A DNA stretch of 64,000 nucleotides from Rhodococcus gordoniae (GTDB lineage: Bacteria > Actinomycetota > Actinomycetes > Mycobacteriales > Mycobacteriaceae), in NCBI RefSeq assembly GCF_001646655.1, contig NZ_LPZN01000013.1, forward strand, positions 1 to 64,000, in the 5' to 3' direction. The position numbers and the translations under genes are program-made. Below the pieces are notes generated by a model. That model was not told the DNA's origin, ran no database searches, and was given only the letters and a program-made list of their open reading frames with translations. This document shows positions 1 to 64,000 of this stretch, one piece after another (positions within the stretch are counted from its first letter, which is position 1; each line of letters starts with the position of its first letter).

Positions 1-1149
1 ATCGGCCGCGAACTCGACGCCCTGCGTGAGCAGACCCTCGCCTCCCTCGGCGACGAGGACCGCGAGTATCTCTACCGGATCATCAAGGCGCAACGTGGAT
101 TCGAGATCGCCGGTCGCGGCCTGTTGTTCGTCGGATTCCTCCCTCCCGCTTGGGTCGCCGGCGTGGCGGCGCTGAGCGTGTCGAAGATCCTCGACAACAT
201 GGAGATCGGGCACAACGTGATGCACGGCCAGTACGACTGGATGCGCGAACCGTCGCTGAATTCGCGTGTATTCGAATGGGACACGGTGTGCCCGTCGGAC
301 CAGTGGCGGCACTCGCACAACTACCTGCACCACACCTACACCAACATCCTCGGTCAGGATCGCGACATCGGATACGGGATCCTGCGCATGGACCCCGCGC
401 AGAAGTGGCATCTCTACTATCTCGGCAACCCGGTCTACGCGACCGTGCTCATGTTCATGTTCGAGTGGGGCGTGATGATGCACGATGCCGAGGTCGATCG
501 GATCGTCGCCGGCACGCGGTCGTGGCGCCATGTGATCCCGATCGCGAAGGGATGGTGGCGCAAGGCCCGTCGCCAGGTGATCAAGGACTACGTCGCCTTC
601 CCGCTGCTGAGCGGCCCGATGTTCGTGCCGACGCTGCTCGGCAACGTCACCGCCAATGTGGTGCGCAACGTGTGGGCGTACTCGATCATCTTCTGCGGCC
701 ATTTCCCGTCCGGTGTGCAGTCCTTCACCGAGGAGGAGACCGCCGACGAGACCCGTGGTGAGTGGTACGTCCGGCAGATGCTGGGCAGCGCGAACATCAC
801 CGGCTCCCCGCTGTTCCACATCATGTCCGGAAACCTGTCGCACCAGATCGAGCACCACCTGTTCCCCGACCTGCCGGCGCACCGTTATCCGGAGCTCGCC
901 CCGAAGGTGCGGGAGCTGTGCGAGAAGCACGGACTTCCGTACAACACCGGTGGCTTCACCGCCCAGGTGACATCGGTGTGGAAGAAGATCTTCAAGTTCG
1001 CCCTCCCACCCGGTTGGCTCGCGCCCGAACCCGAGTCGCAGGTGATCATCCAACGTCACCGCTCCACCGATCGCCGGCTCGACGATGCGGGTACCCTCGC
1101 GGACGACACGATCGAGGGGGTCGAACATGGTGGGAAGATTCGAGCGTAA
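1..1149 (+). CDS. Membrane fatty acid desaturase, 5' end outside window
   Basis: The frame is open from base 1, so the start codon lies upstream and 382 residues are visible. Three histidine clusters that hold the di-iron centre are present: HNVMHG at bases 211-228, HSHNYLHH at 310-333 and HQIEHH at 841-858. HQIEHH is typical of the acyl-CoA/acyl-lipid desaturase group that includes mycobacterial DesA3, a stearoyl-CoA delta-9 desaturase. Hydrophobic stretches flank the boxes, as expected for an integral membrane enzyme that receives electrons from a ferredoxin or cytochrome partner. The exact double-bond position cannot be read from the sequence. The stop overlaps the start of the next small gene, so the two are probably co-transcribed. 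Confidence 0.9.
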   Translation: MGRELDALREQTLASLGDEDREYLYRIIKAQRGFEIAGRGLLFVGFLPPAWVAGVAALSVSKILDNMEIGHNVMHGQYDWMREPSLNSRVFEWDTVCPSDQWRHSHNYLHHTYTNILGQDRDIGYGILRMDPAQKWHLYYLGNPVYATVLMFMFEWGVMMHDAEVDRIVAGTRSWRHVIPIAKGWWRKARRQVIKDYVAFPLLSGPMFVPTLLGNVTANVVRNVWAYSIIFCGHFPSGVQSFTEEETADETRGEWYVRQMLGSANITGSPLFHIMSGNLSHQIEHHLFPDLPAHRYPELAPKVRELCEKHGLPYNTGGFTAQVTSVWKKIFKFALPPGWLAPEPESQVIIQRHRSTDRRLDDAGTLADDTIEGVEHGGKIRA

Positions 1150-1372
1150 CAAGGACACGGTCCAGGAGGTCACCGAGTCGGCCGCCACCCACGTCGGCGC
1201 GATCGCCGGGATCATCACCGGAGCGGTCCGGGACGTCACCCGCGAGATCGGTGAATGGATCACCGACGCGATCGAGATGCGGGAGGCCGCCCGCGCGGCG
1301 CGGGACGACGACGAACGCGAGGAAGGGCCGGCGACGCCGGATCGGCATCGCTCGGCCCCTCCCGAGGAGTAG
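1127..1372 (+). CDS. Small charged helical protein, unknown function
   Basis: An 81-residue protein starts at ATG 1127, six bases after a GAGGGGG ribosome binding site, and overlaps the desaturase end by 23 bases. Residues 10-55 alternate hydrophobic and charged positions and would form a long amphipathic helix (GAIAGIITGAV near the middle). The C-terminal 25 residues are rich in Asp, Glu, Arg and Pro and look disordered. There is no signal peptide and no cysteine. The overlap suggests translational coupling with the desaturase, so a membrane-associated accessory role is possible, but no family was recognised. Confidence 0.6.
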   Translation: MVGRFERNKDTVQEVTESAATHVGAIAGIITGAVRDVTREIGEWITDAIEMREAARAARDDDEREEGPATPDRHRSAPPEE

Positions 1373-1385
1373 CGAGACGCGGTCT

Positions 1386-2333
1386 CTACCGTGCGGGCAC
1401 GCCCGTCGTGACACGGGTGACGAACCCGGCCACCTCGTCGCGCATCTCGCCGCTGCGCGGCACCGCGCCCGACATCCAGAAGGCGCCGTGTACGAGTCCG
1501 TCGAAACGGCGGATCGTCACGTCCACACCGGCCTCCCGTAGACGTTGTCCGTAGAGCTCACCTTCGTCGCGGAGCACTTCGTTCTCGGTGGTGAGCACCA
1601 GGGTCGGTGGCAGGCCGTCGAAACGCTCGGCACGAGCCGGAAGTGCGTACGGCTTCTCTGCGTCCTCGGCCGACGCGAAGTACTGCTCGAGGAACCAGTC
1701 CATGTCGGCGGCGGTGATGATGTATCCCTCGGCGAACTCGCGGCGCGAGGGCACGTCCACAGCCCGGTCCACAGCCGGATAGATCAGGACCTGCCCCCGC
1801 AACGCGGGCGCTCCCTCGTCGCGGGCCCGCAAGGTGACACCGGCCGCGAGATTGCCACCGGCACTGTCGCCCATGACCACCACGTCGTCCGGGTCACCGC
1901 CGTACTCGGCGATGTGGGCGGTGACCCACTGCAACGCAGCCCAGGCATCGTCGGTCGCCGCGGGGAACCGATGTTCCGGCGCGAGGCGGTATCCCGCGGT
2001 CACGACGGTGGCCCCGGTGGCGCGGGAGATCGCCCGCGCCGGTTCGTCCACCACGGTGAGGTCGCCGGCGACGAACCCGCCGCCGTGGAAGTAGAGCACC
2101 ACCGGCCGGGGACCGGAGTCGGCCCCGGGGGTGTAGATCTGTAGGGGGAGAGGGATGCCGTCGCTCTCGTAGTGGGTCTCGTCCACGCGGTCGACGTCCT
2201 GCGGTGGGAGTTGGAGGTCGGTGAAGGTCGCGATCGTGGCGCGGACCTGCTCGACCGTCATCTGCGAGAACGACGTGAATCCCTGCTGCTCGAGTCCTGT
2301 GATGAGGCCGGCGGCGTGCTCGTCGAGTGCCAT
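1386..2333 (-). CDS. Alpha/beta hydrolase of the hormone-sensitive-lipase family
   Basis: The 315-residue esterase has the oxyanion-hole motif HGGGF at residues 83-87 and the nucleophile motif GDSAGG at 155-160 (Ser157). The catalytic histidine lies in GLVHGAF near the C-terminus. The acid position before LRDEG is Glu (motif ENEVLRDEG) where most members have Asp. ATG 2333 follows GGAAGGA at a good distance. The gene is 35 bp downstream of a Baeyer-Villiger monooxygenase on the same strand. Such monooxygenases turn ketones into esters or lactones, so this enzyme probably hydrolyses that product. No signal peptide is seen, so it should be cytoplasmic. Confidence 0.88.
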   Translation of the reverse strand: MALDEHAAGLITGLEQQGFTSFSQMTVEQVRATIATFTDLQLPPQDVDRVDETHYESDGIPLPLQIYTPGADSGPRPVVLYFHGGGFVAGDLTVVDEPARAISRATGATVVTAGYRLAPEHRFPAATDDAWAALQWVTAHIAEYGGDPDDVVVMGDSAGGNLAAGVTLRARDEGAPALRGQVLIYPAVDRAVDVPSRREFAEGYIITAADMDWFLEQYFASAEDAEKPYALPARAERFDGLPPTLVLTTENEVLRDEGELYGQRLREAGVDVTIRRFDGLVHGAFWMSGAVPRSGEMRDEVAGFVTRVTTGVPAR

Positions 2334-2368
2334 GGGTATCTTCCTTCCGAGATGGGGAGAAGCGCGCG

Positions 2369-4012
2369 CTACGAGGCGGCCGGGACGGTGGCTCGTGCCG
2401 GGGCCAGGTCGAAGCCGACGTAGCCGCCCTCGACGATGTCCGCACAGGTCTGCCGATAGGTCGGGGCACCGCCCAGATAGACCATGCAGGCACGCGGTTT
2501 ACCGGGGATGTTCGCGCCCATGTACCACGAGTCGGTCTGCGGCAGCAGCGTCTGTTCGGCGATCTCGGTGGTGGTGCGCACCCAGTCGGCTTCGGCTTCG
2601 GCGGTGGGTTCGATGACGTCGAGATCGTGTGCGCGCAGATACGCGATCGCGTCGGTCGCGAAGTCGACATGATCTTCGATGGCCAGCGGCATGTTGTAGA
2701 GCACCGAGGGCGACTGGGGCCCGGTGATCGTGAAGAGGTTGGGGAACTCGTCGATCATGATGCCGAGACAGGTGCGTGGCCCGTGCGCCCACTTGTCGGC
2801 CAGGCGCAGTCCGCCGCGTCCACGGATGTCCATGGCCATGAGCGGGCCGGTCATCGCGTCGAAGCCGGTCGCGAGCACGATGGTGTCCACCTCGTAGGTA
2901 CGGTCGCCGACGCGCACGCCGGTTTCGGTGATCTCGCTGATCGGGGTGCTCTTCACATCGACGAGCTGCACGTTGTCACGGTTGTAGGCCTCGTAGTAGT
3001 TCGTCTCGAGCGGGGGACGTTTCGTGGCGTAGGCGTATCCCCTGGGTGCGAGCTTGTCGGCCTTGTCAGGGTCCTGCACCCGCTCCCGGATCCGTTCGCG
3101 GATGTACTCGGCGGCGGTGTCGTTGGCCTTCCTGTCGACGAGGATGTCCTGGAAGCTGTCGATGAACAGGCGGAACCCGCCCGCATTCCAGCGTTCGTCG
3201 AACACCCGCCGACGCTCCTCGGCGTCGACGGCCAGTGCCGACGGCCGGACCTGGTCGAACGGAACACCCAGGAAGTGGTTGCGCGCGGCCTCTCTCAGTT
3301 CGGGGTAGACCTTCTTGGCCTCGTCGAGCACCTGCGGGTCGAGCGGGCCGTTCCCGAGCGGGGTGGCGAACTGCGGTGTGCGCTGGAAGACCACCAGTTC
3401 CGCGGCCTGTTGCGCGATCACAGGGATCGCCTGGATTCCACTGGCACCGGTGCCGATGACCGCGACGCGCCTGCCGGTGAAGTCGACGGGTTCGTGCGGC
3501 CAGTTGCCGGTGAGCAGGACTTCGCCGCGGAAGTTCTCGATCCCCCCGAACTCGGGCTTCTTGGGGACCGAGAGGTTACCGGCACCGGAGATGAACCACC
3601 GGGCCGTCACGGTTTCGCCGGTGTCGGTGCGGACCGACCACCACGAGTTCTCGTCGTCCCAGTGCACGCCGATCACCCGCGTGCCGAATGTGATTCCCCT
3701 CCGCAGGTCGAAGCGGTCGGCCACGTGGTTCAGGTAGCGGAGGATCTCCGGCTGCCCGGCGAACTTCTCGCTCCACTGCCACTCCTGCTGCAGGTCGTCG
3801 TCGAACGAGTAGGAGTAGTGGATCGACTCGATGTCGCAGCGGGCGCCGGGATAACGGTTCCAGTACCAGGTTCCACCCACGTCGTCGCCGGCTTCGAAGA
3901 CGCGCACCGACATGTTCATGGTGTCGCGGAGCTTGTGCAGCGCGTACAACCCGGCGAATCCGGCTCCTACGACGACGACGTCGGTGTCGGGGGTGTTGGA
4001 CGAAGTGGTCAT
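2369..4012 (-). CDS. Flavin-dependent Baeyer-Villiger-type monooxygenase
   Basis: The 547-residue protein resembles phenylacetone/cyclohexanone monooxygenases. It has an FAD-binding GAGFAG at residues 16-21, an NADPH-binding GTGASG at 187-192 and the ATG motif (VLATGFDA). The TKRP segment carries the arginine that corresponds to the active-site Arg of phenylacetone monooxygenase. The family fingerprint FxGxxxHxxxWP is present at 161-172, but its His is Leu167 here. ATG 4012 was chosen because AGGAG lies about 13 bases upstream and the GxGxxG then sits at the usual depth; an in-frame ATG at 4123 would add 37 residues. It probably forms an operon with the esterase downstream and is divergent from a LuxR-type regulator. 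Confidence 0.88.
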   Translation of the reverse strand: MTTSSNTPDTDVVVVGAGFAGLYALHKLRDTMNMSVRVFEAGDDVGGTWYWNRYPGARCDIESIHYSYSFDDDLQQEWQWSEKFAGQPEILRYLNHVADRFDLRRGITFGTRVIGVHWDDENSWWSVRTDTGETVTARWFISGAGNLSVPKKPEFGGIENFRGEVLLTGNWPHEPVDFTGRRVAVIGTGASGIQAIPVIAQQAAELVVFQRTPQFATPLGNGPLDPQVLDEAKKVYPELREAARNHFLGVPFDQVRPSALAVDAEERRRVFDERWNAGGFRLFIDSFQDILVDRKANDTAAEYIRERIRERVQDPDKADKLAPRGYAYATKRPPLETNYYEAYNRDNVQLVDVKSTPISEITETGVRVGDRTYEVDTIVLATGFDAMTGPLMAMDIRGRGGLRLADKWAHGPRTCLGIMIDEFPNLFTITGPQSPSVLYNMPLAIEDHVDFATDAIAYLRAHDLDVIEPTAEAEADWVRTTTEIAEQTLLPQTDSWYMGANIPGKPRACMVYLGGAPTYRQTCADIVEGGYVGFDLAPARATVPAAS

Positions 4013-4105
4013 CTGTCCTGGCTCCTCGCTCTCGGGGATGTCGCTCCGGCGGGTGAACCGAAGGTCTGCATCGACGATGACGCGGATCACACTCGAGGAC
4101 GCGGG

Positions 4106-4123
4106 GTGAATTACCCTATTCAC
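4106..4123. promoter_or_regulatory. Inverted repeat between monooxygenase and LuxR-type regulator
   Basis: GTGAAT-taccct-ATTCAC is a perfect 6-bp inverted repeat with a 6-bp spacer. It lies in the 177-bp divergent intergenic region, about 94 bp from the monooxygenase start and 67 bp from the regulator start. The symmetry and site suit an operator for the adjacent helix-turn-helix protein, but the binding protein is an inference. Confidence 0.45.
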
Positions 4124-4189
4124 TACCTGTGTTGGCCGTCACACCACCGCCCGGGTATGTTGGGCCCACTATCACTGAGAAGCGTGACG

Positions 4190-6577
4190 ATGGAATCTGC
4201 CCTGTCGAAATCTGCCCTCCCGGAATCTGCCCTCCCGGAATCTGCGCTGCCCCGCATATCGGGACCCACCCGTTCGGTGACGACCTTCGTCGGTCGCCGT
4301 CGCGAGATCGACGAGGCGCGGTCGTGCCTCCAGCGGACCCGTGTGCTGACGATCCTCGGCCCGGGGGGTGTGGGAAAGACACGGTTGGCCGAGGAGTTGG
4401 CGATGCGGACATCGCGAGCTTTCCGCGACTCGTTCCGCTGGCTCGACCTGGCGGTCGTGCGCGACCCGGAATCCGTTCCCTCGACCGCGGCGGCCGCACT
4501 GGGGGTGACCGACCAGTCCACCAGGCCCGTGATGGACAAGATCGTCGACCATCTCCGCGACAAGCACATGCTGATCGTGGTCGACAACTGTGAGCACGTG
4601 ATCGGGACCGTGGCCGACTTCGTTGCTGCCGTCCTCGGTGATGCGCCGGAAGTGCGGATCCTCGCCACCAGTCGTGAGCCTCTGAGTGTGCCGGGGGAGG
4701 CGGAGTACGTGCTTCCGCCTCTGACCACGCCGAGCCGGTCGACGGGAAACAGGGCGGCGGATCTCGAACGATTCGAAGCGGTCGGTCTGCTCGTGGACCG
4801 GGCCCGGCAGGTGGTCCCGGGTTTCGAGGTGACCGACGACCACGCCGATGCCGTTGCGCAACTGTGCATTGCACTCGACGGCGTTCCGCTCGCTCTCGAA
4901 CTCGCCGCGACCCGCCTGCGTTCGTTGTCTCCGGCGCAACTCGTCGAACGACTCGACCGGCGTTTCGCGTTGCTCACCGGAGGCAGTCGTGTGGCGGTGC
5001 CGCGCCAGCAGACGTTGCGTGCCCTGATCGACTGGAGCTACGAACTGTGCTCCGATGCCGAGCGGACGTTGTGGGCGCGGTTGTCGGTGTTCACCGGCAG
5101 CTTCGACCTCGAGGGCGCGGAGACCGTCTGCGCCGACGAGGATCTGCCGAGCGAGCAGGTCATCGACCTGCTCGACAGGTTGATCGCGAAGTCGCTCGTG
5201 GGTGTCGACCGTTCGTCGTCGGTGTTGAGGTACTCGCAATTGGTGACCGTGCGCGAGTACGGTCACGAACTGCTCGACGTCCGCGAGGAGCGGGAGCGGT
5301 TGTACCGGCGGCATTGCGAGCACTATCTCGATCGTGCCCGTCGCTGTGCCGAGAGTTGGTACGGGCCGAGACAATCCGCCCTGTTGTCGTCGATGCGCGC
5401 CGACCACACGGATTTCATGGCAGCGCTCGACCGGTCGATCCGGGACGACGACGAACTCGCCGCAGGGGCGGCGCTCGCCGTCGCGCTGCGGTACCACTGG
5501 ATCGCGGGCGGGTACCTGTCCACCGGGCGGGCCCGGCTCGAGCGGATCCTGCAACGACTTCCGCGTTCGAGCAGCGAGCGCGGCAACGTGCTGTGGGTGA
5601 CCGCGTGGACGGCGCTCATCCAGGGTGATCGCGACGGGGCGGCGGTCCACCTCGCCGAGTGTCGTTCGATCGCGGACGAATCCGGCGACGTCCGGTTGCG
5701 GGCACATTGCGATCACTGGAGTGCTCTGCACGCCCTGTTCTGCGGCGCGACGGCCGAGGCGATCGACCTCTACCTCCGTGCGGCCCGGGTGCATCGTGCG
5801 CACGGCGATCACGCCGCCCACCTGACCTGCCTGTTCCAGCTGGCGATGGCGCAGACCTACGAAGGACGACTCGACGACGCCCTGGCGACGTGCGCTCATG
5901 TCGTCGACATGGCGGACCAGCACGGCGAGCGGTGGAACAAGGCCTATGCGCTGTGGGTCTCCGGGCTCGCCCACTTCCATCTCGGGCGCCTGGGCTCTGC
6001 GGTCGAAGCGGCGAACGAGGCCCTGATCATCCAGCGCGATTTCGAGGACAAGATCTGCACGGCGTTGTCGATCGAACTGCTGGCGTGGTCGGCGGGCGCC
6101 GAAGGCGACCCGGAGAAATCGGCGGGACTGCTCGGGGCCGCACGGACGGTATGGCAGCGTCTCGGTACGACGATCGCCGCGTTCGGACCGCACATCGAGC
6201 AGGATTCGCTCGCCGCGGAACGACGCCTCCGGGACGCCGTGGACGAAGCGACACTCTCCGGGCTGCTCGGTTCGCAGGTCGGCGCGACCATCGGCGATCT
6301 CGTGTGCAGCGCACTGGAACCGGGTGGGACTCCCGAATCCCGGACACCGCGTGCTCGAGCTGCCGCGGTCTCACAGAAATCACCGTTGACGAAGCGGGAA
6401 CAGGAGATCGCGGCACTCGTCGCCGGAGGGTTGAGCAACCGTGCGATCGCCGACCGCCTCGTCATCTCCCGCCGGACCGTCGACGGTCACGTCGAGCGGA
6501 TCCTCGACAAACTCGGCGTGCACTCCCGCACGCAGGTCGTGTCGTGGTTGCACGCCCACGAAGAGCGCGGAGCGTGA
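4190..6577 (+). CDS. LuxR-family transcriptional regulator with N-terminal NB-ARC/AAA ATPase domain
   Basis: This 795-residue signal-transduction ATPase has a Walker A motif GPGGVGKT about 50 residues in, a Walker B-like LIVVDNCEH and the LATSREPL segment typical of these regulators. A long helical repeat region follows, then a C-terminal LuxR helix-turn-helix (LTKREQEIAALVAGGLSNRA, then TVDGHV). ATG 4190 is preferred because GAGAAG lies seven bases upstream; an in-frame ATG at 4157 has no visible binding site. Residues 3-22 are a short repeat of SALPE units. The gene diverges from the monooxygenase-esterase pair and probably controls it. The inducer is unknown. Confidence 0.88.
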   Translation: MESALSKSALPESALPESALPRISGPTRSVTTFVGRRREIDEARSCLQRTRVLTILGPGGVGKTRLAEELAMRTSRAFRDSFRWLDLAVVRDPESVPSTAAAALGVTDQSTRPVMDKIVDHLRDKHMLIVVDNCEHVIGTVADFVAAVLGDAPEVRILATSREPLSVPGEAEYVLPPLTTPSRSTGNRAADLERFEAVGLLVDRARQVVPGFEVTDDHADAVAQLCIALDGVPLALELAATRLRSLSPAQLVERLDRRFALLTGGSRVAVPRQQTLRALIDWSYELCSDAERTLWARLSVFTGSFDLEGAETVCADEDLPSEQVIDLLDRLIAKSLVGVDRSSSVLRYSQLVTVREYGHELLDVREERERLYRRHCEHYLDRARRCAESWYGPRQSALLSSMRADHTDFMAALDRSIRDDDELAAGAALAVALRYHWIAGGYLSTGRARLERILQRLPRSSSERGNVLWVTAWTALIQGDRDGAAVHLAECRSIADESGDVRLRAHCDHWSALHALFCGATAEAIDLYLRAARVHRAHGDHAAHLTCLFQLAMAQTYEGRLDDALATCAHVVDMADQHGERWNKAYALWVSGLAHFHLGRLGSAVEAANEALIIQRDFEDKICTALSIELLAWSAGAEGDPEKSAGLLGAARTVWQRLGTTIAAFGPHIEQDSLAAERRLRDAVDEATLSGLLGSQVGATIGDLVCSALEPGGTPESRTPRARAAAVSQKSPLTKREQEIAALVAGGLSNRAIADRLVISRRTVDGHVERILDKLGVHSRTQVVSWLHAHEERGA
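4196..4255 (+). repeat. 15-bp tandem repeat, four units, in the regulator N-terminus
   Basis: Four consecutive 15-bp units begin tctgc. Units two and three (4211-4225 and 4226-4240) are identical; the outer two have diverged. Because 15 bp is five codons, copy number can change without a frameshift, giving a variable SALPE-type extension before the ATPase domain. Confidence 0.8.
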
Positions 6578-6599
6578 GCCGGCGGGGCGGTAGCCGGGT

Positions 6600-7904
6600 T
6601 CAGGAGTGTGTCGGGACGGACTCTCGGCGTGCCGCAGGCACCTTGGTGATCAACGTGAGTACCACCGACACCAGAGCGATGATGCCGATCGTGGTGTAGG
6701 CAAGGGTATAGGCCTTGTCCTCGCCGATCAGCGTGGACGCAATGATCGGGCCGATGATGCCGCCGATGCTCCAACCGATGAGCATGAGTCCGTAGATGGC
6801 ACCGGCATTGCGGACCCCGAAGAAATCGCCGGCAGTGGCGGGCATGGTGCCGAAAGCGCCGCCGTAGCAGAGGTAAATGATCGCGGCCAGGATCGAGAAC
6901 AGCACGACACCGCCGGCGTGCGGCAACACGATCAGGCACACGCCCTGCAGGACGAGCAGTGCGGTGAACGTCCTCATCCGCCCGATGCGGTCGGAGATCG
7001 CTGCCCACACGATCCGGCCGGCACCGTTGAAGATCGCGAGCGCGCCCACGAGTGCCGCCGCGCCGCTCGCGCTGAAGCCGGCGATGTCGGAAGCACTCGG
7101 CTTGGCCTGGGAGATCAGTGAGATGCCTGCGGTGACACACAGGGTGAGGATGGCGGTCAGGAGATACCACTGGGGCGTGCGCAGTGCCTCTCCCTGGGTG
7201 TACTCCTTGCCGCCCGTCGCTCCGGCACCGGTCTTCGAAGCAGGTTCGTAACCGGGCACGGTGTACCCCTCGGGCGGATTGCGGAAGAGCGCTGCGCCGG
7301 CGAGGGACATCACGAGGTAGGCGATGCCCAGCGGCAGGAAGGCGCTCGTGGGATCGTCGGGGTTCCGGTCGATGAGCCACTGCGCGACTGGCGAGGTGAG
7401 CACCGCACCGAACCCGAAGCCGCCCACCGCGAGCCCGGTGATGAGACCGGTCTTGTCGGGAAACCACTTCTGCAGCATGGCGATCGGGACGATGTACGCG
7501 AAGCCCAGACCGAAGCCGCTGATGACACCGTATCCGAGGATGAGCAGCCAGTAATCGTCGGCACCGTTGGTGAACGACGCGAGGAGAATGCCGAGGGCGT
7601 AGATGACCCCGCCGATGAGCGCGACGACGCGCGGTCCCTTCAGATCCTGCAGGCGGCCACCGAGATAGGTGCCGACGAAGATCATGCCGATGGTGACGGT
7701 GAACGGCAGTGACGCCTTGACCGTGCTGAGCTGCCAGGAGTCGGCGCTCTCGAGGGCCCCACCGAAGACCGACCATGCGTAGACCGCGCCGATCGAGAAC
7801 TGCAGCAACAGACCTCCGGCGACGAGCAACCACCGGAAGCTGCCCGGAGGCTGTGCCGTCGCGGTGTCGCCCTGTGGTTCGCGCGTGGGCTTGGCGGAGT
7901 CCAT
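6600..7904 (-). CDS. Major facilitator transporter of the oxalate/formate antiporter (OFA) family
   Basis: The 434-residue protein has twelve predicted membrane segments and the OFA-type N-terminal pattern (FSIGAVYAWSVF), with the cytoplasmic loop motif GGRLQDLKGPR between helices two and three. ATG 7904 follows GAAGGAG at a good distance. It starts 33 bp after the formate dehydrogenase membrane subunit gene on the same strand, so it is very likely the last gene of the selD-fdh operon. Family members exchange small monocarboxylates or dicarboxylates such as formate, oxalate or lactate. Here the context points to formate or oxalate uptake, which is inference. Confidence 0.85.
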   Translation of the reverse strand: MDSAKPTREPQGDTATAQPPGSFRWLLVAGGLLLQFSIGAVYAWSVFGGALESADSWQLSTVKASLPFTVTIGMIFVGTYLGGRLQDLKGPRVVALIGGVIYALGILLASFTNGADDYWLLILGYGVISGFGLGFAYIVPIAMLQKWFPDKTGLITGLAVGGFGFGAVLTSPVAQWLIDRNPDDPTSAFLPLGIAYLVMSLAGAALFRNPPEGYTVPGYEPASKTGAGATGGKEYTQGEALRTPQWYLLTAILTLCVTAGISLISQAKPSASDIAGFSASGAAALVGALAIFNGAGRIVWAAISDRIGRMRTFTALLVLQGVCLIVLPHAGGVVLFSILAAIIYLCYGGAFGTMPATAGDFFGVRNAGAIYGLMLIGWSIGGIIGPIIASTLIGEDKAYTLAYTTIGIIALVSVVLTLITKVPAARRESVPTHS

Positions 7905-7937
7905 GCGTGCTCCTTCGTTCTGCCCGCGAGCCGGATC

Positions 7938-8957
7938 TCAGCCGCGGTAGCGAACGGGTTCCCCGCGATCGACTCGTTCACGCTGGGGAACGACGGTGTA
8001 TTTGGGATCCTTCGCCGATGCGATGCCGGCCTCGTAGACGCCGAGTCGCGTGCACAGCGAACCGACCATGAGTGCGGCACCGGACACCGCCGACACCGCC
8101 CGATGGCGACGGCCGACGAGCGCCCCGAGCGCACCGGCCACCGTCAATGCCTTGCTGGCCTTCATGAATCGCCCGGCCCGCCCTTGGTGGAGCGTCTCGG
8201 CCGACAGGCCCATGGACTCCTCCATCCGCTGCTCGAGCACGAGTTCGGCGAGCGCACCGCCGACGGCGAAGGTACGCGCCGGTCCGGCCTCGGCAAGCGG
8301 TGCGCCCAGCAGCCCGAGACCACCCGAGGCGGCCGCCGCGGACCCGCAGAACACGAAGGGAATCTCCTTGTAGGCGGAGTGCCAGGCCGGAGTTGCGGTG
8401 TCGGACAGCAGAACACCGGTGTAGGCGGCGACCGGCGGCGCCGTCAGCGCCCCTACGATCCCGGCCGGTCGGCCGAGCGCGAGCAGGAGTCGCACCGGCC
8501 CCCGCTTCCACCGGGAGGGCAGCATCTCGGCGATCTCCGCGACCGCCGCGACACCCGCGAACGGACCGTGCAGCGACAGGATCCACGTACCGACCGACAT
8601 CGGGGAGGTCGGCTTGGCGACCCGCAGCATGTTGAGGAAGCGGCTCGGTTTGCCGAGATCGTGGACGAGGGCACCGACACTCACGAGCAGCGATGCGAGC
8701 GAACCGAATCGGGCCACCCGGCGCAGTGCGGCGCGGCCCGTCAGATCGGCGCCTGCGGCGAGCAGCGAGCTGCCCGCGGCCACGCCGCCTGTGAACAGGT
8801 AGACGGCGATGTCGTGTTCCCACGGCGCCGGTTTCACGATCGGGCGCCCGTAATAGGACTCGAAATCGGCCTCCGGCACCATCACGCGGTCTCCGCCGCG
8901 ACCGCCTCCGGCCCGGCGGGAATCGCCCGGGCTGCCGCCGTGCTGCACCTGGGTCAT
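7938..8957 (-). CDS. NrfD/PsrC-type membrane subunit of formate dehydrogenase
   Basis: The 339-residue protein has about eight hydrophobic segments and the NrfD-family layout: WEHDIAVYLFTGGVAAGSS at the first helix, then the HDLGKPSRFLNM loop and the SVGTW motif. Such subunits anchor iron-sulfur and molybdopterin subunits to the membrane and pass electrons to menaquinone without haem. ATG 8957 overlaps the stop of the iron-sulfur subunit gene (ATGA), which indicates translational coupling. It replaces the cytochrome b556 subunit found in E. coli FdnI/FdoI. The first 25 residues are Gly-rich and probably disordered; a later ATG at residue 26 is an alternative start. Confidence 0.85.
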   Translation of the reverse strand: MTQVQHGGSPGDSRRAGGGRGGDRVMVPEADFESYYGRPIVKPAPWEHDIAVYLFTGGVAAGSSLLAAGADLTGRAALRRVARFGSLASLLVSVGALVHDLGKPSRFLNMLRVAKPTSPMSVGTWILSLHGPFAGVAAVAEIAEMLPSRWKRGPVRLLLALGRPAGIVGALTAPPVAAYTGVLLSDTATPAWHSAYKEIPFVFCGSAAAASGGLGLLGAPLAEAGPARTFAVGGALAELVLEQRMEESMGLSAETLHQGRAGRFMKASKALTVAGALGALVGRRHRAVSAVSGAALMVGSLCTRLGVYEAGIASAKDPKYTVVPQRERVDRGEPVRYRG

Positions 8958-9868
8958 CCGCGCCTCCTCAGGAACGACAGGGCGGCGCCCGCCAGCATCG
9001 CGACGGCTGCGACGGCAGCACGGTTCCACATCTCCGGCAGATCCTTGGTCGTCACCACCGGGTCCGGGGGCAGGCCGTAGACCTCCGGTTCGTCGAGGAG
9101 CAGGAAGAAGGCGCCGGTCCCGCCGACCCCGTCCTCGGGATCGTTGCCGTACAGCCGTGCCTCGCTCACACCGCGCTCGTGCAGGGCCGCCAGGCGCTCG
9201 TCGGCGCGGGCACGCAGTTCCTCGACGTCGCCGAACTGGATCGACTCCGTGGGGCACGCCTGCGCGCAGGACGGTGTCTGGCCGTCGGTGAGCCGGTCGT
9301 AGCAGAGCGTGCACTTCTGGGCGATACCGACCTTCGGGTCGCCCTCCGGGCCCTTGCGGCGGTCGATGACACCGTACGGGCACGCGGCCACGCAGTATCC
9401 GCAGCCGTTGCAGATGTCGTCCTGCACGACCACCGTGCCGAACTCGCTGCGGAACAGCGACCCGGTCGGGCACACGTCGAGGCAGGCCGCGTGGGTGCAG
9501 TGCTTGCACACGTCCGAGGACATCAACCACCGGAAGTCCGGCTTCTCCTCGTCCGGCCGCTCGCTCGGTGCCGCACCGACGGTCGGCATCCCCAGCGACA
9601 CCGCCGGCTTCTTCTCGGCCGGGCGCTCGATGAAGGCGACGTGCCGCCACTGGTTCGCGTTGAGCGAATGACTGTTGTCGTACGAGGTGCCGAGCATCGC
9701 GAACGCGTTCTCGGGAACGTCGTTCCACTCCTTGCAGGCGACCTCACAGGCCTTGCACCCGATGCACACACTGGTGTCGGTGAAGAAGCCCTTGCGAGCC
9801 GGTGGATTCTCGTACCCGGCATCGGGTGCCGGGTCGATCGGTCCGAAGAAGCTGTTGGGGCCGGTCAC
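8954..9868 (-). CDS. fdhB: Formate dehydrogenase iron-sulfur (beta) subunit, four [4Fe-4S] clusters
   Basis: The 304-residue protein has sixteen cysteines in four ferredoxin-type groups: CIGCKACEVAC, CKHCTHAACLDVC, CNGCGYCVAAC and CTLCYDR...CAQAC. This is the beta-subunit pattern of FdnH/FdoH. A hydrophobic C-terminal helix (AAVAAVAMLAGAALSFL) ends in RRRG and probably tethers it to the membrane. The start is GTG 9868, overlapping the alpha-subunit stop as GTGA. Electrons from the molybdenum or tungsten cofactor of the alpha subunit would pass through this chain to the NrfD-type subunit. Confidence 0.92.
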   Translation of the reverse strand: MTGPNSFFGPIDPAPDAGYENPPARKGFFTDTSVCIGCKACEVACKEWNDVPENAFAMLGTSYDNSHSLNANQWRHVAFIERPAEKKPAVSLGMPTVGAAPSERPDEEKPDFRWLMSSDVCKHCTHAACLDVCPTGSLFRSEFGTVVVQDDICNGCGYCVAACPYGVIDRRKGPEGDPKVGIAQKCTLCYDRLTDGQTPSCAQACPTESIQFGDVEELRARADERLAALHERGVSEARLYGNDPEDGVGGTGAFFLLLDEPEVYGLPPDPVVTTKDLPEMWNRAAVAAVAMLAGAALSFLRRRG

Positions 9869-12800
9869 TCGTCCTCCTCCGGAGTGCGTCCGTCATCCGA
9901 GATCGTGACGACGGGTGGGTACACACCGTCGGTTACCCCGGCCCGCCGCGCATATCCCTCGACGTACTCCCGCAGCGCCGGTCCGCTCGGTCGGCGTCCG
10001 GCCCGCACGTCGCACGTACCGACCTTGCTCTCCTGGATGAGCACGTTGGGGTCCAGCGTGATCCCGATCAGATCGTTGGTCGAGTCGCCGGTCACCATGC
10101 CGCCGCCACCCCAGTGGTAGGGCATCCAGATCTGGTGCACGGTGCGGCCTTCGACCTTCAGCGGACGCAACCGCTCGGTCACCAGTACCCGGCCCTCGAC
10201 CGCCGAGCGGGCGGTGATCACGTGGCACCAGCCCATGTGCTCGAGTCCGCGCTCGGCCGCCAGGGCGGGGGAGACCTCCACGAACATCTCCGGTTGCAGT
10301 TCGGCGAGATGTTCGAGATAGCGGCTCATCCCGCCGGCGGTGTGGTGCTCGGTGAGACGACTCGTCGTGAACACGAAGGGGAAGACGTCGCTGTGTTCCT
10401 CCGGCGGTGAGGGGTTCATCGGATTGTCGTCGCGCCGGTACTCCATGCGCGTCGGGTTGGCCTGCTGCGCGTAGAGCGGATTGCGGAACGGCGACTCCAC
10501 CGGTTCGTAGTGCGTCGGCATCGGACCGTCGACGAGTCCCTGGGGGGCGTAGAGGGCACCCTTGCCGTCGCCCTGCATGATGAACGGATCGATCCCTTCG
10601 ATCGCCTCGACACCGTCGGCGCCGTCGGGGGAGCGGTAGCTCGGCGGCTTCGTCTTCTCGAAGTCCGGCACGTCCGCGCCGGTCCACTGCTGTGCGTCCT
10701 CGTCCCACCACACGTAGGCCTTGCGTTCGCTCCACGGCCTGCCCTCGGGGTCGGCGGATGCCCGGTTGTAGAGGATGCGGCGGTTCATCGGCCACGCCCA
10801 GCCCCACTCGGGAGCCACGAACGACTGCTCGTGACGGGACTTGCGACGGTTGGCCTGATTGACGCCGTCGGCATAGACCCCGGTGTAGATCCAGCAGCCA
10901 CCTAGCGTGGAGCCGTCGTTCTTCATCTCGGTGAACGACGACAGCGGCCGCCGGGTCGCGACGTCGTAGCCGTTGATCTCCATGAGCACCGCTTCGGCAC
11001 TCGGCTCGTCGTGCTCCCCGTGTACGGGATAGTCCCATGCCAGGTCGAGCAGCGGACGGTCGCGCTCGTCGGTGGACGCGGCCAGACGCTCCCGCATCAT
11101 GCGGCCGAGGTGGTAGAAGAACCACAGTTCCGAGCGGCAGTCCTCGGGCGGCTCGACGGCCTTCTCCCGCCACTGCAGCATCCGCTGGGTCTGGGTGAAA
11201 GTTCCTTCCTTCTCGGCGTAGGAAGCCGCCGGGAACAGGAACACCTCGGTGGCGCACTCCTCGGTCACGATCTCGCCGGTCTCGACCTCCGGGGAGTCCT
11301 TCCAGAAGCTCGCGCTCTCGATCTCGAACAGATCGCGCACCACGAGCCAGTCGAGGTTCGCCATCCCGAGCCGCTGGGCGCGCCCGTGAGCGGAGCCGAC
11401 GGCCGGGTTCTGACCGAGAAGGAAGTAGCCCTTGACCTTTCCGTCGATCATGTCGAGCACCGAGCGGTAGGTGCCGTGGTCGCCGGTGATCTTCGGCATG
11501 TGGTCGAAGCAGTAGTCGTTGTCGGCGGTCGCCGCGTCGCCCCAGTACGCCTTGAGCAGGTTCACGGCGTAGGCGTCGGCCTTCGACCAGAAGCCCTTGC
11601 TGCCCGGGTTGCGGACGCTGTCGACCCAATCGGTGAACGAGTGGTGCTTGTTCGCATCGGGCATCGGCAGGTAGCCGGGCAACAGGTTGAACAGCGTCGG
11701 GATGTCGGTCGATCCCTGGATGCTGGCGTGACCGCGCAGCGCCATGATGCCTCCGCCGGGGCGGCCCATGTTGCCGAGCAACAACTGCAGGATCGCACCG
11801 GTGCGGATGTACTGCACACCGACACTGTGCTGGGTCCAGCCCACGCTGTAGACGAGCGCCGTCGTCCGCTCCCGACCGGAGTTCTCGGTCCACGCGCGGC
11901 AGACGTCGAGGAAGTCCTCCTGCGAGACGCCGCACACCTGCTCGACCACCTCGGGGGTGTAGCGGGCGAAGTGCCGCTTGAGCACCTGGTAGACGCACCG
12001 CGGGTGCTGCAGGGTCTCGTCGCGCCTCGGGTGGCTCGCCGTCTGCATGCCGTGCGACTCGTTCTGCAGGCCCGCGGCCGTGTCCCGATGCTCGGCGTGT
12101 TCCTCGGCATTGTCGGCCTGCGACGTGTGCAGGTCGCCGGATTCGTCCTCCACGTCGTACTGCCAACTCGTCGGATCGTAGGTCCGCTTCTCGGGGTCGA
12201 AGCCCGAGAAGAGCCCGTCGAGGTCGTCGGTGTCCTCGAACTTGTCGCTGACGAGCACCGCGGCGTTCGTGTAATCGACGACGTACTCGCGGAAGTCCAG
12301 CTCGTTGCTCAGGACGTAGTTCACGATGCCGCCGAGGAAGGCGATGTCGCTGCCGACCCGGATCGGGACGTGCTTGTCCGCCACCGCGCTCGTACGGGTG
12401 AAGCGCGGGTCGATGTGGATGACGCTGGCACCGCGTTTCTGGGCCTCCACGACCCACTGGAAGCCCACCGGGTGGGCTTCGGCCATGTTGGAACCCTGGA
12501 TGATGATGCAGTCAGCGTTGGCCAGGTCGGCTGTATAGCCGGTGGCGCCGCCGCGCCCGAAGCTGGTCCCCAGACCGGGGACGGTGGCGGAGTGTCATAT
12601 ACGGGCCTGGTTCTCGATCTGGACCGCCCCCATCGCTGTGAACAGCTTCTTGATGAGGTAGTTCTCCTCGTTGTCCAGCGTCGCACCGCCGAGACTGGCG
12701 ATGCCCATCGTGCGCCGGACACGGCGGCCCTTGTCGTCGAACTCCTGCCACGTCTCGCGACGGGTCTTCAGCACGCGATCGACGACCATCTCCATGGCCG

Positions 12801-13164
12801 TGTCGAGGTCGAGATCTTCCCATTCGGTGCCGTAGGGCCGGCGATAGCGGATCTTGGTCTCGCGCAGCTCGCTGGTGACAAGATTCTTGCTCGCCGAACC
12901 CTTGGGACACAGCCGTCCGCGGTTCACGGGACTGTCGGAGTCACCTTCGATCTGGACGATCCGTTCGTCCTTGACGAAGATCTTCTGTCCGCATCCGACA
13001 GCGCAGTAGGGACACACGCTGCGCGCGACACGATCGGCGGTGGAGGTGCGCGGTTCGATCTCGTCGGTACGACGGGAACGCGCGGCTCTGCCGCGCCCGA
13101 GCAGGTCTTTACCGAGGAACTGGCGCAGGACGGGCCAGGGCAGGGACGTGTCCTTCTCCGTCAT
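9865..13164 (-). CDS. fdhA: Selenocysteine-containing formate dehydrogenase alpha (catalytic) subunit
   Basis: The reading frame runs 1100 codons from ATG 13164 (AAAGGAG six bases upstream) to the stop at 9865, with one internal TGA at codon 190. The residues around it (NQARI-U-HSATV) align with the selenocysteine site of E. coli FdnG (NQARV-U-HGPTV), and the frame continues for 910 more codons of clear formate dehydrogenase sequence. The N-terminus binds a [4Fe-4S] cluster (CPYCAVGCG, then LCPKG). Molybdopterin domains follow, including the C-terminal cofactor-binding region. No twin-arginine signal with a hydrophobic core is seen, so the enzyme should face the cytoplasm, unlike FdnG. Automated annotation would split or truncate this gene at the TGA. 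Confidence 0.95.
12566..12582 (-). promoter_or_regulatory. Bacterial SECIS hairpin in fdhA mRNA
   Basis: The mRNA reads GUCCCC-GGUCU-GGGGAC, a perfect 6-bp stem with a five-base loop. Counting the U of UGA as 1, the GGUCU loop occupies bases 22-26. That is the same sequence and register as the SelB-binding loop of E. coli fdhF as I recall it. The G and U of this loop are the bases SelB is known to read. Confidence 0.85.
12595..12597 (-). other. Recoded in-frame UGA, selenocysteine 190 of FdhA
   Basis: TGA at codon 190 lies in phase with both flanking halves of fdhA. It falls at the metal-ligand position that is selenocysteine or cysteine in all formate dehydrogenases, followed by His as in the active-site U/C-H pair. 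A SECIS-like hairpin follows, and all four selenocysteine genes are adjacent. Confidence 0.95.
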
Positions 13165-13274
13165 CGGTGCTCCTTTCCTGCGCTGTCGTTTCCGAAGCTA
13201 CCGTCTACCCGCGCTTCGTGCCGGGTAATCCGGATCCCGTGCAGGTGTGTCGGCATGTCCGACGGTCGTCGGGG

Positions 13275-14309
13275 TCAGCGCACCCGAATCGCGTGCTCGC
13301 TCGCGGGGATCACCTCGCCGATCACCGGATGACCGGGGATCTCCCCGACGACCAGGAGACCGCCGGATGTCTGAGCATCCGCGAGCAGCAGCAGTTCGTC
13401 GTCGTCCACCTCGGAGTCGACCTCGTCGCGCACCCAGTCGAGATTGCGACGGCTCCCGCCGGGCACGAAACCCTCCGCGAGTGACTCGCGCGCTCCCGCG
13501 ACGTACGGCACGGCCGCGGCATCGAGCACGGCGGTCGTGCCACTGGCCCGCATCATCTTCATCAGATGGCCGAGCAGACCGAAACCCGTGACGTCGGTGG
13601 CGGCGCGGACACCTGCGGCGTGGGCGAGTTGCGCGGCCTCGCGGTTGAGGGTCGTCATCACCGCTACCGCCTCCTCGAACCGCTCGCCGGTGGCCTTGTG
13701 ACGGTTGTTGAGGATGCCGAGGCCGAGTGGCTTGGTGAGGGTGAGCGGCAGGCCGGGTGTCGCAGCGTCGTTGCGCAGCAGGCGATCCGGATCGCCGAGC
13801 CCGGTCACCGCCAGTCCGTACTTCGGTTCGCGGTCGTCGATGCTGTGCCCTCCGGCGAGATGAGCACCCGCCTCGGCGCACGCGTCGGCACCGCCCCGCA
13901 TCACCTCGGCTGCGAGTTCGAACGGGATGAGTTCGCGCGGCCAGCCCAGGAGGTTGACCGCGACGATCGGCGTGCCGCCCATCGCGTAGACGTCGGACAT
14001 GGCATTGGTGGCGGCGATGCGGCCCCAGTCGTAGGCATCGTCGACGACCGGGGTGAAGAAGTCGGCCGTCACGATGACGGCCCGTCCGCTCCCGTCGGGT
14101 GCGGGGTCGATCCGGACCGCGGCGCCGTCGTCGCCGTTCTCCACACCGACCAGCAGTTCGCCGGTCGCTCGTCCACCCTGCAGGCCACCGAGTACCCGTT
14201 CGAGTTCGCCCGGCGGAACCTTGCACGCGCAGCCGCCGCCGGCCGCGTACTGGGTGAGTCGGATGGCGCCCTCGGGAAGGTCGACGTGTGCGGTCATACG
14301 ACCGAACAT
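13275..14309 (-). CDS. selD: Selenide, water dikinase (selenophosphate synthetase)
   Basis: The 344-residue enzyme makes selenophosphate from selenide and ATP, the selenium donor for selenocysteine. The active-site segment GGGCACK has Cys27 and Lys30, so this SelD uses cysteine and is not itself a selenoprotein. The Asp-rich ATP/Mg region (TADFFTPVVDD) and the RIAATNAMSD segment, matching E. coli SelD, follow. An in-frame ATG at 14297 is an alternative start that removes four residues; neither has a strong ribosome binding site. fdhA begins 110 bp downstream on the same strand. The gene is divergent from tRNA-Sec, whose 5' end is 47 bp away. Confidence 0.94.
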   Translation of the reverse strand: MFGRMTAHVDLPEGAIRLTQYAAGGGCACKVPPGELERVLGGLQGGRATGELLVGVENGDDGAAVRIDPAPDGSGRAVIVTADFFTPVVDDAYDWGRIAATNAMSDVYAMGGTPIVAVNLLGWPRELIPFELAAEVMRGGADACAEAGAHLAGGHSIDDREPKYGLAVTGLGDPDRLLRNDAATPGLPLTLTKPLGLGILNNRHKATGERFEEAVAVMTTLNREAAQLAHAAGVRAATDVTGFGLLGHLMKMMRASGTTAVLDAAAVPYVAGARESLAEGFVPGGSRRNLDWVRDEVDSEVDDDELLLLADAQTSGGLLVVGEIPGHPVIGEVIPASEHAIRVR

Positions 14310-14343
14310 ACGGGCGTGCCGTAACCGAGGGCTCGACTTCGGT

Positions 14344-14349
14344 TAGGGT
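14344..14349 (+). promoter_or_regulatory. Likely -10 hexamer for tRNA-Sec
   Basis: TAGGGT fits the TANNNT pattern and ends seven bases before the first base of the mature tRNA-Sec, so transcription may begin at or very near the mature 5' end. The -35 region (about 14321-14326) is weak. Confidence 0.4.
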
Positions 14350-14355
14350 GAGCGC

Positions 14356-14450
14356 GGAGGTGGTTCTCGTCTGGTGACGGTCGCGGTCTTCAAAACCGTT
14401 GTGGCCCAGTATCTGGGCTGGGCGGGTTCGATTCCCGTCCGCCTCCGCCA
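14356..14450 (+). tRNA. selC: tRNA-Sec(UCA)
   Basis: This 95-base tRNA has the selenocysteine features: an 8-bp acceptor stem (GGAGGTGG with CCGCCTCC, one T-G wobble), a discriminator G with encoded CCA, an anticodon loop CTTCAAA with UCA that reads UGA, and a long variable arm. The T loop is TTCGATT. Its length equals that of E. coli selC. It is transcribed with selA, which starts 21 bp downstream. Confidence 0.95.
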
Positions 14451-14471
14451 AATTTTGTCGTCGAGTGTGGG

Positions 14472-15788
14472 ATGAGGAGGCGCGTGCCGGATCCGCGACG
14501 GGATGTTCCCCGCACCGACCAGGTCCTGGCCGATCCGCGCCTGCGCGAAGCCGTCGACCGGCTCGGCTCCCGTCTGGTCAAGCAGACCGTGGTCGCGGCC
14601 CAGCAGCGGTGCCGCGACGGAGAGATCGAGCCGGGGGCCGTCGCCGACGTCGCAGCCGAATCGTTGCCGCAACAGGCGGCCACCCTGCGTCGCGTCCTCA
14701 ACGCGACCGGCGTGGTGGTGCACACCAATCTCGGCCGCGCCCCCCTCTCCCGCGCGGCGGTCGAAGCCGTGACGACCGCGGCGGGCGCGACCGATGTCGA
14801 GCTCGATCTGGCCACCGGCAGGCGCGGGCGGCGCGGCCGCGGCGCTCTCGAGGCGCTCGCCGAGCAGGTACCGGATGCCGGAGGCGTCCACGTGGTCAAC
14901 AACGGTGCCGCCGCTCTCGCTCTGGCCACGCGGGTGCTTGCGCGCGGGGGCCGCTCGATCGTGATCGCGCGGGGCGAACTGGTCGAGATCGGCGACGGCT
15001 TCCGGATCCCGGAACTGCTGGAATCGGTCGGTGCCGCACTGCGGGAGGTCGGTACCACCAACCGTGTCCGCCTGAGCGACTACGCCGCGGCCGTCGACGA
15101 CGACACCGCCTTCGTCCTCAAGGTGCATCCGTCGAACTTCACGGTCACCGGCTTCACGTCGTCCGTCTCGGTCCGCGAACTCACGGGGCTCGGTCCGCCC
15201 GTCGTGGTCGACATCGGGTCGGGACTGCTCGCACCGCATCCACGCCTGCCGAACGAGCCCGACGCCACCAGTGCCCTGCGCGCCGGCGCCGACCTGGTCA
15301 CGGCTTCGGGCGACAAGCTGCTGGGTGGTCCGCAGGCGGGGCTGCTGCTCGGACGGGCCGAGCTGGTGGAACGCCTGCGCCGCGATCCGTTCGCACGGGC
15401 ATTACGCGTCGACAAGCTCACCCTCGCCGCGCTGGAAGCGACCCTGACGGGACCGGCGCCTCCCGTCGCGGCAGCACTGGCCACGCGGCCGGAGGACCTT
15501 CGCGCCCGTGCCCGGGCGATCTGCGCTGCGCTGCCTGCCGAGTGCGAGCCCGAGGTGGTCGACTCCGACGGCGTCGTCGGTGGTGGCGGCGCCCCGGATG
15601 TGACCCTGCCGAGCGTGGCGATCGCGCTGCCCGAACACTTCGCCGTGCCGTTGCGTCTCGGCGAACACCCGGTCGTCGGCCGTGTGGAACGGGGCAGGTT
15701 GCTGCTCGACCTGCTCGCCGTCGACCCCGGTGAGGACCGCGATCTGATCGGCGCCGTGACGCGTGTGGCCCGCCGCGAAGGACGCTGA
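14472..15788 (+). CDS. selA: L-seryl-tRNA(Sec) selenium transferase
   Basis: The 438-residue PLP enzyme converts Ser-tRNA-Sec to Sec-tRNA-Sec using selenophosphate. The cofactor lysine is K282 in SGDKLLGGPQAG, which matches the E. coli motif. The N-terminal tRNA-binding domain and the NATGVVVHTNLGRA segment are intact. ATG 14472 is given as the start; an in-frame GTG at 14484 lies just after AGGAGG but only three bases away, so the start is uncertain by four residues. The stop codon overlaps the selB start by one base. Confidence 0.94.
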   Translation: MRRRVPDPRRDVPRTDQVLADPRLREAVDRLGSRLVKQTVVAAQQRCRDGEIEPGAVADVAAESLPQQAATLRRVLNATGVVVHTNLGRAPLSRAAVEAVTTAAGATDVELDLATGRRGRRGRGALEALAEQVPDAGGVHVVNNGAAALALATRVLARGGRSIVIARGELVEIGDGFRIPELLESVGAALREVGTTNRVRLSDYAAAVDDDTAFVLKVHPSNFTVTGFTSSVSVRELTGLGPPVVVDIGSGLLAPHPRLPNEPDATSALRAGADLVTASGDKLLGGPQAGLLLGRAELVERLRRDPFARALRVDKLTLAALEATLTGPAPPVAAALATRPEDLRARARAICAALPAECEPEVVDSDGVVGGGGAPDVTLPSVAIALPEHFAVPLRLGEHPVVGRVERGRLLLDLLAVDPGEDRDLIGAVTRVARREGR

Positions 15789-17530
15789 TGCACGTCGTCG
15801 CGACCGCCGGTCATGTCGACCACGGCAAGTCGACGCTGGTCGAAGCGCTCACCGGCGCGAATCCGGATCGGCTCGCCGAGGAACGGCGGCGAGGACTGAC
15901 CATCGAGCTCGGCTACTGCTGGACGTCCTGGCCCGGAGTGGGGGAGGTCGCCTTCGTCGACGTCCCCGGACACGAGCGTTTCCTGACGACGATGCTCTCC
16001 GGGGTGGGATCGGTCCCGGCCGCGCTGTTCGTGGTGGCCGCCGACGATCCGTGGATGCCCCAAGCAGCCGAACATCTCGCGGCGCTCGACGCGCTCGGCG
16101 TGCGCCACGCGGTCGTCGCGGTGACCCGCGCCGATCTCGCCGACCCGGGTCCCGCAGCCGCGCGGGCCGCGGCGGAGGTCGCCCGCACGAGCCTGGCGGG
16201 GGCGCCCGTCGTCGCTGTGAGCGGACGCACCGGGATGGGCCTCGACGATCTCAGGGCCGCGTTGACGACGATGGTCGCCGCGCTCCCGGATCCGGATCCG
16301 CACGGCGATGTCCGGCTCTGGGTGGACCGCCGGTTCACCGTGCGCGGGTCCGGAACCGTCGTCACCGGAACGCTTCCCGCCGGCACGGTCCGGGTCGGCG
16401 ACACCCTCGCACTCGGCAGCGCACCGCTGCGGGTCCGTGGCGTGCAGGCACTCGGGCGCGACCGGACCGCGGTGAGCGGCGTGGCCCGGGTGGCCCTCAA
16501 TCTCACCGGCCGGATCGACGACCTGGGGCGGGGCAGTGTGCTCGTGACGCCCGGTGCGTGGCACCACACGTCCGTCGTCGACGTGCGGATCAGCGGCGAG
16601 GACCGGCCTCCCGTCGCCCCAGTTCTCCACATCGGTGCTGCCGACGTCGGCGTCCACTGTCGTCCGCTGGCGGGCGATCTCGTCCGGCTCACTCTCGATC
16701 GCCCGCTGCCCCTGCGGATCGGCGACCGCGCGCTGCTGCGCGATCCGGGTCGCCGCACGATCTGGCGGGCCGACGTTCTCGATCCGGACCCGCCCCGCTT
16801 CCGGCGGCGTGGTGCCGCGGCACGCCGTGCCCGGCAACTCGCGGGTGCCGACGGTACGCCGAACTTGGCCGACGAACTCGCCCGCCGCGGAATCCTGCAC
16901 CGTCAGCGGTTGCGTCAGTTGGGCATCCCTCTCGAGGAGGGAGATCACCTGGTGGTGGGTCCGTGGCTCGTCGCACCCGGCCTCGCGCGAGCGGTCACCG
17001 ATCGGCTGCCCGCCCTCGTGCAGGCACACGCTCGCGCTCATCCCCTGGACCCGGCGGCACCGTTGGCCGTGCTGGCATCGCAGTTGCGGCTTCCCACTCC
17101 CGACCTCGTGCGTGCGCTGGTACGGCCGCCTCTCGAAGTCGTAGGGGGACGGGTGATCGCTCCGGGAGCCGACGGTCTGCCGACGAAGATCCGCAAGGCC
17201 GTCGAGCAGGTGCGCCGCGACCTGTCGGCCGCCCCGTTCGCGGCTCCGACCGCCGATCGACTCCGCGAACTCGGCCTCGACGACCGTGCACTGGGCGCGG
17301 CCGAGCGCAGCGGACGACTGTGGCGGGTCGGTCCGGGCATCGTCCTGCTACCCGACGCCGCCGATGCTGCCGTCGAGTTGCTGGGAGAGCTGGAACAGCC
17401 CTTCACGACCAGTGCGGCACGCGAGCGGCTGGGAACGACACGGCGGGTGGTCCTGCCGCTGCTCGACCGGCTCGACAAGGCGGGCCGTACGCGACGGCTC
17501 CCCGACGACCGTCGCGAGATCGTCCACTAG
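15788..17530 (+). CDS. selB: Selenocysteine-specific elongation factor
   Basis: The 580-residue GTPase brings Sec-tRNA-Sec to the ribosome at UGA codons. G1 is GHVDHGKS at residues 8-15 and G3 is DVPGH at 58-62. The G4 site is TRAD at 113-116 where NKxD or TKxD is usual, so its lysine is arginine. EF-Tu-like beta domains follow, and the last 250 residues form the winged-helix repeats that bind the SECIS hairpin. ATG 15788 overlaps the selA stop (TGATG), so translation is coupled. Length is close to that of E. coli SelB. Confidence 0.94.
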   Translation: MHVVATAGHVDHGKSTLVEALTGANPDRLAEERRRGLTIELGYCWTSWPGVGEVAFVDVPGHERFLTTMLSGVGSVPAALFVVAADDPWMPQAAEHLAALDALGVRHAVVAVTRADLADPGPAAARAAAEVARTSLAGAPVVAVSGRTGMGLDDLRAALTTMVAALPDPDPHGDVRLWVDRRFTVRGSGTVVTGTLPAGTVRVGDTLALGSAPLRVRGVQALGRDRTAVSGVARVALNLTGRIDDLGRGSVLVTPGAWHHTSVVDVRISGEDRPPVAPVLHIGAADVGVHCRPLAGDLVRLTLDRPLPLRIGDRALLRDPGRRTIWRADVLDPDPPRFRRRGAAARRARQLAGADGTPNLADELARRGILHRQRLRQLGIPLEEGDHLVVGPWLVAPGLARAVTDRLPALVQAHARAHPLDPAAPLAVLASQLRLPTPDLVRALVRPPLEVVGGRVIAPGADGLPTKIRKAVEQVRRDLSAAPFAAPTADRLRELGLDDRALGAAERSGRLWRVGPGIVLLPDAADAAVELLGELEQPFTTSAARERLGTTRRVVLPLLDRLDKAGRTRRLPDDRREIVH

Positions 17531-17620
17531 GGCGGCACCGACTGTCGGGGCGGTCGGGTCCCGTTCTGCGCGGATGCGCGAGGTGACGTGCACCCGACCA
17601 CGAAGTGTGTCGAAACACGA

Positions 17621-17653
17621 AGTGCGGGTACCGACCTCGTCGGTACCCGCACT
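17621..17653. terminator. Bidirectional terminator between selB and gdhA
   Basis: A perfect 15-bp stem (17621-17635 with 17639-17653) closes a three-base loop between two convergent genes. No long T-run follows on the plus strand; the minus side continues TTCGTGTTTC. Confidence 0.75.
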
Positions 17654-17673
17654 CGGGTGTGAGAAGTGGGTCG

Positions 17674-19023
<1,350 letters not shown>

Positions 19024-19069
19024 CTACCTGACTCTGTGAGGATTCTGTAACACGCGATTTACGACGAGA

Positions 19070-19100
19070 ACTATAGGACGTGGTCCTTAGCATGTGTTAA
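19070..19100 (-). promoter_or_regulatory. Candidate gdhA promoter
   Basis: On the minus strand TTAACA (19095-19100) and TATAGT (19070-19075) are separated by 19 bp. The spacer holds the inverted repeat AGGAC-cac-GTCCT (19075-19087). GTAAA-N6-GTTAC (19047-19062) lies just downstream and loosely resembles a GlnR half-site pair. Assignment is from pattern only. Confidence 0.35.
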
Positions 19101-19219
19101 CCCAGCACCGAGGTGGGATGAGAAACACACGGCCGGAGCGGCGTGTGAAAAGAGCGAATTGCCCGTTTCGGAAGTAGGATGCGCGACCCCGCCGCGAATG
19201 ATCCGCCGGCGGTGGGAGG

Positions 19220-19293
19220 TGCCCCCGGCAGGACTCGAACCTGCGACCTAGAGATTAGAAGGCTCTTGCTCTATCCAGCTGAGCTACGGAGGC
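19220..19293 (-). tRNA. tRNA-Arg(UCU)
   Basis: The minus strand folds with acceptor GCCTCCG and CGGGGGC, D stem GCTC/GAGC, anticodon loop CTTCTAA (UCU, reading AGA) and T arm CAGG-TTCGAGT-CCTG. Discriminator is A and CCA is not encoded. The closing anticodon-stem pair is C-U. Confidence 0.93.
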
Positions 19294-19354
19294 GCGGCCA
19301 GAATCTTAGCGGGTGCCGTCGGCAGCGGGTGCACGCACCCTCACCGTCGGCGGG

Positions 19355-20011
19355 TCATCGCTCGAGTGCTGTGCCGCGGTCGTCGCCGGTGCTCGATTCG
19401 CCCCCGGGGACGTCCACATCCCCGGTCTTGAACCGCTGGACGAGGTGATCGATTCCGACCCCCAGGACCACCGCGACGCAGATGGACACGGCCGCACCCA
19501 ACAACGGTTGCGATTCGAACCAGCCCCCGACGAGACGGCCCACCAGCGCCGAGTACAGCGCCCAGGTCGTACCGCCCAGGATCGTGAGGGGCACGAACTT
19601 CTGCCGTGGGTAGCGGGTCGCTCCGGCCGTCATGTTCACAGCGATCCGGCCGATCGGGATGTAGCGGGCCGTGAGGATCACTGCCGCGCCGCGCTTGTCG
19701 AGTCCGTGCCGCGCCCACGCGAAAGCGGCTCGTGCCTTCGGGCGGCGCATCCACCGGAACCGGTCCGTGCCGACCTTCCGTCCGATCGTGTAGGCGATGT
19801 TGTCGCCGATGATCGCGCCGAGCGCCGCGAGCACGACGACGATCCACAGGTGGGGAAGTCCGGTCGAGCCCGAGAGGGACGCCAGGGTCACCAGGACGGT
19901 CTCGCTGGGCACCGGAGGGAAGAAGCCGTCGAGGATGCACACGGCGAAGACCAACGGATAGACCCAGAGGGCCGCGGCCTGGCCGATGATGAATTCGTTG
20001 ATCACGTCCAT
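19355..20011 (-). CDS. DedA-family membrane protein
   Basis: The 218-residue protein has four to five hydrophobic segments and the DedA motifs: the FFPPVPSE loop near residue 30, GDNIAYTIGRKVG, and the conserved arginine in TARYIPIGR. These proteins are linked to lipid flipping and envelope maintenance. The C-terminal 20 residues are polar. No strong ribosome binding site precedes ATG 20011. The gene follows no partner on its strand except the tRNA beyond it, so it is probably a single unit. Confidence 0.88.
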   Translation of the reverse strand: MDVINEFIIGQAAALWVYPLVFAVCILDGFFPPVPSETVLVTLASLSGSTGLPHLWIVVVLAALGAIIGDNIAYTIGRKVGTDRFRWMRRPKARAAFAWARHGLDKRGAAVILTARYIPIGRIAVNMTAGATRYPRQKFVPLTILGGTTWALYSALVGRLVGGWFESQPLLGAAVSICVAVVLGVGIDHLVQRFKTGDVDVPGGESSTGDDRGTALER

Positions 20012-20261
20012 GGATATGCGTGGTGCTCCCGTCGGGTCCGCCGGTCGGCTCCTTCCACGCTATCCGCTCGCGCCGCCGAGGACTCCGGACGAGGGCGGCG
20101 TTACGGCACACACCGTCGACCGCAAGAGAACGATTCGATTCCGATTCGCCCGTTTCGTCGCATCGATCTCGACTCGGGTCTACTATGGGCGCACCAAGGG
20201 GGAATCGTGGGCGGCCGGTGGGGGAAAGCCGGTCCGCGCCACCTGATGGCGGGAGTTCTTC

Positions 20262-21143
20262 ATGCAGGTTCCTGGCCCATTCGAGTACGAGCGTGCCACC
20301 GGAGTGGATCACGCCGTCGAGTTGCTCGACCGGCACGGAGAGGGGGCCCGGGTCGTCGCCGGCGGACACAGTCTGCTGCCGATGATGAAACTTCGACTCG
20401 CGAATCCGGAGTACTTGATCGACATCAACGATCTCGCGGACGAACTCGATCACATCGTGTTCGAACCCGGGTCCGTGCGCCTCGGTGCCCTGGTCCGGCA
20501 CCGCCGGCTTCTCGAATCCGACGAACTCGCCGAGATCTTCCCGATCTTCCGCGATGCCGAGCGAGTGATCGCCGATCCCGTCGTCCGCAATCGTGGAACG
20601 CTCGGTGGGTCGTTGTGTCAGGCAGATCCTGCCGAGGATCTGTCCACCGTGTGTGCAGTGCTCGGCGCGACCTGTGTCGTACGCGGACCGGGCGGGGTGC
20701 GCGAGCTCGATTTCCACGACTTCCATCTCGGCCCCTACGAGACGGCGGTCGCCCCGAACGAACTGCTCGTCGAGGTGCGGCTGCCGAGGAAGGGCACCGG
20801 GGCCAGTGCGTACGAGAAGGTCGAGCGTCGCACCGGCGACTGGGCGGTGGCCGCCGCGGGTGTCGCGCTGTGGACGTCGGGAGGACGGATCACCGACGCA
20901 CGGGTCGGGCTGACGGCCGTGCGCGGCGACGACGAGGCGTTGTCGGCGATCACCGACCTGCTGCGGGGTGCGCCACCGTCCGACGACCTGTTCCGAGAGG
21001 CCGGCGCCGCAGCCGCGCGGGCCTGCGATCCCGAGACCGACCAGCGTGGCACCGCCGCCTACAAACGTCACCTCGCGTCCGAGTTGACGGTGCGTGCCCT
21101 GCGCCGAGCCGCCGAACGTCTCGGCGCCACCGAAAGGGTGTGA
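20262..21143 (+). CDS. coxM: Aerobic carbon monoxide dehydrogenase, medium (FAD) subunit
   Basis: The 293-residue subunit has the FAD-binding motifs AGGHSLLPMMK and the TLGGSLCQADPAED segment found in CoxM and xanthine dehydrogenase flavin subunits. It takes electrons from the [2Fe-2S] subunit and passes them to the respiratory chain. ATG 20262 follows GGGAG by seven bases. It is first of six tightly packed cox genes; coxS starts five bases after its stop. A -10-like TACTAT lies at 20181-20186 upstream. Confidence 0.92.
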   Translation: MQVPGPFEYERATGVDHAVELLDRHGEGARVVAGGHSLLPMMKLRLANPEYLIDINDLADELDHIVFEPGSVRLGALVRHRRLLESDELAEIFPIFRDAERVIADPVVRNRGTLGGSLCQADPAEDLSTVCAVLGATCVVRGPGGVRELDFHDFHLGPYETAVAPNELLVEVRLPRKGTGASAYEKVERRTGDWAVAAAGVALWTSGGRITDARVGLTAVRGDDEALSAITDLLRGAPPSDDLFREAGAAAARACDPETDQRGTAAYKRHLASELTVRALRRAAERLGATERV

Positions 21144-21147
21144 TCCG

Positions 21148-21633
21148 ATGCAGATCTCGATGACAGTCAACGGCGAGAACGTCACCGCCGACGTCGAACC
21201 TCGAACTCTGCTCGTGCATTTCCTGCGAGACCACCTCGGTCTGACCGGAACCCACTGGGGATGCGACACGAGCAATTGCGGAACGTGCGTCGTCTCCGTG
21301 GACGGCGAACCGGTGAAGTCGTGCACCACCCTGGCGGTCATGGTCGCCGGCCACGAGGTGCTCACCGTCGAAGGACTCGAACGCGACGGCGTCCTCGACC
21401 CGGTGCAGGAAGGATTCGTGCGCTGCCACGGGCTGCAGTGCGGCTTCTGCACCCCGGGAATGATGATCACCGCCCGGGCGCTGCTCGATCGCGATCCCGA
21501 CCCCGACGACGCGACGATCCGCGAGGCGATCTCCGGGCAGATCTGCCGCTGCACCGGCTACACCACCATCGTCCGGTCGGTCCGGTGGGCCGCCGAACAC
21601 TCCTCGACCTCACAGCCCACGGAGGTGTCGTGA
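21148..21633 (+). CDS. coxS: Aerobic carbon monoxide dehydrogenase, small [2Fe-2S] subunit
   Basis: The 161-residue protein has an N-terminal plant-type ferredoxin site (CDTSNCGTC, then a cysteine in SCTT) and a C-terminal helical site (CGFCTPGM and CRCTGY). This is the two-cluster pattern of molybdenum hydroxylases. ATG 21148 gives the usual N-terminus. The stop TGA overlaps the coxL ATG by one base. Confidence 0.94.
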   Translation: MQISMTVNGENVTADVEPRTLLVHFLRDHLGLTGTHWGCDTSNCGTCVVSVDGEPVKSCTTLAVMVAGHEVLTVEGLERDGVLDPVQEGFVRCHGLQCGFCTPGMMITARALLDRDPDPDDATIREAISGQICRCTGYTTIVRSVRWAAEHSSTSQPTEVS

Positions 21634-24026
21634 TGACCGCGGTCGAACCGGACATGCGCCCGGAGGAACAGGACAACGATCGCACGCCGTGTGGACACGG
21701 CCGCATGCTGCGCAAGGAGGACCCGCGCTTCGTGCGCGGCCGCGGCACCTACGTCGACGATGTCAGGCTGCCCGGCATGCTGCATCTCGCAGTGCTCCGA
21801 TCGCCGGTCGCGCATGCGCGGATCAACAGCATCGATACGTCCGCCGCCCTCGCACACTCGAAGGTGCGGGCGGTGATCACGGGCGCCGACCTGGCCGAGA
21901 AGGGCCTGGCGTGGATGCCGACACTGTCGAACGACGTGCAGGCCGTGCTCGCCACCGACAAGGTGCGCTTCCACGGCCAGGAGGTCGCGTTCGTCGTCGC
22001 CGACGACCACTATTCGGCGCGCGACGCCCTCGAACTGATCGACGTCGACTACGAGATGCTCGACCCGGTCGTCGATGTGCGCACGGCCCTGTCGCCCGAG
22101 GCACCGGTGATCCGGACCGATCTCGACGGGAAGACCGACAACCATTGCTTCGACTGGGAAACCGGCGATGCGGCGGCCACCGACGCGGTCTTCGCGAAGG
22201 CCGACGTCGTCACCCGGCAGGAGATCGTCTATCCGCGGGTGCACCCGGCGCCCATGGAAACGTGCGGTGCGGTCGCCGATTACGACCGGATCTCCGGAAA
22301 GCTGACGCTCTGGTCCACCACACAGGCCCCGCACGCCCATCGCACGCTGTACGCACTGGTCGCGGGTCTGCCCGAACACAAGATCCGCGTCATCTCGCCC
22401 GACATCGGCGGTGGATTCGGCAACAAGGTGCCCATCTACCCCGGTTACGTCGGGGCGATCGTCGCGTCGCTGGTCACCGGACGGCCCGTCAAGTGGATGG
22501 AGGACCGCAGCGAGAACCTCATGAGTACCGGCTTCGCGCGCGACTACATCATGATCGGGGAGATCGCGGCGACGAAGGAAGGCCGCATCCTCGCCATCCG
22601 GTCCCGTGTCCTCGCCGACCACGGCGCGTTCAACGCCACCGCGGCCCCGGTGAAATATCCGGCCGGCTTCTTCGGGGTGTTCACCGGCAGTTACGACATC
22701 GAGGCCGCGTACTCCCACATGACCGCGGTCTACACCAACAAGGCACCCGGCGGTGTCGCCTACGCGTGCTCGTTCCGCATCACCGAAGCCGTGTACTTCG
22801 TCGAACGGCTCGTCGATTGTCTGGCCTACGACCTCGATATGGACCCGGCCGAACTACGACTGAAGAACCTTCTGCGCCCCGAACAGTTCCCGTACACGAG
22901 CAAGACCGGCTGGAAGTACGACTCCGGCGACTACGAGACCACCATGCGCAAGGCCATGAACCTCGTCGGATACGAGGATCTGCGGCGCGAACAGGCCGAA
23001 CGCCGCGCACGGGGCGAACTGATGGGCATCGGCATGTCGTTCTTCACCGAGGCCGTCGGCGCGGGGCCGCGCAAGGACATGGACATCCTCGGTCTCGGCA
23101 TGGCCGACGGCTGCGAACTGCGCGTCCATCCCACCGGTAAGGCCGTGGTGAGGCTGTCGGTGCAGTCCCAGGGGCAAGGACACGAGACGACCTTCGCGCA
23201 GATCGTCGCGGAGGAGATCGGCATCCCGCCCGACGACATCGACGTCGTCCACGGCGACACCGACAACACCCCCTTCGGACTCGGCACCTACGGAAGCCGC
23301 TCGACACCGGTGTCCGGCGCGGCCGCCGCGCTGGTCGCCCGCAAGGTGCGCGACAAGGCGAAGATCATCGCATCGGGCATGCTCGAGGTCTCCGTCGCCG
23401 ATCTCGAATGGGAGAAGGGCACCTTCCGGGTCAAGGGCGACCCGGCGGCGGCGGTCACGATCCAGGACATCGCGATGCGGGCCCACGGCGCCGGCGATCT
23501 GCCCGAAGGTCTCGAAGGCGGTCTCGAGGCGCAGATCTGCTATAACCCCGAGAACCTGACCTATCCCTACGGCGCCTATTTCTGTGTCGTCGACGTCGAT
23601 CCCGGCACCGCGGAGGTGAAGATCCGCCGGTTCCTGGCCGTGGACGACTGCGGCACCCGCATCAACCCGATGATCATCGAAGGGCAGGTGCACGGTGGCA
23701 TCGTCGACGGGATCGGCATGGCCCTGATGGAGATGATCGCGTTCGACGAGAACGGAACGTGCCTGGGCGGGTCGTTCATGGACTACCTGATCCCCACCGC
23801 CCTCGAGGTACCCACGCTCGAGACGGCGTTCACCGTCACCCCGTCACCGCATCACCCGATCGGCGCGAAGGGCATCGGCGAATCCGCCACGGTCGGTTCC
23901 CCACCCGCGATCGTCAACGCCGTGGTCGATGCGTTGAAACCCCTCGGCGTCCGGCACGCCGACATGCCGTTGACACCGTCGCGGGTGTGGGAAGCCATGC
24001 AGGGTCGCGCGACCCCGCCGATCTGA
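21633..24026 (+). CDS. coxL: Form I aerobic carbon monoxide dehydrogenase, large molybdenum subunit
   Basis: The 797-residue catalytic subunit binds the Mo-Cu molybdopterin cytosine dinucleotide site that oxidises CO to CO2. It has the form I active-site loop AYACSFR (pattern AYxCSFR; form II is AYRGAGR). The cysteine of this loop carries the copper. Other matches to the Oligotropha enzyme are GGGFGNK, SQGQGHETT, DCGTRINPMIIEGQVHGG and GAKGIGES. The x residue is Ala where Arg is commonest. ATG 21633 overlaps the coxS stop. Confidence 0.93.
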   Translation: MTAVEPDMRPEEQDNDRTPCGHGRMLRKEDPRFVRGRGTYVDDVRLPGMLHLAVLRSPVAHARINSIDTSAALAHSKVRAVITGADLAEKGLAWMPTLSNDVQAVLATDKVRFHGQEVAFVVADDHYSARDALELIDVDYEMLDPVVDVRTALSPEAPVIRTDLDGKTDNHCFDWETGDAAATDAVFAKADVVTRQEIVYPRVHPAPMETCGAVADYDRISGKLTLWSTTQAPHAHRTLYALVAGLPEHKIRVISPDIGGGFGNKVPIYPGYVGAIVASLVTGRPVKWMEDRSENLMSTGFARDYIMIGEIAATKEGRILAIRSRVLADHGAFNATAAPVKYPAGFFGVFTGSYDIEAAYSHMTAVYTNKAPGGVAYACSFRITEAVYFVERLVDCLAYDLDMDPAELRLKNLLRPEQFPYTSKTGWKYDSGDYETTMRKAMNLVGYEDLRREQAERRARGELMGIGMSFFTEAVGAGPRKDMDILGLGMADGCELRVHPTGKAVVRLSVQSQGQGHETTFAQIVAEEIGIPPDDIDVVHGDTDNTPFGLGTYGSRSTPVSGAAAALVARKVRDKAKIIASGMLEVSVADLEWEKGTFRVKGDPAAAVTIQDIAMRAHGAGDLPEGLEGGLEAQICYNPENLTYPYGAYFCVVDVDPGTAEVKIRRFLAVDDCGTRINPMIIEGQVHGGIVDGIGMALMEMIAFDENGTCLGGSFMDYLIPTALEVPTLETAFTVTPSPHHPIGAKGIGESATVGSPPAIVNAVVDALKPLGVRHADMPLTPSRVWEAMQGRATPPI

Positions 24027-24048
24027 GCGACGCGACAGAAGGATTCGA

Positions 24049-24984
24049 GTGGAACGAGCGGAGTACGAGGACATGGACCTTGCGGTGCGGGCAGCACAGT
24101 TGCGCAGCGAACGCCGCCCGTTCGTGGAAGCGACCGTTGTACGGGCACAACCGCCGACGTCCGCGCACTCGGGCGACCGGGCGCTCGTCCACGCCGACGG
24201 CACGATCGAGGGGTTCGTGGGCGGACAGTGCACCGAGAACTCGGTGCGCGAAATGTCCCGCACGGTGCTCGAGCGAGGGGAGAGCATGCTCCTACGGGTG
24301 CTGCCGGCCGGAGCCGCCGAGTTCCCCGACACTCCGGGGGCGACGATCGCGGTCAACCCGTGCATGTCCGGTGGGGCCACCGAGATCTTTCTCGAGCCGC
24401 GGATGCCTGCGCTCGTGGTGGCCGTCTTCGGGGACTCGCCCGTGGCCGACGCCGTGAGCGACTTCGCGCGGCGCGTCGACTACTCGGTGGAACGGATCCG
24501 CGGGACGCGCGTGCCCGCCGAGGCTTCGGTGGTGATCGTCGCGAGTCACGGAGGCGACGAGGGGAGTGTGATCCGCGCGGCGCTCGACGCCGGAAGCCGC
24601 TATATCGGTCTGGTCGCCAGTCACACCCGTGGCGCCGCGGTGCTCGACGAGGTGGATCCGACCGACGACGAGCGTGCCCACGTGCACACCCCGGTCGGGC
24701 TCGATATCGGTGCCCGCACCCCCGCGGAGATCGGACTGTCGATCGTGGCCGACATCGTGCGAGTCGCGCGCAGCGGCGGCCTCACCCGCCCCTCCGAGGA
24801 GAGTTGTCGACGCGTCGAGGTGCCGAGGGAGGCGGAGTCGAAGCCGCAGACGGCCGTCGACCCGGTGTGCGGGATGACCGTCACGATCACCGAGTCCACC
24901 CCGCACCTCGTCGTTGCGGGCCGGACGATGTGGTTCTGCTGCCCGGGTTGCCGCAGCCGCTTCGAGAAGGACGACGTCGCGTGA
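24049..24984 (+). CDS. coxF: XdhC/CoxF-type maturation factor with C-terminal YHS domain
   Basis: The 311-residue protein joins an N-terminal XdhC/CoxI domain (residues 1-90, with GFVGGQCTENSVRE), an XdhC Rossmann domain (about 115-245) and a C-terminal YHS metal-binding domain (DPVCGMTV...FCCPGC). XdhC proteins deliver sulfurated molybdenum cofactor to their enzyme, and this one fits CoxF. GTG 24049 follows AGAAGGA. The stop overlaps the coxD start (GTGA). Confidence 0.85.
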   Translation: MERAEYEDMDLAVRAAQLRSERRPFVEATVVRAQPPTSAHSGDRALVHADGTIEGFVGGQCTENSVREMSRTVLERGESMLLRVLPAGAAEFPDTPGATIAVNPCMSGGATEIFLEPRMPALVVAVFGDSPVADAVSDFARRVDYSVERIRGTRVPAEASVVIVASHGGDEGSVIRAALDAGSRYIGLVASHTRGAAVLDEVDPTDDERAHVHTPVGLDIGARTPAEIGLSIVADIVRVARSGGLTRPSEESCRRVEVPREAESKPQTAVDPVCGMTVTITESTPHLVVAGRTMWFCCPGCRSRFEKDDVA

Positions 24985-25877
24985 CCGACCCGTCCTCTCC
25001 GGGCATCTTCACCGGCGTCGACGACGTGGTGGCCAGATTCGACAGCCACGATCACCTGCTCGATCAGGGCACCGCCGCCGCGATCCACCTCGCCGTCGCA
25101 TTGGGGCGACCGCTGTTGCTCGAGGGCGAACCGGGGGTCGGCAAGACCACTGCCGCCAAGGTGCTCGCGCAGATCCTCGGCAGCCCGCTGATCCGGTTGC
25201 AGTGCTACGAGGGACTGTCGGTCGCCGAGGCCCTCTACGACTGGAACTACCAACGCCAGTTGCTCGCGATCCGGCTCGCCGAAGCGCGCGGCGACGTTCC
25301 CGCCGAAGCCGACCTGTACTCCGAGGAATACCTCCTCGAACGCCCCATCCTGCGCTGCGTCCGCCACCGCGGCGACACACCCGCCGTTCTGCTCGTCGAC
25401 GAGATCGACCGTGCCGACGACGAATTCGAGGCGTTGCTGCTCGAATTCCTGGGAGAGTTCGCTGTCACCGTTCCCGAGCTCGGCACCCTCACCGCGACCC
25501 GCCCACCCGTTGTCGTGCTGACCTCGAATCGGAGCCGCGACCTGCACGACGCACTGCGGCGACGTTGCCTGTACCACTGGATCGACTACCCCGACCGCGC
25601 CCGGGCGGTGGCGATCCTGCGTCGCACGGTGCCATCGGCGAACATCGCGCTCGTCGAACGTGCCACGGATTTCGTCGCGGTGGCCCGCGGACTCGATCTC
25701 GACAAGGCACCCGGAATCGCGGAGACCATCGACTGGGTATCGGCCCTCGCCGCACTCGGTGTCACCGACCTCGTCCGGCCCGAAGCGGCAATGTCGCTCG
25801 CGGCACTGGCGAAGACCCCCGACGACGGCGACGCGCTGGGGGAGGCGCTGACCCGCTTCGTCTCCACCGAAGTGTAA
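24981..25877 (+). CDS. coxD: CoxD, MoxR-type AAA+ ATPase for CO dehydrogenase maturation
   Basis: The 298-residue ATPase has Walker A GEPGVGKT near residue 43, Walker B LLVDEID and sensor VVLTSNRSRD. In Oligotropha, CoxD is needed to insert sulfur and copper into the Mo-Cu site and works with the von Willebrand protein CoxE. GTG 24981 overlaps the coxF stop and the TAA overlaps the coxE ATG, so translation is coupled. Confidence 0.92.
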   Translation: MTDPSSPGIFTGVDDVVARFDSHDHLLDQGTAAAIHLAVALGRPLLLEGEPGVGKTTAAKVLAQILGSPLIRLQCYEGLSVAEALYDWNYQRQLLAIRLAEARGDVPAEADLYSEEYLLERPILRCVRHRGDTPAVLLVDEIDRADDEFEALLLEFLGEFAVTVPELGTLTATRPPVVVLTSNRSRDLHDALRRRCLYHWIDYPDRARAVAILRRTVPSANIALVERATDFVAVARGLDLDKAPGIAETIDWVSALAALGVTDLVRPEAAMSLAALAKTPDDGDALGEALTRFVSTEV

Positions 25878-27127
25878 TGAGCGCCGGGCTGCTCCCCGGG
25901 GTCGATCACGCCGCCTTCACAGTCGCGTTGGTCGACCGGCTCAGGTCCGCCGGGATCGTGGTCCCGGCGGACGGAGCGGCGACCTTCACGCGCGGCCTGC
26001 GTGCGTGTCCGCCGACCACCCGGACTCGGTTGTACTGGACCGCGCGGCTCACCCTCGTCGACCGGTACGAGAGCCTGTCCACCTTCGATACGGTCTTCGA
26101 CCGGGTGTTCGGCGAGGCGCCAGTTCCGCTCGACCCGCACGCCCGTCGCACGGGACCCGAGGACGAAGGCGCGCCGGGGGCGTCGACACCGGACGGACCC
26201 CGCCGGCCCAGCGGGGTTCCCACTTCCGGACACGACGTTCCATGGGTCACCAGGACGATCGTCGAATCCACAGAGGGGGAGCGGGCACCCGGCCGCCCGG
26301 GGCGCGAGGTGGCGAGCGCACTGGCCGAGATCGCCGATCAGCGGTTCGACGACCTCGACCCGGCGCAACTCGCACTCCTCGAGACATGGATCGAGGCGGC
26401 CGGAGCGCGCTGGGCGATCCGCCGCACCCGCCGTCGGGTCGAAGGCCGTACCGGACGCGTCGACATCCGCGCGAGCATCGCCGCCTCCCGCGGCACGGGG
26501 TTCGAGCCGCTCCGCCTGATCCGCACGCGACCGGGTCGACGCCGGCGGCAGATCGTCGTGTTCTGCGATGTCAGCCGTTCCATGCGTCCCCACATCGGGG
26601 TGTATCTGCATCTCGTGCGTGCGCTCGCGCACACCGGAACGGCCGAGGTCTTCGTGTTCTCCACCACAGCTGCGCGTCTGACACCCGTGCTCCGGCACCG
26701 GTCGGTCGACCAGGCGATCGACGTCGCCAACGAGCGGGTACGGACGCGGTTCGGAGGCACCCGCATCGCCGGTTCGCTCGCCGAGGTGGTCGCCTCGCGT
26801 CACGGACACCTGATGCGCGGAGCGATCGTCGTCGTCGCGTCCGACGGTTGGGACAGCGACGATCCCACCGAACTCGCCCACGTCCTGGCCAGGATCCGGC
26901 GTCGCGCGCACCGGCTGGTGTGGCTCAACCCCCGGGCCGGGCAGTCCGGTTTCATGCCCTCGACCGGGTCGATGTCCGCCGCGCTTCCACACTGCGACGC
27001 GATGGTGGCGGCCGACACACTCGTGGCCCTGCAGCACGCCGTCGACGTCGTCACGTCCACGGATACGGGGGACGGGGGACTCCGACGGCGTGTCGTAGGT
27101 CATGGCGTGGACGTCCTACCCTGGTAG
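25877..27127 (+). CDS. coxE: CoxE, von Willebrand factor A-domain protein
   Basis: The 416-residue protein has a C-terminal VWA domain whose metal site begins DVSRSM (DxSxS) and continues with the TRIAGS threonine and VVVASDGWDSDD. The N-terminal half is Arg-rich and less conserved. CoxE partners the MoxR ATPase CoxD during copper loading. ATG 25877 shares its A with the coxD stop. It is the last cox gene; no coxG or coxI was found in the window. Confidence 0.9.
   Translation: MSAGLLPGVDHAAFTVALVDRLRSAGIVVPADGAATFTRGLRACPPTTRTRLYWTARLTLVDRYESLSTFDTVFDRVFGEAPVPLDPHARRTGPEDEGAPGASTPDGPRRPSGVPTSGHDVPWVTRTIVESTEGERAPGRPGREVASALAEIADQRFDDLDPAQLALLETWIEAAGARWAIRRTRRRVEGRTGRVDIRASIAASRGTGFEPLRLIRTRPGRRRRQIVVFCDVSRSMRPHIGVYLHLVRALAHTGTAEVFVFSTTAARLTPVLRHRSVDQAIDVANERVRTRFGGTRIAGSLAEVVASRHGHLMRGAIVVVASDGWDSDDPTELAHVLARIRRRAHRLVWLNPRAGQSGFMPSTGSMSAALPHCDAMVAADTLVALQHAVDVVTSTDTGDGGLRRRVVGHGVDVLPW
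27117..27122 (+). promoter_or_regulatory. -10 element placing ctaG on a leaderless transcript
   Basis: TACCCT ends seven bases before ATG 27130, and no ribosome binding site precedes that ATG. The hexamer lies within the end of coxE, so the membrane protein gene probably has its own promoter. Confidence 0.45.
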
Positions 27128-27129
27128 TC

Positions 27130-29163
27130 ATGGCAACATCCGAGCTCGCGTCTCCCGCGCAGCTTCCGGCGCCCGCCCCCATGAGGGGAAACCCGCCGGC
27201 ACTGCTGATTCTCTTCGGCCTCCTCGCAGCGATCGTCGCGGCGTTCGCGGTCGGACTGTCCGCTGCCCAGGCTCTGGTGTTGCTCGGTATCCCCGACCCC
27301 GGTCCGCTCACGACCTACGGGCTTCCCGCAGTGCGCGCGATTTCCGAGATCGCGACGGTCATCACGATCGGCTCGCTGTTCTTCGCCGCCTTCCTCGTAC
27401 CCCCGCAGCGGAGCGGGGTACTCGACGTCGGCGGCTATCGCGCCGTGCGGACGGCGGGTGTCGCCGCAACGGTATGGGCGGTCACCGCCGCGCTGATGGT
27501 GCCGCTGACCCTGTCCGACACTTCCGGCAGTCCGCTGAGCGAGGCCATCCGTCCGGAGAACCTGTTCTCGGCACTCGGACAGGTGGAGGTCGCGCTGGCC
27601 TGGGCCTGGACGACCGTGCTCGCGCTGATCACCGCGCTGCTGGCCCGACTCGCAGTGCGCTGGTCGTGGACGCCGTATCTGTTGCTGCTGTCGTTCGTCG
27701 CCCTCATGCCGATCGCCCTGACCGGGCACTCCTCGTCGGGCGGTTCGCACGACATGGCGACCAACAGCCTCGTGCTGCACCTCGGCGCGGCGTCCGTCTG
27801 GGCCGGCGGGTTGTTCGCGCTGCTCGCCCATTCGATGAGGGGAGGGGAGCACACCGATGTCGCCGCCCGGCGGTTCTCCTTCGTCGCCGGACTCGCGTTC
27901 GTCGTGATGGCTGTCAGCGGCGTGATCAACGCCGCGGTCCGCATGTCGTTCGACGACCTGACGACCACCACCTACGGCAGGTTGCTGCTCGCGAAGACCG
28001 TCGCGCTGGTCCTGCTCGGCATCTTCGGCTGGGCCCAGCGACGCCGGGCGCTGCCGGCCCTCGAGGCCGACCCCACCAGCCGGTCCGCTCTCGTCCGGTT
28101 CACCGTCGCCGAGGCGTTCGTCCTCGCCGCCACGATCGGCCTGGCCGTCGGACTCGGTCGCACACCTCCGCCGCCCCCGCCCTCGGTGCCGACGATCCAG
28201 GAGGTCGAGCTCGGATACCAGCTCGACGTACCCCCGTCCTTCGTGAGCCTGTTCTTCGGGCAATGGCGATTCGACCTCATCTTCGGCACTGCCGCACTCG
28301 TACTCGCCGCCGCCTACGCCGTCGGTCTGTGGACCCTGCGCAAGCGTGGCGACTCGTGGCCGCTCGGCCGGTCGATCGCCTGGTTCTCGGGCTGCTTCGT
28401 GCTGTTCGTCGCCACCAGTTCCGGCGTCGGCATGTACTCCCCGGCGATGTTCAGCGTGCACATGGGCGCGCACATGGCCCTGTCGATGCTCGCTCCCGTA
28501 CTTCTGGCGCTCGGCGGGGCGATGACCCTCGCCCTGCGTGCGTTCAAGCCGGCCGGACGCAACGCCCCTCCCGGCCCGCGCGAATGGATCCTCGAGTTCC
28601 TCCACAGCCCGCTGTCGCGCTTCTTCACGCACCCGATCGTGGCATCGGTGATGTTCGTCGGCGGTTTCTACGCGTTGTATCTCGGAGGGATCTTCACCGC
28701 GTTCATCGACAGTCACACCGCCCACGTCCTGATGAACCTGCACTTCCTGCTGAGCGGCTACCTGTTCTACTGGGTGGTGATCGGTGTCGACCCGTCGCCA
28801 CGCGACCTGCAGCCCGTGACGAAGCTGGCGATGGTCTTCGGCTCGCTCCCGTTCCACGCCTTCTTCGGTGTGACGCTCATGAGCATGGGCACGGTGATGG
28901 CCGAGAGCTACTACCGTGGCCTGGCCCTGCCGTGGAACTACGACCTGTTCTCCGATCAGAAGGTCGGCGGCAGCATCGCGTGGTCGGCCGGCGAGATTCC
29001 GCTCGTACTCGTGATGCTCGCGCTGCTCGTCCAGTGGTCGCGCACCGACCGGCGCACGGCCCGTCGCGTCGACCGGGCTGCGGAGCGCGACGACGACGCC
29101 GACCTCGCGGCACACAACGCGATGTTCGCCGAGCTGGCGCGCCGCGACCGCGAAGGCCGCTAG
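27130..29163 (+). CDS. ctaG: CopD-CtaG fusion, copper/cytochrome c oxidase assembly membrane protein
   Basis: The 677-residue protein has about sixteen hydrophobic segments. The N-terminal half has the CopD-like copper-resistance fold (LTGHSSSGGSHD, LHLGAASVWAGGL). The C-terminal half is the CtaG/Caa3 assembly domain (MYSPAMFSVHMGAHMALSML, LMNLHFLLSGYLFYW, HAFFGVTLM), rich in His and Met that could bind copper. The same fusion exists in mycobacteria. It probably delivers copper to cytochrome oxidase. It starts 3 bp after coxE, and CoxL also needs copper, but a shared role is inference. Confidence 0.88.
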   Translation: MATSELASPAQLPAPAPMRGNPPALLILFGLLAAIVAAFAVGLSAAQALVLLGIPDPGPLTTYGLPAVRAISEIATVITIGSLFFAAFLVPPQRSGVLDVGGYRAVRTAGVAATVWAVTAALMVPLTLSDTSGSPLSEAIRPENLFSALGQVEVALAWAWTTVLALITALLARLAVRWSWTPYLLLLSFVALMPIALTGHSSSGGSHDMATNSLVLHLGAASVWAGGLFALLAHSMRGGEHTDVAARRFSFVAGLAFVVMAVSGVINAAVRMSFDDLTTTTYGRLLLAKTVALVLLGIFGWAQRRRALPALEADPTSRSALVRFTVAEAFVLAATIGLAVGLGRTPPPPPPSVPTIQEVELGYQLDVPPSFVSLFFGQWRFDLIFGTAALVLAAAYAVGLWTLRKRGDSWPLGRSIAWFSGCFVLFVATSSGVGMYSPAMFSVHMGAHMALSMLAPVLLALGGAMTLALRAFKPAGRNAPPGPREWILEFLHSPLSRFFTHPIVASVMFVGGFYALYLGGIFTAFIDSHTAHVLMNLHFLLSGYLFYWVVIGVDPSPRDLQPVTKLAMVFGSLPFHAFFGVTLMSMGTVMAESYYRGLALPWNYDLFSDQKVGGSIAWSAGEIPLVLVMLALLVQWSRTDRRTARRVDRAAERDDDADLAAHNAMFAELARRDREGR

Positions 29164-29240
29164 CCGCGCCGATCCGACACGCACATCCTGTCGCGCCGCG
29201 GCGAAGCGGACGAATACGGACGCCGCGGCCGGACGGTCCG

Positions 29241-29246
29241 TATCGT
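29241..29246 (+). promoter_or_regulatory. -10 element for leaderless secreted lipase gene
   Basis: TATCGT ends seven bases before GTG 29254, with no ribosome binding site between them. Confidence 0.45.
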
Positions 29247-29253
29247 CCTCGGC

Positions 29254-30363
29254 GTGACCCGTACCACGCACGTCCCCGCCCTGCTGCTCGCCGGTGCTCT
29301 GGCACTGCTGACGACCGTCGTGTCACCTCCCGCGGTGGGCGCGAACCCGGCGCCGGGAAAGGTTGTCGAGGTCGCCCCGCTCGACCCGGAATCGTCCCTG
29401 CCCGGGGCGTCCTCGGCTCGCGTCCTCGCCTACACCACGCAGTGGCGCGACGGCACCCCGACCACAGCGACCGGGGCACTGTTCGTCCCTCCCGGCACGC
29501 CGCCCGAGGGCGGGTGGCCCGTGGTCGCATGGGCCCACGGCACGGTCGGTCTCGACGATTCGTGCGCGCCGTCGCGGTTGCCGCGTACCCCGCGCGACAC
29601 CGCCTATCTCGACCACTGGCTCGGGCAGGGCTACGCCGTGGTGGCAGCCGACTATCCGGGCCTGGGCTCGGACGGACTGCACCGCTATCTGGACGGGCAG
29701 AGTGCCGCGAACAGCGTGATCGACATCGTGCGGGCGGGACGCGCCGTCGAGCCGGCGTTGTCCGACCGTTGGGTCGTGATCGGGCAGTCGCAGGGTGGGC
29801 ACGCGGGTCTGCACCCCGCGCCCGAACTGGACTTCCGCGGGACGCTCACGACGGGCGCGCCGTCCAACCTCGAGTACGTGTTCCCGCTCGGATTCCCGGG
29901 CTTCCCCGATCTCGGTCTCGACGGGCTCACGGCGTTCGCCGCCTACATCTTCGCGGGTCTGCGCGACGCCGATCCTTCCCTGGACGTCGACGGATACCTC
30001 ACTCCCCTCGGTCGCGAGGTGGTCGACGCCGCCGAGCGACTCTGTTACGACGAGCTGATGGACCGCTACGGCGAGGTCGGCATCGGTGAGGTCCTCGCCC
30101 GTCCGCTGAGCGACGACCGGTTCCGCGCCGCCTTCACCGACTATGTCGCGGTGCCGACCCGTGGTTACGACCGGCCACTGTTCCTCGCGCAGGGTCTGCG
30201 CGATACGACGGTGCCCGCGCCGCTCGCGTTCGAACTGATCGGGGACCTGTGGGCCGGGGGCGCGAACGCGCAGTTCCGGACGTATCCGACAGGGCATTCC
30301 GAGACGATGTTCGCGTCGCTGCCCGACACCACCGGGTTCGTCGCCGACCTGCTGCGGCGCTGA
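29254..30363 (+). CDS. Secreted alpha/beta hydrolase, secretory-lipase type
   Basis: The 369-residue protein has a signal peptide (hydrophobic residues 8-25, cleavage probably after AVGA at 30) and the serine motif GQSQG with Ser179. WAHGTVG near residue 93 supplies the oxyanion hole, and the histidine is in YPTGHSETM. Relatives are lipases secreted by actinobacteria. After GGHAGLHPAPELD the segment seems about ten residues shorter than related lipases I recall, as if a short in-frame deletion removed part of a helix. Start is GTG 29254. Confidence 0.82.
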   Translation: MTRTTHVPALLLAGALALLTTVVSPPAVGANPAPGKVVEVAPLDPESSLPGASSARVLAYTTQWRDGTPTTATGALFVPPGTPPEGGWPVVAWAHGTVGLDDSCAPSRLPRTPRDTAYLDHWLGQGYAVVAADYPGLGSDGLHRYLDGQSAANSVIDIVRAGRAVEPALSDRWVVIGQSQGGHAGLHPAPELDFRGTLTTGAPSNLEYVFPLGFPGFPDLGLDGLTAFAAYIFAGLRDADPSLDVDGYLTPLGREVVDAAERLCYDELMDRYGEVGIGEVLARPLSDDRFRAAFTDYVAVPTRGYDRPLFLAQGLRDTTVPAPLAFELIGDLWAGGANAQFRTYPTGHSETMFASLPDTTGFVADLLRR

Positions 30364-30422
30364 CGCCGGCGCGGCCCGGGCATCCCGTGGTCGCACGATG
30401 TGGGTAATCGACCGTCGCCCGA

Positions 30423-30428
30423 TACGCT
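30423..30428 (+). promoter_or_regulatory. -10 element for leaderless ettA
   Basis: TACGCT ends seven bases before ATG 30436, and no clear ribosome binding site precedes that ATG. Confidence 0.45.
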
Positions 30429-30435
30429 GGTGGTC

Positions 30436-32101
<1,666 letters not shown>

Positions 32102-32109
<8 letters not shown>

Positions 32110-32521
32110 GTCGAACGGTCACCGGCCCTACCGGTGCCCGATCGAGGTGCGCTGGGGCGACTCCGACCGGCTGGGGCACGTCAACAACGCCAAGGTCGTC
32201 GAGTACCTGCAGGAGGGACGCATCAAGTTCTTCCTGAGCGAGCTGCCGTCGCGCGACGCGGTTGTCGTCCGGAAGATGGACGTCGAGTTCCTGCGACCGC
32301 TCAAGGACTCGTCGGCGCCGATCGAGGTCGAGACCGCGGTGCTGCGTCTCGGCACCAGTTCGTTCACGGTGCGCCAGACGATCCTCGACAGGGAGGGCGT
32401 GGTGTGCGCCGTCGCCGACACCGTGCTCGTCGGCTTCGATCCCGCGACCGACACGTCCCGGCCGTTGAGCGACGAGGTCCGGGCGGTGCTCGACCGGCAC
32501 CGTATCGTCGCTACCGTCTGA
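32102..32521 (+). CDS. Hotdog-fold acyl-CoA thioesterase (4HBT family)
   Basis: The 139-residue protein has the YbgC-like active-site segment RWGDSDRLGHVNNAKVVEYL, in which the second Asp is catalytic. The remaining beta strands fit a single hotdog domain. GTG 32102 overlaps the ettA stop by eight bases. Substrate is not predictable. A second thioesterase of the same type sits beyond the NAD-glutamate dehydrogenase. Confidence 0.85.
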
Positions 32522-32649
32522 CCCAGCGGTCCTCCGCTGCTGTCCGGCCCGCCGGTTCCGGCACCCCGACTGCGCGCCGCGGATAGGCTCGATCACGAGT
32601 CCGTCCGCGGCGCGCGGTGTATCCGCCCGACAGAGCAGGAGGGGTGTCG

Positions 32650-35600
32650 ATGGCCGATCCGGCTGTGGCGCAGAAAAGTTCGACGGGTGGCGACGTCTCT
32701 CCCGAAGTCGTCCTCGAGCGGATCTACGAGCGCTCCGGAGAGTTCGCGACCGACCCCGGCGCAGCCGCGCTCGAGCACGTACACCTCGGTCGTCACCGTG
32801 AGGAGGACACTGCGGTCGTCGGCGTGCGCCGCACCGACACCCTCGGTGTCGCCGTGCAGATCGTCACCGACGACATGCCGCTGCTCGTCGAGTCGGTGCT
32901 GGCGCTGCTCTCACGGCTCGGTGTCTCGGTGGGGGCCGTCATCCACCCCGTCCTGGCGGCGCGACGAAACGCGGAGGGTGAGCTCGAGCGCCTGGCCGAC
33001 GAAGGGGGCGGTGCCTCCGGCGGATCCCCCGAATCGTGGATGCACATCCAGCTGCGCGGACCCGTCGACGACGAGGCGGTCGACGAGATCGAGCACGGAC
33101 TGCGGCGTGTGTTGTCCGACGTACGCCAGGTGGCCTCGGACTCGGACGCGATGCACGCCCTGCAGCGCGACATCGCGGACGCGTTCGACGTCCTGGCCGC
33201 CCATCCGCCCACGCAGTACACGGCCGACGAACTCGCCGAGACCGCCGCACTGCTGCGATGGTTGAGCGGCGGAAATTTCACCATCCTCGGCTACCGGCGC
33301 TACGACTTCGTCCCCGACGGCGGCGGGGGGAAGGTCCGCGCCGCACCCGTGTCCGGCAGCGGTAGGGGAGTGCTGCGCACCGATGCGGCGGTGGGGGACC
33401 CGCTCGACCTGCCCGGTGAGGTCGGCACGGGCCGGCGCCCGCTGCTCGTCCTCACCCAGGGGGCACTTCCCGCCACCGTGCACCGGTCCGTCTATCCGTA
33501 CTTCGTCGGCGTCGCCCGGCTCGACGCCGACGGCGCGCTGGTCGGGGAGGATCGTTTCCTCGGCGTCCTCACGGTGACGGCCCTGCACGAGAACATCCTC
33601 GACATCCCCGTCGTGTCACGCCGGGTGCGTGAGGTCGTCGCGCGGGCGCGGGTCGACCTGTCGTCCTACAGCGGTCAGGCGATGCTCGAGATCATGCAGA
33701 CCGTGCCGCGCGCGGAACTGTTCTCCATGGATACCGACACCCTCTACGAGACCGTCAGCGCCGTGGTCGACATCCGCCGGCAGGTGCGGTTGTTCGTCCG
33801 CGTCGACACCTACGGACGATACATCTCGTGCCTGGTCTACCTGCCGCGCGACCGCTACACGACGAAGGTGCGCGTCGCGATCCAGGACATCCTGCTGCGC
33901 GAGTTCGGGGGTGGCGTGCTCGACTACACCGCCCGTGTCTCCGAACGTGACCTGGCGTTGCTGCACGTGACGATCCGGTTCTCCGGCCGCGCGCGACGCG
34001 AGGTGGACACTTCGGAGGACAACCGTCTGCGCATCCAGGCGATGCTCGCGGAGGTGACCCGCAACTGGGCTGACCGTCTCGGGGAAGCAGCCGCGGTCAC
34101 GGGTGATCTCGATCCGGTGCTGGTGCAGCGGTATGCCGAGGTCGTGCCCGAGGCGTACAAGGAGGACTTCGACTCCGAACGCGCTCTGTTCGATCTGATG
34201 CGTCTCGAAGCGCTCGACTCCGGTGATCTCGACACGCATCTGTACCGGCCCGGATCCGGCGATCCGCTGTCGTTGCGCTTCACCCTGTATGTGGCGGACG
34301 AGACCGTCACCCTCGGCCGGATCCTGCCGGTGTTGCAGAGTCTCGGCGTCGAGGTCGTCGACGAGCGGCCGTACCGTTTGCCACGCTCGGACGGGATCGA
34401 CTGCTGGATCTACGATTTCGGACTCTGCCTGCCCGAGGACATCGAGCCCGAGGTCGTCGAGGCCGACCCGACTCTGGCGGGGCGCCTGACCGAGACCTTC
34501 ACCGTGGCATGGCGGGGTGCGGTCGAGACCGACCGCTTCAACCAGCTCGTGCTGCGCGCCGGGCTCACCTGGAAACAGGTCGTGTTGCTACGGGCGTACG
34601 CGAAATACCTGCGCCAGACCGAATTCCCGTACAGCCAGTACAATATCGAAGGCGTCCTGCTCGGTGCCCCGCACACCGCGACCCTGCTCGCCGGACTGTT
34701 CGAGGCCCGCTTCGATCCGGACAGCGCATCCGCCGAACGCGAACGTGAGATCGTCGACGAACTCACCGCGACGATCGCCGAGGTCACCGCGCTGGCCACC
34801 GACCGGATCCTCCGGGGATTGTTCTCCCTGATCCGTGCCACGCTCCGCACCAACTTCCATGTGGCCGGCGGAATCGGGAACGAACACCCGGACGGTCGCG
34901 CGTTGTCGCTCAAGTTCGATCCGCGGCGCATCGCCGAACTACCCCAACCACGACCGGCTTTCGAGGTGTTCGTCTACGCCCCGGACGTCGAGGGTGTCCA
35001 TATGCGGTTCGGTCCCGTTGCCCGTGGTGGTCTGCGCTGGTCCGACCGCCGCGAGGACTTCCGCACCGAGGTGCTCGGTCTGGTCAAGGCGCAGGCCGTG
35101 AAGAACGCGGTGATCGTGCCGGTGGGAGCGAAGGGCGGGTTCGTCGTCAAGCACGCTCCGCGTCCGACCGGCGACGCCGAGGCCGACCGTCGCGCGGTCC
35201 GGGAGCGCGGCGAACGGTGCTATCGGTGCTTCATCGCCGGTCTGCTCGACATCACCGACAACCTCGACGCGGCCCGCAACGAAGCGGTCCCGCCGCCGCG
35301 GGTCGTGCGCCACGACGAGGACGACCCGTATCTCGTGGTGGCCGCAGACAAGGGCACGGCATCGTTCTCCGACATCGCCAATTCCGTTGCGGCGGAATAC
35401 GGTTACTGGCTCGGCGACGCCTTCGCCTCCGGTGGTTCCGCCGGTTACGACCACAAGGAGATGGGCATCACCGCGCGCGGTGCGTGGGAGAGCGTCCGGC
35501 GCCACTTCCGCGAACTCGGATCCGACCCGCAGACCGACGATGTCACCGTGGTCGGCATCGGTGACATGAGCGGCGACGTCTTCGGCAACGGCATGCTGCT

Positions 35601-37458
35601 CAGCCGGCACATCAGGCTCGTCGCGGCGTTCGACCACCGTCACATCTTCCTCGACCCCGATCCCGACCCGCAGCGGTCGTTCGACGAGCGTCGCCGGCTG
35701 TTCGCGCTGCCCCGGTCGTCGTGGAGGGACTACTCGGAAGAGCTCATCTCGGCAGGAGGCGGGGTGTGGGATCGGACGGCCAAGTCCGTGCCCGTCGGCC
35801 CCGAGGCGCGCGCGGTACTCGACCTTCCCGACGACATCACCGAACTCTCACCGCCCGAACTGATCCGCACGATCCTGCGCGCGCCGGTCGACCTCCTGTG
35901 GAACGGCGGCGTCGGCACCTATGTGAAGGCGTCGACGGAAACCCACGCTGAAGTGGGAGACAAGAGCAACGACGGCGTGCGTGTCGACGGCCGCGACCTG
36001 CGCGCCCGGGCCGTGGGCGAAGGGGGCAATCTCGGTGTCACACAACGCGGCCGAATCGAGTTCGCCCGCACCGGCGGCAAGATCAACACCGATGCGATCG
36101 ACAACTCGGCCGGTGTCGACAGTTCCGACCACGAGGTCAACATCAAGATCCTGCTCGACGGCATGGTCACCACCGGTGAGCTCGCGGCGGAGGACCGCAA
36201 TCCGCTGCTCGCGTCGATGACCGACGACGTCGCCGATCTCGTTCTCGCCGATAATATCTCGCAGAACGCCGTGCTCGGACTGGAACGGGCCGCCGCACCG
36301 TCCCTGCTGGGGGTGCATCGCAGGTTGCTCGCGGCTCTCGAACTGGATCGGGGACTCGACCGCGACCTCGAGGCGCTGCCCGACGAGGCCGAGTTCGACC
36401 GCCGCGCAGCCGCAGGGGAGGGATTGACCTCGCCGGAGCTGTCGCAGCTCCTCGCTCATGTCAAACTCGCCCTGGTCGACGACCTGCTCGCCACGGATCT
36501 GCCCGACAGCGAGACCTTCGCGGCGATCCTGCACGACTACTTCCCGCCGGCTCTGCGTGAGCGGTTCCGCACCGGGATCCGGGCGCATCCGCTGCGCCGG
36601 CAGATCGTCGCGACGCTGCTGGCGAACACCACCGTCGACAACGGTGGCCCCACCTACGTCTACCGACTCGCCGAGGAGGCCGGGGCGACGGCGACCGACG
36701 CCATCCGCGCCTACGCCGCCGTCACCGCCGTCTTCGGGTTGCCGGGGCTGTGGGACGAGATCCGCGCCGCCGGGCTGCCCGTCGACATCGAGGACGATCT
36801 GCTGCTCGAATCCCGCCGCGTGCTCGACCGGGCGTCGCGTCGCCTGCTCGCCACGCGGCCGCAACCCCTCGCCGTCGGTGCCGAGATCAGCCGGTACCGC
36901 GACGCCTTCGCTCGCCTCGCTCCGCGCGTCGGGAAATGGATGCGCGGGCACCACGCCGAGGACTTCGAGCGCCGCACCCGTCCCCTCCTCGAACGGGGAG
37001 CTCCGCAGGAGCTGACGGGCGTCGTCTTCCGGCTCCTCGACCAGTTCCCGTTGCTCGATGTCATCGACATCGCCGACATCGAACAACGAGACGAGGCGGA
37101 GGTCGCCGACCTCTACTACGCCCTCGACGCGCATCTCGGCGTCGACCGCCTGCTCACGGCGGTCTCCGGCCTCGAACGGGGCGACCGCTGGCATTCGCTG
37201 GCACGACTCGCGCTGCGCGACGACCTGTACGGCTCGCTGCGTTCACTCGTTCTCGATGTGCTGGCCGGCGCCGAACCCGGCGAATCGACCGAGGAGATGA
37301 TCGAGGACTGGGAGTCGTCCAACGGATCCAAACTCGTGCGTGCGAGGGTGGCGCTCGACGAGATCTTCGCGTCTGGAAGTCTGGACCTCGCCACCCTGTC
37401 GGTGGCGGCACGACAGATCAGGGGCATGGTGCGCACGGGCGCATCCGATCGGAGGTAA
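32650..37458 (+). CDS. gdh: NAD-specific glutamate dehydrogenase, 180-kDa class
   Basis: The 1602-residue protein belongs to the large GDH class first known in Streptomyces. An extended N-terminal region with ACT-like folds (about residues 1-650) precedes the catalytic core. The core contains VARGGLRWSDR, the catalytic lysine segment VPVGAKGGFVVK and the NAD fold with VGIGDMSGDVFGNGML. A helical C-terminus follows. It mainly deaminates glutamate to 2-oxoglutarate. In mycobacteria the equivalent (Rv2476c) is inhibited by the FHA protein GarA; that regulator is not in the window. ATG 32650 follows AGGAGGGG; an upstream ATG at 32617 lacks support. Confidence 0.94.
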   Translation: MADPAVAQKSSTGGDVSPEVVLERIYERSGEFATDPGAAALEHVHLGRHREEDTAVVGVRRTDTLGVAVQIVTDDMPLLVESVLALLSRLGVSVGAVIHPVLAARRNAEGELERLADEGGGASGGSPESWMHIQLRGPVDDEAVDEIEHGLRRVLSDVRQVASDSDAMHALQRDIADAFDVLAAHPPTQYTADELAETAALLRWLSGGNFTILGYRRYDFVPDGGGGKVRAAPVSGSGRGVLRTDAAVGDPLDLPGEVGTGRRPLLVLTQGALPATVHRSVYPYFVGVARLDADGALVGEDRFLGVLTVTALHENILDIPVVSRRVREVVARARVDLSSYSGQAMLEIMQTVPRAELFSMDTDTLYETVSAVVDIRRQVRLFVRVDTYGRYISCLVYLPRDRYTTKVRVAIQDILLREFGGGVLDYTARVSERDLALLHVTIRFSGRARREVDTSEDNRLRIQAMLAEVTRNWADRLGEAAAVTGDLDPVLVQRYAEVVPEAYKEDFDSERALFDLMRLEALDSGDLDTHLYRPGSGDPLSLRFTLYVADETVTLGRILPVLQSLGVEVVDERPYRLPRSDGIDCWIYDFGLCLPEDIEPEVVEADPTLAGRLTETFTVAWRGAVETDRFNQLVLRAGLTWKQVVLLRAYAKYLRQTEFPYSQYNIEGVLLGAPHTATLLAGLFEARFDPDSASAEREREIVDELTATIAEVTALATDRILRGLFSLIRATLRTNFHVAGGIGNEHPDGRALSLKFDPRRIAELPQPRPAFEVFVYAPDVEGVHMRFGPVARGGLRWSDRREDFRTEVLGLVKAQAVKNAVIVPVGAKGGFVVKHAPRPTGDAEADRRAVRERGERCYRCFIAGLLDITDNLDAARNEAVPPPRVVRHDEDDPYLVVAADKGTASFSDIANSVAAEYGYWLGDAFASGGSAGYDHKEMGITARGAWESVRRHFRELGSDPQTDDVTVVGIGDMSGDVFGNGMLLSRHIRLVAAFDHRHIFLDPDPDPQRSFDERRRLFALPRSSWRDYSEELISAGGGVWDRTAKSVPVGPEARAVLDLPDDITELSPPELIRTILRAPVDLLWNGGVGTYVKASTETHAEVGDKSNDGVRVDGRDLRARAVGEGGNLGVTQRGRIEFARTGGKINTDAIDNSAGVDSSDHEVNIKILLDGMVTTGELAAEDRNPLLASMTDDVADLVLADNISQNAVLGLERAAAPSLLGVHRRLLAALELDRGLDRDLEALPDEAEFDRRAAAGEGLTSPELSQLLAHVKLALVDDLLATDLPDSETFAAILHDYFPPALRERFRTGIRAHPLRRQIVATLLANTTVDNGGPTYVYRLAEEAGATATDAIRAYAAVTAVFGLPGLWDEIRAAGLPVDIEDDLLLESRRVLDRASRRLLATRPQPLAVGAEISRYRDAFARLAPRVGKWMRGHHAEDFERRTRPLLERGAPQELTGVVFRLLDQFPLLDVIDIADIEQRDEAEVADLYYALDAHLGVDRLLTAVSGLERGDRWHSLARLALRDDLYGSLRSLVLDVLAGAEPGESTEEMIEDWESSNGSKLVRARVALDEIFASGSLDLATLSVAARQIRGMVRTGASDRR

Positions 37459-37461
37459 CGA

Positions 37462-37896
37462 GTGAGCGGTGCGGGCGAACAGTTCGGTTTCCACACCGAG
37501 GTGATGGTGCGGTGGTCCGACATGGACGTCTTCCAGCACATCAACCACGCGCGGATGGTCACCCTCCTCGAGGAAGCGCGGATCCCGTGGTTGTTCGCCG
37601 ACGGCCGCCCCACCCGGGACCTGCGCGAGGGGGCTGTCATCGCCGATCTCCACGTCCGCTACCGAGGGCAGTTGCGTCACGACGACGGTCCGCTCGACGT
37701 GTTGATGTGGACGGAGAAGGTACGCGCGGTCGACTTCACGATCGGTTACGAGGTGCGGCCGAGCGGTGCCCCGGTCGACTCGGCGCCGGCCGTGGTCGCG
37801 TCCACCCAGATCGCGGCGTTCGACATCGAGACCCAGCGCCTGCGCCGGCTCACCGACGCCGAGCGCGAGTTCCTGCGACAGTGGCGACGTGACTGA
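37462..37896 (+). CDS. Hotdog-fold thioesterase, Rv2475c-like
   Basis: The 144-residue protein has the active-site stretch RWSDMDVFQHINHARMVTLLEE of 4HBT thioesterases. GTG 37462 lies three bases after the gdh stop, and its own stop overlaps the next gene by eight bases. The same order (gdh, thioesterase, unknown protein) is found in M. tuberculosis as Rv2476c-Rv2475c-Rv2474c, so these three probably form one operon. The substrate is unknown. Confidence 0.85.
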   Translation: MSGAGEQFGFHTEVMVRWSDMDVFQHINHARMVTLLEEARIPWLFADGRPTRDLREGAVIADLHVRYRGQLRHDDGPLDVLMWTEKVRAVDFTIGYEVRPSGAPVDSAPAVVASTQIAAFDIETQRLRRLTDAEREFLRQWRRD

Positions 37897-38581
37897 CGAG
37901 GCCCGGCACGACGAGCGTCTCCTGAGGCTCGACGGCCCCGACGACAGCGTCGATCTCGCTGCATTCCTCGCGCGCGCCGCGCGTCTCGACGAGGCCGCCG
38001 TGGTGCGGTTGCGCCGCCGCAGCGACGGGCTGCTCGGCGTGTGGACCCACACCGGGTTCGAGGTACTCGCGGGCCGCGTCGTCCGCGGAACCGTGGCGCC
38101 GGCCGACACCTGCGTCGCTGCCGAGTCGCTGCGGGCCGCGCTCCTCGCCGGCTCCGAACCCCGCACCGAGGTGGACCCGGGTTGGGCGATGGATTCCGCA
38201 TGGCGCGGGGCACTGCCGCCGGACGACGGTTACGTCCACGTCGACGACGTGCCGGCGCGAGTCCTCGTCGAACTCGCGCAGCGCGGTGTCGCGCTCACCC
38301 GTGAGCACGGTGCGCAGGGACCCCCGGCGTCGTTGCTGGCCCAGGAAGTTCTCGAGGTGAGCGGCGCCGGAACGACGGTGGGCGTGCCGATGCGCATGGT
38401 GTTCGCGCTCGGTGCGATGGGTTTCGTGCCCGGTGCCGGTCGCGACACCGTCGACTCGGCCGGCATCGACCCTGCCGAGGTGGTCCGGGTCCGTGCGTCC
38501 GCCACATGGATGCGCCTCGACGCCCGCTACGGTTCGGTCTACCTGCGGCGCGGCGGCGGGCTCGGTCTGAGCGTCCTCTGA
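37889..38581 (+). CDS. Conserved actinobacterial protein, Rv2474c-like, unknown function
   Basis: The 230-residue protein starts at GTG 37889 inside the end of the thioesterase gene. It has no signal peptide, membrane segment or recognised domain. The composition is rich in Ala, Arg, Asp and Val. Its place after gdh and a thioesterase matches Rv2474c, so it is a real conserved gene. The C-terminal 60 residues (TWMRLDARYGSVYLRRGGGL) are predicted beta-rich. Confidence 0.8.
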   Translation: MTDEARHDERLLRLDGPDDSVDLAAFLARAARLDEAAVVRLRRRSDGLLGVWTHTGFEVLAGRVVRGTVAPADTCVAAESLRAALLAGSEPRTEVDPGWAMDSAWRGALPPDDGYVHVDDVPARVLVELAQRGVALTREHGAQGPPASLLAQEVLEVSGAGTTVGVPMRMVFALGAMGFVPGAGRDTVDSAGIDPAEVVRVRASATWMRLDARYGSVYLRRGGGLGLSVL

Positions 38582-38587
38582 GGGTCG

Positions 38588-40201
38588 TCACACCAGCCAG
38601 ACGGCGGTATCCGGTGGCAGTTCGCGTCCGGTGAGCGTCCGGCTCGCGAGCAGCACCTCTCCGGGTGGCAGTTCGACCGCGACGTCGCCGGCGTTGAGTA
38701 CGCACGTCAGGCCGCCGGGGCGACGGAACGCCAGGCACCCCGCCGGGCTTCCGTACCAGGCGACCTCGTTGCCGTCGAATTCCGTTCGCTCCTTGCGGAT
38801 CTCGATCGCCCTGCGGTACAGCGAGAGCGTCGAGTCCACGTCCTCGAGTTGCGTCTCCACGGTCAGCGCCGACCATTCCGGAGGTTGCGGGAGCCACGCG
38901 GACTGCGCGGAGGTGAATCCGAACGGCGGCGTCCCACCCTCCCACGGCAGCGGCACGCGGCACCCGTCGCGTCCGCGTTCGGTGTGCCCGGATCGTTCCC
39001 ACACCGGATCCTGCAGCACCTCGTCGGGCAGGTCGACGTTGGGCAGCCCCAGTTCGGCGCCGTTGTAGACGAACACCGCCCCAGGAAGAGCGAGGGCGAC
39101 GAGGATCATCGCGCGTGCTCGTGCCGTCCCGAGCTCACCGTCTCCGTAGCGGGTGACCTCACGGTCCACGTCGTGGTTCGACAGGGTCCACGTCGGTGAG
39201 GCCTGCACCGACGTCACTGCGGCCAGGCCCTTCTCGACGGCACCGCGGATGGCGTCGGCGTCCCAGTCCGACAACGTCAGGTGGAAGTCGAAGGCGAGGT
39301 GGAGTTCGTCCGGTCGCAGGTACTCGGCGAACCGTTCGTGGTCGTCGACCCAGATCTCACCGATCGCCACCGCGCCCGGGTACTCGTCGAAGACCCGCCG
39401 GAGCCGGCGGTGGATGTCGTGGACCTCGGGATTGTTGAACCGCGGGTCGGCGGGGGAGTGCCCGAGCAGTTCGTTGGTCTCCCACCCGTCGTGATCGGGC
39501 AGATCTGCCGGCTTCGCCATGCCGTGGGCGACGTCGATCCGGAAACCGTCCACGCCCCGGTCCAGCCAGAATCGCAGGGTCGTGCCGAGATCCTCGACGA
39601 CCTCTTCGTCGTCCCAGTCGAGATCGGGCTGCCCGGGTGCGAACACGTGCAGATACCACTGACCCGGCGTGCCGTCGGGTTCGGTGATGCGGGTCCAGGC
39701 AGGGCCACCGAAGACGCTCGGCCAGTTGTTCGGTGGTGTGTTGCCGTCCGGACCCCGGCCGTCCCGGAAATGGAACCGTCGTCGTTCGCGGCTGCCCGGC
39801 CCTGCCTCGAGTGCTGCCCGGAACCACCGATGTTCGACGCTGACATGGTTCGGTACGAGGTCCATCACCACCCGGATCCCGCGTGCATGGGCGTCGGCGA
39901 CCAGTGCCTCGAGATCGGCGAGATCCCCGAACAGCGGGTCGATGTCGCGGGGGTCGGACACGTCGTAGCCGTGGTCGGCCATCGGCGAACGCATCACGGG
40001 GTTGAGCCAGATCGCGTCGATTCCGAGGAGTTCGAGATAACCCAGGCGGCTGCGTACACCCGCGAGATCGCCGATGCCGTCACCGTTCGCATCGACGAAC
40101 GAGCGGGGATAGACCTGGTAGAAGACCGCGTTACGCCACCACGGCGCCGTCGGGTCGCCTCGTCCGGAGGTCGGTGCTGCGGGGTGGGCCACGGGACTCA
40201 T
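38588..40201 (-). CDS. aglA: GH13 alpha-glucosidase
   Basis: The 537-residue enzyme has the GH13 conserved regions: DLVPNHVS (region I), GFRIDVAHG with the Asp nucleophile (region II), EIWV with the acid/base Glu (region III) and LSNHDVDR (region IV). QPDLDWDD is typical of the oligo-1,6-glucosidase/alpha-glucosidase group. ATG 40201 was chosen because the conserved WWRNAVFYQVYPRSF then lies near residue 21; no strong ribosome binding site is seen. It matches Rv2471 (aglA) in position. It acts in the cytoplasm on short alpha-glucosides such as maltose or isomaltose. Confidence 0.92.
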   Translation of the reverse strand: MSPVAHPAAPTSGRGDPTAPWWRNAVFYQVYPRSFVDANGDGIGDLAGVRSRLGYLELLGIDAIWLNPVMRSPMADHGYDVSDPRDIDPLFGDLADLEALVADAHARGIRVVMDLVPNHVSVEHRWFRAALEAGPGSRERRRFHFRDGRGPDGNTPPNNWPSVFGGPAWTRITEPDGTPGQWYLHVFAPGQPDLDWDDEEVVEDLGTTLRFWLDRGVDGFRIDVAHGMAKPADLPDHDGWETNELLGHSPADPRFNNPEVHDIHRRLRRVFDEYPGAVAIGEIWVDDHERFAEYLRPDELHLAFDFHLTLSDWDADAIRGAVEKGLAAVTSVQASPTWTLSNHDVDREVTRYGDGELGTARARAMILVALALPGAVFVYNGAELGLPNVDLPDEVLQDPVWERSGHTERGRDGCRVPLPWEGGTPPFGFTSAQSAWLPQPPEWSALTVETQLEDVDSTLSLYRRAIEIRKERTEFDGNEVAWYGSPAGCLAFRRPGGLTCVLNAGDVAVELPPGEVLLASRTLTGRELPPDTAVWLV

Positions 40202-40286
40202 CGTGTCAGACGACAGGGCGAAAGGCAGGGCGAACAGTGCCCGCGGCCGTTCCGCCGGGACCGGGCCGCATGATAGGACGAACGGC

Positions 40287-40706
40287 ATGAATACGACATC
40301 GATCGTCGCGGTCCGGCTGGACGACGTGGAGTTGCGCGACGACCCGATCAACCCTGCGTGGATCCACGAGGGCGCCCCCATGGCACGCAGCGGTCAGTGG
40401 GCGACCAGCGCCGACCGCACCACCACCACACACGTGTGGGACTGCACGGCCGGTCGCTTCGACTGGCATTTCGGCGTCGACGAGATCGTCCACATCGTGG
40501 AGGGCTCGGTGATCGTCTCGTCCGCCGACTCCGAACCCCGCACGCTGCGGGCCGGGGACGCCGCGCTCTTCCGTGCGGGGACCACCGCGCTGTGGGAGGT
40601 CCCCGAGTACGTGCGCAAGCACGCCGTCCTGCGTCGCCACCTGTCGCCCGTGGCGCGGTTCACCCAGAAGGTGGAGGACCGCCTGCGCCGGATGCTGGGC
40701 CGCTGA
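40287..40706 (+). CDS. Small cupin-domain protein (DUF861 type)
   Basis: The 139-residue protein folds as a single cupin, with the core FDWHFGVDEIVHIVEGSVIV and the second motif RAGDAALFRAGTTALWEV. ATG 40287 follows AGGAC by seven bases. DUF861 cupins include ureidoglycolate-type enzymes and sugar-binding proteins; no substrate can be assigned. It runs convergently toward glbO, with only three bases between stops. Confidence 0.75.
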   Translation: MNTTSIVAVRLDDVELRDDPINPAWIHEGAPMARSGQWATSADRTTTTHVWDCTAGRFDWHFGVDEIVHIVEGSVIVSSADSEPRTLRAGDAALFRAGTTALWEVPEYVRKHAVLRRHLSPVARFTQKVEDRLRRMLGR

Positions 40707-40709
40707 TCT

Positions 40710-41102
40710 CTAGACAGGTGAGTTCATCATCGAGTCGGCGGCCATGTTCATGTAGTCGACGAGCTGTCGACGATGTTCGTCGTCGAGTGTCGTCTCCTCT
40801 ATCGACGCGATCGCGGTGTGCATGCATCGCAACCAGGCGTCGCGCTCGAGCGGGCCGATCCGGAACGGGTGGTGGCGCATGCGCAGTCGCGGGTGCCCTC
40901 GTTCCTCGGAGTAGGTGCGCGGGCCGCCCCAGTACTGCTCCAGGAACATCCGCATGCGCCGCTCGGCCGGACCGAGATCCTCCTCGGGGTACAGGGGCCG
41001 GACGATCTCGTCCCGTGCCACCTCTTCGTAGAACCGCGCCGTGATCCGACGGAACGTCTCGGCGCCACCGACCGCGTCGTAGAAGGTCTGCTCGTCACTC
41101 AT
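40710..41102 (-). CDS. glbO: Group II truncated haemoglobin
   Basis: The 130-residue protein has the group II haem-pocket pattern: FYEEV in helix B, the long segment FLEQYWGGP in helix E, RMRHHPF carrying the proximal His, and the Trp in DAWLRCM. It matches Rv2470 (GlbO) in place and length. Such globins bind O2 tightly and may aid O2 delivery to the membrane or detoxify NO. ATG 41102 is the only start that gives a full globin. Confidence 0.93.
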
Positions 41103-41288
41103 CTGTATTCGTTCACCGTCCCTCTCGACCGTCCATTGTGCCCGCTCCCGACACCACCCCGTCCGACGAGCCGGGCCCGCCGGGAGCGACACCGGATGTT
41201 CACCGACCCGACCTGGACCGGTCCACTGATTCCGGGTGCGATTCGGGAGCATCCGTGGTCCACTGTTCCCAGTCTTTTCGGAGGTCGT

Positions 41289-41918
41289 ATGAAGCACAGC
41301 AGCAGCTCGCATCGACAACTCCCGCCCGCGGACGCCCCTGCAGGGGTGCCGGGGGCCACCACACTGCGCGTGGTGCACGACAGCACCGCGACGGTACCCG
41401 ACTGGTTGAAACGTCGAGTGTTGCTGCTCAACGCCACCTACGAGCCGCTCACCGCCCTGCCCGCTCGCAGAGCCGTGGTCCTGATGGCCGGGGGCAAGGC
41501 CGATACCGTGCACGACGATCCGCTCGCCCCGCTCGTGCGGTCGGCCGAATGGTCCGTGCAACTGCCGTCCGTGATCCGTCTGCGCAGCTACGTGCGCGTT
41601 CCGTATCACGCGCGGGTGCCGCTCACCCGGGCCGCGCTCATGCACCGCGACCGGAACCGGTGTGCCTACTGCGGGGGCAAGGCCGAGACGATCGATCACG
41701 TCGTGCCGCGCAGCCGCGGCGGCGAGCACACCTGGGAGAACTGCGTCGCATGCTGCGCGCCGTGCAACCACCGCAAGGCCGACAAGCTGCTCACCGAACT
41801 CGGATGGGACCTGCGGGTGGTGCCGAACCCGCCGAAGGGCCGGCACTGGCGCCTGCTCGCCACCCTGCCCGAGTTGCACCCCACCTGGCTGCCCTATCTG
41901 GGGGAGGGTGCGGCCTGA
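41289..41918 (+). CDS. HNH endonuclease, Rv2469c-like
   Basis: The 209-residue protein has a C-terminal HNH nuclease motif: [19 protein letters not shown], then [16 protein letters not shown], so two CxxC pairs hold zinc and the His-Asn-His triad is complete. ATG 41289 follows GGAGG by five bases. It is a widespread chromosomal actinobacterial HNH protein, not linked here to a mobile element or restriction system. Function is unknown. Confidence 0.88.
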
Positions 41919-41966
41919 TCGGGGTCGTTCTCCGGGGCGTATGAGGCCTTTCGGGCTCGGCTGGGC

Positions 41967-41972
41967 TAACGT
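41967..41972 (+). promoter_or_regulatory. -10 element for leaderless ctaJ-like gene
   Basis: TAACGT ends six bases before GTG 41979, with no ribosome binding site between them. Confidence 0.45.
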
Positions 41973-41978
41973 TTGGCT

Positions 41979-42251
41979 GTGAGCATTCTCGAGACAACCC
42001 TGATCTTCGTCGGCATCCCGCTGCTGATCGTCTTGGTCTTCGGTGGGCTGTCCTTCGTCATGAGCAAGTACCCGGGCTCCACGCCGTCGGACGACCCGTA
42101 CACGCTCGACCGGAAATGGGAGCACGAGCCGTTCCTGTGGACCGCGACCGACGAATCGACCCATCCCTGGAAATACCCGCATCATGGTCACGGTCATGCC
42201 GCTCTGACCTCGGCGGAGCTGATCGGAGGTACCGCAAGTGGCAAGTGGTGA
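41979..42251 (+). CDS. ctaJ: Small single-pass membrane protein, probable aa3 oxidase subunit CtaJ
   Basis: The 90-residue protein has one membrane helix (residues 5-27, [19 protein letters not shown]) and a polar tail ending in a His-rich segment (PHHGHGH). Actinobacterial cytochrome III-IV supercomplexes contain a small subunit, CtaJ, of this design, encoded in mycobacteria next to the DUF5130 gene that also follows here. The name rests on that recalled context and the shape of the protein. GTG 41979 is the start. Confidence 0.65.
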
Positions 42252-42711
42252 CGTGATCCGGCGTCCGGCCGTCGCGCCGGAGAACCTGCCGCACGGTGCG
42301 GCACTCACCGCGAGCGGACGCATCTCCGCGGTGCGCGGTCTCGGGCAGGCCTTCACGGGTGCGCCGTTCAAGGACCGCGACCTCATCATCCTCGACGACA
42401 CGCTCACGCACGCCGTGCGGATCACCCATGTGCGCTTCACCGTGTACATCGGCGACGACGTGAATCCGGCCGCGGCGACCGACGCCCTGCTGCCGACGAC
42501 GCCGGATGCCGACAACTCGGTGCTCATCGCCGTCTTCCCGAACCAGCGGAGCATCGAGGTCCGCTCGGGCCGCACCGCCGCCGACCGCGCCACCGATCGT
42601 GTGCTGCAGCTCGGCATCACCGCGGCCGTGTCGTCCTTCGGTCAGGGGAATCTGCTCGACGGCATCACCAGCGCCGTCCGCGTCATCGCGAACGCCATGG
42701 TCGCTCCCTGA
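42238..42711 (+). CDS. DUF5130 protein, possible respiratory supercomplex-associated factor
   Basis: The 157-residue protein starts at GTG 42238, seven bases after GGAGGT, and overlaps the ctaJ-like gene by 14 bases, so the two are translated together. It has a TPM-like alpha/beta fold pattern with FTVYIGDD and the C-terminal [14 protein letters not shown]. The equivalent place in mycobacteria (Rv2468c) holds the protein I recall as supercomplex-associated factor PRSAF1. No signal peptide is seen. Confidence 0.75.
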
Positions 42712-42729
42712 TCCGGAGCCCACGACCAT

Positions 42730-42774
42730 CTGTGGCCCGCTGCCGCTCCGTGACGGAGAGGCAGCGGGCCACAG
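42730..42774. terminator. Terminator hairpin between DUF5130 gene and pepN
   Basis: Arms 42730-42744 and 42760-42774 pair perfectly over 15 bp, extended inward by CTCCG/CGGAG after one mismatch, with a TGA loop. It lies between convergent genes and can serve both. Confidence 0.75.
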
Positions 42775-42795
42775 TCGTTCGGTGAGGTCGGTGCG

Positions 42796-45378
<2,583 letters not shown>

Positions 45379-45441
45379 GGGAGAACTCCTTCTCACGACG
45401 GAATGTCGGTCGGCGTCCATCCCATCATGATCGGCGGACCC

Positions 45442-46683
45442 TCACGGAGCGACGTCGGACAACGGCACCGTGGTATCCGCCAGACGGTCGGCGTCGACGG
45501 GTCGGCCGGAGGTGATGAGAGCGCGGATGTCGTCGCCGGCATCCCAGATGTTCACGTTCATCCCCGCCCGCACCCGATGCTCGTCGTCGAGCCAGAACGC
45601 GAGGAATTGCAGACCGGTGACGTCGCCGCGGGTGACCACTCGCGCATCGGGCGGAGCGAGCCCGACATATTCCATGCCGAGGTCGTACTGGTCGGTGAAG
45701 AAGTAAGGGAGCCGGTCGTAGGCTGCCTCGCGTCCGAGCATCGTCGCGGCCGCGACAGCCGGCTGGTTCAGGGCGTTCGCCCAGTGTTCGACCCGCACCC
45801 GGCTGCGAAGGAGCGGATGGTCCACCGACGCGATGTCGCCGACCGCCACGATGTCCGGATCGCTCGTGCGCAGCGACGCGTCGACGAGCACACCGTCGTC
45901 GACCGCGAGCCCGGCGTCGCGGGCGAGGTCGATGTTCGGTTGCGCCCCGACGGCGACGAGCACGGCGTCGGCGGGCACCACACTGCCGTCGCCGAACCGG
46001 ATTCCGCTCGCGCGCCCGTCGTACGCGACGATCTCGCGCACCGAGGTGCTCGTGCGCAGATCGACGCCGTGTGCGCGGTGCAGGTCGGCGAAGACCGCTC
46101 CCATCTCCTCACCGAGTGCCCCGAGCAGCGGCTGCTTCGCGGACTCCGCGACCACCACGCCCGCACCACGGCCGCGGGCGTTCGCGGCGATCTCCATGCC
46201 GATCCATCCGGCCCCGATGACGGCCAGCCATCCCGCGTGGTCGGTCTCACCGTGGATCGCGGCGAGCAACGCATCGGAATCCTCGACGGTGCGCATGACG
46301 TACACGCGCTCGGCGTCGGCGCCGGGAATCGGGACCGTGCGGGGCGTCGAGCCCGTTGCGAGAGCGAGCTTGTCGTAGCGCAGCGTCGACCCGTCGGGCA
46401 GCGTCACGGTGTGGGCTGCCGGATCGATCGCGGTGACCTTCGTGCCGAGCAACAGTTCGACACGGTGATCGCGGTACCAGTCGCCGTCGTGCACCGTGAA
46501 GTCGGCAAGCTGCTTGCGTCCGGCGAAGTAGTCCTTCGACAAGGGTGGTCGCTCGTAGGGCAGATGCTCCTCCGCGCCGATGAGCAGGATGCGCCCGGGA
46601 CAGTCGCGGGCGCGCAGTTCCTCCGCCAGCCTGGCGCCGGCCAGACCCGCGCCGACGATCAGAAACGTTTCCTCACCCGACAT
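45442..46683 (-). CDS. FAD-dependent NAD(P)H-ferredoxin reductase
   Basis: The 413-residue protein belongs to the oxygenase-coupled ferredoxin reductase family. FAD motif IVGAGLAGARLAEELR is at the N-terminus, followed by ERPPLSKDYF, the NAD motif VIGAGWIGMEIAANAR and the C-terminal FAD motif VAVGDIAS. ATG 46683 follows GGAGG by eight bases. Such enzymes feed electrons to ferredoxins for P450s or dioxygenases; no ferredoxin or oxygenase lies beside it. The window's desaturase also needs a redox partner, but that link is speculation. pepN lies 63 bp downstream on the same strand. Confidence 0.88.
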   Translation of the reverse strand: MSGEETFLIVGAGLAGARLAEELRARDCPGRILLIGAEEHLPYERPPLSKDYFAGRKQLADFTVHDGDWYRDHRVELLLGTKVTAIDPAAHTVTLPDGSTLRYDKLALATGSTPRTVPIPGADAERVYVMRTVEDSDALLAAIHGETDHAGWLAVIGAGWIGMEIAANARGRGAGVVVAESAKQPLLGALGEEMGAVFADLHRAHGVDLRTSTSVREIVAYDGRASGIRFGDGSVVPADAVLVAVGAQPNIDLARDAGLAVDDGVLVDASLRTSDPDIVAVGDIASVDHPLLRSRVRVEHWANALNQPAVAAATMLGREAAYDRLPYFFTDQYDLGMEYVGLAPPDARVVTRGDVTGLQFLAFWLDDEHRVRAGMNVNIWDAGDDIRALITSGRPVDADRLADTTVPLSDVAP

Positions 46684-46845
46684 CGTGGTGCCTCCACTGA
46701 GATGCGTGCCGGACCTGCTTCCCGGGTCCGACGTTACGGGTACGGCACACCTTCCGGCCCGGTTCGGGAAGAATCGGCGACGGAGCCGTGTTGTACACCT
46801 TCGGTAGTTGCCCGGCTCCGTACCGAACTCTTGTGAGGAGATCTC

Positions 46846-47478
46846 TTGAGCGATCCGACTGTCGCGTCCGCGACCGGCAAGGACACCGCCGACTTCTGGT
46901 TCGATCCGCTGTGCCCGTGGTGCTGGATCACCTCGCGCTGGATCCTCGAGGTCACGAAGGTGCGCGATATCGAGGCGCGTTTCCACGTGATGAGCCTGGC
47001 CGTGCTCAACGAGGGTCGCGACCTGCCCGACGACTACGCCGAGTTGATGACGAAGGCGTGGGGCCCGGTGCGCGTGGCGATCGCCGCAGCGCAGAAGTAC
47101 GGCGACGACATCCTCTCCCCGCTGTACACCGCGATGGGCACCCGCATCCACAACGAGGGCAACAAGGACTTCGCGGACGTGATCGCCGCGTCGCTCGCCG
47201 AACTCGACCTCGATGCCTCGCTGGCCGAGGCCGCCGACAGTGACGCCTACGACGAGGCCCTGCGCACGAGCCACCACGCCGGCATGGACAAGGTGGGCCA
47301 GGACGTCGGTACCCCCACGATCCACGTCAACGGCATCGCCTTCTTCGGTCCCGTCCTGTCGAAGATCCCGCGCGGCGAAGAGGCCGGGAAGGTGTGGGAC
47401 GGCGTGGTCGCCCTCGCGTCCTACCCGCACTTCTTCGAACTCAAGCGCAGCCGCGACGAGGAGCCCGACTTCTCCTGA
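46846..47478 (+). CDS. Mycothiol-dependent nitroreductase/oxidoreductase, Rv2466c family
   Basis: The 210-residue thioredoxin-fold protein has the CPWC active site at residues 23-26 and a DsbA-like helical insert; GTPTIHVNG carries the cis-Pro loop. Rv2466c uses mycothiol to reduce nitro compounds and protects against oxidants. The start is TTG 46846 after GAGGAG. It is divergent from the ferredoxin reductase, 162 bp away, and followed by a GNAT gene. Its presence supports an actinobacterium that makes mycothiol. Confidence 0.88.
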
Positions 47479-47501
47479 CCGGGTGTGGCCGTGGCGCTCG
47501 G

Positions 47502-47507
47502 TAGAGT
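47502..47507 (+). promoter_or_regulatory. -10 element for leaderless GNAT gene
   Basis: TAGAGT ends eight bases before GTG 47516, and no ribosome binding site precedes the start. Confidence 0.4.
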
Positions 47508-47515
47508 GCCACGGC

Positions 47516-48103
47516 GTGTCGAACGAACATGTGGTCCGGCCGGCGACGGTGCGCGATATCGAACAGGCGACGGCAACGCTCGGACGAGCGTTCCGCGACT
47601 ATCCGTTCACCCGCTACACCGTCGACGGACGCGACCACGAGGCCCGCGTCCGCGACCTGCAGGGGCTCTACCTCACCGAGATCGGCATGCGGTGCGGCAG
47701 GGTGTGGGTCTCCGACGACGTCGACGCGGTGGCCGTGTGGACGACGCCCCGTTCCACCGGGCTCGAGGAGGCGTTCGCCTCCGTCGCCGATCGGGTGACC
47801 GAACTGCGCGGCGATCGTGCCCGCGCCGCCGAACTCGCCGAGCAGGCCACCGCAGGACTGCAGCCGAGCGAACCCGTGTGGTTCCTGGCCACGGTAGGCG
47901 TCGATCCCGCCTCGCAGGGACGCGGCCTGGGACGGGCCGTCCTCGAACCCGGACTCCGCGCGGCCGAGGAACACGGGGCCGCGGCCTGCCTGGAGACCTC
48001 GTCGGAAGCGAACGTCGCCCTCTACGAACGTCTCGGCTTCGTCGTCACCGGTGTCGTCGAGCTGCCGGACGACGGCCCGAGGGTCTGGGCGATGCGCCGC
48101 TGA
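47516..48103 (+). CDS. GNAT-family N-acetyltransferase
   Basis: The 195-residue protein has the acetyl-CoA-binding motif A (VGVDPASQGRGLGRAVLEPGL, with QGRGLG as the pyrophosphate loop) and motif B (LETSSEANVALYERLGF). The N-terminus fits a single GNAT domain. It resembles acetyltransferases that modify small amines or antibiotics, but the substrate cannot be told. GTG 47516 was chosen from the conserved VRPATVRDIEQ beginning near residue 6. Confidence 0.85.
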   Translation: MSNEHVVRPATVRDIEQATATLGRAFRDYPFTRYTVDGRDHEARVRDLQGLYLTEIGMRCGRVWVSDDVDAVAVWTTPRSTGLEEAFASVADRVTELRGDRARAAELAEQATAGLQPSEPVWFLATVGVDPASQGRGLGRAVLEPGLRAAEEHGAAACLETSSEANVALYERLGFVVTGVVELPDDGPRVWAMRR

Positions 48104-48109
48104 CCCGGG

Positions 48110-48132
48110 GGCGGGGGACGCTACGCCCCGCC
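48110..48132 (+). terminator. Probable terminator after the GNAT gene
   Basis: GGCGGGG (48110-48116) pairs with CCCCGCC (48126-48132) around a nine-base loop, seven bases after the stop codon. No T-run follows. Confidence 0.45.
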
Positions 48133-48293
48133 GAGAACAACGGGTTGGAGTACGCGCCGAGTCGGGTGCGGTACGAGGCCGGTTACGGCGCCGAGTTCCA
48201 GCACGAGTCGACGAGCTTCGGCCTCCGTGGCGCCCACCGGCGTGACACCCGGTGCGACGGCAGTGGGTGTGCAGGGATGTGTCGGGCTCTCGT

Positions 48294-48299
48294 TAGACT
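48294..48299 (+). promoter_or_regulatory. -10 element for leaderless rpiB
   Basis: TAGACT ends seven bases before ATG 48307, and the bases between carry no ribosome binding site. Confidence 0.45.
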
Positions 48300-48306
48300 T
48301 CTGGCC

Positions 48307-48786
48307 ATGCGCGTTTACCTGGGAGCCGACCATGCGGGCTTCGAACGGAAGAATGAGATCGTCGAGCACCTGAAGAAGAACGGCCACGAGCCGATCGACT
48401 GCGGTGCGTTCGAGTACGACGCTCTCGACGACTACCCGGCCTTCTGCATCGAGGCCGCACGGCGCACCGTCGCCGACGAAGGAAGCCTCGGCATCGTGCT
48501 CGGCGGCAGCGGTAACGGTGAGCAGATCGCCGCCAACAAGGTGCCGGGCGCCCGTTGCGCCCTGGCCTGGAGCGTCGACACCGCCAAGCTCGCGCGCGAG
48601 CACAACAACGCGCAGCTCATCGGCATCGGCGGCCGCATGCACACCCTCGAGGAGACCCTCGCGATCGTCGACGCATTCCTGTCGGCCGAGTGGTCGGACG
48701 AGGAGCGTCACCAGCGCCGCATCGACATCCTCGCCGAGTACGAGAAGACCGGCCGAGCACCGGCAGTGCCCGGCGCGCCTGCCTGA
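48307..48786 (+). CDS. rpiB: Ribose-5-phosphate isomerase B
   Basis: The 159-residue RpiB/LacA-type isomerase interconverts ribose 5-phosphate and ribulose 5-phosphate. It begins MRVYLGADHAGFERKN, with the phosphate-binding GADHAG, and has the active-site loop GGSGNGEQ and the His/Arg residues in GGRMHTLEE. It lacks the Cys of E. coli RpiB at the base position, as in M. tuberculosis RpiB, which uses Glu in GSGNGE. The next gene starts three bases after its stop, so the two are co-transcribed, as with Rv2465c-Rv2464c. Confidence 0.94.
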   Translation: MRVYLGADHAGFERKNEIVEHLKKNGHEPIDCGAFEYDALDDYPAFCIEAARRTVADEGSLGIVLGGSGNGEQIAANKVPGARCALAWSVDTAKLAREHNNAQLIGIGGRMHTLEETLAIVDAFLSAEWSDEERHQRRIDILAEYEKTGRAPAVPGAPA

Positions 48787-48789
48787 TCC

Positions 48790-49587
48790 GTGCCCGAGGG
48801 ACACATCCTGCACCGGCTCGCCCGGCTGCACCACGAGTGGTACTCGGGTGCGCCGGTGCGGGTGTCCAGTCCACAGGGGCGGTTCGCCGACGGCGCCGCA
48901 GCGGTGGACGGGCGCGTGCTGACCCACGCGGACGCGTGGGGGAAGCATCTCTTCCACCACTACGAGGGCGGTCTCGCCGTCCACGTGCATCTCGGCATCT
49001 ACGGGGAGTTCACCGACCGGGAGTTGCCGCTCGGCGAACCGGTCGGACAGGTGCGGATGCGGATGATCGGCGCACGCCACGGCAGCGACCTGCGCGGTCC
49101 GGCGGCGTGCGAGATACTCACCCCGGGCGAGGCCGAGGCGATCGAGGCGAGACTCGGCCCCGACCCGCTGCGTTCCGACGCCGATCCCGAACGGGCGTGG
49201 CGCCGGATCGGTAGGTCGCGCACCGCGATCGGGGCGTTGCTCATGAACCAGGCGGTGATCGCCGGGGTGGGCAACGTGTACCGGGCCGAAGTGCTGTTCC
49301 GCCACGGCATTCATCCCGAACGTCCGGGAGACGAGTTGTCCCGCACCGAGTTCGATGCGATCTGGGAGGATCTCGTCGAGTTGATGAACGTCGGCGTGAA
49401 GCACGGGCGCATGCACGTCGTTCGACCCGAACACGACCACGGGGCACCGGCCTACGCCAGGAACAGGCCCCGGACGTACGTCTATCGGCGCGCCGGTGAA
49501 CCCTGCCGTATCTGCGGGACGCCCGTGCTGCATTCGGTGATGCAGGCGCGGAACCTGTTCTGGTGCCCGGTCTGTCAGCCGCGCTGA
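48790..49587 (+). CDS. nei: Fpg/Nei-family DNA glycosylase (endonuclease VIII type)
   Basis: The 265-residue bifunctional glycosylase has the N-terminal PEGH (catalytic Pro2 and Glu3 once Met is removed), the helix-two-turn-helix LLMNQAVIAGVGNVYRAE and a C-terminal zinc finger CRICG...CPVCQ. It removes oxidised bases such as 5-hydroxycytosine and cuts the strand at the resulting site. GTG 48790 is fixed by the need for Pro at residue 2. It matches Rv2464c in context. Confidence 0.92.
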   Translation: MPEGHILHRLARLHHEWYSGAPVRVSSPQGRFADGAAAVDGRVLTHADAWGKHLFHHYEGGLAVHVHLGIYGEFTDRELPLGEPVGQVRMRMIGARHGSDLRGPAACEILTPGEAEAIEARLGPDPLRSDADPERAWRRIGRSRTAIGALLMNQAVIAGVGNVYRAEVLFRHGIHPERPGDELSRTEFDAIWEDLVELMNVGVKHGRMHVVRPEHDHGAPAYARNRPRTYVYRRAGEPCRICGTPVLHSVMQARNLFWCPVCQPR

Positions 49588-49606
49588 ATCAGGATCGGGA
49601 TTCGTG

Positions 49607-49623
49607 GCCGGGCAGGGCCCGGC
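49607..49623. terminator. Hairpin between convergent nei and the Gly/Asp-rich protein gene
   Basis: GCCGGGC (49607-49613) and GCCCGGC (49617-49623) pair around a three-base loop in the 40-bp gap between convergent stops. Confidence 0.45.
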
Positions 49624-49627
49624 TCAC

Positions 49628-50410
49628 TCAGAAGTCGAACCCGCCGAAATCGAATCCGCCGCCGTCTCCACCGCCGAACTCGCCCCCGCCGAGATCCTCA
49701 CCGCCGCCGACGTCGTCGCCTCCTCCGTACTCGTCACCACCGCTGTAATCGGTGTCCGCCGACGGGTCGCCCGCACCGGATTCGAACGCCTGCGCGTCGT
49801 AGGGGACACCGGCCATCCCGGCGAACATCGAGGAGAAGAGCAGCATGGAGCCGACGCCCCACGCACCCGCGACGAGGGCCGGCTTCCACCACGGTTCCGA
49901 ATACCAGCCCGCGGGAACGGGCCGCCCCGCGACGCGACCGCCCGGATAGTAGTTCGGCGTCGCCGAGGACGGCGACGGCGATGCGGCGATCGTGCGGCCC
50001 TCGAAGTCGACGGTGCGCTTCTCGGTGACCTCACCCGCGGATTTCTGACCGTCGAGCGTCGGGATCTCCGGGCCCGGATCCATGCCCATCGCCAGGCGTG
50101 CCGCCCGGATGTAGTACAGACCCTCGAGGGCGGTCTGCTTCGCGAGGCGTGCCTGCATCGGTGTGTTCGCCTGCTCGATCTGGGAGCCGGCGGCGGTGAA
50201 CCGTTCGGAGGCGTCCGCAAGTGCCTGACGCGAGGCGTCGTCGGTGCCGGTCAGATTGTAGATCTGGCCGCCGAGGCGCTCGATGGCCTGCCGCGCGTCG
50301 GCTCTGGCGTCGTCGAGGGTGTCGGTCCGGTGACGAGTGGTGCCCTTCTGGGCGCGGGAGACGAAGTAGACCACGGCGCCGACGGCGGCGACGATGAGCA
50401 GAAGTTCCAC
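49628..50410 (-). CDS. Membrane-anchored protein with Gly/Asp-rich C-terminal tail, unknown function
   Basis: The 260-residue protein starts at GTG 50410 after GGAAGGA. Residues 2-17 form a membrane helix (ELLLIVAAVGAVVYFVS). A predicted helical domain of about 100 residues follows. A second hydrophobic stretch near residue 180 (PALVAGAWGVGSMLLFSSMF) precedes a low-complexity tail of about 45 residues made of GGGD and GGG(E/F) units and ending FDFGGFDF. The tail resembles disordered, condensate-prone segments. Sequence does not match a family I can name. Confidence 0.75.
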   Translation of the reverse strand: MELLLIVAAVGAVVYFVSRAQKGTTRHRTDTLDDARADARQAIERLGGQIYNLTGTDDASRQALADASERFTAAGSQIEQANTPMQARLAKQTALEGLYYIRAARLAMGMDPGPEIPTLDGQKSAGEVTEKRTVDFEGRTIAASPSPSSATPNYYPGGRVAGRPVPAGWYSEPWWKPALVAGAWGVGSMLLFSSMFAGMAGVPYDAQAFESGAGDPSADTDYSGGDEYGGGDDVGGGEDLGGGEFGGGDGGGFDFGGFDF

Positions 50411-50466
50411 GGCCGATCCTTCCGGTCGGGGGATGGTCCTGTCCTCCAGCGTACCGACGGGAAGAC

Positions 50467-51606
50467 TCACTCCCCGAGGACCGCGCGCAATCCGTCCTGC
50501 AGGCACGAGTCGAACGAATCACGATCGGGGACGGCGATGGGATCCACGGCCAGGCCCATGCAGCAGGTGTCGCGATAGGACATCGCCGACACGGTGAGCA
50601 TCGCGCCGTCGGCCGCGCCGAAGCCGTAGTACCGTTCGATCTTCGCACCACCCACGTAGAGCGGTGCGTGGGAGCCGGGAAGGGTGGACACCACTACGTC
50701 CCCGGGGCCGACGGCGATGCCGGATTCCGTCGAGGCCCCGGCGGAGGACGCCGCCGGACTCCCGGCGGAGGGCGGGAACGAGACGTCGATCCGTCGCATG
50801 AGGTCGACCGTATCCAGTGCGTGGAGGTCTGCCGCGTCCTCGGGGGTCATGGAGATCGCTCCACCCTCCGGTCCCGGGACGACGACGCGCAGGCCGTCCA
50901 TCGTGCGTCCGTGCCGCCGTCGGTATTCGCTGTATGCGAGGAGCATCGCCGCGGTGAAACCGCTCGGGACACGACAGCCCGCACGTTCGCAGGCGCGTCG
51001 CAATGCGGCGAGATCCGCGTCGAGTACGTGCAACCGCGGAGGGCGGGGCGCGGGCTCCTCGGCGCGGTCACCGGTACGTCCGAGCAGGGCGTTGATCAAT
51101 CCGGTGCTCAGCGAGGTGAACACGTGCGCCGCGGTGCGGAACGATTCGGCACCCTGCTCGGAGACCGACCTCGCCCATGACAACATCGAGTCGGCCTGCC
51201 CGGACGCCGGCGTGGAGCCGAGGTGCCGGAGGCGGATCACGAGTGCCGATTGGCCGCCGTCCAGGCCGTCGAGCAGGGTCAGTTCCCAGCGGGGGTGCCG
51301 GAGACCGGAAGGGTCGGGCGCCGAGCGGGCGTAGGCGAGCACTTCCTCGAAACTCGCCGGGGCGGACAGCGCGACCCGGTCGAGATGCCACGGCGGATCC
51401 GAGTCGGGATGTCCGGCGCGACGCGGCGGGTCGAGGCCGAACGGAAGTTCCACCACCCGGTGCCGGAAGCCGGGCGACTCGTGATTGCCGGGCGCGAGCA
51501 CCGCGGCGACCCGATCCCAGTCGGGGGTGGCATCGAGAAGGACCGCGGCGACGACGGAGGAACCCGGGGAGTGGGCCCGCGCGCGGTCGTCGGGGGTGTC
51601 CTTCAC
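50467..51606 (-). CDS. Degenerate wax ester synthase/diacylglycerol acyltransferase-like protein
   Basis: The 379-residue protein follows the WS/DGAT layout: a WELTLLDGLDGG segment before the catalytic site and a C-terminal half with VVSTLPGSHAPLYVGGAKI and a final CCMGLAVD segment. Where active members have HHxxxDG it reads RHLGSTPASG (residues 127-136), so the first His and the Asp are lost. It probably cannot make wax esters or triacylglycerol. GTG 51606 is given as start; an in-frame ATG at 51717 is possible. It is the last of a minus-strand group after the alcohol dehydrogenase and an unknown gene. Confidence 0.7.
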   Translation of the reverse strand: MKDTPDDRARAHSPGSSVVAAVLLDATPDWDRVAAVLAPGNHESPGFRHRVVELPFGLDPPRRAGHPDSDPPWHLDRVALSAPASFEEVLAYARSAPDPSGLRHPRWELTLLDGLDGGQSALVIRLRHLGSTPASGQADSMLSWARSVSEQGAESFRTAAHVFTSLSTGLINALLGRTGDRAEEPAPRPPRLHVLDADLAALRRACERAGCRVPSGFTAAMLLAYSEYRRRHGRTMDGLRVVVPGPEGGAISMTPEDAADLHALDTVDLMRRIDVSFPPSAGSPAASSAGASTESGIAVGPGDVVVSTLPGSHAPLYVGGAKIERYYGFGAADGAMLTVSAMSYRDTCCMGLAVDPIAVPDRDSFDSCLQDGLRAVLGE

Positions 51607-51725
51607 ATGAGGGACCGTCTCACATCGTGATCGTCGGACACCTGCGCTTTGCTCTCGCTTTGCACTATCGAGTCGAAAAGGTGACACGTCGTTGCCGGCT
51701 TCGGAGTCGTCCCACATGCAGGCCG

Positions 51726-52301
51726 TCACGTCCGCGCACGACCTCTCCACCGGCCCACGGCCACCGCCCCCAGTCCGGCTGCGGCGATCCACGGTGCCCC
51801 CGAGACGAGCGGGTCGAGCCACTGATGGTTGACGTCGGCACGCGAACCGCGGCGCCTCGACGCCCCGCCGTGCGCGGTGATCTCCGCCCGGAGTCCGCTT
51901 TCGGTCACCGGATTGTCGGGCCGGCCCTGCATCAGGGCGCGGACGCGGCTCTCGGCGACGTCGATGCGGTCGGCGCCGATCAGGAGCAGCCAGTGCGCGG
52001 CCCGGCCTTCGCTGTACCGGCGGTAGGCGTGCCTGCGAACGGCACCGGACAGTCCTTTCAGCGGTGCCGTGGTGCCGAACACCGGCGTGACGAAGGCGTG
52101 CTCGATGGAGCGCTCGCGGTTCTCGTAGCCCGGTTGGCGTTCGGGGAAATCCCAGTGCGCGCCGGTGGCTTCGGGAGCGAACCGTTCCTTCGGGACGGAC
52201 GGGCGGTCGCGCGGATCCAGGTCGACTCCCCATCCGGGAATGCGAGCGCGCAACCGATCGGGACTCTCGGGGGGTTCGGGCTTGTCTGCGGTGTAGGCCA
52301 T
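51726..52301 (-). CDS. Conserved protein with C-terminal membrane segment, unknown function
   Basis: The 191-residue protein starts at ATG 52301 just 12 bp after the alcohol dehydrogenase stop. The N-terminal 60 residues are Pro- and Arg-rich; the middle (AVRRHAYRRYSEGRAAHWLLLIGADRID, in part) is helical. A hydrophobic stretch close to the C-terminus (APWIAAAGLGAVAVG) could cross the membrane. No domain was recognised. The close spacing with the dehydrogenase suggests an operon. Confidence 0.7.
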   Translation of the reverse strand: MAYTADKPEPPESPDRLRARIPGWGVDLDPRDRPSVPKERFAPEATGAHWDFPERQPGYENRERSIEHAFVTPVFGTTAPLKGLSGAVRRHAYRRYSEGRAAHWLLLIGADRIDVAESRVRALMQGRPDNPVTESGLRAEITAHGGASRRRGSRADVNHQWLDPLVSGAPWIAAAGLGAVAVGRWRGRART

Positions 52302-52313
52302 GGCGGATCCTCC

Positions 52314-53462
52314 TCAGCTCCCGTCGGTGACGATGATCGGCTTGATACACCCGTCGAGTTTCGACGAGAACATGTGATATGCCTCCGCGATGTGTTCGAG
52401 CGGAACGCGGTGCGTGACGATGTCGTTCGGTTTCAGATAGCCGTTGCGGACGTGTTCGAACAGGCGGGGCCACTGACGTTTGACGGGGCACTGGTTCATT
52501 CGCAGCGTCAGTCCCTTGTTCAGCGCGTCCCCGAACTTCACGGCACTGAAGATCGGACCGTAGGCGCCCATCACCGAGACGGTGCCGCCCTTGCGGACAC
52601 CGTCGATCGCCCAGTTCAGCGCCACCGGCGATCCGCCCTGCATCTTCAGCTTCGCAGCGGTGACGTGCTGCAGGAAGTTCCCGTCGGCCTCCGCGCCGAC
52701 CGCGTCGATGGCGACGTCCGCCCCGAGATGACCGGTGATCTTCTTCAGATGGACGACGATGTCGTCGTACTCCGCGAAGTTGTAGGTCTCCGCGTGTGCG
52801 AAGGTCCGGGCCTTCTCCAGCCGGTATTCGAGGTGGTCGATCACGATGACCCGGCCGGCACCCATGAACCAGGCGGACTTCGCGGCGTAGAGGCCCACCG
52901 GCCCGGCGCCGAAGACCACAACCGTGTCGCCCTCGGCGATGTCGCCGAGCTGGGCACCGAAGTAGCCGGTCGCGAGAGCATCGGTGAGCATCAGGGCGTC
53001 CTCGCGGTCCATCCAGTCGGGGACGAGGGTGGGGCCGACGTCGGCGAACGGCACCCGCACGAACTCCGCCTGGCCGCCGTCGTAACCCCCGCAGGTGTGC
53101 GAGTAGCCGTAGATGCCTCCGACCGCGGTCGCGTTGGGGTTGACGTTGTGACAGTTCGAGTACAACCCGCGCACGCAGAAGAAGCACGACCCGCAGAAGA
53201 CGTTGAACGGGACCATGACCCGATCCCCGGGTTTCAGATTCCGCACCGACGGGCCCACCTCGTGGACGACGCCGACGAACTCGTGGCCGAACGTCGTACC
53301 GACCCGGGTATCGGGCATCATGCCGTGATAGAGATGCAGGTCGGAGCCGCAGATCGCCGCCAGTTCGACGCGGACGATCGCGTCGTTCGGATGTTCGATC
53401 CGGGGGATGTCCTTCTCTTCGACGCGAACCCGGTACGGGCCGCGATAGACCATCGCGCGCAC
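52314..53462 (-). CDS. Zinc-dependent alcohol/formaldehyde dehydrogenase-like protein
   Basis: The 382-residue medium-chain dehydrogenase has the catalytic zinc residues in AICGSDLHLYHG and GHEFVG, the four-cysteine structural zinc site CGSCFFCVRGLYSNC and the NAD fold GAGPVGLYAA. The later insertions resemble the glutathione-independent formaldehyde dehydrogenase group, so substrates may be aldehydes or secondary alcohols. GTG 53462 follows GAGGGAG by five bases; an upstream ATG at 53519 has no site. Confidence 0.88.
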   Translation of the reverse strand: MRAMVYRGPYRVRVEEKDIPRIEHPNDAIVRVELAAICGSDLHLYHGMMPDTRVGTTFGHEFVGVVHEVGPSVRNLKPGDRVMVPFNVFCGSCFFCVRGLYSNCHNVNPNATAVGGIYGYSHTCGGYDGGQAEFVRVPFADVGPTLVPDWMDREDALMLTDALATGYFGAQLGDIAEGDTVVVFGAGPVGLYAAKSAWFMGAGRVIVIDHLEYRLEKARTFAHAETYNFAEYDDIVVHLKKITGHLGADVAIDAVGAEADGNFLQHVTAAKLKMQGGSPVALNWAIDGVRKGGTVSVMGAYGPIFSAVKFGDALNKGLTLRMNQCPVKRQWPRLFEHVRNGYLKPNDIVTHRVPLEHIAEAYHMFSSKLDGCIKPIIVTDGS

Positions 53463-53556
53463 TTGTGCTCCCTCGTCGTCGTTCGTGTCGACGCGGATAC
53501 CCGACACGGGAGCTGTCAAACGACGGTGTGCGCCGGGCAGCCCGCGACCGGGCGAC

Positions 53557-54783
53557 TCACATCGCCGGCACGTCGGGTGCCGGGTGGGCGCCCCCGGACA
53601 CGGTGTGCGCCCACGGTTCGGCCACGAACTGCCGTGTCAGGGCGTCGACGACATCGGCGGGGTCGTGGCGGCGTCCGAATGCGCGGCGCTGCAGCATCGC
53701 GCCGGTGCCGCGCGAGAAGATCTTCTCCGACATCTTCACCGTGCGGCGATAGTCCCCCGTCTCCTCCAGTTGGGGCCGGATGTGCCGGAGGAGAGTGGCG
53801 AACGACTGTCGTGAGGTCGTCGTCCGTCCCGTCGACACGTCGATCGCGCGCCCTCCCGGTCCCTCGCGCGCAGCGCACAGATATGCGGCGCGGAGGACTT
53901 CGTCGGGGACCGGGGGAGCGGCCACGCCCGCCCGTACGTCCCGTTCGGCCGTGGCGACGAGCGCACGCACGACGGTCGCCATGAGCACTGTTTCGTCGAC
54001 AGTCGCCGGGACATCGCTCACCCGCACCTCGACGGTGGGAAGATGCGCGGACGGACGCACGTCCCAATAGACCATGCCCGGATCGAGGATGTTGCCGCTC
54101 TCGATCATGATGTCCACGACGGAATCGAAGTGTTCCACCGACGTGAAACGAGGTGGGGGACCCGAGCACGGCCATCGGCCGGCGACGATCGCGCGCCAGC
54201 TCGCGTATCCGGTGTCCCGGCCCCGGTACAACGGTGAGTTGGCCGTCGAGGCCAGCAGGGCGGGCAACCACAACCGGACGTGATTGCACACATGGACCGC
54301 GATCTCCCGGTCTGCCACGCCGACATGGACGTGGCAACCGCAGACCTCCTGCTCCTCGACCAGCCGTCCGTAGCGCTCCGCCATCGTCCGGTACCTGGGC
54401 ACGTCCGTCACAGGTGCGAGCGGCTGAACCGTCGGCGATGCCCCCGCCGCCAGCAGACCCACACCGCACTGCACGGCCGCAGCGGCGGCCGTGGCCCTGG
54501 CCTCGAGGACGCGGGCCCGCAACTCGGTCGAGCTGCGGCAGACCGGCGTGTTCACCTCGATCTGGATCCGCTTGAGTTCGTAGTCCATCCGGGCGCCGAG
54601 CCTCCGGCCGGCGGCCACGACAGCCTCGTTGCTCTCGGTGAGACACTCCGAGGTCGTGTCGACGAGGAAGAACTCCTCCTCGACCCCGACGGTCGGACCG
54701 GGATCCGTTGCCCCGGTCCTCGCGGCCCCGGGGCTCGCGACGGCCGCGAGGTCGAAGGATGTCGATGCCGGGCGCCGAGTCAT
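53557..54783 (-). CDS. Carboxylate-amine ligase of the YbdK/GCS2 family
   Basis: The 408-residue ATP-dependent ligase has the GCS2 signature GVEEEFFLVD near residue 32, EVNTPVC (metal-binding Glu) and the CGCHVHVGV active-site segment. YbdK-type enzymes ligate glutamate to an amine, with weak glutamate-cysteine ligase activity. Actinobacteria use mycothiol, not glutathione, so glutathione synthesis is unlikely. ATG 54783 follows GGGAGG by six bases. Confidence 0.87.
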   Translation of the reverse strand: MTRRPASTSFDLAAVASPGAARTGATDPGPTVGVEEEFFLVDTTSECLTESNEAVVAAGRRLGARMDYELKRIQIEVNTPVCRSSTELRARVLEARATAAAAAVQCGVGLLAAGASPTVQPLAPVTDVPRYRTMAERYGRLVEEQEVCGCHVHVGVADREIAVHVCNHVRLWLPALLASTANSPLYRGRDTGYASWRAIVAGRWPCSGPPPRFTSVEHFDSVVDIMIESGNILDPGMVYWDVRPSAHLPTVEVRVSDVPATVDETVLMATVVRALVATAERDVRAGVAAPPVPDEVLRAAYLCAAREGPGGRAIDVSTGRTTTSRQSFATLLRHIRPQLEETGDYRRTVKMSEKIFSRGTGAMLQRRAFGRRHDPADVVDALTRQFVAEPWAHTVSGGAHPAPDVPAM

Positions 54784-55359
54784 CGCCGCCTCCCTTACTT
54801 CGCGAGGCGCCCTCGATGCGGGCGGGCGCCGTGGGGTGACGCCGGCGCCTTCTCGACCGACCACGGCCTACGGGTGAGACGAGAAATTGCTGGATCTCGC
54901 ACCATGGTTGCACGGAAACGGTGTTCCCCCTTCGCGATCACCGAAATGCCGGACGTTCGCGGTGGAAACCTCCGGAGTCGGGACCGACCGGAGCCGATCC
55001 CGACTCCGGCCGGCCGGAGACGGGACGGTGCCGGGCTGTCGACACCCCCCTGCGGTGTCACCCGACGACGTCCCGCCCGTTCGTGGTCACGTCCGTTCGT
55101 GGAGGTGACGCAGGATCGCGGCGCGGTGGCCCCACGAGGTCGTCGGAATGCGGGTGCACGAGGGGGCGACTCGCACGGTGTCGGTGCGGCAACGGTGCCG
55201 TGGGTCGAAGCGGAAGCGGACTGCAGCCGAGATCGCATTCGAACGACTCGTGGTGGGCTGCTTCTCAACCTCGACCGCATGATGACACTCATCCGGCACT
55301 GTGTCCAGGAACGACGGGATACGTGCGGAGGCCGCCGATCGGCCGAACCTCCGGAAACG
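54784..55359. other. Gene-free stretch upstream of the YbdK-type ligase
   Basis: No frame here has convincing protein character: candidates on both strands are Arg-, Pro- and Ser-rich and lack ribosome binding sites. It should contain the promoter of the minus-strand ligase gene, but no clear -10/-35 pair stands out. The one structure seen is the inverted repeat at 54972-55009. Base composition is less regular than in neighbouring genes, which suits non-coding DNA or a decayed gene. Confidence 0.6.
54972..55009. repeat. 12-bp inverted repeat with 14-base loop
   Basis: CCGGAGTCGGGA (54972-54983) and TCCCGACTCCGG (54998-55009) pair perfectly. It stands about 190 bp upstream of the ligase start and away from any gene end, so it may be an operator or an orphan terminator. 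Confidence 0.6.
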
Positions 55360-55401
55360 ACGAACTCCCGCCGATGCGGTGCGCAATCGGCGGGAGTTCG
55401 T
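55360..55401 (-). terminator. Terminator of tRNA-Gly
   Basis: A perfect 16-bp stem (55360-55375 with 55386-55401) closes a ten-base loop, 39 bp after the 3' end of tRNA-Gly. On the minus strand it is followed by CGTTTCC. Confidence 0.75.
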
Positions 55402-55439
55402 GGTGTCGTGGTCCCGGACAGGATCCACGACCCTCATGG

Positions 55440-55510
55440 AGGGGATGACGGGAATCGAACCCGCGTAGCCAGTTTGGAAGACTGGGGCTCTACCATTGAG
55501 CTACATCCCC
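55440..55510 (-). tRNA. tRNA-Gly(UCC)
   Basis: The minus strand folds with acceptor GGGGATG/CATCCCC, D stem GCTC/GAGC, anticodon stem CCAGT/ACTGG with loop CTTCCAA (UCC) and T loop TTCGATT. The discriminator is U and CCA is not encoded. A TACAGT -10 candidate lies at 55561-55566 on the minus strand. Confidence 0.94.
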
Positions 55511-55651
55511 GTAGGGCTGCGGCGCCGGTGGTCGACCGGTGCTGCGGCTTGCGAGATGAGACTGTACCGGACCTCGCTTTGGATTTCATAATCGGGGGGC
55601 CGTAGGATTCTGCGATGGGTCCCGCGGGTCGATTGCGGGTGCCTTCACGAC

Positions 55652-55728
55652 CGGGATGTGGCGCAGCTTGGTAGCGCATCCGCTTTGGGAGCGGAGGGTC
55701 GCAGGTTCGAATCCTGTCATCCCGACCA
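55652..55728 (+). tRNA. tRNA-Pro(UGG)
   Basis: The sequence folds with acceptor CGGGATG/CATCCCG, anticodon loop TTTGGGA (UGG) on a CCGC/GCGG stem and T arm with TTCGAAT. CCA is encoded at 55726-55728. It is divergent from tRNA-Gly and precedes trigger factor by 66 bp. Confidence 0.94.
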
Positions 55729-55794
55729 GATCGAACAGCGTCAGCGCGCTCAGTAGTGAACGAACGACCGACAAGAGAGCACGACAGAAGGAGC

Positions 55795-57183
55795 ATGTCC
55801 GTGAAGAGCACCGTCGAGCAGCTGAGCCCGACGCGAGTCCGTATCAATGTTGAGGTGCCCTTCGAGGAGCTCCAGCCTGATTTCGACCGCGCTTTCAAGG
55901 CCCTCGCAGGCCAGGTTCGCATCCCGGGTTTCCGTCCCGGTAAGGCTCCCCGCAAGATCCTCGAGGCCCGCGTCGGCCGCGGCGCCGTCCTGGACCAGGT
56001 CATCAACGAGGCCATCCAGAGCCGTTACAGCGAGGCCGTGACCGCGAACGACGTCAAGGTCATCAGCCAGCCCGAGATCGACGTCACCAAGCTCGAGGAC
56101 AACGTCGAGCTGGCGTTCACCGCCGAGGTCGACGTCCGACCCGAGATCACCCTCCCCGACTTCTCCGAGATCGCCGTCACCGTCGATCCCGTCGAGATCA
56201 CCGACGAGGACATCGCCGAGCAGCTGCTGTCGCTGCGTCAGCGTTTCGGCACCCTGACGGGTGTGGAGCGTCCGGTGCAGGACGGCGACTTCGTCTCCAT
56301 CGACCTGTCCGCGACGGTCGACGGCAACGAGGTTCCCGAGGCCGCCACCGAGGGCCTGTCGCACGAGGTCGGCTCCGGCCAGCTCATCGACGGCCTCGAC
56401 GAGGCGATCATCGGCCTGTCGGCAGGCGAGTCGAAGGAGTTCACCTCCACGCTGGTCGCCGGCGAGTACGCCGGTAAGGAAGCCGTCGTCACCGTCAAGG
56501 TCAACACCGTCAAGCAGCGCGAGCTGCCCGAGGCCGACGACGAGTTCGCGCAGCTCGCGAGCGAGTTCGACACCATCGGCGAACTCGAGGCCGACCTCCG
56601 CGAGCGCGTCGAGCGCGTCAAGCAGGTCGAGCAGGCCGGACAGATCCGCGACAAGGTCCTCGAGGCCCTCCTCGAGACCGTCGAGATCCCGGTCCCCGAG
56701 GCCGCCGTCCAGGCCGAGGTCGACAGTGCGCTGCACGACGCGATCCACGAGCTCGGTCACGACGAGACCAAGCTGAACGAGCTGCTCGAGGGCCAGGGGT
56801 CGAGCCGTGAGGAGTTCGACAAGGAGGCACGCGAGTCCGCCGAGCGTTCGGTGAAGACCCAGCTGCTCCTCGACGCGATCGCCGAGGCGGAGAACACCAC
56901 GGTCGAGCAGCAGGAGCTCACCGAGCGCATCTTCTTCCAGGCGCAGCGCTACGGCATCCCGCCGGAGCAGTTCATCCAGCAGATCAGCCAGGCCAACCAG
57001 CTCGGTGCCGTCTTCGCGGACGTCCGCCGCGGCAAGGCGCTCGGTACCGTCGTCGATCGCGCCACCGTGACCGACACCACGGGTGCGACCGTCGACACCG
57101 GTGAGCTGTTCGGCACGAAGAACGACGACGCCGCGGACGAGAACGCCGAGGCGGAGACCACCGAGGACTCGGCCTCCGAGTAG
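55795..57183 (+). CDS. tig: Trigger factor, ribosome-bound chaperone
   Basis: The 462-residue protein has the N-terminal ribosome-binding domain with the signature GFRPGKAP (residues about 42-49), a central FKBP-type PPIase domain ([17 protein letters not shown], then ESKEFTSTL) and a long helical C-terminus that ends in an acidic tail ([15 protein letters not shown]). ATG 55795 follows AGAAGGAG. It folds nascent chains at the exit tunnel. Order tig-clpP1-clpP2-clpX is the usual actinobacterial one. Confidence 0.96.
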
Positions 57184-57223
57184 TCGGACGAGCCGCGGAG
57201 ATTCGAGATCCGACGGACACGAA

Positions 57224-57241
57224 TTTCCGCTTTGAGCGAAG
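57224..57241 (+). promoter_or_regulatory. Probable ClgR-binding site upstream of clpP1
   Basis: TTTCCGCTTTGAGCGAAG fits the actinobacterial ClgR consensus (WNNWCGCYNANRGCGWWS, as recalled) at all but two positions. A TAGTGT -10 candidate is at 57280-57285, so the site would be centred near -60, the usual place for an activator. Confidence 0.45.
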
Positions 57242-57242
57242 A

Positions 57243-57272
57243 GGGGCGGCACCGGGCATCCGGTGCCGCCCC
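57243..57272 (+). terminator. Terminator after tig
   Basis: A perfect 13-bp GC-rich stem (57243-57255 with 57260-57272) with a GCAT loop is followed by GTTTCGTT, the clearest intrinsic terminator in the window. Confidence 0.85.
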
Positions 57273-57325
57273 GTTTCGTTAGTGTCAGTGTCAGCAATCC
57301 ACGATCGACGAGAAGGCAGGTACCC

Positions 57326-57952
57326 GTGACTCCTCAGAATCCGGCGACATCCATCGGTCCCACGATGACCTCGGCCACCGCTGGGCTGAACCTCAGCGAC
57401 TCGGTGTACGAACGCCTGCTCCGCGAGCGCATCATCTTCCTGGGCACCCAGGTCGACGACGACATCGCGAACAAGCTGTGCGCGCAGATCCTTCTGCTGT
57501 CGGCCGAGGATCCCACCCGCGACATCTCCCTGTACATCAACTCGCCGGGCGGATCGGTCACCGCGGGCATGGCGATCTACGACACGATGAAGTTCGTCGA
57601 GTGCGATGTCGCGACCTTCGCGATGGGCCTGGCGGCCTCGATGGGGCAGTTCCTGCTCTCCGCCGGCACCAAGGGCAAGCGCTACGCCCTGCCGCACGCC
57701 CGGATCATGATGCATCAGCCGTCCGCGGGCATCGGTGGTACGGCGAGCGATATCGCGATCATGGCGGAGCAGTTCGCCCACACCAAGCGCGAGATGGCCG
57801 AGCTCATCGCCGAGCACACGGGCCAGACGGTGGAGCAGATCACCAAGGACTCCGACCGCGACCGCTGGTTCACGGCGCAGCAGGCGCTCGAATACGGCTT
57901 CGTCGACCACGTCGTCTCCCGGGCGCAGCAGGCCGGCGGCACCGGCAACTAG
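57326..57952 (+). CDS. clpP1: ATP-dependent Clp protease proteolytic subunit 1
   Basis: The 208-residue subunit has the triad Ser105 (GLAASMGQ), His130 (MMHQPSAG) and an Asp in the DRDRWF region. GTG 57326 follows AAGGCAGG by five bases; ATG 57365 is an alternative. The first 20 or so residues are probably a propeptide. In mycobacteria ClpP1 and ClpP2 form one mixed 14-mer. clpP2 starts 46 bp downstream. Confidence 0.94.
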
Positions 57953-57998
57953 GTCCCGGCCCGATCTGCCCTCACCCCACCGAATTCTTGGAGAAGCG

Positions 57999-58661
57999 AT
58001 GACCAACATGTTCGATCCGCGCCAGCTCGGCGGCGCCGCTCCTGCCTCGCCCGCGAGCCGCTACATCCTTCCGTCGTTCATCGAGCACTCGAGCTACGGC
58101 GTCAAGGAATCCAACCCGTACAACAAGCTGTTCGAAGAACGCATCATCTTCCTCGGCGTCCAGGTCGACGACGCCTCTGCCAACGACGTGATGGCGCAGC
58201 TGCTGGTGCTCGAGTCGCTCGACCCGGACCGCGACATCACCATGTACATCAACTCGCCCGGCGGTTCGTTCACGTCGCTCATGGCGATCTACGACACCAT
58301 GCAGTACGTGCGCGCCGACATCACCACGGTGTGCCTGGGCCAGGCGGCGTCGGCCGCGGCGGTCCTGCTCGCCGCCGGTACCCCCGGTAAGCGCCTCGCC
58401 CTGCCCAACGCCCGTGTGCTCATCCACCAGCCGGCGACGGGTGGAATCCAGGGGCAGGTCTCCGATCTCGAGATCCAGGCCGCCGAGATCGAGCGCATGC
58501 GCACCCTCATGGAGAACACGCTCGCGAAGCACACGGGCAAGGAGCCCGAGCAGATCCGCAAGGACACCGACCGCGACAAGATCCTCACCGCGGAGCAGGC
58601 CGTCGAATACGGTCTGATCGACCGGGTCCTGGAGTACCGGAAGCTCTCGGCCCAGAAGTAG
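57999..58661 (+). CDS. clpP2: ATP-dependent Clp protease proteolytic subunit 2
   Basis: The 220-residue subunit has Ser118 ([11 protein letters not shown]), His143 (LIHQPATGG) and the DRDK Asp region. It differs from ClpP1 in the N-terminal loop ([11 protein letters not shown]), the processed part in mycobacteria. ATG 57999 follows GGAGAAG. The two subunits work with ClpX or ClpC1; clpX follows after a terminator. Confidence 0.95.
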
Positions 58662-58670
58662 AACGACGCA

Positions 58671-58707
58671 GGCGGTTCCGGGAGGCCCACCGCCTTCCGG
58701 AACCGCC
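58671..58707 (+). terminator. Terminator after clpP2
   Basis: GGCGGTTCCGG (58671-58681) pairs with CCGGAACCGCC (58697-58707), 11 bp perfect with a 15-base loop, nine bases after the stop. No T-run, so partial read-through to clpX is possible. Confidence 0.65.
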
Positions 58708-58891
58708 ACCGCCGGGACTGTGATCGCCGACACATGCGGTGCTGTACAAATATCACCGGAAACGCGCAGAACCGGTCGACCTGCGCGCCGACATCCGGGT
58801 ACGGTCGATCAAAGGGCCCGCTCCCCGGGACCGCCTCGTGTGGTGGTTGCGGGACCGGTTGCACGCACACGAGGAAGTAGGGACCTGACTG

Positions 58892-60169
58892 ATGGCACGT
58901 ATCGGTGACGGCGGAGATCTGCTCAAGTGCTCCTTCTGCGGAAAGAGCCAGAAGCAGGTCAAGAAGCTCATTGCGGGCCCCGGTGTCTACATCTGCGACG
59001 AGTGCATCGATCTCTGCAACGAGATCATCGAAGAGGAACTCGCCGAGACCAGCGAGGTCAAGCTCGACGAGCTGCCCAAGCCCGCCGAGATCCGCGATTT
59101 CCTCGACAACTACGTGATCGGCCAGGACTCCGCCAAGCGCACGCTGGCCGTGGCGGTCTACAACCACTACAAGCGCATCCAGGCCGGCGACAAGGCTCGC
59201 GACTCCCGTGGTGAGACGGTCGAACTCGCGAAGTCCAACATCCTGCTCCTGGGCCCCACGGGCTGCGGCAAGACCTATCTTGCGCAGACACTCGCGAAGA
59301 TGCTCAACGTGCCCTTCGCGATTGCCGACGCCACCGCACTGACCGAGGCCGGTTACGTCGGTGAGGACGTCGAGAACATCCTCCTCAAGCTCATCCAGGC
59401 CGCCGACTACGACGTCAAGCGCGCCGAGACCGGCATCATCTACATCGACGAGGTCGACAAGATCGCCCGTAAGAGCGAGAACCCGTCGATCACCCGCGAT
59501 GTCTCGGGCGAAGGTGTGCAGCAGGCGCTGCTGAAGATTCTCGAAGGCACCCAGGCCTCCGTCCCGCCGCAGGGTGGCCGCAAGCATCCGCACCAGGAAT
59601 TCATCCAGATCGACACCACCAACGTCCTGTTCATCGTGGCAGGTGCGTTCGCCGGTCTCGAGAAGATCGTCTCCGACCGCGTCGGCAAGCGAGGCATCGG
59701 ATTCGGCGCCGAGGTGCGGTCCAAGGCGGAGATCGACACCACCGATCACTTCGCCGACGTCATGCCCGAGGACCTCATCAAGTTCGGCCTGATCCCCGAG
59801 TTCATCGGTCGTCTGCCGATCCTCGCGTCGGTGACGAACCTCGACAAGGAATCCCTCGTCCAGATCCTGTCGGAGCCCAAGAACGCTCTGGTCAAGCAGT
59901 ACGTGCGCTTGTTCGAGATGGACGGCGTCGAACTCGAGTTCTCCCAGGACGGTCTCGAAGCGGTTGCCGATCAGGCAATCCTCCGTGGCACCGGCGCTCG
60001 TGGGCTCCGTGCCATCATGGAGGAGGTTCTGCTGCCCGTGATGTACGACATCCCCAGCCGTGACGACGTCGCCAAGGTCGTGGTGACGGCCGAGACCGTC
60101 AACGACAACGTTCTCCCGACGATCGTGCCCCGCAAGGCCGATCGGGAGCGCCGCGACAAGAGCGCCTGA
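58892..60169 (+). CDS. clpX: ATP-dependent Clp protease ATP-binding subunit ClpX
   Basis: The 425-residue AAA+ unfoldase has the N-terminal C4 zinc finger (Cys13, 16, 35 and 38), Walker A GPTGCGKT near residue 119, Walker [10 protein letters not shown], and IGFG, the ClpP-docking loop. The sensor-2 region (GTGARGLR) is intact. It unfolds proteins and feeds them to ClpP1P2. It has its own 230-bp upstream region. Confidence 0.96.
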
Positions 60170-60192
60170 TCCGTAGAACTCCGACTTCTCCA

Positions 60193-60227
60193 CGAGCGCC
60201 CCGGCACGGACAGTGCCGGGGCGCTCG
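60193..60227 (+). terminator. Terminator after clpX
   Basis: CGAGCGCCCCGGCA (60193-60206) pairs with TGCCGGGGCGCTCG (60214-60227); a further C-G pair closes a five-base loop. It lies 24 bases after the stop. Confidence 0.75.
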
Positions 60228-60348
60228 CCGTCGCGGGGCATCGAGTGCGACCTTCACCAGTCCCGCTCACCGGGAGTGGTGAATGTCACTGTGCGTGTGA
60301 GATGACACCTTGGCCGCATCTCATGCTCCTGTGTCGGAAGGACTCTCG

Positions 60349-61941
60349 ATGTCGCTGAACCTCGCGGACCTGTTCGAAGCGATCGTCGACGCCGTGCCCG
60401 AACGGACGGCGATCGTCTGCGGCGACGAGCGACTCACCTACGGCGAACTCGATGCCGGCGCCAATCGCCTTGCCCACCATCTGGCCGGTGCGGGAGTGGG
60501 CGCCGGTGACCACGTCGGTCTGTACATGCGCAACAGCACGGAATTCGTCGAGTCGCTGCTCGCGTGCCTGAAGATCCGTGCGGTCCCGATCAATATCAAC
60601 TTCCGGTACGTCGACGCGGAACTGGCCTATCTGTTCGACAATGCGGAACTCGTCGCCGTGATAGCCGACGGCGAGTTCGCCGGCACCACCACCGCGGTGC
60701 TGCCGCGAACACCCACGGTGCGGCACGTCGTCACCGTCGGATCGGTCGCCGACGTGGAATGGGGCGAGGTCACCGCCGTCGACTTCGGCAAGGCGACGGC
60801 CGGAGAGTCCGCCGAGCGCGACTTCCCGGCGCGTAGCGGCGACGATCTGTTCATCATCTACACCGGGGGAACGACGGGGCTGCCGAAGGGCGTGATGTGG
60901 CGGCACGAGGACTTCTTCCACGCGGCGCTGTCGGGCGGGAATCCGTTCGGCGAGCCTCACGCCGATGCCGCCGCAGTGGCGGCCGCGGCCGCACAGATGC
61001 CGGAGATGACCTGGATGCTCACCGCGCCCCTCATCCACGGTGCTGCCGTGTACAGCATGTTCAGTGGCTTCTGTCTCGGGACGGCGCAGGTGCTGATGCG
61101 GGGCTTCGACCCCGTGGAGGTGCTCGGTCTCATTCAACGCGAGCGGGTGATGACGATGACCATCGTCGGCGACGCCATGGCCCGCCCCCTCGCCGACGCG
61201 ATCTCCGAGCACGGATCCGAGTACGACCTCACCTCGCTGTTCGTGGTGGGCTCCGGTGGTGCGCTGTTCTCTCGCAGCGTTCGCGAACAGTTGTCCTCGT
61301 TGCTCCCGAACGTCATGGTGCGCGACAATTTCGGTTCGTCGGAGTCCGGTACGGACGGCGAACTCGCCATCGGGGGCGACGGGACGATGCGTATCGCCCC
61401 GAAACCCACCGTGCGTGTCGTCGACGAACGGATGCGCCCGCTCGAGTCGGGTTCCGGCGAGATCGGCTACATCGCCCGCGCAGGGCACGTGCCGCTCGGC
61501 TACTGGGGCGATCCCGCGAAGACCGCAGCCACTTTCCCGGTCGTCGACGGCGTGCGCATGTCGGTTCTCGGTGACATGGCCCGGGTCGAGGAGGACGGCA
61601 CGATCGTCCTGCTGGGCCGCGGATCGATGTGTATCAACACGGGAGGGGAGAAGGTGTTCCCCGAAGAGGTGGAGATGGCCGTGAAGAGTCATCCCGACGT
61701 CATGGATGTGCTCGTCGCCGGTGTCGACGACGAGCGTTACGGCCAGAGGGTCGGGGCCGTGATCCAGCCGCGCGAAGGGCACGATGTGCCGTCGCTCGAC
61801 GAGCTGGCCGAGCACGTCGCCGGACTCATCGCTCGTTACAAGGTTCCGCGGGTGGTCGTCGGCGTGGATCACATCGTGCGTTCTCCTGCCGGCAAGGCCG
61901 ACTACCGTTGGGCGAAGACGACACTCGAATCGTCCCGTTAG
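60349..61941 (+). CDS. Acyl-CoA synthetase (AMP-forming), FadD type
   Basis: The 530-residue enzyme has the AMP-binding motif YTGGTTGLPKGVMW, the adenine-binding segment DNFGSSESG, the YWGDPAKT region and the hinge and catalytic lysine motifs of the C-terminal lid (GRGSMCINTGGEKVFPEEVE; final lysine in SPAGKADY). It activates a carboxylic acid to its CoA thioester. Such FadDs often act in steroid or fatty acid breakdown; the substrate is not predictable. ATG 60349 follows GGAAGGA. Confidence 0.9.
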   Translation: MSLNLADLFEAIVDAVPERTAIVCGDERLTYGELDAGANRLAHHLAGAGVGAGDHVGLYMRNSTEFVESLLACLKIRAVPININFRYVDAELAYLFDNAELVAVIADGEFAGTTTAVLPRTPTVRHVVTVGSVADVEWGEVTAVDFGKATAGESAERDFPARSGDDLFIIYTGGTTGLPKGVMWRHEDFFHAALSGGNPFGEPHADAAAVAAAAAQMPEMTWMLTAPLIHGAAVYSMFSGFCLGTAQVLMRGFDPVEVLGLIQRERVMTMTIVGDAMARPLADAISEHGSEYDLTSLFVVGSGGALFSRSVREQLSSLLPNVMVRDNFGSSESGTDGELAIGGDGTMRIAPKPTVRVVDERMRPLESGSGEIGYIARAGHVPLGYWGDPAKTAATFPVVDGVRMSVLGDMARVEEDGTIVLLGRGSMCINTGGEKVFPEEVEMAVKSHPDVMDVLVAGVDDERYGQRVGAVIQPREGHDVPSLDELAEHVAGLIARYKVPRVVVGVDHIVRSPAGKADYRWAKTTLESSR

Positions 61942-62249
61942 CGGCACCCCTCGTCCGGATGACGGTCGGGGCCAATCGACTCGGTGGCGAAACGCGCTGC
62001 GCGGACGAACATCTCGGTCACGTCGTCGTTCGGGTCGGATCTCCGGCGTCGAACGGTCGAGAGGTGCATCGCACCGATCGTTGCGGCGAGAAACTGGGGC
62101 GGGTGGTCGGTGCGTACCTCGTCGCGGGGCACACCGGCCTGCAGGATGCGGAGCAGTTCGCCGTCCGGCCGCTGCGTGCGCGCATCGCTGAGTTCCGTTG
62201 TCGCCATATCCTTCTCGAGCTCTCCGGGGGGGGGAGATGGTCGAGCCAT
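61938..62249 (-). pseudogene. C-terminal remnant of a TetR-family regulator
   Basis: A 103-codon frame encodes a segment with the feel of a TetR ligand domain (ELLRILQAGVPRDEVRTDHP, then FLAATIGAMHL and a helix to the end). The DNA-binding helix-turn-helix is absent: the next gene starts 71 bp upstream on the other strand. A run of nine G bases (62226-62234 on the plus strand) lies inside the first codons. It looks like a deletion remnant, though a short translated protein cannot be excluded. It overlaps the fadD end by four bases. Confidence 0.5.
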
Positions 62250-62320
62250 CGCTCACCGGAACGGATGTCGGAAATCCGGGGACGATCGGGCTCGTTTCGT
62301 AGAGAGAACCGGAGGCGTGG

Positions 62321-63466
62321 ATGGCTACGGACGGTGTGGTACCGGAAGGCGCGGAACAGGAGATCAAGACCACCGAGACCGATCTCGATGCGCTGCGCGA
62401 GCAGTTGCAGGACTGGCTCGGCGAGCGTGTCGGGGCGACGGAAGCCCCGCGGGTGTACAACGTGACCCGCCCGACCCACTCCGGCATGTCCAGCATCTCC
62501 GTCCTGTTCGATCTCGACTGGAGCCGTAACGGGCAGCAGCAGACGGAACACCTGGTCGTCCGGCTCGCGCCCGAGGAGACGGCGTTCCCGGTGTTTCCCG
62601 GCTACGACCTGCAGCGTCAGTTCGACGTCATGGCCGCGGTGCGCGATCACGGCGCGGTGCCGGTGCCCGCGGTGCGGTGGGTGGAGTCCTCCTCGGGTCC
62701 GCTCGGCCGTCCCTTTCTCGTCATGGAACGTGCCGAAGGCGATGTGCCGGTGGACAATCCGCCGTACGTCTTCGGCGGTTGGCTCTACGAGACGAACGAC
62801 GACGAGCGCGCGGCACTGGAGAAGGCCAGCGTGCGAGTGCTGGCGGCGATCCACGCCGTCGACGATCCGGCCTCGCGGATTCCGTCGCTCGCCGGGACGA
62901 ACGGACTGTCGGGACTGCGACGGCACTTCGAGAACGAACGCGCCTACTACGAATGGACGCGTCGCGAAGACGGTCTGCGCATCCCGGTGCTGGAGAGGGC
63001 ATTCGACTGGCTCGACGCCCACTGGCCTGCCGAACCGTCGTCCGACGTGCTGTGCTGGGGCGACGCCCGGATCGGGAACATCATGTACGACGGCACGACT
63101 CCCGTAGCGGTGCTGGACTGGGAGTCGGCTGCGCTCGCGCCCCGGGAGCTGGACCTCGGCTGGTTCATCTGTTTCCACCGCATCTTCCAGGACATCGCCG
63201 AACAGTTCTCGTTCCCCGGCCTCCCGAATTTCCTCCGACGTTCCGACGTGGTGGCGGAATACGAGAAGGCCGCCGGAGTCGAGGTGTGCGACCTCGACTT
63301 CTACCTCGTGTACGCCGCGCTGCGCCACGGCATCGTGATGTCGCAGATCGAGCGCCGGCGTATCCACTTCGGTGAGGTGGAACCACACGACGACCCGGAC
63401 GCGTACGTCCTCCACCGCGACATGCTCGCGCGCTTGCTCGACGAATCCTACGAGTGGGAGAAGTGA
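62321..63466 (+). CDS. Aminoglycoside-phosphotransferase-fold protein (ACAD10-like)
   Basis: The 381-residue kinase-like protein has the nucleotide-binding VVRLAP region, the catalytic segment LCWGDARIGNIMYD and the Mg-binding VLDWESA. The catalytic loop has Trp where classical APH enzymes have His (HGDxxxxN), as recalled for a subgroup found near acyl-CoA genes. These relatives act on lipid-like or hydroxyacyl-CoA substrates rather than antibiotics. The next gene begins four bases after its stop, suggesting an operon. Resistance is not implied. Confidence 0.82.
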   Translation: MATDGVVPEGAEQEIKTTETDLDALREQLQDWLGERVGATEAPRVYNVTRPTHSGMSSISVLFDLDWSRNGQQQTEHLVVRLAPEETAFPVFPGYDLQRQFDVMAAVRDHGAVPVPAVRWVESSSGPLGRPFLVMERAEGDVPVDNPPYVFGGWLYETNDDERAALEKASVRVLAAIHAVDDPASRIPSLAGTNGLSGLRRHFENERAYYEWTRREDGLRIPVLERAFDWLDAHWPAEPSSDVLCWGDARIGNIMYDGTTPVAVLDWESAALAPRELDLGWFICFHRIFQDIAEQFSFPGLPNFLRRSDVVAEYEKAAGVEVCDLDFYLVYAALRHGIVMSQIERRRIHFGEVEPHDDPDAYVLHRDMLARLLDESYEWEK

Positions 63467-63470
63467 CCCG

Positions 63471-64000
63471 ATGAAACCAGCTCCGCTCGACGAATTTCCG
63501 GTGCACCAGTCACCGCTGTCGATGGGACGGGTGGCGTCCACCGACCGGAACTTCTACGACCGCAACTATTTCAACGCCCACGACCGTACGGGCTCGATCT
63601 ACCTCATCACCGGTTTCGGCGTCTACCCGAATCTGGGTGTGGTCGACGCCTTCGTCACGGTTCGGCACGGGGATTCCCAGGTAGCGGTCCGGTTCTCCGG
63701 CGCTCTCGGGGAGCGGTCCATGGAGAGCGCGGTCGGTGGGTACCGGCTCGAGGTGATCGAACCCTTGCAGAGGATTCGCGTCGTCTGCGAACACGACGAG
63801 CTGTCCTGTGACCTCACCTGGGACGGGTCGTTTCCCGCGGTACTCGAAGAGGCGCACATCCTGATGTCGGGTCCGCGCCCCATCCTGGACGCCTCCCGAT
63901 TCGCTCAGGTCGGGAGCTGGTCGGGCAGCATCTGCGTGCAGGGCAAGGACTTCACGGTCGACCCGGACACCTGGATGGGTACGCGCGATCGCTCGTGGGG
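63471..64000 (+). CDS. Conserved protein, unknown function, 3' end outside window
   Basis: The frame is open from ATG 63471 to the window end (176 complete codons). It starts four bases after the phosphotransferase stop. The sequence is rich in predicted beta strands (SIYLITGFGVYPNLGVVDAF, RLEVIEPLQRIRVVCEH) and ends in the segment WMGTRDRSWG, typical of a family found next to ACAD10-like kinases and lipid genes. The domain may be a lipocalin-like barrel, which is an inference from shape. No signal peptide is seen. Confidence 0.75.
   Translation, partial: MKPAPLDEFPVHQSPLSMGRVASTDRNFYDRNYFNAHDRTGSIYLITGFGVYPNLGVVDAFVTVRHGDSQVAVRFSGALGERSMESAVGGYRLEVIEPLQRIRVVCEHDELSCDLTWDGSFPAVLEEAHILMSGPRPILDASRFAQVGSWSGSICVQGKDFTVDPDTWMGTRDRSW

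Follow-up and report, generated by a model that had tools for sequence, protein, structure and literature searches.

A predicted selenocysteine formate dehydrogenase and its adjoining selenocysteine machinery in Rhodococcus gordoniae

The window, that is, the whole 64,000 nucleotide stretch of Rhodococcus gordoniae DNA analysed here, contains formate dehydrogenase genes next to genes for the synthesis and insertion of selenocysteine (Sec). Based upon the NF041513 and TIGR01553 profiles and a structure alignment, fdhA (9865..13164, minus strand) codes for the catalytic subunit of a selenocysteine formate dehydrogenase, with a predicted Sec at codon 190. Its stop codon is overlapped by the GTG start of fdhB (8954..9868, minus strand), which specifies a 304 amino acid 4Fe-4S electron-transfer subunit with a hydrophobic C-terminal stretch, and the stop of fdhB is in turn overlapped by the ATG start of a gene for an NrfD-like membrane subunit (7938..8957, minus strand; PF03916, 72.8 bits over the residues of 7938-8930). 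An MFS transporter of the lactate / oxalate-formate antiport group follows (6600..7904, minus strand). Its gene adjoins the cluster in five Nocardioides loci and in G015; since it was not found nearby in G003, G011 and G014, it is no fixed part of the cluster. The 44% match of a LuxR-like gene in G007 denotes homologous DNA only, the query lying in a shifted frame with four stops written as X. FdhD, which formate dehydrogenases of this kind presumably need, is encoded on the same contig as fdhA.

Beyond the start of fdhA lie selD (13275..14309, minus strand; selenophosphate synthase, TIGR00476, 383 bits, cut-off 125), selC (14356..14450, plus strand; tRNA-Sec with anticodon TCA, RF01852, 74.6 bits, gathering score 47), selA (14472..15788, plus strand; Sec synthase, TIGR00474, 411 bits, cut-off 268) and selB (15788..17530, plus strand), the Sec-specific elongation factor with a C-terminal winged-helix domain (PF09107). 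The full SelB protein of the window scores 252.4 bits against TIGR00475 (cut-off 242.25); in the genome search it reached 238.7 bits, just below the cut-off, which seven of the nine genus SelBs exceeded. The Sec-decoding trait, defined by selA, selB, selC and selD, is complete. None of these adjoining genes had appeared in the first-pass annotation.

When its TGA is read as a residue, fdhA forms a single frame of 1100 codons (13164-9865, minus strand), of which the last is the terminal TGA, leaving 1099 residues, and the sole internal stop is codon 190 (TGA, 12597-12595, minus strand). The standard translation yields two ORFs of 189 and 873 amino acids, the latter ATG-started. The two halves are in register on NF041513, the first at profile positions 5-185 and the second at 223-1066; frame and profile agree with the original observation that this TGA is in phase with both parts of an 1100-codon formate dehydrogenase. 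The whole protein is a member of NF041513 (NCBIfam formate_DH_Act; 1958 bits, cut-off 1400) and of TIGR01553 (948 bits, cut-off 814). The TGA aligns with the active-site X of the solved formate dehydrogenases 1h0h and 1kqf, which we take to be selenocysteine. The residues flanking this position are NQARI-x-HSATV in the window, NQARV-x-HGPTV in E. coli FdnG (1kqf) and HQARI-x-HSATV in 1h0h. The window flanks are therefore like both and identical to neither; the match to the FdnG Sec site, as originally described, is a likeness rather than an identity.

The codon was then compared among 89 sequences, namely the window, eight other loci of the genus and 80 named loci (R. phenolicus and Rhodococcus sp. 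HM1 are counted twice each, with identical sequences in the named and genus sets). It is TGA in 82 and TAG in seven, with no other codon present. The FdhA of R. phenolicus DSM 44812, a strain that also has the island, is 90% identical to that of the window. An ordinary stop, leaving a pseudogene or two genes, would produce just the two ORFs of the standard translation, but the TGA is found at the same codon in all eight genus loci and in 73 of the 80 named relatives, with TAG in the other seven, and a single alignment crosses the codon in each of the 89 sequences at 62-100% identity, which makes an ordinary stop exceedingly improbable. Readthrough to another residue, either tryptophan by a near-cognate tRNA or cysteine, might be entertained because Cys forms of the enzyme occur among the relatives. 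Against it, the anticodon of tRNA-Sec tracks the codon, being CUA in five of five TAG users and UCA in four of four TGA users, a match in all nine genomes tested. Moreover, fdhA (over cut-off), SelB (E<=1e-60) and tRNA-Sec (over gathering score) are found in the same nine of 18 genus genomes. We consider such readthrough very unlikely.

The putative SECIS element, GUCCCC-GGUCU-GGGGAC (12566..12582, minus strand; loop 12576-12572), is located 3' of UGA 190, its 6-bp stem beginning 12 bases and its loop 18 bases past the end of the UGA. Counting the U of UGA as 1, the GGUCU loop occupies bases 22-26, as first proposed, which we take to be the register of E. coli fdhF. Taken alone, from one sequence, the hairpin is weak evidence, because the chance of recoding, the folding energy and the Rfam score are all unremarkable. 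When the same peptide was recoded by local codon usage (200000 draws), a full helix arose in 17.9% of the draws and the loop in 20.7%, the two occurring together in 3.8%. The 51-nt sequence by itself shows no significant folding energy (z -0.28) and its minimum-energy fold differs from the SECIS stem, for which reasons thermodynamic folding was dropped as support. Among the Rfam SECIS families only SECIS_3 (RF01989) matched the window, with 18.6 bits where the gathering score is 63; since this is sub-threshold, the hairpin is not filed under RF01989 and is classed as a bSECIS on its position, shape and covariation alone. These same three results would suit a hairpin that merely arises from GC-rich coding sequence and plays no role in Sec insertion.

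The comparative tests, in our judgement, turn the hairpin evidence strong, because the helix follows the stop-codon forms and covaries among relatives. Every one of 113 stop-codon homologues has the whole helix (the 89 above and 24 of 30 order loci; the named and order sets may share further species, and these counts, like the p-values, ignore relatedness), and both helix and loop are lost in each of six Cys homologues. Among 57 distinct rows that belong to neither Rhodococcus nor Nocardioides, all 342 of the helix pair cells are standard and none is broken; 26 cells are double-changed, compared with 4.6 on average after shuffling (0 of 500 shuffles). Compensatory changes in the main covarying pair link two synonymous wobble positions. 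A SECIS model made from those 57 rows has the window site as its best hit in the 4.8-Mb genome, with an E-value of 3.9e-13, the next being 0.93. The element thus has the features of a bSECIS, a stem-loop just 3' of the Sec codon which is conserved with compensatory changes. Wobble-wobble compensation, the unbroken pairs and the loss from the Cys homologues leave very little probability to a mere by-product of coding sequence.

Further selenoprotein candidates were sought in the genome. Neither the eight other stretches matching NF041513 nor the six AhpC-TSA matches contain an internal stop, and the UGSC family profile had no match in this or in any control genome, which makes that search uninformative. 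The SECIS model gave one further match genome-wide (the E 0.93 site), which is not credible, and being fdhA-like the model leaves room for other selenoproteins. Since the search was limited in this manner, to call fdhA the only evident client of Sec is a limited statement.

We propose that the locus is a self-contained Sec and formate dehydrogenase island in the Rhodococcus chromosome, in which UGA 190 is almost certainly read as Sec via the hairpin; on sequence grounds, FdhA very probably carries Sec at its active site. The core of the first-pass annotation, that a SECIS directs Sec at the UGA of a formate dehydrogenase, is upheld by the Sec machinery, its co-occurrence with fdhA, the codon-anticodon match, the covariation and the Cys homologues without the helix. 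SelD would supply selenophosphate, with which SelA would convert seryl-tRNA-Sec to selenocysteyl-tRNA-Sec; SelB would bring the latter to the ribosome and, on meeting the fdhA hairpin, allow UGA 190 to be decoded as Sec. FdhA would then act as the catalytic subunit of a formate dehydrogenase that depends on molybdenum or tungsten, oxidizing formate to CO2 at its Sec-ligated metal, with electrons presumably passing from its iron-sulphur clusters through those of FdhB to the NrfD-type membrane subunit, and probably on to menaquinone. Formate may be carried by the adjacent MFS protein.

This kind of gene is well known and common in actinobacteria, and the reading is sound. The original remark that selenoproteins are known from few actinobacteria does not hold: NF041513 is over cut-off in 201 of 298 sampled order genomes, Cys forms among these, a stop codon occupies the Sec site in 24 of the 30 best order loci, and cases are in print in the portions available of PMC7176365, PMC2830990, PMC5029168, PMC1794560 and PMC5330540. 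It had also been expected that automatic annotation would give two broken genes, unlike the RefSeq record of the conjugative Arthrobacter plasmid pYA7-1a, the one examined among 148 matching plasmid records, where the fdhA homolog is a single 3333-bp CDS spanning its TGA. Mis-annotation of such genes is nevertheless called frequent in the accessible part of a 2026 review (PMC13188914). The same plasmid carries the whole Sec and formate dehydrogenase set, with a Tn3-family transposase next to it.

Rhodococcus is nested within Nocardioides in the trees of FdhA (63 hand-chosen rows of 119) and of SelB; the latter covered 28 of the 33 loci that had a SelB match and drew a long-branch warning from the program. 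Topology tests, with groups named after the first tree was viewed, rejected a clade of Rhodococcus with Mycobacteriaceae (p 1e-22) and retained Nocardioides as one clade (p 0.0502). The phylogeny suggests a probable lateral gain of the island, which has its nearest relatives beyond the genus in Nocardioides. Transfer from Nocardioides to Rhodococcus is only the likely direction, since the one-clade arrangement of Nocardioides stands and the groups were named post hoc. We would give about an even chance to a fuller scenario, in which Sec and its only evident client form a cassette of ~10 kb that passed once from a Nocardioides-like donor to a Rhodococcus ancestor and came to occupy more than one place in the chromosomes of the genus, with conjugative plasmids like pYA7-1a a plausible vehicle. 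The sections available of PMC5029168 and PMC1794560 already describe horizontal transfer both of the Sec trait, with Arthrobacter among the recipients, and of fdhA in Pseudomonadales.

With the window, a known and widespread family gains a well-supported case in Rhodococcus. The locus also affords a natural experiment, the helix being in every stop-codon homologue examined and missing from the six Cys homologues examined, and an example of a complete Sec system and client that apparently moved as a unit and that is also present on a conjugative plasmid.

Several known systems may be compared with this locus. According to the available text of PMC7176365, formate removal by Actinomycetospora chiangmaiensis DSM 45062 is selenite-dependent, and its FDH1 cluster is similar in kind, with a Sec FdhA (1078 aa) of a membrane-bound formate dehydrogenase, beta and gamma subunits, a permease, SelA and SelB; FdhA1, SelA, SelB and SelD were detected at low abundance. 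It differs in that the genome has three Sec formate dehydrogenases and SelD is listed outside the FDH1 cluster. Locus L107, the one locus of this strain that was compared and which may or may not be FDH1, is 63% identical to the window, and the FdhB, NrfD and Sel proteins of the window had no match within it. Corynebacterium aurimucosum has fdnG with an internal UGA clustered with selABCD, a region known from the genome alone and likened here by its description in the accessible part of PMC2830990. E. coli FdnG and 1h0h belong to the same catalytic subunit family, with their active-site X at the window TGA. In contrast to them, the window membrane subunit matches NrfD. As to a possible twin-arginine signal on the catalytic subunit, the maximum 19-residue Kyte-Doolittle mean for starts within residues 1-60 of FdhA is 0.99, which denotes no strongly hydrophobic stretch near the N-terminus. 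FdhB scores 178 bits against FDH-beta, short of the cut-off of 334.7, and the complex is not of the E. coli FdnGHI type, the third gene matching NrfD and no gamma-subunit model matching in the operon. The formate dehydrogenases of Geodermatophilaceae, described in the portion available of PMC5330540 citing Mukai 2016, share the FdhA family and the hairpin but use UAG with tRNA-Sec anticodon CUA, where the window has UGA and UCA. At the level of profile score, the window protein is without any difference from the formate_DH_Act family (NF041513).

Given read-through of the TGA at 12597-12595 (codon 190), fdhA encodes a single 1099-residue protein (13164-9865, minus strand) which matches NCBIfam model NF041513 ('formate_DH_Act') at 1958 bits (cut-off 1400); when each half of the frame was searched, both matched this one profile. 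The TGA is aligned with residue X of the solved formate dehydrogenases (1kqf, 1h0h), which we take to be selenocysteine (Sec). The first-pass annotation, which proposed a Sec formate dehydrogenase with an in-frame UGA and a SECIS hairpin, was correct in the fdhA coordinates, the phase of the TGA and the register of the hairpin loop. Its likening of the flanks to FdnG needs a small correction: the alignment gives NQARV-x-HGPTV for FdnG and HQARI-x-HSATV for 1h0h.

Decoding of the UGA as Sec in fdhA is strongly supported. The strongest evidence, unmentioned in that annotation, is the adjoining Sec machinery: selD (14309-13275, minus strand) immediately precedes fdhA in the same orientation, and tRNA-Sec with anticodon TCA (14356-14450), selA (14472-15788) and selB (15788-17530) are divergent from both, all four being above curated cut-offs. 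Among 18 genomes of the genus, nine carry fdhA above cut-off, with one TGA in each. The same nine have tRNA-Sec above the gathering score and SelB at E<=1e-60 (7/9 above the SelB cut-off); the remaining nine gave no fdhA, SelB or tRNA-Sec match at these thresholds.

The comparison was extended to 89 sequences, comprising the window, eight further loci of the genus and 80 named loci (the best of 171, fetched from genome contigs), with R. phenolicus and Rhodococcus sp. HM1 each present twice. Nearest to the window's FdhA among the named loci are those of Rhodococcus sp. HM1 and R. phenolicus DSM 44812 (90% identity each). In the R. phenolicus genome (G026) tRNA-Sec has the contig number and coordinates found in G003, one of the genomes of the window's genus; the window thus belongs to Rhodococcus as that genus group is defined. 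The Sec-site codon is TGA in 82 and TAG in seven of the 89, and a sense codon in none. One further homologue (L191, G243:C4) carries, besides the TGA, a TAG in frame eight codons before it, at a position occupied by Gln in the window; this may be a pseudogene, a sequencing error or something odder.

From one sequence the hairpin (12566..12582, minus strand) is unremarkable. Its fold energy has a z of -0.28, it scores 18.6 bits against Rfam SECIS_3 (threshold 63), and both helix and loop arise in 3.8% of cases when the peptide is recoded synonymously. Judged from its relatives, it is convincing. The 6-bp helix is complete in 89/89 sequences, and in the 73 (57 distinct) outside Rhodococcus and Nocardioides none of the 342 pair cells departs from standard pairing. 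One pair, between the third bases of a Val and a Gly codon, occurs in the variants CG, UA, UG, GU and GC. The helix covariation score was reached in none of 500 shuffles, and pairing fell to 32-68% when the partner was displaced by 1-3 columns. In a whole-genome search with a covariance model built from the non-Rhodococcus, non-Nocardioides set, the window site ranked first (E 3.9e-13; second match, E 0.93).

Natural controls are found among the 30 best order-level loci, where the codon is TGA in 18, TAG in six and TGC in six. All 24 stop-codon forms have the full helix; in all six Cys forms it is broken and the loop is lost too. The Cys rows form one clade and represent one state change (the tree holds five of the six). 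These Cys loci are L162, L163, L165, L166, L167 and L171, of which L165-L167 belong to genomes of the window's own family. ARAGORN located tRNA-Sec inside the fetched stretch in 19 of 40 loci, with anticodon TCA in 19/19, and in none of the seven TAG loci, for which whole genomes were therefore searched. The anticodon is CTA in five TAG-fdhA genomes and TCA in four TGA-fdhA genomes. It thus tracks the fdhA codon, and the tRNA matching the Sec position is tRNA-Sec. UAG-Sec is already known in Geodermatophilaceae (PMC5330540). A metagenome-assembled genome labelled Frankiales (L086) has TAG at the Sec site and a CTA tRNA-Sec; its tree neighbour is a Geodermatophilaceae genome, so the label may be loose.

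Downstream of fdhA are fdhB and an nrfD-like gene with overlapping stop and start codons. From family membership, FdhA would be catalytic, with electrons probably passing to the NrfD-type membrane subunit. An MFS transporter gene of the lactate / oxalate-formate group follows; it adjoins the cluster also in five Nocardioides loci and in the Rhodococcus genome G015, and was not found beside it in G003, G011 and G014. FdhD is encoded on the same contig beyond the window (74248-75006). Aerobic CO dehydrogenase genes at 20262-24026 (plus strand) specify an FAD subunit, a 2Fe-2S subunit and CoxL, placing CO and formate oxidation modules near each other. CoxL scores 1427 bits against TIGR02416 (cut-off 991) and has the motif AYACSFR, presumably that of form I CO dehydrogenase; the two small subunits score under the cut-offs of their matching models. 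An XdhC-like gene (24049-24984) follows these genes.

In the window and G015 the island is flanked by a fatty-acid-desaturase-like gene and gdhA, with three further genes on the left within this interval in the window. By coordinates, the SelB match ends ~0.85 kb or less from gdhA in G004, G005, G008 and G013. The island is on another contig in G003, G011 and G014, where the desaturase gene adjoins gdhA. Desaturase and gdhA homologues occur together in island-free genomes (7/9 examined; G006 and G009 left out), and in G007 they are separated by homologues of the three genes left of the island in the window. Among the best 80 of 171 loci, the window FdhA shows 82-86% identity to five Nocardioides loci versus 67-69% to mycobacterial loci; for SelB the values are 72-80% versus 49-50% in eight mycobacterial loci with nearly whole SelB, and 40-46% in three with part of it. 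Rhodococcus is nested in Nocardioides in both the FdhA and SelB trees. A clade of Rhodococcus plus Mycobacteriaceae was rejected (p 1e-22); Nocardioides as a single clade was not (p 0.0502). Lateral gain is the likeliest history, and some lineages may have lost the island.

A complete Sec formate dehydrogenase island is also carried by the plasmid pYA7-1a of Arthrobacter sp. YA7-1, typed conjugative (L190, 11983-21856). It comprises fdh, a 4Fe-4S protein gene, nrfD, selD, tRNA-Sec, selA and selB; past selB there is a Tn3-family transposase. Its fdh, a single CDS in RefSeq, has TGA at codon 189 and an intact helix.

No account of this fdhA in Rhodococcus was found in a literature search that reached only a minority of subscription papers. 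Prior art is direct, including the curated model NF041513, whose family is above cut-off in 201 of 298 sampled genomes of the order, Cys forms counted. Surveys (PMC5029168, PMC1794560) and C. aurimucosum (PMC2830990) also belong to this prior art. So does PMC7176365, which describes selenium-dependent formate removal by A. chiangmaiensis, in which FdhA, SelA and SelB were detected.
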